DNA of 64,000 nucleotides, from NCBI GenBank assembly GCA_022494885.1, contig JAGVSM010002361.1, positions 186,001 through 250,000 of the forward strand, in the 5' to 3' direction. Position 1 is the stretch's first letter. Every line of letters starts with the position of its first letter. A program made the translations under genes and the position numbers. Shown here piece after piece: positions 1 through 64,000 of the stretch. Source of the stretch: Micrasema longulum. Lineage: Eukaryota > Arthropoda > Insecta > Trichoptera > Brachycentridae. The notes under the pieces were generated by a model. That model ran no database searches. It was not told where the DNA came from and saw nothing but the letters and a program-made list of their open reading frames with translations.

Positions 1-115
1 AGTTCACAAACATCAACATATTGGAGAAATATAAATGTTTATACATAGACAAAATGGTGAATGTTACAGTATCTAAGGTAGCTGCCTAAACTAGCTAATG
101 AAAGACAGTAAGAAT
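1..115 (-). mobile_element. Family Y MITE fragment at the window edge
   Basis: ACATCAACATATTGGAGAAA, ACAAAATGGTGAATGTTACA and AACTAGCTAATGAAAGACAG correspond to the middle of the family. It is cut by the window start. Confidence 0.5.
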
Positions 116-429
116 ATAGAAAAAAGCCCATGTTCAATTTCTGAGATGCTAGATGAAACTTGTGTGACATACGTTGTAAATCATTTTCTGATTCTGCCAC
201 GAATGGTTACGTATGGTATTCGTAGCATGTGATACTAATGACCTTATCTCCTTTAGTCCTAAATTTACTAATTCTTCCATTTTTAAAAGCGTTTTTATTG
301 ATGTATTTTATGCATATAATAATTGTTTTTTGGTTTGTACATTGTTGTGATACATTTAATTATAAAGATGTCAAACTTGCTATGATCCTTTGTTGTTTTG
401 GATACGTGCTTTTAAAAACAAAAAAATGT

Positions 430-645
430 ATTTGTGTCCTAAATTGAGTTATGAAAAGTCCTGGTTTAAATGCCAGCACAACTCACCTACGACAACTTGT
501 GACGTCATGGGTGGAGTAATTTTAAAATTACAAACTTTCAAAAAAATAATACTACGTACAAATATTTTGTTTAATTTTTGTCTTAGTTTGAAATAAATAA
601 TTTTTAAAAAAACAACATCAATACTAAACTTTCTCATTCTCAAAT
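430..645 (+). mobile_element. Family Z MITE, 3' half
   Basis: CTTGTGACGTCATGGGTGGA and AGTTTGAAATAAATAATTTT match the right half of the family, ending in CTAAACTTTCTCATTC. Confidence 0.55.
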
Positions 646-1170
646 CAAAACAGTCATTCTTCGTATATTCGTCTTTGTGATTTTAAGCCCAAGGATCCGT
701 CTTCTATCTCTGATCCATTAACTGAATAACGGAACAAAGACTAAAAGGACTCCATAAACAATTTAGTACAAACAAACAAAGACAATCAGTAAGCAATAAC
801 AATTAGCTTGGCGATGCAAGAAAGTGTTTTCCTGATGGGAATCACTTTCGGCGAAGCTTAAAGCTCAGATAACATCTGAATTTCAGTGCTGAAACAAAGT
901 GTCTAATTTGCCTTTCAGGGCACCTGAAGAAACGCCGTTATGAAATAATGAAACGACATTTCAAAATCATTACAGCTCACATTTTCTGTACTGAATACTC
1001 TATTAAGGAATCATTGCATAAGATTGTTTTTAAGTGAAAAAGCATCAGCCTTTTAAGAAGGTACTGAATTAATCCCTTAAAATATATTGTATTTTGTATA
1101 CACAAAATAAATTACTTTTAAATTTTCTGTGTTTTTATTTTTTATAATTTATTTAAATCCATTTTTTAGA
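646..1170. other. No recognisable feature
   Basis: AT-rich sequence with only a poly-T stretch near 1130-1145. I see no gene or repeat here. Confidence 0.6.
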
Positions 1171-1174
1171 AACG

Positions 1175-1545
1175 CTAAACTTAAAATGAGAAAGTTACTA
1201 GACTATTAAACAAAGCCAGCTTTTTTTAATTCATTTTTTTTTATCGTATTATCAGCAGTATGATTTTTTACAGTTTTGTCATTTTGACATTACTCCGCCA
1301 GTACATCACAAACTCTAGTCAGTGGGTTCTGCTGATTAGCAAGTTAGTTTTGAGAAACCAAAAATCTATCACAACATTCTATCATTGTTTGATTCGAAAA
1401 AACTTATGAAGTAGATAATTTTTGTAATTTTTTTCATACATTTTCTAAAAACTTCTTCATAAAACTAAATGCCCTAATTTTTAATGCGTTTAATTTTTTT
1501 ATACTGTCCAGTTTCTCGTAGCACTGAACTTATCCATGAATTATT
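1175..1545 (-). mobile_element. GACGTCA MITE (family Z), diverged copy
   Basis: GCTAAACTTAAAATGAGAAA at one end and GCACTGAACTTATCCATGAA at the other, with GACTATTAAACAAAGCC and TGCCCTAATTTTTAATGCG inside, all in the family order on the minus strand. Confidence 0.65.
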
Positions 1546-1550
1546 TATTT

Positions 1551-1935
1551 ATTTTAATGAGGAATTTCAGTCTCTTTTTTTTATCATTTGTTAATAAAAG
1601 ACTATTAAACAAAGCCGAAAAAAAAACTTTTTGTATATCGTACGAGTATCATCGATTTCTGAAATAACTCGTTTGACGTCAGAGGTTGTTCTTTATTAGT
1701 TCTTTCGATTGGATTGTTTGCGGTAAGCCAACCGGATATCTTTCACAGCTTCCATATCATATAAGTGACGTCGATCAAAGTGGTGCGTCTTTATTAAAAT
1801 ATTTTATATAATATTTTTCGTACATTTTCAAGAAAATTTGTCGTACAATTTAATGCACTAATTTTTATCGCAAGCAGGAATACATTTTTTGTATCCAATT
1901 TCCCGTGGGACTGAAGTTCTTCATTATTTTCATAC
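1551..1935 (-). mobile_element. Family Z MITE
   Basis: Ends AATGAGGAATTTCAG and GACTGAAGTTCTTCATT form a short terminal inverted repeat. Inside are GTTTGACGTCAGAGGTTGTT, GGTAAGCCAACCGGATATC and AGTGACGTCGATCAAAGTGG. It is the reverse orientation of the copy at 61205. Copies 1175 and 1551 lie side by side. Confidence 0.75.
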
Positions 1936-2375
1936 AAAAAAAAACAACTAAGTCTACAAAATTCGCATTTTGCATAAATAGGTATAATACATTTATAATT
2001 ACATCACATAAACATTTTTTTTTTTTCAAATACGTCATATAATTATTTTTTTTTGGATTCAGCCACTTTTTAACACGTTTTGGAGTATTCTTCCACATCA
2101 ATAAAAAATATATTAGTATGTAATATAATATATAAATAGTGAAATTTTAAAAAGAAATGAGAAAATTAAGTTTAAAAATGTGCTCGAAAAAAAAATGAAA
2201 AGATTTTCATTGCATATAATTATACTCGGACATATTCCTCAGCTTCCTCCTTGCTTTTTTTATATTTTAATGAAGAAAGGTTTTAAAAACAATGCTACTT
2301 TAAATTTCGTGGGGAAATATAAATTTTTAATCAAAAATAGTCCATGAAATACTGTCGAGTAAAATAATATTTTTT

Positions 2376-2786
2376 ACAAATTACAACAAGGATGGAAAAT
2401 ACCTTAAAGAAGGTAATATGGAACTGTTCGCATTTACAAGTCTTATGATCTGTCATTGGCTGGTTTATGTGGCCACTTTACACACTGTGTAACATTCACC
2501 ATTTTGCCTATATTTAAACTCTTCCATTTGTTGATTTTAGTGAAATTAAAGAGCTGTAAAGAGATTTATCTGACTGAACTATTTGACATACTTGGCAACG
2601 CCTGAAAACAATTTTCCAATTTCTAAACTTATTCATGGACCAGTTGGTTTTATTACAATATTTGTTATATACACAGTGTTTAAAGTGGCTACTTAAACCA
2701 GCCAGTAACAGGTAATAAGCCCTGTAAATGCCAACTTTTCCATATTCTCTCTTTTAAGGTATTCTCCATCCCTGTTGTAATTTGTC
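2376..2786 (+). mobile_element. Snapback MITE (family Y), complete
   Basis: The arms at 2376-2505 and 2665-2786 are inverted copies: ACAAATTACAACAAGGATGG and its complement at the end, AATACCTTAAAGAAGGTAAT, and the GGCTGG/CCAGCC and CCACTTTACACACTGTGTAA blocks. No coding capacity. The family occurs over a dozen times here. Confidence 0.8.
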
Positions 2787-2789
2787 AAT

Positions 2790-4535
2790 CTTTATGACTT
2801 TTCAGGGGGTGAAATCTAGTCTTTTGTTTACATACATTTGGACAATTTCAAATATTATAAAATGTTTTTTTCTATTTATTAGCAGCATAAAAAAATATTT
2901 ATTAATTTATAATTTGGAATTATCGCAAAAACGGTCCATTGTATTGGCCATGCCCCTAATACTTCACGATTCGTGTAAATTTTGAACTTTGTATGTGACC
3001 GATTTTTAAAAAAAAGTTATGTGTTATCATATTGATTTACTCCACAATATAAATTGATTTTGAAAAAGGGATTAATTTCTCTCAATCTATTTAATATATA
3101 TTTATCGGTATTCGCAGTATGGGATATTTCCCTATTATATATAAACGAATTACAAAAGAACTGTATAAGGCACGAAGTATATATTCTTACATACTTAATT
3201 AATTACGAAATTAAAATGATATGTATTGAAATTAAATATATTATTTATTTCGAGTTTATTATTCAGCCCCGCTCTATAAGTTTTTTATGTGTGATTTATT
3301 TGTTAAATATTGTCACTTCTTTCGTTAATTACTATTGCAATAATAAATATGGTGAATTGAAGCATATATTGCTCAAATTTGGGTGCATTGCTGAGAGAAA
3401 AAAACCACGAAGTCAACGCTTCAAATATATTTTTTATTGTTATAACGTTGTTATTTATTTTTCTTACCAAAAAATTAATCGAAAAAAATCACGATGCATG
3501 TGTTATTATTATTTTACACTGTAGGTTTTTTAGTCAAATTGTTTTAATTTTAGTCAAATAAATTTCAAATTTGCCTTTAATTTAATTAAGGTCGGCAAGA
3601 ATTCGCTCCAAAACAAACAAACCACCCAAAAGCTAGCTGTCAAACTCAAAAACGAATTTTTGTGCAATGCCGGCTACCAAAAAAAAAAGTTTTAAGGACA
3701 CCGGTTGTAAAAAATTAACAGGCCACTTTTTAATTTCGCTGATAACGGAAGTGTTATCGACTCGATGACAACTCAAGTAAAAATCCTAAAAAAGGCAATC
3801 GCGCGGGAATAAATCCTCAAAGCGTTATGGTTGGCGTCAAAATTCATGATGTTTCGTTATGCATTAAAACGCGAGCTAAATTAGTATTTACGAATAAATT
3901 TTGTAATTTAATATATTACAATAAAACACTTTGGTTTTACATCATTTTCACATCACTACTCCAACTTATGGTAACCCTTGTTTGGCCGCCTGATCAATTT
4001 TCCGGACATTATGAAGGCTTTTCCTACAAAGGTTAACCAAACACTTGGAAGGGTTTGGGAATATGAGACCCTATATTGACCGACCCTTTAGGTTCCTATT
4101 AATGTTCTTAGATGGAAAATCAATATTTTCTTCATCTTTGACCCTCTGAGACAAGCAAAGAAAATGCTGACAGGAATACTTCCGGTCGTAAAAACCAAAC
4201 TTGGGTAGTAAAAATAAAACACAATTTTCCGTACCACTCATAGACCTTAAGTAAAAACACAGCAACTCGCATTTTTCGAATCACGTATTTCATTATTTTT
4301 TTTGTAGTACAAATATAATTACTGGACATGAAAACTTTGAGTTTTCTGTAACCAAAATCTATAACCTACTTCCACTGTCTCATTCGCCCAAACCAATATT
4401 GAATCACCTACTCCACAAATGTTTAATTTGTGTTTTATTTTTGTTAATATATATTGCGTTTTACAATATGCAGAAATTAAATATAAACATATATACGTTA
4501 TGACTTTGTTTTATGAACCACTTTTTTATTGTCAC
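2790..4535. other. AT-rich, mostly featureless; weak SINE leader
   Basis: ORFs at 2782, 3054, 3379 and 3827 have composition typical of chance AT-rich frames. A SINE-leader-like CAAGTAAAAATCCTAAAAA is near 3773. Nothing else is supported. Confidence 0.5.
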
Positions 4536-4539
4536 AACC

Positions 4540-4735
4540 GACTAGTTTCTTGTTTTAGTGTGTAAAGTGGCCACTTAAACCAGCCAATGACAGATCATAA
4601 TCCCTGTAAATGCCTAGACTCCCATACTCCTTTCTCAATAATATTTTCCCTCTCTGTTGCAATATGTTTAAGTATGAATGAATCCCTAAAGAGGAAATCC
4701 CGCCAGTCTGCAAGCATTTGGATATACTCAAATAT
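4540..4735 (+). mobile_element. Family Y MITE right-arm fragment
   Basis: GTGTAAAGTGGCCACTTAAA, CCAGCCAATGACAGATCATA and CCTCTCTGTTGCAATATGTT mark the right half only. The left half is missing. Confidence 0.65.
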
Positions 4736-5369
4736 TGTTAAATTATAAGAATGCTAATATTCCTTTTCTATAAAAAAAATAAATTTTACTCTTAAAACTG
4801 AAAATGTAAAACAAAACATTTTAATTTCAGCATACTCTTTCCTGGGCTGATGTAGTCCGGTGATTGGATAATTTATATAATAATTATAAACTCTATATTT
4901 AATTGATTACAATCCACTTGTTAAAATTATATACTTTACGAATAATATTCTGAACGCCTAGTCCAAACCCTAATGTGATATTATTAGAATGCCGGTAATA
5001 TTTTTTTTATTTGCTCCAAAAACCGTTTTGTGAATTCAGTCGAAATTAATAAGCCCTCTGAAAAAGGTCAACAAAAACGTATTGTATTATGCAAATGTTT
5101 TGTCCGTAGAAACCATCCCAGTGGTCCAATTCACACGTATTGTTCAAACTCACACGACACGTTAAAATGAGAGTGCTTTGATATTTACTTTATTTTTTTA
5201 ACTATTGTTTTTTTTATTTATTTAGTGGCTACTGCCAGGCAAAACCCTCGGCAAATATAAATTTAGAGCGGATTATGTGGCCTTATTGTTGGTGCATTTA
5301 GCTGCCATGTATTATTTTTGTGTTTTTTTATTGTAAATTTTTTTAAATCATTATTTTGTTGCTGAAATT

Positions 5370-5830
5370 CCACTCGTCGATGCGTTTTGTAGCTGCAAGA
5401 CTTTTTGTGATGTTAGCTATCATATTATGTTAATGTTATCAACTATCAAATACGTTAGTTTAGCAAATGGGGTCTAGAATTTCAACCGTCCGTGCGCTCA
5501 GTAGCTGCAAGGCTTGTTGTCATCTAACTGCTATTTTTACAAATTAGTTTTTTATTTCATTTTTTTAAATATCATTTAAACTCTAAACTTCTTTGTCAAA
5601 TAAAAAAAATTAAAATAAAGATGTAAATAAGGGCTAGATTTTTTACTATCCATGTGCTCTGTAGCTGCAAGACGTGCTGTAATATAGATCCTAAATATCG
5701 TAATTGGAGACGAGGAACTAGAATCCCAACCGTCCATGCACTCTATAGCTGCAAGACGTGCTGATATATTTATTTATTGTAGAGCGCCTTTGAGGTGATT
5801 TTCACAAAAATAGCGCTATATAAATTATCC
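5370..5830 (+). repeat. Tandem short units followed by a LINE-like 3' tail
   Basis: Four spaced copies of a unit of the form CCGTCCATGCGCTCTGTAGC followed by TGCAAGACGTGCTG lie near 5375, 5488, 5648 and 5728. The stretch ends with GAGCGCCTTTGAGGTGATTT and AATAGCGCTATATAAAT, a tail resembling 3' ends of CR1/L2-type LINEs and SINEs that borrow them. Confidence 0.6.
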
Positions 5831-6128
5831 AAACATATTAAATATGTAAAATAGGATTTAAATTATTTACTGAAAATTTTTGATGAAATTCCATTGTAAT
5901 GATGTAATAACTTATATTTACAAATAAGTTACTAATTAAAAATACTTGGTACACTTCCACTTATTTGTTTGACCAATTAGCGCTTTCACCCTCTAATGGG
6001 CATCTTCAGACTAGTGAATATTATACAGCGTAAAGATAATTTATATAAAACTTAAAATTATCTTAAATGTAGGTACATTTAAAAATAAGTTGTTTGAGAT
6101 TACAGAAAGCAAATTTTCAATTGAAATT

Positions 6129-6281
6129 GGCCAGGAGGCCCAATTACAGTGGTGAATTACATCACAGAACACCCAAGCTTGAGAAAATTCACAATTAATT
6201 TTTGTGTTCTCACCGGGAATCGAACCCGGAACCTTCCGTCTGTGAGTCAAGTGTCTTGACCACTACACCACGAAGGCCGCC
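6129..6281 (-). mobile_element. SINE-A copy (tRNA-derived)
   Basis: Read on the minus strand it begins with a GGCCTTCGTGGTGTAGTGGT A box, continues with a GGTTCCGGGTTCGATTCCC B box and ends with a conserved tail GGGCCTCCTGGCC. These two boxes form the internal Pol III promoter of a tRNA-like head. Five other copies occur in the window. SINE-A inserts by borrowing a LINE machinery; the partner is unknown. Confidence 0.85.
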
Positions 6282-6299
6282 AATTTTATGACACCAAAC

Positions 6300-6860
6300 A
6301 ATTATACGCTAAAACAATACTCACTTATAGATTGAAAAACTACTCTTACTCAAATAAAAGACATAACCCCCACAATACATCACATACAAATAATATAATC
6401 ACTAGATCCTCAACACATAGACAACTTAAACAAATACAAACTAAAACCACTTTTGGACAAAGGGATTTTGAGTATTATTCAATTAAAATCTATAACCTAC
6501 TTCCACTATCTATCAAAACAATTAGTAACGAGAAAATGTTTAAAAAGGCTATAAAAAAATGGATATTGGAGCTACGAAGAAGTAAAATGGATTGTCTCAT
6601 TCGCCCATACCAATATTGAATCAACTGCTCCACAAGTGTATAGCTTATGTTAGGTTTTTGTTATTTTTATTGTGTGTTTTGTAATATAAATAATATAGAT
6701 GTGCATAAATACCTTGTTTTTAAAACTGTCTGAATATTTGTTAATTATCTTCGTTTTTTTAAGTTAGTCTTCTTTGTTTATTCTCAAACGTAATTTTTTT
6801 AAAGTATATTGTTAAGTGTCCTCGACACGGGAAATCCCAGTGAGGTCAAATTATTTTTAT
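6300..6860 (+). pseudogene. 3' end of a CR1/L2-like non-LTR retrotransposon
   Basis: The peptide contains TTFGQRDFEYYSIKIYNLLP, then LSIKTISNEKMFKKAIKKWI, then a stop at 6619. The pattern aromatic-x-x-K-x-YN-LP-x-x-IK followed by FK-x-x-(I/L)KKW is the usual C-terminus of CR1/L2/Rex-type reverse transcriptases. A 3' untranslated part follows, with GACACGGGAAATCCCAGTGA near 6826, also found next to related tails at 8150 and 33470. The ORF-calling start is not a real start; the frame extends upstream to about 6283. Confidence 0.6.
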
Positions 6861-6889
6861 TATTGATTATAGTTTGTAAGAAAAAATAA

Positions 6890-7040
6890 GTGAAGATGAA
6901 CGTGTCAAAAGTCTAAATATTGGCGTGCGTGCATGAAAAGATGTGTAAATAGTACAAAAAGCGAGGTCTGTATGCAAAAACGGAAGCATATGGCGTTCCA
7001 TTCTTTCTGCCTACCCTTACGGGGAAACGGCCTGACGATT
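6890..7040 (+). pseudogene. Relic of the C-terminus of a non-LTR element (family of 40009)
   Basis: It aligns to 40230-40371: GTCAAAAGTC, GCGTGCATGAAAAGATGTGT, GCGAGGTCTGTATGCAAAAA and CTGCCTACCCTTACGGGGAA. Stops and frameshifts are present. Confidence 0.6.
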
Positions 7041-7497
7041 TATTTATTTTTTAAAACATCAAATGGCATTTTTATTATTCGATTAATTTAAAGTCACTCT
7101 TAAGCCGGGGTTTCGTATCTGTAAAAATATGTTTGTATTTGTATTGCTTCTGGATTTGTATTGAAATATATACATAAATATAAGGCCAAGTCAGATATGT
7201 CCGTGTTGGCACACGCGTACATAAAGTTAAATATGTGTGTGTAATTTGTAAGCTATGTTTGTAAGGCTTTATATGTGTGTACGATCCTTCTTTATGTATA
7301 TAAATGTGTGGTTCTCTTACCTTTGTACCTGCGACATATTTCACAGGAGCTTTCAAGCGTTTCAAATGCACCCTTTTCCATTTATTATCCCGGACCATTA
7401 AACAGGCATATCAAATATTTAACTCATCCCTAATAAATAAAAAACTTTTGTTGGTTACTTTTTCGGTGTTTTATTTTAAAATTTAAAGGAACCATTT

Positions 7498-7640
7498 TTT
7501 GTTAGTCAGTGCGATTGCCTACTACGCAAAAAGTCTCGGGTTTGATTTTCAATATGGTTGACAGTTAATATTTATTTGAAATGATAGCCCCGGGACTGGA
7601 AAGCTTAAGACTGGCATGTAATAATCATAATACAAAAATA
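7498..7640 (+). mobile_element. Tail and head remnant of a tRNA-derived SINE (C-like)
   Basis: GTTAGTCAGTGCGATTGCCT and a B-box-like CTCGGGTTTGATTTTCAA are followed by GACTGGAAAGCTTAAGACTG, which resembles the SINE-C body. Confidence 0.45.
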
Positions 7641-7945
7641 ATCATAATACATTGATGTTAGAATACCAACGCAGTGACCTCTGCACCATTAAGTGAATGA
7701 ATGGAAATGATTATGATTCATTGTGTTTCTATATTTTGAAGCTACTATATGCATTTTATATTTTCATAATTATTACGACAGAACAAGGTGACAGCTTACA
7801 AAGTCAATTTCGTGGATTTGTAAACAATTGTCATTTTTAATTAATAGATAAAAATATATTATTTATGTCCTTAGCTTTAACTTTGTGGTCAAACATTTTA
7901 ATTTATCTTATTAAATATTATTATTTAATTACTTACCCACTTTTT

Positions 7946-7988
7946 ATGTCTACCGGTTTCGTGGTGTGCCCGTCTCTTCGTCATGACA
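7946..7988 (-). ncRNA. Decayed hammerhead motif
   Basis: The minus strand carries GUGUC, AUGACGA (C3 to A), A, GAGAC, CGAAAC, ACCGGU, A, GACAU. Stem I can still pair, but the second arm of stem II has been lost. The flanks match the family repeat. Confidence 0.5.
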
Positions 7989-8109
7989 CTTACTACACCA
8001 ATATGCAAATACTGAAATACGCTTTCAGTTTTACCCCATTTCCGCATTCTATATTACATTTTCAATCATTCTGCAACATATCGTCAAATGTTATTTTTAT
8101 TTGTTCGTT

Positions 8110-8440
8110 ATTTTAGAATTTATGAATCACTTTTAGCCTCGCTGGGGTGTGTCCCGTGTCGATGAAGACATTTTATACAATTTTGAAGCATGCCTTATTT
8201 TACATTTATAAATTATAATTTCAAACATAATAAAAACACATCAAACTCGCAAATAAAAAAAAATAAAAACCTCTTTCCACCTATTTGGCCCGATCCACTC
8301 ATCAATCCGTGCGCATCCCACCTCTATTATCCATTACTTAATGGCGATTTTATAGTGACAGAATTTACTGATTGTCCTCGTGGACAATGAAAGTAAGTTG
8401 TACACTTTAATGGAGAATTAGACCTTGTTTTATCTAATTA
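8110..8440 (-). pseudogene. 3' end of a CR1/L2-like non-LTR retrotransposon
   Basis: On the minus strand YKIAIK, one stop, WIIEVGCARIDEWIGPNR aligns with the C-terminus at 6530-6600 and with the copy at 33440. The 3' untranslated part includes ATCGACACGGGACACACCCC (minus strand). Confidence 0.6.
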
Positions 8441-8461
8441 TAGTGCATGTTTGGAGATGGT

Positions 8462-9245
8462 GGTTAATATGGTTCGCAAGAAACCTTTTTTTTAAATTTC
8501 AGATCGCTATTGTGCACAAAAGTTGTCAATGGTATCGACCTGAAAAAAACACTTATTATTTTTTTTTTCTTGCGGTCGCGCAATGCTATCGAAGTTAGCA
8601 AAAAAATTTTAAAAACCTTAATTTTTCATCATTTAAAAAAAAAAAATAATGGTTTGAATTGCGTTCCTACACCATGAATTAACTACTGAAAGTAAGTAAA
8701 ATCCATATATATTCACTTATTAAGCATTTGTTTTATATCTTCCAGTCGCGCAACATAGTACAAAATGAGAAAAATTAGTAGTGTTTGCAAATCTTTAAGT
8801 TTGACTGTTTAGTACATTTTAATCATACGATTTTTGGACATTTATTTTATTTTTTGCCCAACAACAGGCCAGGAGGCCTAGTTACAGTTGTGAATTACAT
8901 CACAGAACACCTAGGCTTGAGAAAAATTACATTTAATTTGTTGTGTTCTCACCGGGTATCGAACCCGGAACCTTCCGTGTATGAGTCAAGCATCTTGACC
9001 ACTACACCATGGAGGCCGCCATTGTATAGTTTAATTCTATTACAAAAATATATTTAAAATCCAAGCATATAAGATAAACTTTCATATTCAAGTGGAACTC
9101 GTTCGCGCAGCTTCTGGACAGAGAGGCGAGGCGGTTTCCGTTCAGATAATTTAGAAATATTCTAATAGTAAATAATTGGTAATTTTTTTGTTTCGATATT
9201 CAATTGTTGGTGCAGCTTTTTGCTTATTTTGTTTACAAAACGGCT
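8462..9245 (+). repeat. Left terminal inverted repeat of the transposon
   Basis: It pairs with 10646-11270 on the other strand over its whole length, apart from the inserted SINE-A and small indels. The outermost shared words are GTTA..TGGTTC. The inner end is marked by TTGTTTAYAAAACG. Confidence 0.8.
8867..9020 (-). mobile_element. SINE-A copy inside the left arm of the inverted-repeat transposon
   Basis: It has the same A and B boxes and GGCC-ending tail as the other SINE-A copies. The transposon arm resumes on both sides of it, which shows that the SINE arrived after the transposon. Confidence 0.85.
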
Positions 9246-9260
9246 TTTGTGTGAAATAGT

Positions 9261-10477
9261 TTGCAAAGTGATATAAATTCAGAAATGTATGGTTTTTACT
9301 TTGATGGAAAAGACAATCCATTGAAAATTGAAAAAACTGGCAGAAAACTCAGAGCCAGGCTCCACTTACATAGGACACACTTGTCTTTCTTCAAGCTCAG
9401 CAACCGACATAGTCAAAAACATCACGTCATTTATCAGAAAATGGATTTTTAGTTGACGAATTCCAAGTTGTTGGATGTAACGGTTATGTTATTAATACGG
9501 GCTTCAGAAATAGTGTAATTTGACAAATAGAGATACATGTAGGAAGACCTCTAAAATGGAGTATCTGTCTTCTTGATTACAACAAACTGCCATCCCGCTA
9601 CCTCTTTCAACACTTAGATGGAAACACAACAGGCCAAATAAGATATTCCAGGCCGATTAGAAAGGCCATACCTGATTGTGAAAGACCACCAGTTGTTGAT
9701 TTTAATCTTACTGATTGTGAGATTCCAAAAGTTGACAACCATATTGGGAACCGATTGCAAGGACCAATTGTACTTGCTTGAGATATCAGAAATCATCAAG
9801 TGAAGACAAAACTTTGTAGTACGTGATCCTGGCCTAATGTCGCATTCAAGATGGATTACTACTGCAAACCGAATATTGTGCTTCCACATCAGTGTGTCGA
9901 GCCTTTCTGAAAATTTGAAAGAGATTGTCATATTCATTCTCAAATGTTATATGCCTTTGTGATTTGCCATAAAAGTAAACCACAAATTTATAGATGGACC
10001 AAGACATGTTTCCAAAACTATTGAATCTACAAGGCTCTTACCAGAAGAGGTGCTTAAAGTTGTTGATCCCATTTTTCCGAAATCCCAAAAATTTACTTTT
10101 GGCTAAGGTAATTGATGAAAAAAACCATATCCAAGAGCTAGATTTTAGACGTATCATGAAGTTGAAGCAATCAATATCTGAAAGTGACTCCACCAGAATC
10201 TTCAAACCACCAAACCTGAACTTTGAAGCTAAAGACCATACCGAAATTATCAAATAGAACACCAGTACACAGAATCCTACTCCGCTGTTAACGTTGACTA
10301 ATGAAGATATAAAACAGTATGTGATCAATGACTTCAAGTCTGTTATGAGTATAAATGCTTTCCCATGCCATACACAGGCAGTTGAAAGATGCGTTAAGCT
10401 AGTGACTGAAGCTTCAAGTAATGTGAACACAGTTCCAGAGACGGCTATATTAGAAACACATTACTGTCACGCTTAGC
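9261..10477 (+). pseudogene. Broken transposon ORF, unassigned family
   Basis: Successive blocks read on the plus strand: EMYGFYFDGKDNPLKIEK, then VVGCNGYVINTGF, then RPLKWSICLLDYNKLPSRYL followed by FQHLDGNTTGQIRYSRP, then NPKNLLLAKVIDEKNH, and finally PCHTQAVERCVKLVTEASS. These are interrupted by several in-frame stops and at least one frameshift near 10070. The order GCDG-like, then W-x-x-CLL-x-x-N-x-LP, then FQ-x-LDG-x-TTG, then PCHTQAVER-x-VKLVTEAS is familiar from uncharacterised arthropod proteins. I cannot assign it to a named transposase superfamily from memory. It lies between long inverted repeats, so it is most simply the dead transposase-like gene of this element. Confidence 0.7.
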
Positions 10478-10645
10478 GATCCCAACTTTTTAACACAAAT
10501 ACGAATTTCGATGGTAATCGATAGATAAAGACTAGAAAGGAAACATGAAGAGAGAAAAAGCGAAATAAATTTGTACATATTGTAAATAAATGTAGGGTGT
10601 GGGTGAAACTCGAAGTGCAGCCACCTCTCCGTGGTGAGTTCTAGG

Positions 10646-11270
10646 TCGTTTTATAAACAAAATGAGCAAAGAGCTACACCAACAATTGAATATCGAAACA
10701 AAAATGACCAAATATTTTATATTGGAAAATTTCTAAATTATCTGAAAGGAAACCGCCTCGTCTCTCTGTCCAGGTAGGCTACTCTGCTGTTTTCGACGAA
10801 GCTGCGCGACTGAATTCCACTTGAATATTAAAGTTTATTTTATATGCTTGGATTTTAAATATTCTATTGTAATAGAATTAAACAATATCATCTTTAAAAG
10901 TCGTTTGATTAAAATGTACTAAACAGTCAAACTTTAAAATTTTGCATGAACTACTATTTTTTCTCATTTTGTACTATGTTGCGCGATCGGGAGATATGAA
11001 AAAAATGCATAATAAGTGCAAATATATTGATTTCACATACTTTTAATAGTTAATTCATGGGTTAGGAATGCAATTAAAACCATCTGGCCTACCTAAAAAA
11101 AAAAAATTAAGGTTTTTCAAATATTTTGCTACCTTTGATTGCATTGCGTGACCGGAAGAAAATTAATAAAAAAATATATTTAGTGCTTTTTTCACTTTTA
11201 TACCAATGGCAACTTTTGTGTACTATAGCAATCTGAAATATATTTTTAAAAAATTGAACCACTCTAACGG
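10646..11270 (-). repeat. Right terminal inverted repeat of the transposon
   Basis: This arm is uninterrupted, inverted and diverged relative to 8462-9245. It includes the TTGCGCGATCGGGAG and GCATTGCGTGACCGGAAG stretches, which correspond to the two GTCGCGCAA-like stretches of the left arm. Confidence 0.8.
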
Positions 11271-11364
11271 TAGTGTTTGCACCTTCTTTAACTCTGCGTG
11301 TAGTTTAATTTTTTTTTCGTAAATACTATGTTGATAAAGGTGAAAATGTATTTTAGTATATACT

Positions 11365-11395
11365 TGTTGGGTACGTCTCAAAACCGGTAGACATA
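11365..11395 (+). ncRNA. Hammerhead relic (3' half)
   Basis: The plus strand holds GGGUACGUCUC, AAAAC, ACCGGU, A, GACAU. The box side is not recognisable. It lies about 100 bp beyond the right end of the long inverted-repeat transposon, in the opposite orientation to the copy at 7946. Confidence 0.35.
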
Positions 11396-11963
11396 AAAAG
11401 TTAATAAGTAAAATAAATTACATAAATATACATGTCAAGAGTAAAAACGTTCGAAGATATTACATAAATTTAATTTCAGAAGGGTATACGTTGGTAATTA
11501 TGGCAAGTATCGTGTTATTTCTTCGTAATTTTATGTATTAAATAAATAGTGATTCAAATGAAATCTGACGGAAAAGTTGATGTATACATATTTAACATGA
11601 AAAATCGTTATAATATTAAGAGAAAGTTAGCTGTTAAAAGGTTAAATGCACGTTAAGGGGAAATTACCCATTTATGCATTATGTTCGTCATTATCTAAAT
11701 ATCCTGTAGTTAAAATGCAATTAAACTTATCAATTTCGTCCAATCTGACGACATCGCGAAGAATATTATGCGTAACCTTTCAAACATCCAAGTTCTAATC
11801 CTTTTTTTAATTTGGACTATAATTTTAATATTGTTTTGTAAATATTATTATTTAATTTAAAGAACAATCATTCTTAATAACATTGCATTGATATATATCT
11901 CAAACGCAAAGTATTTTGAAATTTAAACGAGGGTGGAAGCTTTTAAAGTCTTATTTTATAAAC

Positions 11964-12866
11964 TACTAGCGAACCCGTCAGACGTTGTCCTGCCCAAACG
12001 TTGGCAAAAGACTTTTCATTGATAGGTAGGTTCCTAGGTACTTGTTTGTGATTAAATTCCAAAATTAAAAACTATATATATTAGAATATTGAACTCAAGT
12101 AGGTACCTAGGTTCTTGTTTATGGTTGAATTCCAAAACATAAAACAAATACAATGTTTGATTATGTCCAAATGCTTGCAGACTGGCTGGATTTCCTCCCT
12201 AGGGAGTTGTTCATATTTAAATTTATTTCAACAGAGAAGGAAAACATTTTTGTGAAGAGAATATGGAAGTCAAAGACAGGTCATAAGCCCTGTAAATGCT
12301 TAGACTTCCATATTCCCTTCTCAACAATGTTTTCCCTCTCTGTTGAAATAAATTTAAAAAATAAAATAAATATTTTTTCAAATATGGCATTTTTTTTGCA
12401 AACGTCAAACTCCGGTCTTCTCACCAACGGAGGGGTGTACTTATGTAAGAATACGATTTTTAACAATTTGTCGAATATATAATTTTTATATTACCAAAAA
12501 TTCAGTTATAAGAAATAAATGGGTAGAAATTATGAGGAATTTAAGGAAAGAATCTGATTGATATCCGCAAAAAACAAACGCTGTTTGTAAACATTCAAAA
12601 ACAAACTTTTTTATACCAAAATAACCAACATCTTTCCATTTTTTTGTAAATGCATTCTCCTCTAATGCAACCCTGGTAGATCGACGAATAAAACATTTAT
12701 GCTCCTTACTTCTTTTTTACATATTAGATTGAAGATTTTAATATCTACGAACACGCACAGCGCGAAGATCTATATTTCTCTAAAAAATGTACGTAAGTCG
12801 GTCAAGCCGTTTAGAAGAAGTTCAGTGACATCACACGTTAAGAGGAATTATATACATAAAGATAAA
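11964..12866 (+). repeat. Dispersed repeat family W, plus copy
   Basis: It starts CTAGCGAACCCGTCAGACGT, contains TAGGTACTTGTTTGTGATTA and ends near ACATCACACGTTAAGAGGA. The same order appears inverted at 16495-17150. The starting motif resembles one that is widespread in arthropod genomes (CTAGCTGACCC.. type). A family Y MITE is inserted at 12158. Confidence 0.7.
12158..12366 (+). mobile_element. Family Y MITE, short foldback form
   Basis: Almost all of it is an inverted repeat: AATTTATTTCAACAGAGA at the left and TCTCTGTTGAAATAAATT at the right, with ATATGGAAGTC and GACTTCCATAT inside. The loop contains CAGGTCATAAGCCCTGTAAA. It sits inside the repeat copy that begins at 11964. Confidence 0.7.
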
Positions 12867-13900
12867 ATATTACAGGAAAAAACATAACATAAATATTTAT
12901 TTTTTTTGTTAAAATAAACGGCACTCAGTACCTCTCAAATATTATTTCGAAATTCAATAATATACAAGCATACGAGTAGAATAATAAGTAAAATAAAGCA
13001 TGTAAAACAAATTAATACCGAACAGCTATTTTTAAATTAAGAAGTCTGAAAAGATAAACAGTATAAAATTTTATTGACAGTTATAAAAATATTGACTAAA
13101 AAATAATGATTGGCTATGGAAATATTTTGAACCTGTAAAAAAATGAAGAAAACAATACATGTTAACAAAGACATTAAAAACTACATGAATGGTAACAATT
13201 TATTTTGTTATTTATTTCCTAGACAAATTATTTTCATGTTCCCATCCATGTCACCAGAAGTCGAAATCTACTATTTATAAAATCTTTTAAGAGCGACTTT
13301 TGTTTTTATGCCCCAATGTCCAAAATGTGTAGATTAGTCAATACATCACACGACTTGGAATTCTTTGGGATAGATCTTCCGGCTTTTCGTAGATCTCTTC
13401 GCGACTAAACAGTATGGGATGAAGTTGGATTGGCATGGTTTAGCTCGAAGTCTTATGTTTTTCGTTTTTATGAATATATTGTATACCACTATTGTTTTGC
13501 CCCGTTTGTCTTTGCTACATAGTTTTATGTTCTTTGTTTCTTGCATTTATGTTTCTTCATGTAACACTGTTGTAATTGGCTTAGGCCGTATATATTATAA
13601 ATAAATAAATTACTAGTAAATAATGTTTATAAATATTCTCAATGAAATTTGGGATTAACTAACTAAGAGACAAGCGTTTAATATTCATTTATAGTAGAAT
13701 TATTTTTATTCCTATTAATATTTATTTAAAAAAACAAACTTAGAATTATAACTATTCATCAAAAAAATAACAAATTTATAGTGTTGGATGTTAACATAAG
13801 TTTTTAGATTTATGTTATTTATGTTCAAAGCATTACTTTATGGTCAAATATTTTAATCAACGTTATGAAATATTTGTATTCAGCCACTTGCCGACTTTTT

Positions 13901-13951
13901 ATGTATACCGTTTCAAGACATACCCGTCTCTTTGTCGCCGTAGGAACACTC
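13901..13951 (-). ncRNA. Hammerhead relic
   Basis: This copy is recognisable only by alignment to the family. It retains AAAGAGACGGGUAUGUCUUGAAAC-like order, but the box is disrupted by an insertion and the stem III palindrome has lost a C. It lies in a repeat spanning about 13810-14030 that matches 7865-8060. Confidence 0.35.
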
Positions 13952-14039
13952 ACTACACCAATATGCAAATACGGAAATATGCTTTCACACAATCTGCAAC
14001 ATATCATAAAAGACATAAAATGTCAGTATGTGGTTAAAT

Positions 14040-15225
14040 TCAAATATTTACCAACATTTATTTAATATTTACATTTAAAAATATTTTTCTCTATATATTT
14101 TATAACGTATTGAAATATAATTTTCAATAATAAATTCAAAGAAATTGAGTAGATATTGAGTTTAGAATCGAGTCATTGTTGTTGGTTATTTAGGCACATT
14201 AACTAGTTCTTCTTAATTCTGTTTTACACAGAAAATGCGTCTAAAACTATTTGAAACAATCTACAGTACCTAGAATATGCGACCAATATAACAATAGATT
14301 TACCGAGGCTGATATTTTTTGTGACAATTTATGTAAATTTAGGTCAAAAGTCATAAAAATTTTGAGAGAAGCAGATATTTAATTTTATTATTGTATTCAT
14401 ATTTTTTCATCTTGTTTTTTTTTACATTTATTATATTTAACATAATTTAAATTATTGTATTAAGCGTAAACAATTTGTTTGGTGTGAGTATGAGTGCCCT
14501 ACACTAATATACAAATAAGTTGTCAATATTTGTGTACATACTGTTTGTTTACCTAATAAAATAAATGAATAAATAAACTTTTACTCACCTCCCATGTCAT
14601 TATAATTGAAACTCGAAACTCAAGATGTTTTTTAAAATCACGTCCACAAATCAAGCCATTTGTTTAAGTAGTATAAATTTATTACAAAGATGCTTAAAAT
14701 TATTCGATTTCTTAAAAATACAGAAACATATTATAAATGTGTACATACCTAAAATACTACATGAAATTTTTATAACAAAGAAAAATTTTTAAAAATAATA
14801 AGTTCGGAAAATAATATCAGGAGAAAATTTTTTATTGTTACTTTTTTCATATTAAAAATTCAAATAAAAAATGTCCGTTTAATTATTCAAAGTGGCACTT
14901 TACTCACCTTCTGTTTATTCTAATTATGGACCTACGGATTTTGGCAGAAAATAATGGGACTGTTTTTGTCATCGTTTTGTAAAAGCACTTGAATTAAAGA
15001 TTTTTTTAAGCTTGGAGGTATAAAATCCTTAACATTCTCAGGGGTTTAATGAGCTGAGATTTAAGTTCAAATTTCGCTAAAACTCTGTTTTTCAAACACT
15101 CGATAGCTGAAGGTTGTTATTATTTAGTAAATTATTATAAAAGCAATGGCTAATCAAAGAATATTTTATTATCAAAGCCGTTGCTTACTACGTATTTAAT
15201 AAATGAATAATAACAAATATTACGA
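14040..15225. other. AT-rich, no recognisable feature
   Basis: No ORF of credible composition, no SINE head and no repeat shared within the window was found. Confidence 0.55.
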
Positions 15226-15280
15226 ATAATATTTTTAATGTTAGTAAATATTCGTTTATTACCATTTTCTGTTTATTTTA

Positions 15281-15323
15281 AGCCTACCGGTTTTGAGACG
15301 TGTCAGTCTCTTCATCACGACAC
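15281..15323 (-). ncRNA. Decayed hammerhead motif
   Basis: The minus strand reads GUGUC, GUGAUGA (C3 to G), A, GAGAC and GUCUC of stem II, AAAAC (G12 to A), ACCGGU, A, GGC. Stem II is still perfect. Two core substitutions make activity unlikely. Confidence 0.5.
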
Positions 15324-15469
15324 TTATTATACTAACATGTAAAACTTACTATACACCATAGTATTTGCACAATAATATCAAACTAACATGCTGATAGAAC
15401 ACACGTTATTCTTAGCTAACATTCGCGATACTGATTATAATAAAAATATAATAACGATTAAGTATACAT

Positions 15470-16494
15470 TTGGTGTGTGAAATTGTACGAGAATCCTGGA
15501 CACGTGTTTTCGACAAAATCCTGATGGGGGAGTTACCTTGTATACATTCAATATAAAATTATAAAATAATAATAATAAAATTATAATAAATAACAATTTT
15601 GCTGTATTGTTATAAAAATTAAATAAAAACTACAAAAATAAAATACTAACATAAAAACATTTCTGATAAAGTAAAAAATTTAGATAAAAATAACAAACTA
15701 TTAAATTAAAGAGAATCGAAATTAATAAATCATTAAACAAATGGCAATGAACAATCTGAATGACAAAAACTCAAACTTAGTTGACCTTTCTCTCACTAAG
15801 TGTCTAAAAATTACACATGATCCTAATGGGGGACCAAACGACCCCAGCACCTACAAGAATAAAACGTTGGAAGTGTTTATGACCGTGCAATAATTTATTA
15901 ATGTTTTAGAGTACACATATTTTATTCGTTCGTGTAATTTATTCATTTTTGTTAGTTTGCCGAATGCTAATGCACTTAAAGTGAAAATAACCCTTGTATT
16001 ATTAACGTCTTTTTTTTTTAATATTTAAAAAAAGTGTAGAAAAAAATAATTTAATAACAGTTTCCTCCTTCTGTAACTAACAGTAAATCCTCGTAGAAAT
16101 TATTTTGCAGCTTCACCCGTATCGCTGTTAAGCTTTTCAAATGTACTTTTATAAAAATATTTATTACTTCTTCTCGAACAGAGCAATCAAGTTTTACTGT
16201 CCTCTCGTATTTTCGCTTAATTTTTAATTGCCTAGAGTTTTACGTCCACGTGTTTAAATTCATTATTTATTTAATGGTTGTATTTACCTTAATATCACCT
16301 CCATCTCTCCAATTTAATTAGCATTTTAAAAATAATCATAAAATATAATTTTATGAAATAAGGATAGATTTTTTGACACAATTAACCTCAGTTATTATTT
16401 AATATTGTTCGTCTTTTAAGAAATACTATAGTTTCAAACATAACCAATCCATCTTGAATTGCAAATATATATATATTTATATTTATATATATAT
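15470..16494. other. AT-rich, no gene; short duplicated word
   Basis: AATCCTGATGGGGGAG (15519) recurs as GATCCTAATGGGGGAC (15819). An AT microsatellite lies at 16460-16495. Otherwise nothing is supported. Confidence 0.5.
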
Positions 16495-17150
16495 CTCTCT
16501 TTAAATATATAAAACCTCTGTACTTGTGATGTCACTAAACTCCTTCTTTAAAAGCTTCTGCTTAACCGATTTACGTGCGGTTTTCAGAGAAATATAGATC
16601 GTTGCGCTGTGCGTGTTCAATGATATTAAAATCTTCAATCTCGTATGTAAAAAAGAAGTAAGGAGCATAAATGTTTTATTCATCTATCTACCAGGGTAGC
16701 ATTCGAGGAGAATGCATATACAAAACATTTAAGGATATAGTTTTTTAGTGTATTAAAAAAGTTTTTTTTTGAATGTATACAAACAGCATTAATTTTTTGT
16801 TGATCTAAATCAGATTATTTTCTTAAATTCCTTATAATTTCTACCCATTTATTTCTTTCTACTAGATTTTTGGCAATACCTAAATAATAACAAAATCAAT
16901 ACATTTTTAAAAATCTGTGGGTGAGAAAACTGGAGTTGGGCGTTTGCAAAAAAAATGCCCTATTTGAAAATATATTTGTTTTATGTTTTAGAATTAAGTA
17001 CCTAGGTACCCATTTATATTCAATTTTTGAATATTATCAATTTTTAGTTTTGGAATTTAATCACAAACAAGTACCTAGGTACCTACTTGTCAATGAAAAG
17101 TATTTTTCCAACGTTCGGGCAGGACAACGTCTGTTGGGTCAGCTAGTATA
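16495..17150 (-). repeat. Dispersed repeat family W, minus copy
   Basis: On the plus strand GATGTCACTAAACTCCTTCT begins it and GGACAACGTCTGTTGGGTCA ends it, mirroring 11964-12866 without the MITE. ORFs at 16501-16683 and 16921-17166 are shadows of this repeat. Confidence 0.7.
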
Positions 17151-17254
17151 TTTATATATATTGTAATACTAGTAGCGAGAGTGCAGTTTTTAATAAAATA
17201 CGAAGCAAGCAATTTGATACAAAAAAGTAAAACGAGTATTCTCATTATTATATC

Positions 17255-17532
17255 CCCATCTACACCCAGTGGTGCGTAAGAAACTGCACTGGTGCTGCAA
17301 TTGCAGCGTACCTAGATCATTTTTGTTACATTGAGGGTAAGGTGATCAGACTCACGCTTCAGATGCCCGCCCAAGATAGTTAAATGTTTCAGTATAAAAT
17401 CACCATAAAAAACCGATATTTCTTTCTACTCTGTTAAGAATTGAACCTAGGACGTCAATCATTACGCTACCAGACCGACTTATCTCTACTCTATTCGCCT
17501 TTTGGGATTTTTACCTGAGAGTAGCCATTGAG
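17255..17532 (-). mobile_element. SINE-D copy with 5' leader
   Basis: Minus strand: leader GGCTACTCTCAGGTAAAAAT, a tRNA-like head (GGTCTGGTAGCGTAATGATT, B-like box CCTAGGTTCAATTC), a body containing TAAGCGT..GTCTGATCACC, and a terminal block AGTGCAGTTTCTTACGCACC. Relatives are at 19925 and 44395. Confidence 0.65.
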
Positions 17533-17534
17533 TC

Positions 17535-18610
17535 GAAAGGACTTGCCCAAGTATTTAGTTCTATTTCACATATAAAACTCTATTCTTTATCTACTGGTAA
17601 AAAATTGTATTGATGATTTTTTATAATTTGTTTTATAAAATTGGACTATTTGTTTGAATGCAATAGACTTTTTTTAGAAAAAAATTCGTATGATTTTGTT
17701 TTAAAATAAGAATAGTTGTTTTAAATATTTAATGGACTTTTATTGTATTTATATTTTCTTATATTTATTGTCATAAAATTGAGATATTTGTTTAAAATTT
17801 GCAAAAGACCAAAGCAAAACCGTATTAATAATTTCCAGTGATTTTGTCATATAATTTGTTTGAAATTTTCAGTAGATTTCAACTTAGAATAGTATTTATA
17901 ATTTCTTAAAATTATTATAATATTTTTTTTTTTTTTTTTTAATTTTCCATAAACTAAAGCAAAGCCGTATTAATAATTTATTTTGATCTTTGTTAAAAAT
18001 GGCTTTGAGTGTGCAGTGCACTGCTAAAACTAATCGATTATTAATTGAGATAAAAAAAGATGATAGAACACTACATAAGTAAGATATTGTAATACATGCC
18101 ATTTATATACTCGTTACATATACCTTAATTCAAGTGGGTCAATTTTAGATAATGACCAGCAGTGTGATTTTGAACGCTCTCGCGAGGGTACAATAATAAT
18201 ACTATTAACATATGGAACTAATAAAAAAAACTATTCAAAATAAGAAAAAAAAATGACCAAACAAACTAAATTTTCTTTTGTCTATTCTTGTCTGGTTTGA
18301 AAAATAGTATCCATCTCATTTCATACTTGGCACTTTTGCAAGAACAACATAATGAAAAAGAGTTATTGGCTCCATATGTTTCGATGTATATTTATTTGAT
18401 AATTAAAGTTATCACTGTTAAAATAAAATAGAATGAGAATCATTAGTTAAGTATACATTAATTAAAAAGCTTTTTTAGTTTTGAAATCAGTCGGTAAAAA
18501 AAATAAAAAGTAAGTCGTTCAAAAGAGAATTTTTTATATTTACTTTTAGAAAATGTGTCATTTAATTATATCTATGTGGATATTATTGCGAAGTTACCTG
18601 TTTAAAAGCT
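17535..18610. other. AT-rich, no recognisable feature
   Basis: AAAGCAAARCCGTATTAATAATTT occurs in two near-identical copies (17813 and 17957), which suggests a local duplication. A poly(T) run is at 17924-17940. Confidence 0.5.
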
Positions 18611-18668
18611 TGGGTGTCTAGTCGCTACGATTAACCTCCCGAAGACTTGTGCATTCCTCGCAGAGAAG

Positions 18669-18896
18669 ATGAAGCTGTTTTACGAGGACATCAAAGAAGA
18701 AATATACCTGAAATTCTGGATTTCGTCCAAGAGGTTTGTCCAGGAAATGTACTATGAATTAGCCAGGAATGCCGGATGCTTTTATGCCATCGTAAATGGT
18801 GTCTGGAGTCGGGAGAGGGGTGAAATGGTTTCTGGGAGTATTTATACCCCGGATAACACATGCAATGCTTTTTTAGAAATTACTTTTAAAGAATAA
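18669..18896 (+). other. Small unassigned ORF, richer in G+C
   Basis: A 75-codon frame beginning MKLFYEDIKEEIYLKFWISS and ending ITFKE then stop. The interval from 18610 to 18860 is richer in G+C than its surroundings and has few stops in this frame. I recognise no domain. It could be a transposon fragment, a pseudogene or a missed exon. No consensus splice pair frames it clearly. Confidence 0.3.
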
Positions 18897-19297
18897 TGTT
18901 TGAAAATCCCGTTATTCAACTAGATTTAGATACTTAAGCTGAAGAAAAACAGCTGCACATGGACTATGTGCAGGAAAAAGGCATCGCCTACCAATTTCGA
19001 CAACGTTGTTTTATTATTTTTAACGTTTCAAACCAATTATTCTGGTAAAAAAAATCATTTGCACACGTTTGTTGGTTTAAATTCTTAACTAGTAATTCAT
19101 TCACTCGTATAAGACTCACGTTATTGGTTTTAAATAGTTGGTATTCATCATTATACGATGTTGCTGATATTGTATTTCAGAAATTCTTTATAATAACTCC
19201 TTTTACTGCCTCTTTTTTCCTTCCATGCCTTTTTCGAGACACCGATGCTCTTTCAAATGTGAAATATTTGCTTTCTTTAAATTTACCAAAGTGTTTT

Positions 19298-19350
19298 TAT
19301 TTTGGGGGCATTTTCAACGAGTTGTAAATAACTAAGTATTATTAAATAAG
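19298..19350 (-). mobile_element. SINE-B body fragment
   Basis: The core TTAGTTATTTACAACTCGTT followed by GAAAATGCCCCCAAAATA is present on the minus strand. Nothing of the head remains. Confidence 0.55.
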
Positions 19351-19506
19351 AATTAAGTTAGCTCGCACCTCTTATCGATGAAACCGCAAAACTAGCCACG
19401 GGACAACTACCCGACTTTAATAAATCAATAAAAATAAGATTGAAAAACGTATATTCAGATAAAAGCTAATTGATTAAATTCTGAATATGAAAATCGAGTG
19501 AAGATA

Positions 19507-19600
19507 AGTTCGTTTAGTGGTTGGCGCATTTGCCTTTCATTTTCGAGGTCTTGGACTTGATATCTAGCAGGGTGGACATAAAATATTAACTCTTTTTCCC
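19507..19600 (+). mobile_element. SINE-C head fragment
   Basis: GTTCGTTTAGTGGTTGGCGC, then TTTGCCTTTCATTTTCGAGG and CAGGGTGGACATAAAATATT align with the head of the 40405 copy. Confidence 0.5.
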
Positions 19601-19924
19601 TCCTTCTTTCGTTTTTTTTTTTCTTACAATATTTTATAATACAAATACCAACACGAAAAATACTAAGTTAGTTCAAGTCCTGAAGATGAGAAAGTTACCT
19701 CAAAACATGTCGACGTATGACTCAAAAATCAAGTAGTTTAAAAAAACGTATACATAAATAAGTTTAGAATGTCATACCATAAGGTGAAAAATGTTTTTGA
19801 TATTAAATATATAAAATATTGATTTTAAGACTGATCACTGTGACTTCATGTAACCGATGATCGAACTACCCTGCGTTTGGTTAACAAACGCAGTTCCCAA
19901 TAATAACATAATATTAGACATAAT

Positions 19925-20677
19925 CATCATCACTATTCCCTTTCTGCACCTAATGGTGCATAGAACACGGCTTTAGTACACCAATCGCAACGTTTCTTGA
20001 TCATTTCTATGACATAAAGGTAAGATGATCAATCAGTCTTAGACGTCAGATGCTAAGGGACTAAAAAATAGGATAGTCTAAAAATACTTTAAAACACTGT
20101 GGAATAAGGTAATTGAGAGTTTGGTTGGAGTTCTTACCCCAGTTAGAGATTGACAGAGAAGACACGAGGTTGCTGTTAGATGTTTATTTATTACATGGCG
20201 AATAAATAATGCATTTTGTCGGACGAGTGTTACGTTGATGATAGGTTAAAGAGACTGCACTTGAACTACATGCTGGAACTGTGTGATGTCGTCGAGCTGG
20301 TCTGACGAGAACTGAACTGTCTGACTGACTGATTGACTGATGTTGGCTGCGTTCTGTGGTCTCTTTATAGACCATATTTCTTTGTAGTTCATTTCTTCAT
20401 GGTAGGGATGATGTGAATGTACTACAGGGCGACGATCCCGTCTTTATGTGCCATATTACTAGAGTTGTAATATAAATTGTATTGGGCTCGATAGAAAATG
20501 ATGATATTGCATCGTCGGTTATTAGTCTACTTCAGGTGAACTAATTTAATACGTGTGTGTCATCGACTATGGACTATGGACCCTACAACACTATTATATT
20601 TCTTGTCAACCCTTTCCTGATCCCGAGAATTCTTGAATGATAGACGAACACGCTGACCACTGCACCACGAGTCCCAC
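19925..20677 (-). mobile_element. SINE-D copy split by a solo LTR
   Basis: The two parts are 19925-20097 and 20592-20677. The minus strand starts with GGGACTCGTGGTGCAGTGGT, a tRNA-like A box, then TCTCGGGATCAGG. After the LTR it resumes with the family body (GATCATCTTACC.., GTGCACCATTAGGTGCAGAA). The 490 bp LTR and its 4 bp duplication account exactly for the gap. Confidence 0.7.
20098..20587 (-). mobile_element. Solo LTR of a retrotransposon (490 bp)
   Basis: It starts TGTGG and ends TACA on the plus strand, so it is bounded by TG..CA, and it is flanked by the direct repeat ACAC (20094-20097 and 20588-20591). On the minus strand a TATAAAG box (20363-20369) and downstream an AATAAA signal (20183-20188) give the order expected of U3-R-U5. 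A 4 bp duplication is typical of insect Ty3/gypsy-type elements of the 17.6/gypsy group. There is no internal coding sequence on either side, so it is a solo LTR left by recombination. G+C content is higher than the surroundings. Confidence 0.8.
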
Positions 20678-20826
20678 TAATAATATTAGATAGTAGCTCT
20701 GTAAAGGTGAACAAAAGTCCTTTTGTTACACCGTTTTATCTCTTTTTAATATTTTTTTAAATTTCATTACTTATTAACAAATACTTTCATATACTCAAAA
20801 TAATGAAAATAATATCATGAATTAAA

Positions 20827-21875
20827 TTTGTTGCAACAAAGAGGGAAAATAAAAGATCATAAGCCATATGACCTGTCATTGGCTGGTTTAAGTAGACACT
20901 TTACACACTGTGTAACATTGACGATTCTGCCTATGTTTAAACATCTTTATTTCCTCAACTCGCGCATCTATTGACTTTAGGGAAGCAAAAACACATTAAT
21001 TTAATTGAATTTGTTGAGAAAAAAATCCTTCGTATCCTAACATTTTAATGTAACCTGGGCAGTACCCTTAAGTCTTATGATCAACGCCTAGAATATTTTG
21101 GTCTAGATAAATTGAAATTTGGGAGACAGATTTTAGACTTGATATATCTTTATAAAATAATTTATAGAAATGTTGATTCTACATTTTGTTTAGAGAATGT
21201 CCCCAGTCGGCAATTGAAATCGTTTACAACATTTTATCTTTCAACCTTCAATAATAATTTGGCGCACTTTAATGCATTATTGCGCATGTTAAGATTGTAT
21301 AATAATGTAGAAAGTAATGCTTGATATTTTATTCATCGATACATGAAATAATTATAGAAAAACTGTAACGCAATTTATAAAATCAAATAGTAACTTATGT
21401 TAGTTAGATAAAATTATTTGTATTAACCTGTAAGTAATAGTTAATTGTATAAACTTTTATAACAATCATAAAATTCAATTAAGCTAGCCAATTAAAAAAA
21501 TATCTATAATAATCTTTTTTTTTACTGGTGCATACTGTGTTCACATACAATTGATGAACAATATATAACATAATGATTTGTGATTATTATATCAATATAA
21601 TATATATTGTTTAGCGTTTGTGAACCAAAATAAATAAAATAAAAGAGATAAAAACCTTTATCATGTGGGTGAGATTCATCCGGCTGGACCAATGCACCTA
21701 CTAGGCAATGACAGGTAATAAGCCCTGCGAATGCCAAGACTTCCATATTCCCTTATCAAAAATGTTTTCCCTCTCTGTTGTAACAAATTGAGATCTAAGT
21801 TACTTCCTAGAGGGGAAATCCAGCCTGGCTAAAAACTTTTGGACATACTCAAAACACTGTTAATATTCATAAATC
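20827..21875 (+). mobile_element. Family Y MITE split by a non-LTR retrotransposon tail
   Basis: The left part 20827-20988 holds CCTGTCATTGGCTGGTTTAA and CACACTGTGTAACATTGACG; the right part 21650-21875 resumes with AACCTTTATCATGTGGGTGA and ends in the usual CTCTGTTGTAACAAATT. A non-LTR 3' end lies between them. Confidence 0.65.
20989..21650 (+). pseudogene. 3' end of a jockey-clade-like non-LTR retrotransposon
   Basis: The peptide includes SYDQRLEYFGLDKLKFGRQI, then LDLIYLYKIIYRNVDS and a stop at 21324. The run Y-x-x-RL-x-x-x-L-L-x-x-R-x-x-x-D-x-x-x-LYK is the usual post-RT C-terminus in jockey/R1-like elements. It ends in AAATAAAATAAAA and sits inside a family Y MITE. Confidence 0.65.
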
Positions 21876-21879
21876 TAAA

Positions 21880-22850
21880 TGCATATCATTTTATTAATAG
21901 CTTATAACATTTCTTTTCACAACGTTCCCGTTAGGTGTTTAATGGATCAGAAAGGAGGAGACGTTATAGGAGATGCTAAATAGATGAAGCAGAAGAAAGT
22001 GCACGGACGAATGCTCTTTAATCCGAAACTTTACTGCAATATGAACTGTTATACGATTTTCTAGTAGAAAACTTTCTAGCAGAACAAACTTTTGCAATAA
22101 AATATTATCAACATGAGAAAAAACTTTTATTTTCGCGGTACTTTACGTATTTAAAACGTACTGGTAAAAACGATATTTTTAATTACTTTTGATGTATTTT
22201 TGTATCCCGGTGGATGAAGAATACAGTTCTGTGTGTGAAGTATAATAAATAATAATCCTAGACTCAATAATTGACAAGAATCAATAATCGACTCAACAAT
22301 TCAATTGTTTTATTTCTTTTTATTTATGTATTCTTTTTACTTTTAACGTTTTGTAATTTATATTTTTTTCAACATTCTTATTATTTTTAGCATTTACATT
22401 TATTCATTTAATTATAAATGGGGTAAACATATTTGTGCTTCAATTTTTATTAATGTTGGTTTATTTTCTAATTCATATTTATATTTTATTTTTCAATTAT
22501 TTATAGTATATTTTATAAAATATGCTTCAATTTGTAATATTATATGTTTGTTTCCTAATTTGCATTAATGTTTCATTTTTCAATTATAATGGTATATTTT
22601 CTAATTTATATTTGTGCTTAAATTTTTAGTATTATAAGCAAGTTTTCTAATTTATATCTTTATTGATTTTTTTGATATATTATTATTATTTTTATCTTTT
22701 TAAGCATCGTTTAATGAAATGAAAAAAAATACAAATACATGTAAAAAGAAGGTTCTTTTAAAAACATAGGAATTTCATAGCTAGTTGGAACCTGAAACAA
22801 AGAACCTCTGTACAATTAAAAACTGTGAAATAAATAAATAATTAAAATAA
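21880..22850. other. AT-rich, no recognisable feature
   Basis: Long T-rich stretches and repeated TTCTAATTTATAT-like words near 22400-22660. No coding potential. Confidence 0.5.
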
Positions 22851-22854
22851 ATTA

Positions 22855-22955
22855 ATAAATTGTTCGTCCCTACTCAACACTTTGGTTCGATGGAGTTGGG
22901 ACTTATGTCTCAAAAATGTAGAATAAGTTGTACGTAAATAAATAAATAAGAAATG
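22855..22955 (+). repeat. Retroelement 3' block
   Basis: GATGGAGTTGGGACTTATGT and CTCAAAAATGTAGAATAA match the blocks at 57000 and 57780; it ends in AAATAAATAAATAAG. Confidence 0.5.
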
Positions 22956-23049
22956 AATACTCTCATCACAAAAATCAATCAGAATGAAAGAAATACAGAT
23001 GTTCAAAAATAGGCCGAATGGTGAATGTTACAAAGTTATTAAAGTGGCC

Positions 23050-23270
23050 ACTGCTGCGGATGCCGCAAAAGAGCCTTTATCCATGTTGCCTTTTCTTCGC
23101 AACTGCGGGCTGCCGCCGTCCTGGAAGGCCATAGATGACCATATTTCGGCTTTGTTCGGCGGAACTTAGGGAGGCTGGACGAGGCGAGGGTGCTGGCTGG
23201 CAATAGGGTTTCCTGAAGGCATCTGGTGATGTCTATATGCTCTACTTAGGAGCGGATGTGGCAAAAGTAT
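23050..23270. other. GC-rich insert of unknown origin
   Basis: About 200 bp of GC-rich sequence (GCTGCGGATGCCGCAAAAGA to TAGGAGCGGATGTGGC) interrupts a family Y fragment (22985-23049, which ends in AAAGTGGCCACT). An ORF on the plus strand runs into a stop at 23167. I cannot assign it to a family. Confidence 0.4.
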
Positions 23271-23274
23271 ATAT

Positions 23275-24215
23275 AAGCATATATTATTTGTTAAACTAAA
23301 ATATTGTAATATATCTTCCTCGGCATGAGGTTTTCGAGGAGAAATACACTGTTAACTTAATTATATAATGTATTCTTGTGAAATATCAAATAATTATTGA
23401 ACGTACGTACATAATAATGTATTTTACTTATAAAGATTTATTATCATGTCGATATGTAAAAACACATCATTTTGTCAAATTCATTGAACCTTATCTTACA
23501 GTAGTTTAACCTGTTTATCTGTCTGTCTATTTATCTGTTTGCTGAAGACAGTTGTGCCATAGACAAACCACTGCTATCTTTATAAAGGAACAAGACAGCT
23601 CTATTTTGCCGTCTTGAATAAATAGAATAATACAAGCAAATAGTTGAAAGTGGAGTTACAAAGATAAGGAGTATTTAGAAGAGTCGATGTTTTAACTTTA
23701 ATAGAAAGTAAACAAAATAGTATTAACACGTTTCATCGCCATATCGATGATATTAAAATATATTCGTTATACATAAAAAAAACTCTTTAAAATCATTGTA
23801 TAGCACCTAATTACAAACGTTTTTTTCAATTAGATTGTTATGTATTGATTTGCGAGTGTAGATTATAAACATTAACAAGGATAAGATTTAAAATATTTAT
23901 TACTAGAAGTTGCATATTATATCACCATATAATTCATCAAAAGGTATTTACAATATAATTTAAACTGCGTGCAGGTGAGACGAGAGATCAAGGAAAAAAA
24001 GAAATGCAGCGAGCGATGTCTTTTCAAGTGTCATAAATATAAAACCTAGTATATAGTGAAGTTAGGTTCGTATCAGGTTTGCTAACTGAAGGCGTTCCAG
24101 TGTTGGCAACCTGATAATGTTTATTCAAGTACTACCCTCTTCGCTACGAAATTACATATTACAATCGAGTTATCTTAAATACGTAATATGTTGGATGTAC
24201 AATTTTTTGCATTAC
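23275..24215. other. No recognisable feature
   Basis: AT-rich sequence; no ORF or repeat of the families described here. Confidence 0.5.
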
Positions 24216-24219
24216 AAAA

Positions 24220-24370
24220 GGCCAGGAGACCCAATTATAGTGGTGAATAACAGAACAGACATCGTTTGAGTTAATTCACAATTTACAATCTTTTTTGTGA
24301 TCTTACCGAGAATCGAACCCGGAACCTTTCGAGCGGGAATCAAGCGTCTTAGCAATTACATCACGAGGGT
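24220..24370 (-). mobile_element. SINE-A copy, diverged
   Basis: The B box GGTTCGATTCTCGG and the GGGTCTCCTGGCC tail are preserved on the minus strand. The A box has several substitutions. Confidence 0.75.
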
Positions 24371-24374
24371 TGTA

Positions 24375-25220
24375 AAACACTTATGGCATAAATATTTGTT
24401 GTTATGTTGACGTACCTATGTCCACAAATTAATTTTCTCTGTGAACATAATATTAAAAAATGTTAATATAACTATGTTTGTGTGTTCACAAAGACGGGTC
24501 GAAAACATTTTTTTTGTATTTTGAATTGAAACAGGGCTCAAAATTTGCGTCTTGGCATGATTATCACTTAAAAAACACTATAAAAAAATCAACACTACAT
24601 CATTATGTGTTGCGCAAAAAGTCTAAAATTTGAAAAAATATGTCAAAAAACATCAAATTTTAATTCTTAGCTTAAAATACACAGGTAACATTTTTTACTT
24701 GTAATAGCATCTAAGTATTTGACTTTTCTATTTATAAAGATGATTTTACGCTCTTCTGCGTCTTTTCTATTTGTTTCCACGTATATTAACGTATTCACCA
24801 ATCAGTTTTCTGTTTTTTATCACAACTCACATCCACCGAAGTCTTATTTTCTTTACGCAGATACAAATTTATGTTTATTTGGGGTAATATAATACTGACG
24901 TCTGATTCAAGGATTAGAGTATTTTACAAATGATGTGAGATGTGAAGGAAGGTAATGTTTCCCCGGGGACTTGAATCGAGAAATCTCTTACGAGAATAAA
25001 CAATATACGGAAAAGATTTTCAGACCAGAAAATTCAGTGTGTTTTTAAAATGCTATCAACACTTACTTGCCAATATTTTTTTGCGATGTCGAAAATTCAT
25101 ATATTGTGCGTAAAATGGAATATAAAATGTTTTGTTTTTATTGTACATTTTTTTTTTTTTTTTAAACACCTTGTAGGTTTTTACATGTTTTGCATATATA
25201 TATATATAAATGAAGACAAA
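24375..25220. other. No recognisable feature
   Basis: AT-rich with a poly(T) at 25146-25165; ORFs are chance frames. Confidence 0.5.
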
Positions 25221-25221
25221 C

Positions 25222-25600
25222 ATGTATTTTACACAGAAGAAGCCAAAAAAAAAAGATTTTTAGAGGAAAAAGAAAAATATTAAAAATATCATCTCCACAT
25301 ATTAGTATAAAATATATGAGTATATTAAACATATAGTACATACATTTAGTGTAGTGGAAAGAACAAAAGTGCATTTTTAAATATGAATACAGAAGAATAT
25401 TACACATAAGTAGCAAAAAAAAATAATTAAGAAGAGTAAGAAAAAAAAAATCATCATTACATATTAGTAGAAAATATATGGGTATACATATTTATACATA
25501 CATACTAGTATATTGCAGTGCCAGTGGAAAAAACAGGAGTGAATTTTTTCGTATAGGTTATATTTAAATAATCTTTAAATTAGAAGAAGTTAGAAAAATA
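25222..25600 (+). repeat. Diverged tandem repeat, period about 180 bp
   Basis: Two full units and part of a third: each has an A-rich start (AGAAGAAG.. / AAGAAGAGTAAG), CATCTCCACATATTAGTATA versus CATCATTACATATTAGTAGA, ATATATGAG/ATATATGGG, and AGTGGAAAGAACAAAAGTGC versus AGTGGAAAAAACAGGAGTGA. No coding sequence. Confidence 0.6.
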
Positions 25601-25604
25601 TTAA

Positions 25605-26285
25605 TTTAGAAGACAGATAAGACAATAAACGGTTAACAATTGAAATTAACATAATGTTATTGTACTTAAGTACTTATTATCACAATAACAACAGCGAGCC
25701 TTCATTGGTAGATATAGTTTGTGTGAAGGTATTCGTTAAAATAATATGTGTATTTCTGTGTACTAAAAATAATGATACCCTTATTTGGCATTTTAAAAAT
25801 CAAAACACATATACATAGTATAAAATAAACAATGTACAAGTAGCAAAAATATTTCTCTATCATTCCTAATTGAACAGGACAATTTAATATGTGTATGTTC
25901 CAATGTTGGTTTTTTTGTGGCATCTATCTATGTAGGTAAAATCGTACCAAATCAAATGCAAGCTGTATGTGTATAGTGCGGTATCGGTAGAGTATTGCAC
26001 CTGTAGACAACACAGCAAGAAGCGACAGCTTTCAGGAGCAAGGCGATCTATGATCAGTTGCTCAAATAATTTTATATTCGCCCGAATGACAACGGACCAC
26101 CCCGCTATCACTGCTCACTACATCTCTTACAAGTACATAAACATAAATACATATCAGCAGTAAATAGTGTCAACCCTTATAAATACTGTTAACCTTGGCT
26201 TGCTTCCTCATCCCTTTTTGTTTGATAGCTACTACGCTATGATACATTTTCACATATCATATCTCTTATGTATATGAGGTTTCGC
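25605..26285. other. No confident feature; moderately GC-rich patch 25960-26130
   Basis: The patch has overlapping frames on both strands and no domain I recognise. It could be a repeat whose other copies lie outside the window. Confidence 0.4.
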
Positions 26286-26289
26286 CAGC

Positions 26290-26490
26290 AACAATAAGAT
26301 CTCGGAGACAGAAGTTCTTCAGAACAGAGCTCTGAGAAACATTCTTGGACTCGAGTGGTATTGCGATGTCAAGGATATCTACCGACAGACAAAGACACTT
26401 CCTTTCAAAGGAATGTCACTGCGTGACATCACCAAGACTATTTTAAATATAAACCTTTCTGCTCACACAAATTCAATAAAAAACTAGAAT
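26290..26490 (+). pseudogene. Fragment of a jockey-like reverse transcriptase C-terminus
   Basis: EVLQNRALRNILGLEWYCDV followed by KDIYRQTKTLPF resembles the Q-N-x-x-LR-x-x-x-(G)-x-PW-x-x-x-x-x-(I/L)-x-x-D-L stretch of jockey elements. It is short and lacks the rest. Confidence 0.55.
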
Positions 26491-26858
26491 CCAAGCAATT
26501 CAGAACAATCTTTATCTTTTTTTAAACGTTTTTTTATCGAAATCTACAGTCATTTATACAATTAGACGGTTTAAATATAAAAGATATTTAATACAAAATT
26601 AAAAATCAGCATGCAAATTGCCCCATTAATGGATGAGTAACTCTGACTTGCATTTGTACCGCTTCTGGGTGCATAAAATTGTGCATAAGATCTCGCTGAT
26701 ATTTCGTGTATTCGTGCGTGCTAGTATGTGCGTATGTGGGAGAGAGGGCGCATGTTTGTGTGTGAGAATGTATGTATATGATCATGTGGAGCAAATATAA
26801 GTGGACCTACTGAAAAGTGAGAAAAGAGTGAGTAATAAATAATTATTTTTATTTTCAG

Positions 26859-26947
26859 TTGCCTCAATAGAGCGGACATCATTAAAGTGTTCGACGGTAG
26901 AGATTCATTCTTTCCAGTCATCACGGTGCTATGTAATGAAGGATCCG
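26859..26947 (+). CDS. Internal exon of a CUB-domain protein gene (middle of CUB)
   Basis: The exon follows a pyrimidine-rich acceptor ending in TTTTCAG and is followed by a GTAAGT donor. It supplies the last base of one codon, then 29 codons, then one base (G) of the next codon. The peptide starts CLNRADIIKVFDGRD and ends in VLCNEGS. The pattern Cys, then D-x-I-x-V-x-DG, then a later Cys is the middle of a CUB domain, an extracellular beta-sandwich of about 110 residues usually found in secreted or membrane proteins that bind other proteins. The next exon continues the domain in frame. The N-terminal half of this CUB domain should lie upstream, but I found no convincing exon for it in the window, so an upstream intron may exceed 26 kb. 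The family is secure as CUB. The orthologue is not: a sol-1/Neto-like or other multi-CUB protein is possible. Confidence 0.85.
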
Positions 26948-27403
26948 GTAAGTAACACTTTATCTACTCTAAATGAAAACCACTTCCTTCACTCAAGTTC
27001 CCATTAAATCAAAGTTTCCGTAATTATTAATTCGTTACAGCGCTCCTTGGGAGGTACTAATGCTTGTTTGAGGGGCGAGATTTTTTTTTTAACAAGATGG
27101 AAACTCAAATTTTAATATCTTATTTTGAATCTGGCTTTTCTTAAAGTGACCTCATAAAATTTTGTAGACTTTGCGAAACAGTTCTAGTAAAACCGTTACT
27201 TTCTGACTTCATTCTTACTAGTTTAAAGTGTAGATCGGTGCTATTTGTCAAAATATGTTTGGTGGTCCTTCTAAAACATAAAGTTTTCTATTAGATGTTT
27301 TAACCTAGAAACAAATATGAAATAAGAAAACATTTCATGGAACAACTAAAAATAGTAATTATAATTTTTTTATTCAATAAAAACATTTTACAACAAAGAT
27401 GCA

Positions 27404-27900
27404 GAACATTTTTTTTATTTTTTTTTTTTTATTATTGAAATCTTAAAGTAGGGCACACATATCATACATATTGTTATGTGTGTTCTAATAATAACATTAC
27501 AAATATATTTAATTTATAAATTGTTTATCACATATGTCTTGACCATTATTTTAAATTTTGATAGGTTTTTTTCTTCATAAATATTTTTTTCCATTTCGTA
27601 ATACTTTTTAATTGCTTTAAATAAAATTGAATTTTGTGACTTTGCCTTTTTCCTAAATGGAAGTCTAATTTTGTTCTTTTTTCTAGTATTGTGATCGTGT
27701 TCATGCTGGTTCCAATCAATTTTTTTCCAAAATTCTGTTTTTTTATTAGAGTTTATAATTTTATGAACAAATATCATTGTATTGTAAAATATTCTTTGTT
27801 TATATGTTAATAATTTCATTTCATTTACCATCGACTTTACCCTCGTGTATCTGTTTTTTTTCAAAATGATTCTAAAGGCTTTATTTTGTAATACAGTTAG
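27404..27900 (-). pseudogene. 3' end of a non-LTR retrotransposon with poly(A)
   Basis: On the minus strand LLTYKQRIFYNTMIFVHKII, RKKNKIRLPFRKKAKSQNSI and ALFKAIKKYYEM-like residues, with a stop near 27514. It is followed by a poly(A) represented by the poly(T) at 27404-27431. The same C-terminus occurs at 54260-54550. Confidence 0.6.
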
Positions 27901-27939
27901 TTTATCTATGTTTTTATTGTTTGATAAATATATATATCG

Positions 27940-28500
27940 GGAGAAAATTATAAAACAATTATGGACAGACTAAATCATGATCTCAATAATGTATCACTGT
28001 GGCTAAAAATTAATAAATTAAAATGAAATGTTAACAAAACTAAATATATGAATATAGGAAACAAACGAATAGAAATTACACCATCAATTGTAATAGAAAA
28101 TGAAAAACTTAATGAAGTCACCGAAATTAAATATTTAAGTGTAATGTTGGATTCAAAACTTAAATTTCACCAAAACGCTAAGATGGTAATAAATAAGATT
28201 GCAAAAAAAATATCAATTTTGGGAAGGATCAGAAGATTTATTGATAAGGACTCTTGCAAAACTATTTACAAAGCAATTATTGAACCACACGTGAACTACT
28301 GTAGTAGCATTTTATTTTTATCAAACAAAGAACATTTTAGAAAAGGGAATAAAAAAATCTATACATCCACAGGGCTTATGACCTGTTTTGATAGTTTCCT
28401 GTTATTTTAATTTGTATTAGTAACGCGCCGATAAACTTTTATTTATTATTTGTATGACACGATCTTGATATTGTTAATTTTTGTATAAATTTGAATAAAT
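27940..28500 (+). pseudogene. Non-LTR reverse transcriptase fragment, palm/thumb region
   Basis: It reads MDRLNHDLNNVSLWLKINKL, then a stop, then NVNKTKYMNIGNKRIEI, then TEIKYLSVMLDSKLKF, then YKAIIEPHVNYCSSILF. This is the order L-x-x-W-x-x-x-NKL-x-x-N-x-x-KT followed by K-YLG-x-x-(L/I)D-x-x-L-x-(F/W) found after the YADD box in CR1/jockey-type RTs. The region is truncated where a family Y fragment (28363-28392) begins. Confidence 0.7.
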
Positions 28501-28609
28501 AAAATAAAACTATAAAAAAATATATTTAAAAAAACATCTTGTTAGGGCGGCCACTTTACATCCATATTACTTTCATTCTTCCAACAAGCTTATGAAAGAC
28601 CTATTAGAT

Positions 28610-28740
28610 AAGCATTGATGACGTACTAGCAGGCAACAGTCAGCTGTTGCCGACTGTGACATGCTAGCAAATTCGGCCCTCCGGGCCTCACTTTATTGGC
28701 CCTCCGGGTCTCAGTAGATTAATTACTGTTTCGTGTACTA
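28610..28740. repeat. Nested palindrome and duplicated GC-rich word
   Basis: GGCAACA and TGTTGCC surround GTCAGC at 28631-28650, inside a wider CTAGCA..TGCTAG pair. Next to it GGCCCTCCGGG appears twice (28674 and 28700). Confidence 0.5.
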
Positions 28741-28899
28741 AAAAATTCCACCTCCTTAAACTCTTTAGGCCTCGTGATGTGATAAGCTTAAAATTACAGT
28801 AAACGTTAAAAATTACATAAATTATTGTGATCTTACCGGAAATTTAATTTGCAACTCTCCGTGTTGTCATTGAGGTTAAGTATGAAAAACAATTTAATA

Positions 28900-29410
28900 A
28901 AATAAAATCCCTCTTCTGCAATGCTAATCTCAATTTGAAAATAAGGCAAAGATTGGTAAAATGTTATGTGTGGTCTGTATTATTGTATGGCTGTGAGACT
29001 TGGACTCTGAAAGTGAACACTATGAATAGGCTGGAGGCTTTTGAGGTGTCGTCGCATCGAAGAATGCTAAAGATATCTTGGACAGACCTAATAACAAACT
29101 CAGAAGTCTTAAGTCGAGCTAGAACGAACAAAGAACTCTTAACCCCCACAAAAGTTCTTATAATTTCATATCTGGGGCATATGTGGAGAAAAGTACCACT
29201 TGCTTCATTTAATTTTGAAAGGCAAGATTGAGGGTCACAGAGGGGCTGGAAAAAGACAGATGTCCTGGCTGCAAAATATACGAGACTGGACTGGCTCCAG
29301 GACTGTGGAGCAGATTTTCCAGGTACTACAGGACAGGGAGACTTTTGCCAGAGTGATTGCCAACGTTGAGGATACCTGACAGGGCACTAAGAGAAGAAGA
29401 ATATGAAAAA
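28900..29410 (+). pseudogene. C-terminus of an RTE-like non-LTR retrotransposon
   Basis: RLVKCYVWSVLLYGCETWTL, then MNRLEAFEVSSHRRMLKISW, then YLGHMWRKVP, a frameshift near 29220, then GKRQMSWLQNIRDWTG. This is the well-known order LLYG-x-E-(T)W, RR-x-L-x-I-W-x-D-x-x-(T)N, YLGH-x-x-R, then GR-x-x-x-W-x-x-x-L-x-D-W of RTE/BovB-type elements. Confidence 0.75.
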
Positions 29411-29817
29411 CAAAGGAAGAAATGTAAGATATTTGAGCAGAAAACAATCGTTTATGGCACAAATAATGTAAATGTAGACCACAAAGAATACTATTTCATA
29501 AAACAAACATACTTGTATTATTTATTTCTTCAATTTTAGCACTTACAAAGTCAAATACTTTTTATGTTTAAATATGACCACGGTATATTGTTTATAACGT
29601 GAAACACTAAACATATGTTAGCAGATAAATTTATGGTTTTTGCAAATCAGTAGAAAGCTTTGAAAAGATTTAGTATAAATTCGTTAATTTTTCTGTAACC
29701 TTTTGAGTAAATCCTAAAACCAAACATTATTTAAAGAAAAAAGCGTTTTCTGATTTTACAGAGCAGAACATTTTTGTTCGGGTGTGGTTTACTAAGGATT
29801 AAATTTCTTATTTTCAG

Positions 29818-29940
29818 AAATCGAAATTCTCTCGACGGGGTCAGATTTGTGTGTCGAGTTTACGGCGAATTCTGACTGGCCGGGACAAGGTTTTAAAGCG
29901 ACCTTTCAGTTCCAACCACTAGAGGAGGTCGCCAGCACAG
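29818..29940 (+). CDS. Internal exon of the same CUB-domain gene (C-terminal half of CUB)
   Basis: The acceptor is TTATTTTCAG and the donor GTAAAT. With the leftover G of the previous exon the first codon is GAA, and the reading frame stays open to the donor, leaving one G. The peptide includes EIEILSTGSDLCVEF, then TANSDWPGQGFKATFQF. The pattern L-x-V-x-F-x-x-(N)SD followed by GQGFKATF is the classic end of a CUB domain (F-x-SD ... GF-x-A-x-Y/F). After the domain come QPLEEVAST, the start of a linker. The exon is 123 nt, a multiple of three, phase 1 to phase 1. Base composition is clearly richer in G+C than the flanking introns, as expected of conserved coding sequence. The intron before it is 2870 bp and contains two non-LTR fragments. 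Confidence 0.88.
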
Positions 29941-30212
29941 GTAAATACTGAATCATTTGTTATTGTCCTGAAACCACCCCATAACCCTATACGTTACACA
30001 ATTTCAAGATACTTTGTACTGTCGTAAGCCAGGGGCCACTCTAATTTTATTCAAAACATAGAAATTCTAGATCAAACTGTTTTGTGACTATATAAACATT
30101 AAAATGAAACCAGAGAATCGTAGACATTAACCTCAATACCTGTACCTATATAAGAGTATTTTAATTTTTATAAGCTCGTTTTAAAATGTACATTTTTTTT
30201 AAAGAAAAAATA

Positions 30213-30376
30213 AGCATTTGCGTTTTTATGATTTACACAAATATTTCAATATTTGGGGCCATTTTCAACGAGTTGTAAATGACTCACTATTAGAAAATGG
30301 AAATCAACTTGGGGTAGAGTGGGGTTAAAACCTCAAACCTCTGATCTATGAGTCCGTATCACTAACCACTGAAACA
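30213..30376 (-). mobile_element. SINE-B copy, minus strand
   Basis: The body (GAGTCATTTACAACTCGTTG, GGCCCCAAATATTG) and a degraded head (GGTTAGTGATACGGACTCAT, TTGAGGTTTTAACCCCACT) are readable on the minus strand. Confidence 0.75.
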
Positions 30377-30429
30377 CAAATCACAAATTTAAATAATATA
30401 AAACAATGACAAAAAATACGGATCAATAA

Positions 30430-30830
30430 TATTTTGAGTGTGTCCAGTAGACAAGACTGCATTTCAATCTATGGAGAGTTGTCAAGATAAAACTTATTCC
30501 AACTGAGAAATATGGTAGTCTAGGCATTTACGGAGCTTATGATCTGTCAAGGGGTGGTTCAAGTGGACACTGTGTAATACCCACCGTTTTGCCTATGTTT
30601 AAACGTCCACATTTCTTCAAAATTCAATCTGTTAACTTAAGTAAAGCGAAAGAGCTTAAACATTTATAGATGCATAAGAGATCCACCTCACTGAATTATT
30701 TTATCTACTAGGCAACACTTGAATAATATATCTCCATTTTTATATTTATAATTATACCAGTTAGATAAATTAACAAAATGTTTACCCTCTCTATCACAAC
30801 AAATTTAAAACAATCAATATAAAAATATTA
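30430..30830 (+). mobile_element. Family Y MITE, diverged
   Basis: TCTAGGCATTTACGGAGCTT, then the CACTGTGTAATACCCACC block, GCGAAAGAGCTTAAACATTT and a terminal CTCTCTATCACAACAAATTT. It lacks part of the right arm. Confidence 0.65.
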
Positions 30831-31463
30831 TATTTCTTTTCCAACAATCATTTCTCCTCTCCTTTTACTCACTTTTCTACATTAAAGGCTTATATCAATA
30901 TAAAAAATTATCCCTTTACACATATCGCATATTTTAATTTAAGGATAATGTTTAACATTTTACTCTTAAAAAAATATTCGAAGTATTGAAGCGATGACGT
31001 AATTAATTTACTAAGCACAAGAAAAGATCTTTTTTGCTAGTAAAATTTGATAATCATACAACGTATGAAAATAAAAATCTGCATATGTAAACTAACATTT
31101 TAAGTAATATATAATTTTAATACACAATTTTCCACAAGATCAAAGATTGCTTCTGTTGAGAACGGAATCTTTTCAATAATATTTTACTAAACAAATCGAT
31201 TGTACATAAGATATTTATATTGAAGCATAAAATCTCCAGTACTTTTTACTCGAGCGATCACCATTTATAGAAATTCTCCATTGACCATATCACTCGACCA
31301 TGTTATCTGTGCCACACGATATAATATTTACATACATAACGAGAGTAGTGCATACCTAAAATCAATAAGCATGCATGTTACTGCAAAACCCATTTGCATT
31401 TTTTTTTGTGTAGAGACCTTTGATGTTTGTGTGCAAACGCACTTATTTTTACTTTTTTTATTA

Positions 31464-32045
31464 ACATATTACAACAGAGATGAAGAACACTTATGAAAAG
31501 GTAATATAGAAGTCAAGGCATCTACAGGGCTTATGACCTGTCAATGGCTGGTTTAAGTGGCCACTTTACACACTGTGTAACATTCACCATTCTGCCTATA
31601 TTTGAACATGTATATTCCTTCAATTCTTTCATCTGTTGATGTTTGTGAAGTTAAAGAGCTGAAACCTTTATTTATGCGGGTGAGATTCATCTAATTAAAT
31701 TATTTCACCTACATACTAGGCAACGCCTGAAAATGTTATTTTTTCAATTTCTATACTTCTTCGTGGACCAGGTAATTTATCAACAATATTTTGAGTTTGT
31801 CCAAATTTTTGTAGACAAGGACTGGATTCAACTCCCTGGGGAGCTGTTTATATTAACATATTACAACAGAGATGAAGAACATTTATGAAAATAATAAAAG
31901 GTCATAAGCCCTGTAGATGCCTAGATTTCTATAACACCTTTTCTGAAATGTTCTTCATCTCTGTTGTAATATGTTGATATAAACAGCTCTCCAGGGAGTT
32001 GAATCCAGTCCCTATCTACAAAAATTTGGACAAACTCAAAATTTA
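31464..32045 (+). mobile_element. Family Y MITE, composite of more than one unit
   Basis: It begins ACATATTACAACAGAGATGA, runs through the full internal region (GGCTGGTTTAAGTGGCCACT, TATGCGGGTGAGATTCATCT, TAGGCAACGCCTGAAAATG) and then repeats the terminal block twice in opposite orientations around 31845-32000. The outer boundary motif AGTTTGTCCAAATTTTTGTA occurs at 31795 and inverted at 32020-32040. Confidence 0.75.
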
Positions 32046-32139
32046 GTTTACTTTTTTTATGTTAAATATTTTAAATAATAAATAAATTGTGTTTTTTAAA
32101 AAACAAACAAATACATGCGCTTATCTGAGAACCTCTATC

Positions 32140-32575
32140 ACAACACGGACTATCTCTTCGTTCTAGTAACGAGAGAACCTTTTTAATATCCTTTCATCGC
32201 ACTATTTTTTTTGCTTCCTCCTTCACAGTAGTAACTGTTCGATTGTGGAATAATCTACCCCCTAATGTTAGAGACGCCACTTTTTTAATTACATTTAAGT
32301 CAAGATTTAAATGTCACTATCTAAATATTTAAGTTGTTCCTTTATCCTTCTTCTTTTCTTCACATCCCCTCTTCTTTATTTTTAGTACAGTGCTATTTTT
32401 TTAAATCTTTGTTTTTAATTTTGTATAAAATCGTAAGATTCATTATGTCTATGTACTTGTAATTTTCTCAAACTGAACGGTTTGGGTAGGTTGGAAGAAA
32501 TTGCCTTAAAGCAATATGCCCGCCTTATATGTATGTATTTCAATTGTATATGTTTATAAAGTGTTAAATAAATAA
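32140..32575 (+). pseudogene. 3' end of a jockey/R1-like non-LTR retrotransposon
   Basis: TVVTVRLWNNLPPNVRDATF and a stop at about 32325 follow the R-x-WN-(N/S)LP-x-x-(I/V)R pattern. A 3' untranslated region with CTGAACGGTTTGGGTAGG and GCCTTAAAGCAATATGCC follows. The latter matches 41790-41850 in reverse orientation. Confidence 0.65.
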
Positions 32576-32639
32576 ATTTCTCAAAAATTAAAAAAATATG
32601 TATATTCAAACAAAGGCCAAATGGTAAATATTATCGCAC

Positions 32640-33435
32640 TACATATTCAAATTTACTTTTTGACCTCAGGGGTGCTATTCTGAACCACTCTCGAGGCACG
32701 GGAAAACTTTTTTCTCGTGTATTTTGTAAAGATTTTTTGCGAAAGTTTTTGGGGTACCAGCCCAGAATTCGTTACCGGAAACCAACATAATTTGTACGAA
32801 TAATTTTGAAATGACGTACCAACCAATCTGTAATGCTTGTCTTAAAAATGATTTACTTTGGAGTTTCATCATAATTATTTGTTTTTAATATTGTTGATTC
32901 CGCTTCGCGCTGTTGCGAATATCCAAATCAATATTCTAAAAATATACTGTGGTCTTCTTCCTCTCTATAAATATTGAATGGAAATTATCATTGCTAACCG
33001 TGACCGTATTATAGGTCCTCTCGGATATACCGATCTGGTGGCTTGCGAAATGAATTTCAAGGCTTATAAAAAGTTTTGTAATCATTTCGACGAATCGATC
33101 GAGTCCAATCAACTTAATCTCAGTCGGTGAAAGATTCACTTCCCCCTTTCTTCAATCCGATGAAGTTAAGTATGTACTTCAGGGTTACATTTTTTTCTTC
33201 ACTAAAACACCAAGGTTACAATAAGCTCTTTCAGGCAGCTTTTTTAATTCGGCAACGTGCAATTTTTCCTTGAGCATCGCCAAGCCGGGGTTGAATCGTC
33301 AAATAAGGCAATTATGCACAGCTTACCATTATATATGACTTTCTAAAATAACGTTTTATAATAATAACGTTTATTAATAAATTAAATAATTGTTGTTAAT
33401 TATTTATTTATATTTTTACTTTGTTTGTTTTCTTT
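32640..33435. other. Unassigned, weak minus-strand frames
   Basis: Minus-strand frames at 32675-32872 and 32936-33139 look less AT-biased than the surroundings (for example KLIGLDRFVEMITKLFISLE), but neither matches a family I know. They could be old transposon sequence. Confidence 0.3.
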
Positions 33436-33439
33436 TTTT

Positions 33440-33840
33440 TATACAGAATAATGTTCTCTCACTGGGGTGTCCCGTGCCGAGGGAAACATTTTACAAAATG
33501 TGAAACATGCCTAAGATTAGCTATTTAACAAAATCAACATAATAATAACAATTTTAAAAAACATAATTCATTCAATAAACCTAATTATAATTAGCATAAT
33601 AAACAATAAAAAACTAAAATATTCGTAAAAAAACATAAACAATTTACATAGACCAATAGAGAAAATTTCATGAACAGTGCACACATTTTACCTATTTGGC
33701 TTGATCCACTCATCGATCCGTGCGCAACCCACCTCCACTATCCATTTCTTAATAGCAATTTTATATTGTGAGAACTTACTAATTGTCCTAATAGATAATT
33801 CAAGTAGATTGTACACTTTAACCGAGTAGTAGGCCAATCC
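33440..33840 (-). pseudogene. 3' end of a CR1/L2-like non-LTR retrotransposon
   Basis: The minus strand reads YKIAIKKWIVEVGCARIDEW followed by IKPNR and a stop, open in this copy. The downstream CGGCACGGGACACCCCAGTG motif is shared with 8150. Confidence 0.6.
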
Positions 33841-34384
33841 TCATTGACCGAAGGTTGTATTTATTTTTTTATTTTTTTGCAGCATCAGGGTGGAGTATTT
33901 AGTAACTCTTGTAACTTACCACCACCGTTTATATCTTCATACAAAAAAATATCTATGAAGTGCGCCCAGCGCCCAGCCCGTTCTCAGCGAATAGCGAAAC
34001 TAACCGATAACCTCAGCTTATTCCTCAAAAAGCACACTGTATTTTACATATTTAAACCAAGTCAGCTTTTTTGTACTTAAACAATCTTGCAGATTACAAA
34101 TTTTATTTGAAGGTTCTCTATTTGGAAACTAGTACTTTGAACATTATTTGCGAAGGACTATTTTCCTTTGATAGAATACCAGTGACATAATAATATTATG
34201 TATCACATAGAACATATGGCATTAGCAATGGACGTTTTTGGCAGTATTCATTTCAAAAGAAATCGGCAAGTGCTCAATGTTGACAGTTACTGCTGAATAT
34301 CATTGTGGTATTTGTTAATAAACTTTTGTACAAATATTAAAAAAATAGTGTAGAATAAAGCTACGTATTAGTTGTAGAATAATG

Positions 34385-34675
34385 CTACGTCTCTTCAAGA
34401 CCGTCGAAATAAATCCGACCTTATAGTCCTATTTGAAATTCTCAACTCACTATTTGATGCGCCTGAACTACTGAGCTTAATAAAATTAAATATCCCAACT
34501 AGAAACCTCAGACAAAACTTACTCATTCATATCGATAACCATAGAACTAACTATGGTTTTCATTCCCTTATGCCCAGAATTCTCAGGTCTGCCAACAAAC
34601 ATACCAGTCTTGATTTCTTTGATAACAAGTTGTCTTCTTTCAAACGATCACTGAATCAAATTCAATTATAAACAC
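34385..34675 (+). pseudogene. C-terminus of a jockey-like non-LTR retrotransposon
   Basis: RRNKSDLIVLFEILNSLFDA, PELLSLIKLNIPTRNLRQN and SFKRSLNQIQL then stop. The pattern RR-x-x-(S/A)DL-x-x-(F/L)-(Y/E)-x-(L)-(I/L)N and (L/I)-x-(I/V)P-x-R-x-x-R is shared with the jockey/R1 C-terminus. Open over about 90 codons. Confidence 0.65.
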
Positions 34676-34679
34676 CTCT

Positions 34680-35510
34680 CTTCCGCTTCCACTCCCACAA
34701 AGTTTACTATAAACCATTGAGTCTTTCTAATTTTGTTAAAATAATTTTCTGTGTATAAATGTGTCCATAAAAATGGGCGTGTATTTATATAATTCTTTAA
34801 AAAAGCATCTCGCTTAGTGAATAATAATCGTTGTTCGAGTTGATTTTCACAGAAAAAATAATCATTTATAATTTATTTTATTACGAACATACTATGTACT
34901 TATATGAATATACAAATTAACGAACGTTTTTTGTAGATTACTTAAAAAATAAATCACGGCCTGCCACTGACGTCAAGTAGACGTAGGTGCTCAGAGGCGG
35001 TATGTGGTAGACAAGCTGTGAAGTTCTTCAAGAAATATCTACAAACATATATCAACATAGTTAATGGTAGGCAAACTAGCTACCCACTACAACGGGGAAA
35101 AAATTCGTATTCATGTTCATTCATCGAAAATAAATGAAGTAACGAAAATTATTGTCTGGATAAAAATAATATGGCTCCAGATTGTCTGTTGCATAATTTT
35201 TATTTTATCATAAAAAGGCCCGCTATAAAACAGGGTTACATAGTGAACTCGTACATTAAATCCGTACATTTGCAACCATTTTCTGGGAATTTATGGCGCA
35301 ACACGAACTCTTTTATTGCGAAATGCATTATTTGGTGTTTTACTGCACTTACGATGAAACGGAACTCTGACAAATTGCTGTAATCAACGAGTTTTCTTGT
35401 TTTTATTGCTGTACTGCAATTTAAAGATGATTTTGTTGATTGCTCCTGTTGTGTTCATTTTGTGAAATTGTTTTCATAAAACAAAATATCATTATTTTGT
35501 CAATATCATT
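34680..35510. other. No recognisable feature
   Basis: AT-rich. The ORF at 35171 is not convincing. Confidence 0.5.
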
Positions 35511-35514
35511 TTAA

Positions 35515-36148
35515 CAACAATATTTTGAGTTTGTCCAACTTTGTAGACAACAAAAAACAGAAAACATTTTAGAGAATGAAAAATAAATTTTCAGGCATTG
35601 CCTAGTATGTAGGTGAAAAAATTGAATTAGATAAATCTCACCCGCATAAATAAAGGTTTCAGCTATTTAACTTCATTAACATCAACAGATGAAAGAGTTG
35701 AAGGAATATAGATGTTCACATATGGGCGGAATGGTGAATGTTACACAGTGTGTACAGTGGCCACTTAAACCAGCCAATGACAGGTTATAAGCCCTGTAGA
35801 TGCCTAGACTTATATTACCTTCTCTAAAATGTTCTTTATCTCTGTTTTAATATTTTAATATTAACAGCTTCCAGTCCTTGTCTACAAAAATTTTGACTAA
35901 CTCAAAATATTTTTGATAAATCTACCTGGTCTATGGAGAAGCATAAAAATTGAAAAAAATCAGGTGTTGCCTAATATGTAGGTGAAATAAATCAATTAGA
36001 TGAATTTCACTCGCATAAATATTGGTTACAGCTCTTTAACTTCACAAACATTAACAGACGAAAGAATTGAAGGAATTTAGATGTTCAAATATGGGCGGAA
36101 TGGTAAATGTTACATAGTGTGTAATGTAATCATTTAAACCAGCAAATA
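35515..36148 (-). mobile_element. Family Y MITEs, one and a partial second unit
   Basis: A full unit 35515-35900 is followed by a second 3' portion 35900-36148, both in the orientation opposite to 31464. AGCCCTGTAGATGCCTAGAC and TTAAACCAGCCAATGACAGG are readable on the plus strand. Unit arrangement suggests recombination between neighbours. Confidence 0.7.
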
Positions 36149-36184
36149 AGGTGAATATGAGTATAAAACCATTTACTGACTTCT

Positions 36185-36228
36185 GTGTCTACCGGTTTCG
36201 AGACGCACCCGTCTCTTCGTCAGGACAC
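36185..36228 (-). ncRNA. Hammerhead ribozyme motif, type I with minimal stem III (best copy)
   Basis: On the minus strand, in order: stem I strand GUGUC; the conserved box CUGACGA; one extra A; stem II GAGAC, loop GGGUGC, GUCUC; GAAA; the minimal stem III ACCGGU (sharing the last A of GAAA); cleavage-site A; and the returning stem I strand GACAC. Stem I pairs perfectly (5 bp), stem II pairs perfectly (5 bp) and the cleavage triplet reads GUA, which fits NUH. The extra A between A9 and helix II is tolerated in at least one known natural hammerhead. The self-complementary ACCGGU is typical of hammerheads that act as dimers in Penelope-like elements and retrozymes. The motif is embedded in a dispersed repeat that occurs about eight times in the window. 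Confidence 0.8.
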
Positions 36229-36293
36229 TCACTACACCAACATGCAAATACTAAAATACTCTTTCACCCTCGTCACCGTATTTACGAAAAATA

Positions 36294-36326
36294 CTTTATT
36301 TACTTTATTTTATTTTATTTTATTAG
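36294..36326. repeat. (TTTTA)n microsatellite
   Basis: About six TTTTA units follow the hammerhead-containing repeat. Confidence 0.8.
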
Positions 36327-36935
36327 GGAAATCAACAGTTCTACTTACATATTTTTAGTAAACAAACAGATATAGTGTATAAACTCAGAACTAATAACAG
36401 ATTTCCATATAGTATACAAAGTTCGTAAAGAAAATATATTACATATCAAACAAATACGAGTACATACAATTTATACATATAAAAATGTTATTTTCATGTA
36501 CTCAATAATCAAAGGTTTTTTAAATATTAATTTTAAGAACATTAAGTTACTGTAAATTGGGCGGGATAAGGACAAAAATGCTTGAAGAGAGGATAAGGAG
36601 GGGAGGGGAGATGTACATATTTATTATTATAATGTCTACTAAGTTACATAATACATTTTTAGTGTAAATTTTAAATCTGACAGAGTGATGTTTGTGTAAT
36701 CTATATTTTTAAATTTTGTATTGTACATTGAAAAAGTCCTACGAAAAAAAGCATTTTTAACATACGATGTTTTACTTATTGGTACATGAAACAGGTGGTA
36801 CCGTCTACAAATCCTGGCCGGCACATGTATTGTTATTAAACCAAGAAGCTCTGTAGTCAACCATTCCTGTCATAATTTTGTAAAGCAGTAGTTGGTCCGC
36901 ACACACTCTGCGGTATACATAAATTAAATTCAGAA

Positions 36936-36980
36936 TTAAAGGGGATGCAAACACCTGGACATGATGTTTGCATCTCCTTG
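36936..36980. repeat. Small palindrome
   Basis: GGGGATGCAAACA and its complement TGTTTGCATCTCC flank CCTGGACATGA. The wider TTAAAGG..CCTTTAA context suggests a tiny foldback element. Confidence 0.45.
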
Positions 36981-37029
36981 ACTTAGTACACCTTTAACTA
37001 TGTAAACGTGAAAATATATTTTAGTAATT

Positions 37030-38128
37030 ACATGTTTACAATTTCAATTTCAATTTTTCAATTTTTCAAATTTTATTTATTCATATACATGTACATCGAT
37101 AAATAAATTTGAAATTGAAAAAGGGGGTAAAATGGAATAACTTAATTCATACATATATAATTAATTGAAATAAATAGGTTAAATTATGTTTATATAAAAA
37201 AAACAGATAAGTATACATAATATTCAGAGAATAATATGTTAAAAAGTAAGAGAATCTTGTAACAAAAAACTCCCTCATAGACGTGAAAAATGTCAATGTC
37301 CAAAGTAGTATTGTTCAACATAGAGATAGCCCTTCCAACAGACATAACCATTGGCATGTTGGTCCTGTATATTGGAATGTAAAACTGTCTATGCTGACGC
37401 TGTCTAAGGTATAAGGTATCCGGAACATAAAAGCTAAGGCTCCACATAATTTCAGGGTTGTCAATAATACCGCGCAACAATCGAAATAAATGCGTTGTTA
37501 AATACACATTCCTTCTAGTCTTCAAACTGCTGTAACCATGCATACCCTGGAAGAACTCAGTGGGATAAAGTCATGGATAATATCCGCACTCCCTCATGTA
37601 GAGAAACCGACGAAATTTCTTCTGAACCTTCTCCACCATAAGAGAGTACTTCAACTCACACGGTCCCCAAATCATCGAGCTACTCTCGAGTCTACTTCGC
37701 ACCAACGAGTTATAAAGAATTCTCAGTACTCGTGGACTACCAAAAACCCTGGCAGTACGCAAGACAAATCCTAACATCTTCAACGAACTATTACAAACTG
37801 TTTCGATCTGATCATGAAATGTCAGGGAACTCACAAAAGTGATGCCTAGATCTTTAACCTTCGCAATCCGCATAAGATTCTGGTCATTCATTCTATAGCG
37901 GAAGAAAAGCGTTATGTGGGCCCTGGTGAAAGACATAACTAAGCATTTTGAAATATTAAACGATAATTTATTTCGTCTTCCCCATTTCGTATTATATCCG
38001 CCTGTAAAGTACGAAAATCATCTAAAGTTTTTACCCTCAAAAATAGCTTCAAGTCGTCCGCGAATAACAAAAACGCAATCTGACTACAACTTTTTTAATT
38101 TCATTGATAAAAATAGGGAACAGTAATG
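37030..38128 (-). pseudogene. 3' half of a jockey-like non-LTR retrotransposon
   Basis: Minus strand: FADDLKLFLRVKTLDDFRTL (the catalytic YADD-type box, as FADD), then RYRMNDQNLMRIAKVKDLGI, then SLVRSRLESSSMIWGPCELK, then MHGYSSLKTRRNVYLTTHLF. Stops or frameshifts separate the parts (near 37570 and 37940). It ends in a TTTC/AATTTC-rich 3' stretch near 37040. The catalytic DD is retained, but the frame is broken, so it is inactive. Confidence 0.8.
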
Positions 38129-38140
38129 TTGGTTAAGTAA

Positions 38141-38184
38141 GTGTCCTGACAAAGAGACGGGTACGTTTCGAAACTGGTAGGCAC
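38141..38184 (+). ncRNA. Hammerhead ribozyme motif, slightly diverged copy
   Basis: Plus strand: GUGUC, box CUGACAA (G8 changed to A), stem II AGAGAC with GUUUC, GAAAC, then ACUGGU as stem III, A, and GGCAC, which re-pairs with GUGUC (4 Watson-Crick pairs and one G-U). Same family as 36185-36228 in the opposite orientation. The change in the box probably reduces or abolishes cleavage. It lies just beyond the upstream end of the jockey-like fragment on the other strand. Confidence 0.65.
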
Positions 38185-38309
38185 AAAAAATCAGTAGGTG
38201 GTCATATGCTAATATTGACTAATATTAATTCAATGTAATGCAACGATAAAAAAATAAGGAATTAAAGAGCTTGCTGAAAAAAATACCTAAAAAGTAAAAA
38301 ACGAAATTG

Positions 38310-38870
38310 CAAAGACAAGCACACGATGGTAACATGGAAAATGATCGAGGGAATGAATTTGCGAAAAAAGCTTTCAAAATGAGAACTATCCCTACCTCTG
38401 ACCATATTCATATGTCATACATTAAAAAAATAGTGCGAGAAAAATCATATGATACTTGGAACAAAAATACGTATTAAGTGATACAGGCAAAATAAAGAAA
38501 TTGTCTTTCAAAAATGTAAAGTATGCCGAGATATTGGACACTTTTGGGCGGACTGACGAGCTAACATAAATGCTTTTAGGTCATGGTTTTTTCCAAAAAT
38601 ATCTTCATAGATTCAAAAAAAATAAATAATGATTGCTGCCCTTGCGATGGACTCGTCTCTCAGGACGTCCTCCAGATATTAAGCAATTGTCCTATGTTTG
38701 GCGCCGAGAGGTTAAACTGTAAACCAATGTGCGCACAATACGGCCAAGTTTTTGAAAACCAAGAAAAAGTAATAAAAAATAAAGCCACTGCGGAAAGATA
38801 TATTGACTTTCTGAAGACCTTTGTTATAAAAAAATTAAAATATAATGAAGGAGCGGACCCAGACCCGTAA
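38310..38870 (+). pseudogene. Non-LTR retrotransposon fragment with RNase H and C-terminal Cys motif
   Basis: HDGNMENDRGNEFAKKAFKM resembles the last RNase H block (H-x-GN-x-x-N-x-x-AD-x-(L/A)AK-x-A). Next SYIKKIVREKSYDTWNKNTY, then after stops CCPCDGLVSQDVLQILSNCP, MFGAERLNCKPMC. The C-P-C-(D/G)-x-x-x-QD-x-x-x-(L/I)-x-x-CP-x-(F)-x-x-ER pattern is the usual end of I/R1-type elements. The ORF 38583-38870 is intact. Broken upstream. Confidence 0.65.
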
Positions 38871-39097
38871 AATTAACTATTTTACAAATTATACAAACTA
38901 TGAAAAAAGCTTTGTATGCGTAAGCAAAGCAATAAATAATCGGAACAAGAGGAAAAAAGTAACGCTAAAGACGCTTACTTCTAGATCAAATGAGATGACA
39001 ATATTCAGACGCGATATTGCAATTATGTCCAAAACATTAGTAAAAAAGATGAACAAGTTCTGATGAAGAGCCTTAATCTAAATCTCAGACCACTTAC

Positions 39098-39224
39098 CTC
39101 CCTGGTGTAGTGGTCAAGATGCTTGACTTCGATGCCCGGTGAGAGCACAAAAATTTTATATGATTTTTCTCAAGCCTTGGTGTTCTGTATTGTAATTCAC
39201 CACTGTAATGGGCCTCCTGGCTGG
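39098..39224 (+). mobile_element. SINE-A copy with deleted B-box region
   Basis: CCTCCCTGGTGTAGTGGTCA is the A-box region. About 25 bp between the head and the B box are missing (GACTTCGATGCCCGGTG follows directly). The tail ends GGGCCTCCTGGC. The deletion would disable Pol III transcription from the internal promoter. Confidence 0.75.
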
Positions 39225-40005
39225 CGTATTGTAGTGCAAAAAAAAGCTAGGAATTAGCCAGAACACATGCTTAAAACCTCAGAGTAATAATTTGCCCGCT
39301 CGTAGCGTCGCCCGTACGGACAAAACCATTCCATGATCATCGATCATTAAGTAAGCTACAGTTTGCATCAATACAATGAACCGTGGGTACTCAAGTTGAG
39401 AATTGCAAGCGCAAACCGAAACAGTTCATGACACATTCGTTGTTGTTGTCACACCAAAACCCCAACCGGAAATTCGGAACTCTTTTGTTCTATGCAATAG
39501 AGCAAAATGGTATATCTATAAAAAAACTCAGCAAAAAGTTGACTCTAAAGATAATATTTTTTTTATATATAAATCAATAAATCATGTTTTGATTTCATTG
39601 GGCTAAAATTATTCGTAGAACATAATTATTTCTTCCACCCTTTCTCCTTAAGAAAAACCAAATATTCCCTTTAACATTTCAATCGTTCAGAAGTTTTGAA
39701 ACAATAGTCGATTCTTCAAATAGTTACACAAGTATTTTCAATGCATTATAACTTGGAAATTTCTGAATCAGTATTTAAAACCGCTTGATATTTGCAACCC
39801 AAATATTTAATAATTGAACGACTCTATCTTCTTATTTAAGTTATTTGGATGTTTTATCATAAATCGCTCAAAGAATTTCACTCAACTGAAAACAGATAAA
39901 TACTCATCGAATTATTTAGAATATTTTCATTTATTATATTAGTTTATTCGTTTTTTATATTATATAAATTACAAAACATTTGAAATACGTGTATTCACGA
40001 AGGAA
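39225..40005. other. No recognisable feature
   Basis: Overlapping frames at 39383 and 39403 have some non-AT composition but no domain. No repeats found. Confidence 0.4.
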
Positions 40006-40008
40006 ACT

Positions 40009-40395
40009 ATGTACGATAGATGCACAAATGTTGAGATCCGTACATTATGTAAGGCTGAGACAAGCATTATCGACAAAATCAAGAAAGGAGCTCTGCGCTG
40101 GTTTGGACATGTAGAACGAATGGACAGCGAGAGAACGGCTAAGAATATTTACAATGCGAATGTTGATGGATGCAGAAATAGAGGAAGACCGAGAAAGACA
40201 TGGCATGACCAAATCCAACAAATACTTAAAGATGGACATGTCAAAAGTCGGAATAATCGGCGCGCGTGCATGAGAAGATGTATGAATGTAGAGGAAGCGA
40301 GATCTGTATGCAAAGATAGAGTGTTGTGGCGTTCTATCCTCTCTGCCTACCCTTACGGGGAAACGGCGTGATGGTTTGTTTGTTTGTTTGTATAT
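40009..40395 (+). pseudogene. C-terminus of a non-LTR element, intact over 120 codons
   Basis: LRWFGHVERMDSERTAKNIY, NANVDGCRNRGRPRKTWHDQ, then GHVKSRNNRRACMRRCMNVE and SAYPYGETA then stop. LRWFGH-x-x-RM-(D)-x-x-R and G-R-P-x-x-(T)W is a typical tail of RTE-like/other non-LTR elements. It ends in (TTTG)n at 40373-40392. Copies: 6890 (plus) and 59538 (minus). Confidence 0.7.
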
Positions 40396-40404
40396 TGCCA
40401 TGTC

Positions 40405-40640
40405 GTTTTCGACTCTATAGGTAAAAATACCCAGGTAAAATTCCTGAAAAAAAATCTAATGGAGGTAAGTCCGCCTCGTAGTGTAGTGGTTGATATATTT
40501 GCCTACCATGTTTAAGGTCCTAGGCTCAGTCCCTGGCGGCGTGGACATAACGTTTTGGTTTTGTTGGTTGTATACTGCAGTATTTCACTATTTCTGGACT
40601 TGCACTTGAAGTGTAAGACGGATTACCTTTCCAATCATGT
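40405..40640 (+). mobile_element. SINE-C copy
   Basis: A leader with GGTAAAATTCCTGAAAAAA is followed by a tRNA-like head: GTCCGCCTCGTAGTGTAGTG as A-box region and TAGGCTCAGTCCCTGGCGG as B-like box. A body with GACTTGCACTTGAAGTGTAA follows. Confidence 0.6.
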
Positions 40641-40644
40641 AATA

Positions 40645-41755
40645 AAAATAATTCAAATATGGTGATATTTTTTACAAGAAAAAACATCAAATCGGTTCAG
40701 TTTTGAGGTGCGGAAGATGGAACAACAATACGTTTGTTTTTGACGATTTTAGTTAAACATAATCAGTCCAACGTGCAGTTATTTTTTTAGCACAATATCG
40801 AGGAGCCATTGCAAGAGAGTGACAAAAAACTGTATACAAATACCTATTCATCAAAATTGTGTGACAATTCATATCATTTTCAGAACGTTTCAAACATATC
40901 AACGTGCCATTATTTTTTTATGTATTTTTTCTATCTTTCTGGTACTAAGAGATACGTATAACTGATTATTTTACATTAGCGTTACTTACAATCTTGTAGT
41001 CTACGGACTAAAACAACACGCTTGCGCTTTTGATGTCAGAATATATTTTAAAAGATACAAACATAAATTATTTTTATAAATAAAAATAAAGAATTAAAAA
41101 AACAAACTATTTCACTTTGATATAACTCAAGCAATAAATTAAGTTCAGTGTGATTAAATTTAAGCGGACGTTTTGAAATCTACCATTTTAAGTATTAGGT
41201 ACAGTATTAAAATATTCTCGTAGCGCTTTTCGAAAATTGCTCAGCGCACGAAAATTGACGTTTAATCGGTAAATTTTCTTTGCTTCTGTCTCGGTGTATT
41301 ACAAAAGCTCTTGTGACAGCTTGATGTGACTAGAATAAACACGGCCAACCCAGAATACGAAGGAAAGAGAAACATGAACGTTCCGCAAAATGTCAGCTTT
41401 GTACACGATTGGCTGAAACATTAAGCTCAAAACATATTTTGGTAAAGAATAAAGCAATGATAAACCCTACAGGATTAATTTATTCATAAAAAAAAACATA
41501 AACAATATTACAACGAAATACAATTTCATATACAAGATTTTGAGGCATTTTTAAATTGCTTGTTGAGTCACTCTCAATGATCGTGTCAATTTTTCTTGAC
41601 TTTGACACAAGTCTTCATCAAGTAATGCCTTCAATTCTGTGTCTTCGAAAATCATTCATATACATGTAATAAAGCGGGCGATACAAAGGATTGGAATTGT
41701 TTGGAAGAGACATGTATTCAGCAGTGGAGAGAATAAGGCTGAAGAAAAATAATAA
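40645..41755. other. No recognisable feature
   Basis: AT-rich sequence, no credible ORF or shared repeat. Confidence 0.5.
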
Positions 41756-41759
41756 GATA

Positions 41760-41860
41760 GAAATATACAGTTCACATACATATATACATAAGGGTGGGCA
41801 TATTGCCTTAAGGCATTTTTTTCTTACAATCCCAAACCGTTCAATTTAAGAAAATCAATG
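41760..41860 (-). repeat. 3' untranslated fragment of the same non-LTR family as 32140
   Basis: Plus strand GGTGGGCATATTGCCTTAAG and CAATCCCAAACCGTTCAA are complementary to the 3' region at 32470-32530. Confidence 0.6.
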
Positions 41861-41877
41861 ATATATAATATCAACAA

Positions 41878-41978
41878 CTTGATTCCATTTTCTAATAGTG
41901 AGTTATTTACAACTCGTTGAAAATGGCCCTCAAAATTAAATATTTGGGTAAGAAGAACGCAAATATTTATTTTTCTAA
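41878..41978 (+). mobile_element. SINE-B body fragment (5' truncated)
   Basis: Only the body is present: CTTGATTCCATTTTCTAATA to ACGCAAATATTTATTTTTC. The tRNA-like head is absent, consistent with 5' truncation. Confidence 0.75.
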
Positions 41979-42009
41979 AAATATTTTTTTTTTTCAAATA
42001 TACAGATAA

Positions 42010-42303
42010 GTTAACTTTAAAGGAACGGCGAGCACTTGCGGACCTTTTATTTATTGATAAAATACTTCATGGCCAAATTGATTGCCCAGACCTACTCTCC
42101 TCGATTCATTTCAATATCCCATCTAGGTGGACAAGAGACACAAAACTTTTTCATATGTCGAAATACAATACGAATGCAGCAACGAATTCACCTTTTTATC
42201 GTGCCCTTACCTTGTACAATCAAGTAGATACTTTTTACATTGACATTTTACTAGACTCTGCAACATCGTTTAAAAATAATATTCTGAAAAAAAAAAAAAA
42301 AAA
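42010..42303 (+). pseudogene. C-terminus of a jockey/R1-like non-LTR retrotransposon with poly(A)
   Basis: ERRALADLLFIDKILHGQID, CPDLLSSIHFNIPSRWTRDT, PFYRALTLYNQVDTFYIDIL, ending in a poly(A) stretch (42285-42304). RR-x-LADLLF-x-x-KIL-x-G-x-ID is the same C-terminal pattern as at 34385. Confidence 0.7.
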
Positions 42304-42304
42304 A

Positions 42305-43425
42305 CTGTAATTATCCTCACTTATATATTTTTTTATGATACTCTCACTCGCGCACACACATATACACACCCTCCCACCTCTCTCACTCACACTTACAAAT
42401 ACCCTTTTTTGACATACCTAGTAAAAAAATTAGGCTCTAATTGGAATACAACTAAAATGTCATTTTATAGCTCAGCAATATTCTTCCTACTTGTTGTTTT
42501 GATGTATTTATTGAGTTGTATTCTGTTGCCTTCATAAAAAATTAAAAAAATATATGAACGTGTAGGTCTGTTGAAATGTTTTTATAATGAAAATAAAATA
42601 TTGATAGCTATATAGACACATTAAAAAATAAATTAAATACATATCTACACGATACTATACTATGTTAGAGAGGAGGGGGTAAAGAGCGAAGGAAAGAGAG
42701 AGAAGAAAGGAAAAACTAAAATATTCAGGAAGTGACGTTTCACACGTGATTTTAATGTAAATAAAGAAGGGGCATTTCTCATATTATTGTATAGATTACT
42801 CCATTATCGGGCAGGTACTACTGCGGAAGAGGAGGCAAAAAAATTAGAAAAATATTAAATTAAAATTTCACATTCGGTATTTTGTTTTTATTTTTCTAAT
42901 CTTGCGAACTTTTTGCCTTATTTTTTTTTATTTTTTTTATTTGATTTAAATGCATAATTATACATTTTTACAATTCAAAAAAATTTCACTTGTTATATTT
43001 TTACTAAAACTAAAATCCCACCAAGCCACTTTTTGTAGCTTGTTGGTGAAGATTATATTTATACTGACTTAATAATATTATTTACATTTATAAAAACAAT
43101 GAATTACATATAAAAATTACCAGCCGGAAAGATCAGAATAAACATGTTTATACAAATAATAATATATAAATTTATTTTTTAAATACAAGAAAATACATGA
43201 AAAAATAAAATATTTATACCTAAGCTACTATTCATATATAAACTCTTGATCGAGTAGCCACTCTCTTATTTTGCTCTTGTTACAATGTGAGTTAAATTTA
43301 AGTTCTTTTGGTAATAAATTAAAAATTCTAGGTACTAAATATTTGAGAGTTCTATTTCCATATTTATTGCATACTTTTGGTACTACAAATTTGTTACTCT
43401 ACTTAGTTTTTACTTTAATAAAAAT
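42305..43425. other. No gene; CA-rich and purine-rich simple sequence
   Basis: A CACA-rich stretch at 42345-42400 and a GA-rich stretch at 42665-42715 are the only features seen. Confidence 0.5.
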
Positions 43426-43427
43426 CA

Positions 43428-43550
43428 GGTTGTGGTCCTGTCAACTTGTTTCCCATTTTCTAGTTGTGAGTTATTTACAACCCGTTGGGATTGGCCCTCA
43501 AAATTAAATATTTGGGTAAATCATAAGAACGCAAATATTTATTTTTCTTT
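43428..43550 (+). mobile_element. SINE-B copy with internal deletion
   Basis: The first 13 bases GGTTGTGGTCCTG are joined directly to the body (CAACTTGTTTCCCATTTTCT), so the A/B box region is lost. The body continues to ATAAGAACGCAAATATTTA. Confidence 0.75.
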
Positions 43551-43569
43551 AAAAAAAAAATATTTTTAG

Positions 43570-43714
43570 TAATAAGTGTTTGCGTAATTATAACTTTTGC
43601 AAGTATTTCCATTTTTTTTAGTCTCAAATAACCGCATTAGAAAATGGGAAACAAGTTGTGGTACTTCTCGGACCTCCTGATCCAGAGTAATACTAGCCAC
43701 GGAACCACAATCCG
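43570..43714 (-). mobile_element. SINE-B copy in inverted orientation
   Basis: The minus strand reads GATTGTGGTTCCGTGGCTAG, then the body CATTTTCTAATGCGGTTATT. It lies back-to-back with the plus-strand copy at 43428-43550, giving an inverted pair about 20 bp apart. Confidence 0.65.
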
Positions 43715-44394
43715 TCACAACTGCATATCGCACTTTATTTGTCGTTACGGTACAACAATTATATTTTACGGGTATTTTTTTAGACCTGGGTACCAAAGGT
43801 TTTGTGATACCGTGCAAATATCAGAGCCATTAAATATAGAAGGCACTTCACTCTAATAATATCAACTGTCAGCTACACGAGACTTTTGACTTATTGTATT
43901 ATAATATACGAGTATATTAAGAATCTTACCATATTTTATATAGAGTTTTTTATACCTAGTATTAAGAAAAAACACCGTCAGACTTTTCTTCATACAAATG
44001 TATTCTTATATTCTTTCCCTAGATTATGACACTATAACAATTATTTTTTTTAAAACTATAGATATTTACCATTGGCGTGTTTTTGTTGTTTTACTGTTTT
44101 GATAAGTTGTTTTTTATGGGAGCTGATACCATCTAAAAACCCAAAAACGCGCTCTGTTATATCTGTCGTCCCCGGACGTATGATATACATATATAATAAA
44201 TAATTTTGGAAAACGTAAATAATATTGACACAGAAAGTTCTGTTGTAAAACAAAAAAAAAAACTAAATCGGTTCAGTTTTGGGGTGAAGAAAACGTGACA
44301 GTGATAGGTCGATTTTTTCCTCAAAAGCCACCGCCTGTCCTCTTAATGACACCGAAAAAACTATAACCGTGTTATTTTTACATTATCAACACCT

Positions 44395-44668
44395 TCGTTT
44401 TCTTATCTACACCTAGTGGTACATAGAACACTGCATTGGTATTCCAATTGCAGCATGTATAGAACATTTTTGTTACATGGAAGGTAAGGTGATTAATCTT
44501 ACGCACCACCTGGTGCTAGTCCGGGAACATTGAAATATTGCAATGTAGAATCACATTAACTAATATTTGACGTTCACCGTGCCAGAAATCACAAAGACCT
44601 CAAGAATTGTCGAACTGTCTCCGCTTGATTACCTTTTTCAGGATTTTCTCTGAGAGCAGTTTAAAATA
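44395..44668 (-). mobile_element. SINE-D copy
   Basis: The body shares TACACCTAGTGGTACATAGA and TGTTACATGGAAGGTAAGGT (plus-strand reading) with the copies at 17255 and 19925. The leader is recognisable at its far end (CTCTGAGAG). The tRNA-like head is heavily diverged. Confidence 0.6.
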
Positions 44669-44699
44669 CTCGTACACGGTACTGGTTTGATTTCACTTA

Positions 44700-45340
44700 C
44701 AGAACTGTATTACTTATTAAGATCCTTCTAGTCTATAACCTGTTACAGCCAAGCACAGCCTAAAGAAACTCTGTCGGGTAAAGCCAAGGATAATACCCGC
44801 AGTCTCTCATCTAGAGATATCTCAGAAACTTCTTTTGGATTTTTTGGATCATAAGAGAGTATTTCAGTTCATGTGGCCCCAAAATTTTTGAGCTACTCTT
44901 GAGTCTACTTCACACTAAAAAAATGTAAAGAGTTCTCGGTACGCAAATATTTTCGAAAACACTGGCAGTACGCAGAACGAATCCTAACATCTTCAATGCT
45001 TTACCACTAATTGTGTCTATATGGTCATGAAATGTCAGGGGGCTCACAAATCTAGCTCCCAGATCCTTAACATTTGATGTTAGTAGCAGATTCTGGTCAT
45101 TCATTTTGTAAGGTGTTCGAGCCTTAGTTCACTAAGGCACGAACACCACCGGACGTGACCGAATACTTGAAAACATTAAACCTAAGTTTGTTTCGCCTTT
45201 CCCATTCACATAATATGTTAGGTATATCCACTTGGAGAAGACAAAAGTCGTCAAAAATTGTCACCTTTAAGAAAAGTTTTAAGTCATCCGCAAATAACAG
45301 AAAACGCGAGTTAGTTAGTTCAAACATTTATGCAGTCAGT
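44700..45340 (-). pseudogene. Second copy of the jockey-like element, more decayed
   Basis: Minus strand: FLLFADDLKLFLKVTIFDDF, VDIPNILCEWERRNKLRFNV, MNDQNLLLTSNVKDLGARFV, SLMIQKIQKKFLRYL. The order is the same as at 37030-38128. Frameshifts at about 45115 and 44905 and several stops. It extends only to the 3' end (about 44700). Confidence 0.75.
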
Positions 45341-45446
45341 TTCAACGTTCAGTGTTCAGTTACCCAGTAAAACATCTTCGCAGATACTCTCTTTGTTAAA
45401 CTGTCTATACGACATGTAATAAACACCCATCGAAATATAACCTCGG

Positions 45447-45515
45447 TTTTTTTCTGTCAACCTCCATCTAGGTAGTAGCTTCCATGCATCCACAAGCATT
45501 AATTTTTACACAGTT
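45447..45515 (+). repeat. Short dispersed repeat, copy 1
   Basis: TTCTGTCAACCTCCATCTAG and the following GCATCCACAAGCAT align with 62958-63017. Confidence 0.5.
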
Positions 45516-45519
45516 TATA

Positions 45520-46525
45520 CAATTTATAAAAAACCACAATGTATTAGGTAATGCAATTTCTGTGACTTCTGTCGTATGTTTGGTTCGTTTTGCATTTTTA
45601 TGTAATGCATAGACACTACAGTTTGAATATTATATTTCGCATGCTTGCTGAGAATTAAAGTATGGACAAATAAGAGTGATAAAAAGATTTCAACCATAGA
45701 ATTAAGAATAGTCCAGAAGGAGCGTAGAATCATATTTGAATACATCGGACTGTGTCCGAAAATCCCCCCACTATGCTCCATTTTCACCGCGCGCATTCGT
45801 GTTTTCATTCATTGATGTTTTCAAGATAATGTCTGTCAAATGTCTACCCACAGAGTTGTTTAATCCGAGGTCCCACTTTCATTAGTTCTCTCATTAGACA
45901 AAGTAGGGTAAAAAAAATAAACTACCCTGGCAACACAAAATAAATGTCCATTTTCTTTTCTTCAACAATCTGACAGGTGGAAAAATAATTCAAGTTTTAA
46001 GTAATGTATACGCTACTTACAGATTCATTTGCTAATTACAGATGAATAGTGATCCCATCCTGTTTCTTTAAGATCCGAGCAGAATTTCTACACTTTAAAA
46101 GGACACAACGCGGCAAAGTTGAATTCAAATCAGGAGTTGCGTATTGAGCTACGTCTACTAAGAAACGAATGGGTCATATAGTAAAACTACTCATTATGAG
46201 TTGTTTAGTCGCCTTCTGTTTGATGCTCGTAAGCGGTTTCTGGACTATTCTTAATTCTATGATTTCATGATATCTTAATATTTTTGAGTTAAATTTATAA
46301 TTATAGTGTACCTCAAACCAAAGTTATTCACAAATTACAGGGTTTAGAAATTGTGTTGAATATATCAAAGTCAGCATCCTATGTATTTTCTATACATATA
46401 TAAAAAAATTGCCGAATGATACGATTGAGCAAACTACTTTCTACCCAAAACTTTAATTTGGGTTGAAAAAATAAACTCGGTCCATATTTTACCGAAGTTT
46501 TTTCTCATACTTTGTAACGCCAGAC
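45520..46525. other. No recognisable feature
   Basis: Minus-strand ORF 45524-45808 has no known motif. No repeat was recognised. Confidence 0.45.
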
Positions 46526-46529
46526 ATTA

Positions 46530-46625
46530 GGGGTTGTGCGGAGGGAGCGGCCGGGCGCGGGCGGTTCCAGGGCGGGAATCTGACATTTGGGCGGGAAATA
46601 CACGTCGTTCATGGCCCCCAACCAG
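46530..46625. other. Short GC-rich stretch
   Basis: GTGCGGAGGGAGCGGCCGGG and GCGGGCGGTTCCAGGGCGGG stand out sharply from the AT-rich surroundings. No match to any repeat found in this window. Confidence 0.4.
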
Positions 46626-47039
46626 AAATAAATTGTCGCCCTTACAGACAGTCCAAATTAGAGACGCTTTATATGATGAAATAACTACATGTCCCTCGAT
46701 AAAATAAGCCTTCTTGTAATTATTGAACCTTTTGCTGAAACTAATTTTAAACAAAGTGACTTAAATTATACGCAATACGATATGAAACGTGCTTATCCTT
46801 AGAAGATTTTAAGCAACATTGATAAAAGTTTTTTTTTAGTTCACAAAAGTCAAGTGTTTTTTTAAAATTATTTTCATCCGCAAACGTCGTAAGATGTAAA
46901 AAAAATAAGATGAATAGAGAATAAAAATTAATTCCTTTTTTCAACGACTCTTACTTACTCCAGAAGTATATCATACATTGTATTCATTTTATTTTTTTAT
47001 TTATGATAAATGGCTTAAAGTATCTTAAGTGATTTACAT

Positions 47040-47212
47040 CGGGTTGTGGTCCTGTGGCTAGTGTCTCGGACTCACGGACCGAAAGTCTGTGGTTCGAATC
47101 CCACTCTACCCCAACTTGATTCCATTTTCTAATAGTGAGTTATTTACAACTCGTTCAAAATGGCCCTCAAAATTAAATATTTGGGTAAATCATAAGAACG
47201 CAAAAATTTATT
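47040..47212 (+). mobile_element. SINE-B copy (tRNA-derived), full length
   Basis: The head GGGTTGTGGTCCTGTGGCTA with B box TGTGGTTCGAATCCCAC is tRNA-like. It is followed by a conserved body: TAGTGAGTTATTTACAACTC, GGCCCTCAAAATTAAATATT and CATAAGAACGC, then a poly(A) stretch. Six relatives are present in the window. Confidence 0.85.
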
Positions 47213-47267
47213 AAAAAAAAAAAAAAAACATGATTATGACAACAACAGTGGCATGCATGTAAATATG

Positions 47268-47360
47268 TTTTATTTATACATACAAATATTTACATATACA
47301 TACACATACATATATATATTCTCTTTTATACATACATATACACATATATAGGTATACATG
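47268..47360. repeat. (CATA)-rich microsatellite
   Basis: Repeats of ACATA/TACA type, imperfect, run 90 bp after SINE-B at 47040. Confidence 0.7.
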
Positions 47361-47659
47361 AATTATTTATTTTTGCACCACAACATGCTAAATAGTCCAA
47401 TTAAGTAGTAAATTACAGCACGGAACATCCAGTTTGACTTTTTGTCATACATAGTTATCCGCGTTTTCGATTGCATTGCATTAAGAAAAAGGCTAATTAA
47501 TTTGTTTTGTCGTTTTATAATCAGAATTTTCCAGTTGAAAAGATATATTTTTTCGAACAAATTACAAAACTCACACTCACGAAGGATGGGACACTAAAAA
47601 TAAAGTAAAATACCTAAACTCATTTAAATAGCATTATATCAACTTATTAGTTAACCCGA

Positions 47660-47880
47660 AAAAAAAATGATAATGATCCTTAAGATAAAAATAACTTTAT
47701 TAAATTTACTTTCATATAACTTTGAACTATCTATCCTTACCTCTGTTTTGTATAAAAACATTGAACTCCTTAATAAAGATACCAGTCTCGAAGATGTCGC
47801 GAAAGCGATGAAACCGGTCACTGGATATTCCAAATTTATGGATTAAAGTATCACTCGTCTTTTATTTATATAATAAATTT
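47660..47880 (+). repeat. Repeat carrying the second-class hammerhead, copy 1
   Basis: TACCTCTGTTTTGTATAAAA, GAAACCGGTCACTGGATATT and AAGTATCACTCGTCTTTTAT match 58650-58865 in the same orientation. The ORF at 47651-47833 on the other strand is incidental. Confidence 0.65.
47782..47824 (+). ncRNA. Hammerhead-like motif, second class
   Basis: Plus strand: stem I CCAGU; CUCGAAGA, which equals the box CUGAAGA with one inserted C; stem II GUCGC, GAAA tetraloop, GCGAU; GAAA; ACCGGU; C as cleavage base (GUC); and ACUGG, which pairs perfectly with CCAGU. The overall architecture is that of a minimal stem III hammerhead. The inserted C in the box would probably impair the core. The surrounding 47660-47880 is a repeat whose relative lies at 58650-58865. 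Confidence 0.55.
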
Positions 47881-48654
47881 ATTATAAGTGTTTCATACTA
47901 CATCAGTTTTTTTGAATTATTTTTTATATTCTTAAAAAACCCCGTTCCGAAATGTTTGTATTTTGTTTTTAAACTTATGTTTAAACATACAAATATAACT
48001 TTTGCATTACATTTAATTTTATCATAAAAGTGAGTTTGCATAATTCTAGATGGCCTTGAAAAAACATTACGAACATGGGTCTATTAATTTATATATTTTA
48101 ATAATTCCTAAGTTCTTTATTTATTTACATTTATCGAGCCACAAGACTGTCTCATAAGTTTTATCCGTTTTTTTTTTCAAATAAAGAGTCCAAGAGGACA
48201 CAACAAAAAAAAATACAATAATATATTCTTCTTCATTATTTTACAAATAGTCAATAATTCATAGCATCTTCACCGGGCACTACACAAATATCGCGAGCAG
48301 CTTTGGCAGCTTTATTCCCAGAAGGTTGTGTCGAAAATGCTCACATTCGTCTACTAGACATTCCATTTTGAAACGTTGTAATAAAATAAAATAAAATATG
48401 TAACATAAAAGCAAAAACACAAATTCTTGTAGAGCAAAATATTTGTTTTAAATGACGTTAACTTTTTCCATTTTTTATACTTTTTGGGCGTTAATTTTTG
48501 AATTTTCAATAAAATGGATACAACTTATTTACACCTAATACAACAATAATATTTTAGTATAATAAGAATATCATTAAAAAATAATACAAAGTACATCAAT
48601 ATGTAAAGAATAAACAAAAATAATATTCATGAAACAACACACTCAAATAACTTA

Positions 48655-48912
48655 ATAATCAGCAATATTTTTAGTTCATCCAAATTTTTGTAGACAAGGA
48701 CTTGATTCAACTTCCTGAGGAGATGTTAATAGTAACATACTACAACATAGATGAAGAACTTTTGGCCCGTCATTGGCCGGTTTATTGGTAAATGTTACAC
48801 AGTGAGTAAAGTGGCCACAATCCAATAAAAGGTCATAAGCCTTGTAAATGCCTAGACTTCAATTTTACTTTCTCTGAAATGTTCTTCATCTATGTTATAA
48901 TATGTTAACTTA
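48655..48912 (+). mobile_element. Family Y MITE, internally deleted
   Basis: Both outer blocks are present (AGTTCATCCAAATTTTTGTA, CATACTACAACATAGATGAA; then GTTCTTCATCTATGTTATAA), with a short remnant of the interior. Confidence 0.7.
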
Positions 48913-49429
48913 AAAATCATTTAAAAAATCAAAGTTTCTTACTCAAATCCCTCCTCCTAAGAAAAATTTAGTTCTGAACCTCTTTCTCTGAATGATAAGG
49001 AGAGGTCTCTCTGAGCATAAATTGTGCGAACTTTGGTTATAACATAATTTATATTATAGGAAAACTAAAGACATTAAGTAATTCTTATCTTAATCAAAGT
49101 GAATTATGCCGACGCGTTAAAGTCATTGTAGACAGAAGTAAAATATTATAAATATTTTTGGATACAGCAATGCTCTCTGTGTAATTTTACTACAAACAAC
49201 TTTCAGAATCTGTTCTCAAATTCTTGTTTTATATTTTGTACCATAGATGGCAGGATAGAAAATGGCGAGAAAATGTTCCATTTTTCCTTCTCTGTCGGCG
49301 AAAGTTTAAACAGAGCACTTTTTCTAGTTGGTTTGCGTCTCGGCTATATTGAAATTTCTTTTCCGTTGCCAAGATGGCGCTGTAATTCAAATAAAATGAG
49401 ATTGTAGGTACATCAACATAAAGATTATT

Positions 49430-49900
49430 ATATGTCCAAATGTTTGCAGACAAGCTGGATTTCCTCTCTTGGGAGTTATATAGATCTAAATTTGTTGCAA
49501 CAGGGAGGGAAAACCTTTTTTAGAAGGGATATGGAAGTCTAGGCATTTACAGAATTTATGACCTGTCACTGGCTGGTTTAAATGACCACTTAACATACTG
49601 TGTTACATTTTAATTGTGCCCATGTTTAAACATCCACATTTCCTCAACTCTTCTATCTGTTGACTTTTATTTGTTTATCAGGCACAATTAAAATAAAAGT
49701 TGTTGTGCAAAGGAGTTGAAACCTTTATGACGTGGGTGAGATTCATCCGGCTGAACCAATTCACCTACAGAGCAACGCCTGAAAACAAATTTCCACAATT
49801 CGCCCTAATGAATCTCACTTATAGGTCATAAGCCCTTGTAAATGCCTGTACTTCCACAATTCCTTCCCAAAAATGTTTTTTCTCTCTGTTGCAATAAATT
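49430..49900 (+). mobile_element. Family Y MITE, nearly complete
   Basis: ATGTCCAAATGTTTGCAGAC, TTGTTGCAACAGGGAGGGAA, CACTGGCTGGTTTAAATGAC, ATGACGTGGGTGAGATTCAT, AGCAACGCCTGAAAAC and the terminal TCTCTCTGTTGCAATAAATT follow in the family order. Confidence 0.75.
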
Positions 49901-49904
49901 CTGA

Positions 49905-50490
49905 ATTTAATACAGTGAGGAAATTCATCCCTCCAGGAAAAATATGATACAAAAAATATATTCTTATGCGCGGTAAAAATTAAAGCATTGAATTATAGGG
50001 CGAAGTACAGTCATGAAAATGTATGAAAAAAAATAATAAAAACGATTTTCGGATCGGGTTGTGGTCCTGTGGCTAGTGTCTTGGACTCACGGACCAAAGT
50101 TTCGTGGTTCGAATCCCACTTTACCCCTGTTTGATTTCATTTTCTAATAGGGAGTTATTTATAACTCGTTGAAAATGGCTCTTAAAATTAAATATTTGGG
50201 TAAATCATAAGAACGCAAATATTTATTTATATAATTTTTTAAAAAAAAAAAAAACGAACTCCTTTCAACTACGTCACTAGTTTTCGTGAATCAATCAATA
50301 AGAGAGTAGTTATAAATTTCAACTGACAAATCGACAAAACTGACCGAAAAGAAGGAGAAGAGAACTTGAGACGTCACAAGCGGAGTAATCTCAAAAATAC
50401 AAACAAAAAAAAACTTAGCCCTAATAAGACGGTATACTTCAACAGTCTATTAGCACATAAAAAAAACGAAAAAACCACTGAATTTCCTCC
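49905..50490 (+). mobile_element. Family Z MITE carrying a SINE-B insertion
   Basis: It begins CAGTGAGGAAATTCAT and ends ACTGAATTTCCTCCTTAA. ATGCGCGGTAAAAATTAAAG and GAGACGTCACAAGCGGAGTA are family landmarks. SINE-B (50055-50255) sits between CGATTTTC and CGAACTCC. Confidence 0.75.
50055..50255 (+). mobile_element. SINE-B copy inserted in a MITE
   Basis: The same head (GGGTTGTGGTCCTGTGGCTA), B box GTGGTTCGAATCCCAC, body and poly(A) as the 47040 copy. The GACGTCA-MITE sequence continues on both sides (CGATTTTC before, CGAACTCC after). Confidence 0.85.
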
Positions 50491-50494
50491 TTAA

Positions 50495-50980
50495 ATGAAC
50501 ATAGTTTTTGCGACCCTTCGAGCAATTTCATGAATCATGAGAAAAAAGAAAATATTTATCTGACATTAGCCTTCCATATATTCGAGGTTCACATAATTTA
50601 ATTTTTGAAAAGTTATGTTAATAAATTGACCTTTATAAAATACCGTAATGGAAATGAACTTTTGTAAGTGAATTCAATACGATTAAATTAACATAGTTTT
50701 TTCTTCTGTTAGAGTAATTTCAATATGTTCATGAGGACGAAGGAAATATTTTTCTGACATGAGCCTTCCAAATAATTCAACAAACTTACAGTGGAAGCTG
50801 AAATGAAAGCTCAATTTTGACCCTGGGTCTTTAAAATGGTTTTCGAGCATGTGAAGGGAGGGCATTAAAAAAAGTTCTGTGTCTGAAATAAAACCAGAAC
50901 CATGGACGAATGTTTTCGAGTCAATAGCTGAAACATCTAGGAAAAGAAAATACCATAGGAAATAGTCCGTCATCCAAAGA
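50495..50980 (-). other. Local direct duplication with an unassigned minus-strand frame
   Basis: ACATAGTTTTT..CATGA and TTATCTGACATTAGCCTTCC at 50500-50580 recur, diverged, at 50692-50780 (TTTTCTGACATGAGCCTTCC). A 96-codon minus-strand frame (50683-50973) includes HMLENHFKDPGSKLSFHFSF. I recognise no domain; probably old transposon sequence. Confidence 0.4.
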
Positions 50981-50984
50981 TATA

Positions 50985-51200
50985 TACTTGGAAAAAGTTA
51001 AGCAGTTTAACTGTACAACGAAGTTTCTCGAAAACGTACAAAAAAATGCTTTGAACTACATTACAAATTCTTAAGAATCATCCAATGATAGTGTTGTGAT
51101 AGATTTCCGGTCTCCAGAAAGCTAATTTACCAATCAGCAGAACTTTCCGACGAGAACCTGTGACGTCACAGGCGGACCAATAGAGAAAAACATCCAAGCC
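50985..51200 (+). mobile_element. Family Z MITE fragment
   Basis: AACTGTACAACGAAGTTTCT, AACCTGTGACGTCACAGGCG and the GAGAAAAACATC stretch follow the family order. Terminal blocks are lost. Confidence 0.65.
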
Positions 51201-51231
51201 AATTGAGAAAAAGTATTTCTTGATTTTTTCA

Positions 51232-51306
51232 TGCAACTGGCGGGAATTGAGCCTGCGATACCAGTTTCATAGTAAGCCGTCTAAAAACTGCACCAAGATC
51301 CCTGTC
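51232..51306 (-). mobile_element. tRNA-like SINE head fragment
   Basis: Minus strand: GGGATCTTGGTGCAGTTTTT and a B box GGCTCAATTCCCGCC. It adjoins the end of the GACGTCA-MITE fragment and lies only about 80 bp upstream of the CUB linker exon. Confidence 0.5.
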
Positions 51307-51387
51307 GCACTAATATTTAATGTTAACTATCGTTTTTATTAATGACATAAGTAAAATTAGGTACTCTTAAATTCTGTTTTTTTGCAG

Positions 51388-51465
51388 ATGCTGAAAAAAA
51401 TCAAAAGCTTTTATTAGCCCATCAAAAAACTTACACCGTGATTGGACCAGAAGTCAGTGCGACAA
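51388..51465 (+). CDS. Internal exon of the CUB gene, short inter-domain linker
   Basis: The acceptor TTTTTTTGCAG and donor GTAAGT enclose 78 nt. Joined to the G left by the preceding exon it reads GAT (Asp), then 25 codons, leaving one A. The peptide begins AEKNQKLLLAHQKTYTVIG and ends PEVSAT. It has no cysteines and no recognisable domain, so it is most easily read as a hydrophilic linker after the CUB domain. It is again phase 1 to phase 1 and a multiple of three, so it could be skipped without shifting the frame. The intron before it is 21,447 bp. Assignment to the same gene rests on matching strand, splice phase and consensus sites, not on homology. No later exon could be recognised before the window ends. 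Confidence 0.65.
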
Positions 51466-51740
51466 GTAAGTACATTACAAAATAATTTTGTCTTCAGATT
51501 TATTGCAAGAGGTTAGTGCTATAAGTGCCTACGTCAGAAGAGTTCATTGTTCAGGTAAAAGGGTTGTTTGTTTCTGTAGTGAATTTTCACAAATCGGCAA
51601 AGCAATTTATTAGTTTTCCTACAAAAAATAACAAGATTTTTTTGTTACAATTACGTATACGAGCTTATTGACTTTTTACACGAAAATTTCAAAACCTTTA
51701 TTGCCTATATCAATATACGCGCTTTTTGATATAAAATATT

Positions 51741-52480
51741 AGTGATGAAATGGATAGTTGTTTGACCGGATATTGGATATTCTATAAGCCCCTAAGCCGG
51801 ATACTCGGATATCCGGCCTCCAGATATCCTTCAGTAACTCAACCGTTTTTTTTAAATGATTTTTTGTATCTTTCTTTATATATCGACCATGTTTCGGTTA
51901 AAGGCGGTAACCTACAAATGTCAATTTTTACGGGATTTCCAAAAATCAATATTAACACCCCGGTAATCGAATTTCCCTCATGGTAAAAAACAAAACATTT
52001 TATTGGCATACAATAAAAAGGGGGTAAAATATTTGCATGAGGTCAGATATCGATCAATGGGTTGCATATAAATAGGGGTTTCAACTTTACTAATTAAATA
52101 GTTATTATGGTTTAAAATAGTTCCACCCCTTACGCTTTATTTGTTTTTCACAAATATTTTTGTGAAAAAATAACATTCAAAAAACTTTTTATATTTTTTG
52201 GTTAAATTCTTTTTCTAGAGTAAAGTATACGCTGATAAACGTTTTTATGCAAAAAAGTACATTTTTCAAATAATGAGGGTTACTTTCTGTTTCCCAAATA
52301 CGATCGTTATCAATAAATCAATTTTGAGGCGTTGATTTCGTTAAATTTTCAAAGTAACGAATATAAGGTATCCTGTGGATATTGAGCTACTATCTGATAT
52401 TCGGCCGAAGAATAAACCTTAGCCAGATATGCCGGATACCAGATAGTTACAGAATATCCGATTCATTTCTTTTAAACATG
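51741..52480. mobile_element. hAT-like non-autonomous element (uncertain)
   Basis: The left end reads TAGTGATGAAATGGAT, close to the hAT-type terminal CAGNGATG. Both ends carry several CCGGATATCCGG-like words (51765-51830 and 52380-52465), as in the subterminal regions of some hAT elements. The right end GATTCATTTC matches the left in inverted form over 9 of 10 bases, but its last bases have diverged. The short ORF at 51750-51986 lies within and is not convincing. Confidence 0.45.
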
Positions 52481-52690
52481 CCGAAATATTATTTGGAAAT
52501 ACGCGTGTCAAAAATATGTTTTTCATGACTTGTGTACTTATACCGCTAAAATAATGTTTATTTAGACATAGGCACTTCCAGCATTAACCTCCATATTTAC
52601 GTATTTTACCTACGTCCATTTCACACATATCGTCCAAATCCACACATGGCACGGTAAAATTAAAATAATTGACGTTTAGTATATATATAT

Positions 52691-52830
52691 AGCGGCTACT
52701 CTCAGGTAAAAATCCTACAAAAGGAAATCGAATTATGATTAGTCGACGTCATGGTGTACTGGTTAGTGCATCCACCCTATGTTATTTTATCGTGCCGTGT
52801 GAATGTTTACTGTGGTGTGAAATGGGCCAT
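52691..52830 (+). mobile_element. SINE with leader and tRNA-like head
   Basis: The leader AGCGGCTACTCTCAGGTAAA matches SINE-D, then GTCATGGTGTACTGGTTAGT forms an A box. The B box is not preserved. The apparent ORF at 52735-52995 runs through this and is not credible as a gene. Confidence 0.5.
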
Positions 52831-53117
52831 AAAACGTCGTTTTATTTTTCAACAAACATTCCAGCGCTTGAATTAACCAGTTCAACGACAACAGAAAACA
52901 TACCTTCTCAAAATACTACTAACTACAGAAGAGGAGCCATTCTTTGTAACAGAAAAAATCAAAAGAGTATGTCAAAAATTTTAGTTTTTGAGTGAATATA
53001 TTTTTGTGTGGAGTGACCCTGTAGAAAAATAATAAGTTTTGGTTTAGCTAAATTAAAATAACTCGTCAACTTTGTTGTTAAACATTTTATTAAATATTAT
53101 CACTTACTGACTCTTCT

Positions 53118-53162
53118 ATGTCTACCGGTTTCAAAGCGTACCCGTCTCCTCGTCAGGACAAC
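53118..53162 (-). ncRNA. Hammerhead ribozyme motif in an inverted repeat pair
   Basis: The minus strand carries an intact CUGACGA box, GAAAC, the ACCGGU minimal stem III and a GACAU stem I strand. The opposite stem I strand (GUUGUC) pairs over only three bases, and stem II is weakened by substitutions in its second strand. The flanking sequence is shared with the copies near 7950, 13905 and 15290. A second, inverted copy of the 3' half follows at 53651. Confidence 0.6.
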
Positions 53163-53650
53163 AATTAAACTAACATGCAAATCCCTCGATACACCTTCAC
53201 CACAGTTGTTGCAGAAATATACAAACCCAACGTTCTGATATGACACGTGCTTTTATTTGCAGTAAAGTACCGTGCACTGATTATAATTTATGAAAATCAT
53301 GAGCAGCGTTGCCAACCTTCATCAAACTAAAATCGGTAGATTCAGAAAAATGAATCTGTAGATTTCAGTACTTGCCAAAAACTGTTATTTTAGAAATAGT
53401 TTCACATTTTTTTCATTTTCGTTTTGGGCGAAGGAGGTGGCTTAAAAAAATAGAAATGAAAAAGGCGAAGTGTTCAAGATGATTTAAAATCAGTAGAATT
53501 ACCATTGAATTCAGAAGATCGGTAGGTTGCTCCAAAAATTGGTAGATCTACATTTTTTTCGGTAGCATTGGCAACACTGATTATGAGTTTACTGGGTATA
53601 GGGTGGCCGGTACAATAGAAGATCGTATAATGGGATATATTCAATATATA

Positions 53651-53685
53651 AGAGAGACAAGTACGTTTCGAAACCGGTAGACATT
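53651..53685 (+). ncRNA. Partial hammerhead motif (3' half)
   Basis: AGAGAC, GUAC, GUUUC, GAAAC, ACCGGU, A, GACAU are present on the plus strand. The CUGANGA box is missing. With the minus-strand copy at 53118-53162 it forms the arms of an inverted repeat of roughly 650 bp. Confidence 0.45.
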
Positions 53686-54149
53686 TAAAAGTCGGTAAGT
53701 GATCATAAACAACTATTTGGTAACATTTAATTAGTATCTTCTATAAGAAATTTGAACATAACTTCTGCTGGTAGTCATATAGTTATTACGTTTTTTTTTA
53801 CTTTGTAACAATTATTTTTGTCTTATCTGCTTATAAACTTTTGTATGCCATTTTAACCATACTTTATTAAACATATTTTATGTGACATTGTCACTGCGCA
53901 CTGCACATACGTCTGACTGGAAATTTGTGAGTGAAAAAGTGTCTTACAAGTCTTGTCTTGTCTTTTTTCTTCAAATGTTTTCTTAGTAGCCTAGGAATTT
54001 TATATTTAAACACCAAATGTTTCATAACCAGCTGATTTTTGCACATATGTTCCAGATGTGGTACTCAATTATTACTTAAAACTCCCCACCCTTTCCCCGC
54101 TTGCGTTAGATATTTAATTATACAGGATGTCCGGTGGTATATTATATTT

Positions 54150-54555
54150 TTTTATTTTTTATTTATTTACTTAAGTTAGTTAATATTACATTGTATATTA
54201 ACTAATATATTTACAATTATAACAAATACTTATTAAATATTTCTTACATAACTACATTATTACAATAAACATAACATTTTTTTTAAATCCGTAAGTTTTC
54301 TTTCATTCTTCATACTTTCAGGCATCTCATCATACAGTTTTAACCCTTTAAACATTAAGCTATTTTGTGATTTTGTTTTTTTCTTAAGTGGTAGTCTTAT
54401 CCTATTTCTATTTCTTGTCCTATATTTATGTACATTTCTATTTAATATAATTTCACTTATAAAATACTTTGGCATGAGATTATTAAACACTTTATATATA
54501 AATACAAATACATTATACAATAGTCTTTTCTTTATTCCTATCCAGTTCAATTGTT
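54150..54555 (-). pseudogene. 3' end of a non-LTR retrotransposon
   Basis: Minus strand: NWIGIKKRLLYNVFVFIYKV, HKYRTRNRNRIRLPLKKKTK, SQNSLMFKGLKLYDEMPESM. It parallels 27404-27900 residue for residue, so both belong to one family. Ends in an AT-rich tail at 54150. Confidence 0.65.
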
Positions 54556-54572
54556 TTCATATTGTTTATTAA

Positions 54573-54902
54573 ACCCTGTCACATCCGAAACCACGATGAT
54601 CAGTAAGAGCAAGAAGACATATTGTCATATTAAAATATTTTTTTAGAACAAATAACATTTTTAAAAATAAAATATTAAAAAAAAACAAATGGTTTTTTAC
54701 TTCTGCAGCGGAGAAACGAGGAGGGGGGAGGGGAGTCTGATACACCGCGCTCCCCTCACTTCTCTCCTGCAGAAGTAAGCAACCAGTTGTTTTTTTAAAA
54801 TATTTTATTATTGAAAATTTTCTTTCTTCTAAATTATGTTTTTAATATGCTTATATGTCTTCTGCCCATACCTGATCATTGTGATTTCGGATGTGACAGG
54901 GT
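54573..54902. mobile_element. MITE with TTAA target duplication
   Basis: The ends ACCCTGTCACATCCGAAA and its complement at 54885-54902 are flanked by TTAA at 54569-54572 and 54903-54906. The inverted repeat extends about 70 bp (ATGATCAG.., GAAGACATAT..). In the centre is a second, GC-rich palindrome (54699-54778) whose arms start CTTCTGCAG. TTAA duplication points to a piggyBac-type transposase in trans. Confidence 0.8.
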
Positions 54903-55144
54903 TTAAAGAACATCTTGTATACTTAAAACCGTTATAACTTTTTAAGACAAGCAGCTAGAATAATTTGGAGTATGGTGTTTTAATCACAAAATTCCGTTTT
55001 TGTTCATTACGAAAAAACGTTGGTTGAAAAAATGGGGAGTTTTAATTAATAATTAAGTACCACATCTAGAACACATGCACTATAATCAGCTGGTTATAAA
55101 ACATTTTATGTTAACTATTTTTGGTCTAATATTCCTGGGCCCCG

Positions 55145-56030
55145 ATCACAATAGGAAGTAAACATTTATCTTCAATTTTATCTACAAAGTAAAATTAAGT
55201 TTTCTGCATGAAAAGCAGAATACGAATACATTTTTTTCTTTTAAACATGTTCAGTTATAGGTTACCGACGAAGATACTTTAAATATTTATGCAAATATAC
55301 TCATTTTCGTACACAAATATAGTTTTTTTTTATTTACAGTCGAAGATAACTATGTTATGTTACGTAATAAGGGCCCTGGGCTATAGTGTAAACGTGAAGT
55401 TCAATTTATCCTTAAACTATTCTAACGCTATGTAAACTATTTTTTTACATAGAATACACAAATTTTTCGTATGTTTGGCTGTGCTTAAACGTACTTGCCA
55501 TAAAACCTTTTAAATTTCAAGATATTTTTATTACTGGTTTTGATATTCCTCCTCAAAGTTACAGTATTAATACATTCTCGCAGCCATATCTTATGAGAGA
55601 AAAGCCCAATTTTCGCACAAATATTCTACATTTCAAAGGCGTTTGTCGTTGCCTCACCTAGTTATATACATAAATTACATTCATTCGCTCACTTATGATG
55701 CTAAGCTGGGCAGGGCGGAGATGCACAGGAAACACCCTTAAACATGAAAAATGTCGGAGGTACATAATCTGTCAGACAAACGTTTCGTGTTCTAGGGTTA
55801 GGGGGGATTTTTTCCAGTTTAAGGAAACCTCGTCATCGGGATTTAAACTAAGATTTTTTGTTTTTTTCTGTTGGCCAGTATTTACTGTTTACCTTTTACG
55901 TGGTTAGAGAAAATGCTTGATTCGTCACTTTTCGGGTGGAAGTATGTTTTTTTAAATACAATTTAAATAACATATTTATTTATTTACTAACGGCCGTGGC
56001 CGATTTGTACAAATTATACTCTATTGTAAA
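55145..56030. other. No recognisable feature
   Basis: The word GGGCCCYG occurs at the edge (55139) and at 55370, without further similarity. No ORF of credible composition. Confidence 0.45.
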
Positions 56031-56034
56031 TTGT

Positions 56035-56120
56035 AACCTTAACAAATTACAACAGGAATGGAGAATACCTTGAATAAGGAAATATGGAAGTCTAGGCATT
56101 TACCGGGCTTATGACCTTAT
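56035..56120 (+). mobile_element. Family Y MITE left-end fragment
   Basis: AACAAATTACAACAGGAATG to GGCATTTACCGGGCTTATGA, most similar to the 2376 copy. The rest of the element is gone. Confidence 0.6.
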
Positions 56121-56356
56121 TACAAAAAACGTTATTGTGTACAAAAAACATGGTAAAAAATTTAAGGCACATGTTAAGTTTATAAATCTTACATACATAA
56201 TATAACAATATTTAAGTTTGTCCAAATATTATGATGTCCACATAAGCGTATTATGTTTGTTGTATATGTTAGTTTAAATAAACGATTTTCATAAACAGAT
56301 TAATTTTGATAAAATAAATAAAAACAAATTGGTTTTTTACCATGTATTTTTAATTT

Positions 56357-56405
56357 TATCTACCGACCGGTTTCAAAGCTATACAAGCTTCTATATCAGA
56401 GTATA
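56357..56405 (-). ncRNA. Possible hammerhead relic, third sequence type
   Basis: The minus strand has CUGAUAU in the box position (CUGANGA expected), a stem AAGCU/AGCUU, then GAAAC, ACCGGU, C (GUC cleavage triplet) and GGUAGAUA. The last strand pairs partly with the bases before the box. Two substitutions in the box argue against activity. Confidence 0.4.
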
Positions 56406-56999
56406 CTTAACTAATTAATTCTATTATATTTCATGTTATGAGTATCATGCTGTAAATAGAACTAAAAAATCAAGTATTTTTGTCTTGTAAGGATGATAAT
56501 GTGAGATGGATACGTTTAAAAATTTTCCATCAAGGATATATAGAGTGGTAAAAATAAAAATTAACTATCGCTAGATAAAAGAATATAGTCATATTTTTAA
56601 AAAGGTTTTCTTAATAAGAACAGTATTCTTTCAAATATATTTGTATCAAAATTTTATACGAATATTGACAATAAATATATAAAAGTCATATTTTTGCCGA
56701 TAAACATCACGAAATGAATTATTACTTAAAGCCAAGTCATAACGCTGCAACTACTACTTCGTCAAGTGTTGATATTTTAAATACTGAATGAGTGTTTGTC
56801 TGTTCGTTTCTATTTCTTTCACGTCGCAACGAAGTGACTGATAGACTTGATTTATTTACAGAAAAATAGTTGTAGAGCCAAGAAGTGAAATAAACTTCTT
56901 TTCATTAACTTCGAAAAATTCCACTGCCTTGGGAAAATTCTGAAGGCAAAATGAATTCTTCTTTCACGTCGCAAGGAAGCAACCGATTGCCGAAGAGCT

Positions 57000-57115
57000 G
57001 ACAAGTGTCACAAGATACTTTTCATTCCTTATACTCGTATCAACTCAAAAAAGGACTTTTAGTCCCATAGAGTTGGTACTTATGTCTCAAATAATGTGTA
57101 ATAAACAACCTTTAA
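57000..57115 (+). repeat. Retroelement 3' block
   Basis: CACAAGATACTTTTCATTCC, TATACTCGTATCAACTC and CATAGAGTTGGTACTTATGT match 57840-57950. Confidence 0.5.
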
Positions 57116-57129
57116 ATACAATACGAAAA

Positions 57130-57530
57130 GTCTATATGAAATATTTAAGGTTCATACAGTAGAAACTCTTTATAAAATAAATTATATTATACAAATGTAT
57201 TAAAAATAAAAAATAAAAGAATTTGATATGAATAAGTCACTCAGATACCAATTCCATACAAGTCATGGTCAAAATACCTTTGTCTTAAAAGGTGTAAAAA
57301 ATTATAATAATCTTCCTAATGAACTAAAAACTATTAAAAATATTCTATCAATAAGTAAATTTAAAGTTAATCTAAAGCTTTTAACTCGTGTAAAAACAAC
57401 ATTCAATTATAATTAGTATGAATGTATTATTGTTTTATGTTTTTTTCTTTATATATCCTGTGTTTTTATTTTTCTTTTTCATGTACTCGTATTTAAAATT
57501 ATATAAACTCTTATAAATAAACAACTACAA
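57130..57530 (+). pseudogene. 3' end of a non-LTR retrotransposon (CR1/L2-like)
   Basis: LRYQFHTSHGQNTFVLKGVK, NYNNLPNELKTIKNILSISK, FKVNLKLLTR then stop at 57414. The G-(V/I)-(K)-x-(Y/W)N-LP-x-x-(L/I)-K-x-I...FK-x-x-LK-x-x-L pattern is the CR1/L2-type end. Frame opens upstream near 57150. Confidence 0.65.
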
Positions 57531-57779
57531 CAGTGTAAGTCACTTTTCAAGCACAAGAGTTAGTTTTTTTTTTGGAGAGTTACAGTGATAACATTTACTA
57601 AATGTTTAAAAGTAGATGTGTTTAGAATTTTACAAAAACATCTACTTTTATGAAATTTATGAATAAAAAAAAAAATTTTAAGAGTAAATTAATAAAATTA
57701 AAAAATTAAAAATGTCGCTTCCTCCTGAAACTTATTCTTAGTATAAAAATAAACTAATATAAAAACGATGCTACGTCAC

Positions 57780-57975
57780 CGTGATTGTTGGAGGACCAGG
57801 GATCGATACAGGCTTCGTTTCATCCCTAAAAAGTCATGTGACAAGTTTAGTGTCACAAGACATTTTTCATTCCTTATACTCGTCCGAACTCAACACAGGA
57901 CTTTTAGTTCCATGGAGTTGGGACTTATGTTTCAAATAATGTTAAATAATCAACCTATAAGGCAATAAATCAATA
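57780..57975 (+). repeat. Retroelement 3' block (family with 57000 and 22855)
   Basis: GGAGGACCAGGGATCGATAC, TTCCATGGAGTTGGGACTTA and TGTTTCAAATAATG match 57005-57115 (CATAGAGTTGGTACTTATGT) and 22855-22955. Probably the 3' untranslated end of one retroelement family; no coding sequence. Confidence 0.5.
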
Positions 57976-58649
57976 AATGTATAAAATTGAATGGATTTAC
58001 ATATATATTAAATCAGCAGTAATCCTAAAATAAAGCAAGGGTTCAAAAAGTAATGAAAAGGGGTGAAATTATGTTGGAGCGATTGTGACTCGCCCTTTCC
58101 CGTAAATATTATATAAATACGTAGGTATTAGCACTTTTAAGGGATAAAACATCTTGAGCTTACGATCTTAAAATGGATACGTTCAGATTTGAGCAAACAT
58201 GTAAAGAATTTCAAGTTACGCCCGTCATAAAATTAGTATTCAGAAAGGATCTAGTAAAAAAAAACAAAAAAACAGCCACTGGCACTTTGGGGGCCTGCGA
58301 CTTTTTTACTTTCGCATTTGACTTTGCGGTCATTTCGATATAAATCGGATGAACAGAATGGATGATGAGGGAGCCTGAATTCGAAATAAGGTTCCACCGC
58401 AAGAACATCAAACCTTAGAGTCCTTTTTAGCCTTTGGCGGTAGATTTATGAACCACCATAGGAATTTAAAAATTTACAAGGGTTTGTACTGCGGACATCC
58501 GATAATTAAGCTCAGTGGACTTTCTGAACTTAAACGGATCAAAAAGTCTGTTTAACGAGTATTTTTAGACATTAATTATTCATTGCAAGGTGTGGGTGGC
58601 ATGGTTTCACGTTGAGTTTTCGATAACTTAACATCAATGTATTTATTTT

Positions 58650-58865
58650 ATAGAGCGTATTTATGTAAATACGAATGGATATCTTAGTTTAATTAACTTT
58701 ACTAAAATTTTGAATTCTCTATTCTTACCTCAGTTTTGTATAGATACATTGAATTTCTTAATTAATATACCAGCTTCGAAGATGTAGCGAAAGCAATGTA
58801 ACCGTTCATTGGATATTCAAAATTTGTGTATTTAAGTATCACTCGTCTTTTGTTTTTATAATAAA
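58650..58865 (+). repeat. Repeat carrying the second-class hammerhead, copy 2
   Basis: TACCTCAGTTTTGTATAGAT, GTTCATTGGATATTCAAAAT and AAGTATCACTCGTCTTTTGT are the counterparts of 47660-47880. Confidence 0.6.
58770..58812 (+). ncRNA. Diverged hammerhead-like motif, second class
   Basis: This is the homologue of 47782-47824: CCAGC, UUCGAAGA, UGUAGC, GAAA, GCAAU, GUAA, CCGUUC, AUUGG. Stem I still pairs mostly (CCAGC/AUUGG with wobble), but GAAA has become GUAA and stem III is broken. Read as a decayed copy. Confidence 0.4.
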
Positions 58866-59537
58866 GAACATCTTATAGCTCGTTCTTGATGTCAAGTAAG
58901 GTCTGGCCACGACCAATATTTGTGTATTTTCGAGGGTCTTGTGTACAAAAACTATAAGTATTTCAGAATATCTAAAACTATAACTAGATAGTCCGTTTTA
59001 TTAACTATCGGAAATAGTTTACTGCAAGCAAGAAAAGGGTGTCGAGGTGACGTTATATCAATGCTTCTGGTGGTCTAAATTTGGGCTTGTGTGGGCACGG
59101 CGCGCGCTCAGTTCAGTTTTATCTCTGGAACGAGTTGGTCTATTTGGTAGCGTATGTAATAATCCAATGGGAGTATTAAGAATATTTCCTTTTTTTTACA
59201 AACAAAAAAATATTTAACAATACTGTTCTACTAAATGGCACTTTTTTTTTACATGACAATTAAATTTTAACGCCTTAAAGACGACGCCCGAGTATACTTG
59301 GGCGGCTATTGTACCTGTATTCAATAATTCCTACATCCGAGAAAACTCTTGCAAACTTTACCTGCAGAAAAGACTACTCCTGGAGTTATAGGGTAAAAAT
59401 ATAAAAAATGCTACTAGCCATGAAGCTTTTTTTCTAGTGTTAAGGCATTATCAAATCATTATGATGAATTAATATTTTTTAAGAAATTCTTTAATTTCTG
59501 AACCTTCGCTATGCATTATAATATCATATATAAACTT

Positions 59538-59774
59538 TCAGTCACATTTTGGGACCGAATTTGGTTTTACAAACAATATAAAATATATCAACAATTTGAC
59601 ATGTCCATCTTCAAATATTTGATGGACTTGATCGTGCCATGTCTTTCTCGGCCTTCCTCGTGTTGCATCCATCAACATTCGCTTCGTAGATCCTTTTATA
59701 ATGCATGTCTCAGCCTTACACTGTTCACGGATCTCGACATTTGCGCACCTATCATATATCGTTTTACTACACAT
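59538..59774 (-). pseudogene. Internally deleted copy of the element at 40009
   Basis: KTIYDRCANVEIREQCKAET, then a deletion of ~30 residues, then GRPRKTWHDQVHQIFEDGHV. Similar to 40009-40230 with the middle missing. The Cys/Arg-rich 3' part is absent. Confidence 0.65.
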
Positions 59775-59779
59775 TCACC

Positions 59780-61195
59780 TGAGGAATTTTACCTACTCGA
59801 CTTCATTTAACATACTTTAATAATTATTTTTCCAATTTCATACTTAGCTCTTATACATTAGAATTGGCACGAGAACTCTATTGTGAGCTGCTAGTTTTGC
59901 CTCCTGCGAAAAACATTTGTTTGCTCAAGTAGATTTCAGTGCACTGTTCACCCTGTTCCCGGCACTCACCCTCCTTTCAATATCTTTCTAAGTCTTTCCA
60001 TCCCTAGTAAGCATACTCTCCAGATAAAAAAATTCTCCTACCTGATATTTTACTTATTTTTACTAACATAAACGGCAAATCTGCCTTTTACCAAAATTAT
60101 AATACTAACATATTTGGATTGATATATTTTTTCTTAAAAAAACATAACTTTCTTTTTAGTCGAGATTTATAAAACAATTAAACCTAAAAATTATATAAGA
60201 TTAAAAAACAAAGATTGACCTAAGAAGTAAACAACATATCCAGTAGAAAATTTAAACAATTTAAGAATAAATGTAAAAAACAAATTAAATAATATATTTT
60301 TTCAAATTAATATAACAAGAAAATCATAAGTACTGTTTCATACAGCTGGGCAAAGTGATCAAAAAATTGTATACATTCTGAAATGCATAAATAAACTAAT
60401 ATAATTACCATTCACCATCTTTAAAAAAGTTCAAATGGTTTGTTCTATAAGAACAATACCCTACACTAAATATATCAGATATATTATTTATTATAAGATT
60501 TACAGTGGATTTTTAAGTTGGTTCTAGTATTCTTAATATATTTCTGCTTATTGTTATGTAAAAGTCCACTGGGTTAGCGTGTTCATGGTGCAAGAATAGA
60601 AGTCGCCATACACTACATACAGCCCGGGGCCATGTCCCGTCATATAACTTTCCTTTGTACAGAATGGAATAGAAAAGGTAAAACAATCGACAATCGATGG
60701 AATAGAACGAAAATCAAAATTGGATACAAAGATATGTGGCAACGTTGTGCTGAAAACGATCAAATTGCGAGTCGAGAATATCAAAGAATATTCAAACTAA
60801 AAATACTACAACAACCATGCAAAACATTATCGAGGAATATGAAAACCTGGGTATATACAGGGCTTGTGACCTGTCATTGACTCGTTAAGAATTTTAATAG
60901 TCTAAATATATAAACACTCTATTATAATAGGTGCAGAAGAGAATTAACATGCTTGTTTCTGAATAACAGAGAATGGACGTTTTGTCTTTATTTCATCGAT
61001 ATTTCGTCATCAAATCAAATGCAATTTTCCACTCCTACTTTTCTTTATTCATCCTCCACCATTCCTCATCACATTCCTTCTTTTTCCTTCCCACTGACTC
61101 CATATTTTGTCCCTATTTCTTTTATTTTAATTTATATAAATAACATTGTTTCAATATCGTTTTATTTTTGTATACAGTTTAAACCATCATCGCTT
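59780..61195. other. Mostly featureless; unassigned frame 60632-60880
   Basis: The plus-strand frame 60632-60880 includes RTKIKIGYKDMWQRCAENDQ, and the opposite strand is open too. It ends in a family Y word (ACAGGGCTTGTGACCTGTCA at 60859). No domain was recognised. Confidence 0.35.
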
Positions 61196-61202
61196 TATTT
61201 TA

Positions 61203-61630
61203 TTACAATGAGGAACTTAAGCCCTACGGGAAATCGGATACAAAAATGTTCTTTTGCGTGCGGTAAAAATTAGAGTATTAAATTGTGCAGCAAAGTTTCT
61301 TGAAAATGTACGAAAAAAATAATATAAAATATTTTAATAAAAACGCACTACTTTGATTGACGTCACTGGTTCATGTGAACCAACCAATGATGTGAGAGTT
61401 GGGAAGGATATCCGGTTGGTTTACCGTAAATGAACCAATAGGAAGAATTAACAGGAAACAACCTCTGACGTCACACGTGGAGTTGTTTCAGAAATACAAA
61501 ACTTTAAAAAATCATAGCGCTGATAATACAAGTAAAAAAAATTTTTTTTTGGCTTAGTTTAATAGTCTTTTAACAAAAAAAAAACAAAAAAAAGACACTG
61601 AACTTCCTCATTATGTGAATACACGTTATT
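61203..61630 (+). mobile_element. Family Z MITE, best preserved
   Basis: Ends AATGAGGAACTTAAGC and CACTGAACTTCCTCATT are inverted. The interior has GATTGACGTCACTGGTTCAT, GGTTGGTTTACCGTAAATGA and CTCTGACGTCACACGTGGAG. No ORF. Confidence 0.8.
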
Positions 61631-61855
61631 GGATGGCAAGCCCTACTATTTTTATAAATATTTAACCTTGTTGTTAATATGTTTGTATTTTAAATAAATA
61701 AATAAAATAAAATTGAAATGGCTACTTTACCTCTGTAACTTTCAGATAGATAGTTATTTATTTATTTACCGCAACATATCGATTCCTAAGAACAGGCATT
61801 GCCCATGTAGTAACTGATAAATTTCATTTATTTATGTTATTTTTGCAACACAATA

Positions 61856-62005
61856 GGCCAGGAGGCCCAATCACAGTGGTAAATTACATCACAAAACACC
61901 CAGGCTTGAGAAAAATTACATTGTTTTTTTGTGTTCTCATCGGGAATCGAACCCGGAACCTTCCGTGTGTGAGTCAAGCGTCTTGACCACTACACCACGG
62001 AGGCC
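61856..62005 (-). mobile_element. SINE-A copy, well preserved
   Basis: The minus strand carries an intact A box TGGTGTAGTGGTCAAGA and an intact B box GGTTCGATTCCC, with the conserved tail. It closely resembles the 8867 copy, which suggests a relatively recent insertion. Confidence 0.85.
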
Positions 62006-62009
62006 ACAC

Positions 62010-62955
62010 CATTTACCATTCAGCGTATGTTTGAAAATCCATATTTACTATATTTTTCTAGCTGTTAACATCTTTAATTTTATCAATGCTTTATCTAATA
62101 AAAATAATTAATCAACCTGTGTCTTTATCTTCTATAATATTTTGACATTAAAAAAAAATATTGTTGCAGGCAAGTTATTTACTGAATTTCTCTTTTTTCT
62201 TACAAAAGTGAAATAATAAAAAGCTTCTATAGACTATGCCTGGTTTATTAATGGACACAGCCTTATATTGTGGACCTCTTTAGACAAACACAACTAGTTT
62301 TATAAGAAGCGTGTTCTTTTGTTTGCACCCCTAACAAATTTAACACACGGCATTATTTGTTTGGGGGTGATCGTAGTTTCGTTTCACCTTAGTTTGGCAT
62401 AAGAAAAGAATTCTTTAATTTTCGTTGAATTAACAATTACAATTTTTTTATAGGTTTGGTAGCAAACAAACACTCACTGACTTTTAAATTATATATTTTA
62501 TTTAAACGATTTCATATTTTTGGACTCCCAAAACACAAAACTTTACACAAATATACTGTATTATTCGTCAAAAAGGATAACAATTTCTCATTGATTTAAC
62601 GTGTTATTATTACAGGTGTGTTCATTATTAAATTTAAACTATTAATTTGTTTTTTTTTGGGACTGACCCTAAAATCAATGCCAACTGTCATCTGACTTAC
62701 TATTGTCTTAATGACAGCGCATAAATTGAATAGTACTTTTCCTGTATAAAAACAATAATTTCTCAATATATTCAAATTGCTGACACGCACGAATATCAAC
62801 TTGCTGACAGCCATGGAATTAGTATACAACCTAAAGTCCCCCACTAGAAAAAAGTGAACACTTCAAAATTATTATATAATCAGTTTTATATTAAGTCTAT
62901 CCAGTTAGTTACTCTAGTAGAACATTTACCCAGTTACTCTCTAAGTAACTCGTTT
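62010..62955. other. No recognisable feature
   Basis: AT-rich sequence. The minus-strand frame 62596-62844 has no known motif. Confidence 0.45.
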
Positions 62956-62957
62956 TC

Positions 62958-63017
62958 TTCTGTCACCTCCAACTAGGTATGACCTCCCAAACATCTACCA
63001 GCATAAAATTCTACACT
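62958..63017 (+). repeat. Short dispersed repeat, copy 2
   Basis: TTCTGTCACCTCCAACTAGG and ACATCTACCAGCATAAAATT are related to 45447-45515. Confidence 0.5.
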
Positions 63018-63289
63018 TTCATTTGGCATGCTTTTTTTAAAGAGACTAATTCATACATAAAGAACTCATATCTCAAGAACTATTTTATTTTATTCGGATG
63101 AACTACATTATAAAAAAATGTCCTAAAATTAATGTTAGAGTAATTTATCTAATATAAATAAGATTAATCAGAAATATTTTAATTGGTTTAAAGCATTTTC
63201 AATTTTAATTTCAACTCTAAATTAATCACTTTCTTACATTTTGAAGTATTAAAATATATTTAAGGCCAGTTGCCCAAAAAAAAAGTTGA

Positions 63290-63490
63290 AAAACATCGTT
63301 GTTATGGATAATTTATAGCGACATTTTTGTGAAAATCACCTCATGGACACTGCACAATAAGTATCCAGCTACATAGCATATAGACTGTTGTAATTCTAGT
63401 TTCTCATTTCCAATTATTATAGAGTTCAATAAAGGATATAAACTAGATACATCACGTCTTGCAGCTACAGAGCGCACGGACAGTATGAAA
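63290..63490 (-). repeat. Second copy of the tandem-unit repeat with LINE-like tail
   Basis: In the opposite orientation: GATAATTTATAGCGACATTT, GTGAAAATCACCTCATGGAC, then CACGTCTTGCAGCTACAGAG. A further unit (ATCTTGCAGCAACAAAGCGC) appears at 63966 at the window edge. Confidence 0.6.
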
Positions 63491-63756
63491 TTTAGTTAGA
63501 AACCCTTATTAAACATTATTAAAAGTACACTTTTTGTAGTTTTTCTTTTCGAAAACATCGTTTACAAATAAAAGCTAGATTACAACACGTCCTTTTAATA
63601 CGGTTGCAATTTAAAACCTGTTGTTAACGGTTAGAAATATACTTTTTAAGTATGAAATTTAAGTATGAAATCATTTTATGGATAATGACATTTACATATG
63701 GAAGTTAGAATGATAAATAGCGACAGCTCCCGTGGAGTAATTATTTTAATTATTTA

Positions 63757-63911
63757 GATGGAAGTTTTTCATTGCTAAGACGCTTGACTCATACATAAAA
63801 TGCTCCAGGTTTGATTTCCGGTAACAAAACAAAAAAATGTGTTTTTTCTCAAACCTGGGTGTTATGCTGTAATTGTGACAACACAATGATTTGGCCTTCT
63901 GGCCTGTTGTG
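63757..63911 (+). mobile_element. SINE-A copy, diverged head
   Basis: Plus strand: GCTAAGACGCTTGACTCA, B box CAGGTTTGATTTCCGG, CAAACCTGGGTGTTATG and a final GGCCTTCTGGCC tail. The A box is poorly preserved. Confidence 0.7.
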
Positions 63912-64000
63912 GTGTATTTTTTTTAATCATAAAAATAATGTAAAAATAAATAAATAATAATAATATCTTGCAGCAACAAAGCGCATAAACAAACCAATGT

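Follow-up and report, generated by a model that had tools for sequence, protein, structure and literature searches.

The hammerhead motif and its repeat

On the minus strand of Micrasema longulum contig JAGVSM010002361.1, positions 36185–36228 of the window (the whole 64,000-nucleotide stretch that was analysed) read directly as a complete type I hammerhead sequence. This motif, designated c36, lies in a dispersed repeat, family A, and is made up as follows.

36185..36228 (-), c36, minimal type I hammerhead of family A (direct reading, descriptor scan, shuffles)
36224..36228 (-), stem I 5' strand GTGTC, with its partner GACAC at 36185–36189 (direct reading)
36217..36223 (-), core CTGACGA, C3 to A9 (direct reading)
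36216 (-), extra A at the junction of A9 and stem II (direct reading)
36200..36215 (-), stem II GAGACG/CGTCTC with a GGTG tetraloop (direct reading, fold prediction)
36197..36199 (-), core GAA, G12 A13 A14 (direct reading)
36191..36196 (-), palindromic stem III ACCGGT, A15.1 to U16.1 (direct reading)
36185..36190 (-), A17 at 36190 and the stem I 3' strand GACAC at 36189–36185 (direct reading)

Stem I consists of five Watson–Crick pairs (36228–36224 with 36189–36185) and stem II, counted as 5 bp in the original prediction, can be read as 6 bp. Direct reading of the minus strand from 36228 to 36185 bore out that prediction both in its list of hammerhead elements, all of which were found, and in the perfect pairing of stems I and II (5 bp and 6 bp). 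Stem III can be fully paired only between two RNAs. The residues C3 U4 G5 A6 N7 G8 A9, G12 A13 A14, A15.1–U16.1 and H17 are all present in c36 and in the family A consensus. Judged by its sequence, c36 is a genuine relic of a hammerhead, of the minimal dimer type, and its cleavage would be predicted at 36190/36189.

The motif had been placed inside a dispersed repeat, and this was confirmed. BLAST and profile searches recovered eight copies of family A in the window (E values 2e-39 to 9e-19), all passing E < 1e-18 with a profile that was built from these same eight copies; a ninth, at 14011–14062 (+), is weak (E 3e-5). The eight copies are listed below.

36151..36289 (-), copy that holds c36 (nhmmer, profile of copies)
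7900..8035 (-), copy with core residue C3 changed
11314..11418 (+), copy with the 5' half of the motif deleted (stem I, CTGANGA and the 5' strand of stem II)
13854..13996 (-), copy with a disrupted core and a weak inverted partner at 14011–14062 (+)
15236..15360 (-), copy with C3 and G12 changed
38126..38239 (+), copy with G8 changed, inverted relative to c36
53075..53210 (-), copy with an intact core, weakened stems and G as the extra base
53653..53730 (+), partial copy, inverted partner of 53075–53210

The best preserved of these is c36; among the six longer copies, all core residues are kept only here and at 53075–53210. Outside the window we sampled the same contig over 200 kb, of which 196 kb were distinct, and the starts of eight other contigs over 80 kb in all; these 276 kb yielded nine more copies (E <= 0.01), seven on the same contig and two on other contigs. 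For an assembly of 584,481,819 bases, simple proportion puts the family, as a rough extrapolation, at some 19,000 copies.

Where adjacent copies are separated by under 2 kb, they face in opposite directions in six of six pairs with the weak copy at 14011 included. Leaving it out gives four of five, since 13854 (-) and 15236 (-) then become same-strand neighbours. The inverted pairs are the following.

Window: 13854(-)/14011(+), 14011(+)/15236(-), 36151(-)/38126(+) and 53075(-)/53653(+)
Sampled stretches: L152 4688(-)/5026(+), extending over 4688–5160, and L165 6232(+)/6431(-), extending over 6232–6556

The copy nearest to c36 is 1.8 kb away and inverted. Among the 17 copies of the window and the 276 kb sampled there are no head-to-tail pairs, and a same-strand family A neighbour within 1 kb was detected for none of them. 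Since inverted neighbours cannot supply a dimer in cis, the present copies are unlikely to cleave unless two RNAs meet.

The window contains other repeats. A tRNA-derived SINE-like family is represented at 6205–6277 (-), with a weak tRNA match of 29.1 bits, and has relatives at 61852–62005, 8867–9021, 24220–24369, 39097–39221 and 63777–63904. Palindromic or inverted MITE-like repeats, with copies up to 90% identical, occur at 31459–31753/35570–35860, 31782–32048 and 54563–54912. Related sequence ends at 36147, adjoining the hammerhead repeat; at this position ends another repeat, family D1, next to the family A copy of c36. We also take ORFs of the window to be LINE-like, and a protein search with one of them gave six unnamed proteins. 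These ORFs and the type of hammerhead suggest an animal, while the assembly size and a G+C content of about 31% point to a eukaryote.

Conservation, pairing and the inserted base

We aligned 15 copies of family A, namely the eight of the window and the seven from the same contig, leaving out the two from other contigs and the weak ninth, whose score was under the cut-off. Their consensus is a complete hammerhead. The ribozyme columns match it in 87.4% of cells (499 of 571), compared with 78.1% (378/484) in the 5' flank and 80.0% (428/535) in the 3' flank, in an alignment whose anchoring on the motif somewhat favours the motif over the flanks. The core positions, at 90.1% (127/141), rank with the best conserved columns of the family and the stem III columns reach 90.1% (73 of 81 cells), while stems I and II (86.5%) show barely more conservation than loop II (85.5%). 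G8 has become A in five of the 12 copies with a letter there. This residue is the G of the CpG in CTGACGA, and methylation decay of the CpG may be the cause. The copies of family A are decayed relics.

Conservation of the paired positions across genomic copies had been put forward as a check on the motif. In seven aligned copies such conservation is present, the named pairs forming in 90.2% of 92 cells as against 21.8–44.7% with slid partners, but compensatory change is absent from them: no pair is changed on both sides. Moreover, shuffled 3' letters pair as well in 500 of 500 shuffles of the same seven copies. Given the lack of two-sided changes and the equal performance of the shuffles, covariation lends the stems no independent support.

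The lowest-energy monomer folds predicted for c36 and for the consensus are not hammerheads. For dimers, the lowest-energy prediction is a double hammerhead with the consensus sequence (-33.9 kcal/mol) and a different structure with c36. The expectation of activity mainly as a dimer stands in part: the palindromic stem III fits a dimer mechanism, as does the consensus dimer fold, but the predicted dimer of c36 itself departs from it. A dimer mechanism has been described for Penelope-like hammerheads (PMC7761336) and for newt and axolotl hammerheads (PMC7229834), and a palindromic stem III occurs in several hammerheads, of which the Aedes and Nematostella examples are presented as possibly dimeric (PMC3088659).

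The additional base between A9 and stem II, which was originally described as unusual, is indeed present. It is not a quirk of c36, since all 13 family A copies that cover the position keep it (12 with A, one with G), and it has precedents; the two copies from other contigs also have A here, as judged by eye. It is T in families B, C and D, which are described below. In known hammerhead alignments, insertions at the junctions of CUGAnGA with its neighbouring stems amount to at most one or two bases (PMC10085705). An insertion common to several families of one genome is not reported in the portions of the literature searched, which lay outside the main Penelope hammerhead papers.

These observations raise the possibility, which we advance tentatively and regard as doubtful, that the extra base is a maintained feature of a subclass of dimer-type hammerheads. 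It might serve, for example, to favour the double-hammerhead fold, and would be found in several unrelated-looking families of one genome (as A in family A, as T in family B and, less certainly, as T in families C and D); standard models would then miss perhaps tens of thousands of copies. The extra base across the family poses a cheap and testable question, namely whether the hammerhead core tolerates the insertion or uses it.

Chance expectation and further hammerhead repeats

A hammerhead descriptor, written after the motif had been seen, allowed no or one extra base and a stem III that is either palindromic or paired. Its three matches in the window, all on the minus strand, lie at 36223, 53156 and 6009; over 200 dinucleotide shuffles it gave one in total. 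When stems I and II were both required to be at least 5 bp, 200 shuffled windows contained no locus. A hammerhead of the strength of c36 is very rare by chance.

A hammerhead covariance model had been named as a further check, and here Rfam gave no hammerhead match to c36. The whole window returned one weak tRNA match and no hammerhead at gathering scores, the c36 region (2501 and 101 bases) returned no hammerhead at E <= 10 and the family B motif gave no hammerhead match either. The viral contig L112 served as a control: its hammerhead is complete (stems I and II of 6 bp each, stem III a hairpin) and has an extra T in the same place. Its score against RF00163 in a search of 101 bases was 24.7 bits, short of the cut-off of 34, and a joint Rfam search of three loci (37 kb) at E <= 1 missed it. 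As a complete hammerhead with an extra base thus also falls below the cut-off, the silence of Rfam on c36 is weak counter-evidence; it says little for a motif that in addition has no stem III hairpin. As c36 shows, reading the raw sequence can reveal a minimal dimer-type hammerhead that Rfam passes over.

Family A is accompanied in the window by other hammerhead or hammerhead-like repeats.

5921..6069 (-), family B repeat that holds another intact hammerhead (descriptor scan; second copy in sampled stretch L164)
47691..47877 (+), family C repeat, hammerhead-like; its core holds one inserted base (CTCGAAGA-T), and its 5-bp stem I is perfect
58679..58865 (+), family C relative, a 187-nt repeat (repeat comparison)
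19680..19720 (+), family D, a weaker, decayed hammerhead-like motif
56399..56360 (-), family E, a weaker, decayed hammerhead-like motif

The family B motif, at 6015–5972 (-), reads ACTAGT CTGAAGA T GCCC..GGGT GAA AGCGCT A ATTGGT. It looks unrelated to family A and has AGCGCT as its palindrome and an extra T after A9. The stems of the family C copy at 47691–47877 are perfect, and a scan for core insertions, again written after the motif had been seen, gave a family C-like match in 0 of 200 shuffles. Relatives of family C occur in the sampled stretches L150 (two places), L151, L155, L169 and L172; in L172 a family C copy and a family A copy lie 28 bp apart on the same strand. Family E is likewise a repeat, with copies at 18429–18545 and in L151, L152, L154 and L168.

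We considered whether family A is kin to families B–E through the 3' flanks. The similarity of A to E was equalled by 17 of 3000 random segments and that of B to E by 78 of 3000; a downstream block common to A and other families is weakly significant, with 170 of 3000 random segments as good for A and B. The 3' flanks of A and C (2865/3000) and of A and D (465/3000) are not significantly similar, nor are A and B in free alignment (121/2000). Kinship by this route was rejected, the random-segment comparisons being weak or not significant. One stretch of a genome can hold several hammerhead repeat families at high density.

Origin of family A and comparison with known hammerheads

Our preferred reading, which we hold to be probable, is that c36 is a minimal dimer-type hammerhead in an old, non-coding dispersed repeat, most likely made up of relics of a Penelope-like retroelement or of one of its non-autonomous followers. 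For Penelope-like elements, hammerheads of the minimal dimer type were reportedly described by Cervera and de la Pena in 2014 and by Lunse and coworkers in 2017. Two traits of the Penelope-type minimal hammerhead, the lack of a helix III loop and the palindromic ACCGGT, are present in c36. Minimal type I hammerheads are described as numbering thousands in many metazoan genomes, usually without non-conserved nucleotides in helix III, and as being mostly dispersed in non-coding DNA, with some in Penelope pseudo-LTRs; those of Penelope may cleave as dimers (PMC7761336). In one account, an Anolis Penelope ribozyme cleaved only in the presence of its own protein (PMC11167929).

On this basis family A would consist of short truncated relics of a source element whose terminal region carried the ribozyme. 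In that element the ACCGGU palindromes of two motifs, on one RNA or on two, would pair with each other, and the motifs would swap stem I strands to form a double hammerhead, which would cut after A17, between the positions equivalent to 36190 and 36189. Most of the present copies, probably including the single c36, would no longer be processed. A Penelope-like carrier is the most likely one for family A; as there are no head-to-tail pairs among the 17 copies, we file it as a Penelope-type hammerhead only and not as a Penelope element. A Pfam search of 10 of the window's 16 ORFs of at least 110 aa gave no match to a Penelope reverse transcriptase or GIY-YIG domain.

Family A might instead be a non-LTR retrozyme, a small non-autonomous element that would be transcribed in tandem, cut by its hammerheads and circularized. 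The type I hammerhead, the AT-rich flanks, the many copies and the lack of recognized coding capacity are compatible with this, and such repeats are reported from insects and other invertebrates (PMC7229834). Retrozymes occur, however, as tandem repeats of 150–450 bp (PMC7229834), whereas no tandem array runs over a hammerhead in the window and the 17 copies have no detected same-strand family neighbour within 1 kb. The comparison with retrozymes drawn in the original prediction was not supported, there being no head-to-tail tandem in the window or the 276 kb sampled and most close neighbours being inverted. With tandem units absent from this sample the retrozyme reading was rejected; we consider it unlikely. 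We find it quite unlikely, too, that a miniature DNA transposon or SINE supplied the motif as a palindromic fragment devoid of function, and that its resemblance to a hammerhead is no more than outward. The decay of the copies, the inversion of most close neighbours, the lack of compensatory changes and the lack of an Rfam match would all suit such a look-alike, but it has to contend with 0 of 200 shuffles reaching the strength of c36, with core residues that count among the repeat's best conserved positions and with the intact family B and hammerhead-like family C, which have the same layout in the same window.

That c36 is individually maintained for a present-day role at its locus, for example in the processing of a host transcript, is very improbable. 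It is the best preserved copy of the window, with intact core and stems, as a maintained ribozyme would be; yet c36 is solitary, full closure of its stem III in cis is impossible, its nearest neighbour in the family lies 1.8 kb away in inverted orientation, and no host gene was recognized among the 10 of 16 longer ORFs scanned. Each oddity of c36 has a precedent among published hammerheads. Two points keep their interest, the maintained extra base and how densely hammerhead repeats are packed here.

The extra A in the hammerhead of chrysanthemum chlorotic mottle viroid, reportedly described by De la Pena and Flores in 2001, adjoins A9. The plus-strand hammerhead of this viroid is described as having an extra A (PMC3705267), as c36 does; the agent is a plant viroid and its hammerhead is not homologous to c36. 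Viral contigs (IMG/VR) provide further cases. A pattern allowing an extra base matched 41 viral stretches, three of which hold a complete hammerhead whose A9 is followed by an extra T.

L112 8938–8996 (+), hammerhead with extra T after A9
L119 9862–9916 (+), hammerhead with extra T after A9
L126 near 8208 (-), hammerhead with extra T after A9

These resemble c36 in being complete hammerheads with one extra base after A9. They differ in having a stable stem III hairpin, which in principle would permit activity as a monomer, and in not lying in a known repeat. Patterns drawn from family A itself found no match in the genome contig collection (38 and 22 bases) or in the viral contig collection (19 bases). 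A 16-base pattern matched 104 viral stretches, none of which (0/104) has a complete hammerhead by the descriptor; these matches look like chance.

The newt and axolotl hammerhead HHR_Amex1 is described as having a palindromic tetraloop on helix III, closed by a single pair, and as being efficient only as a dimer (PMC7229834). It is found in tandem units of about 330 bp and keeps its loop 1–loop 2 contacts, which is not the situation in family A; c36 has a plain 5-bp stem I with no loop 1 recognizable by eye. Family A differs from Penelope-like elements in that neither a Penelope gene nor a tandem of pseudo-LTRs was detected next to its copies, and the base inserted after A9 may be a further difference. 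The minimal hammerheads of Penelope-like elements share with c36 the same type I order of parts, a helix III without a loop and a palindromic stem III and, like family A, they are present as many copies dispersed in non-coding DNA.
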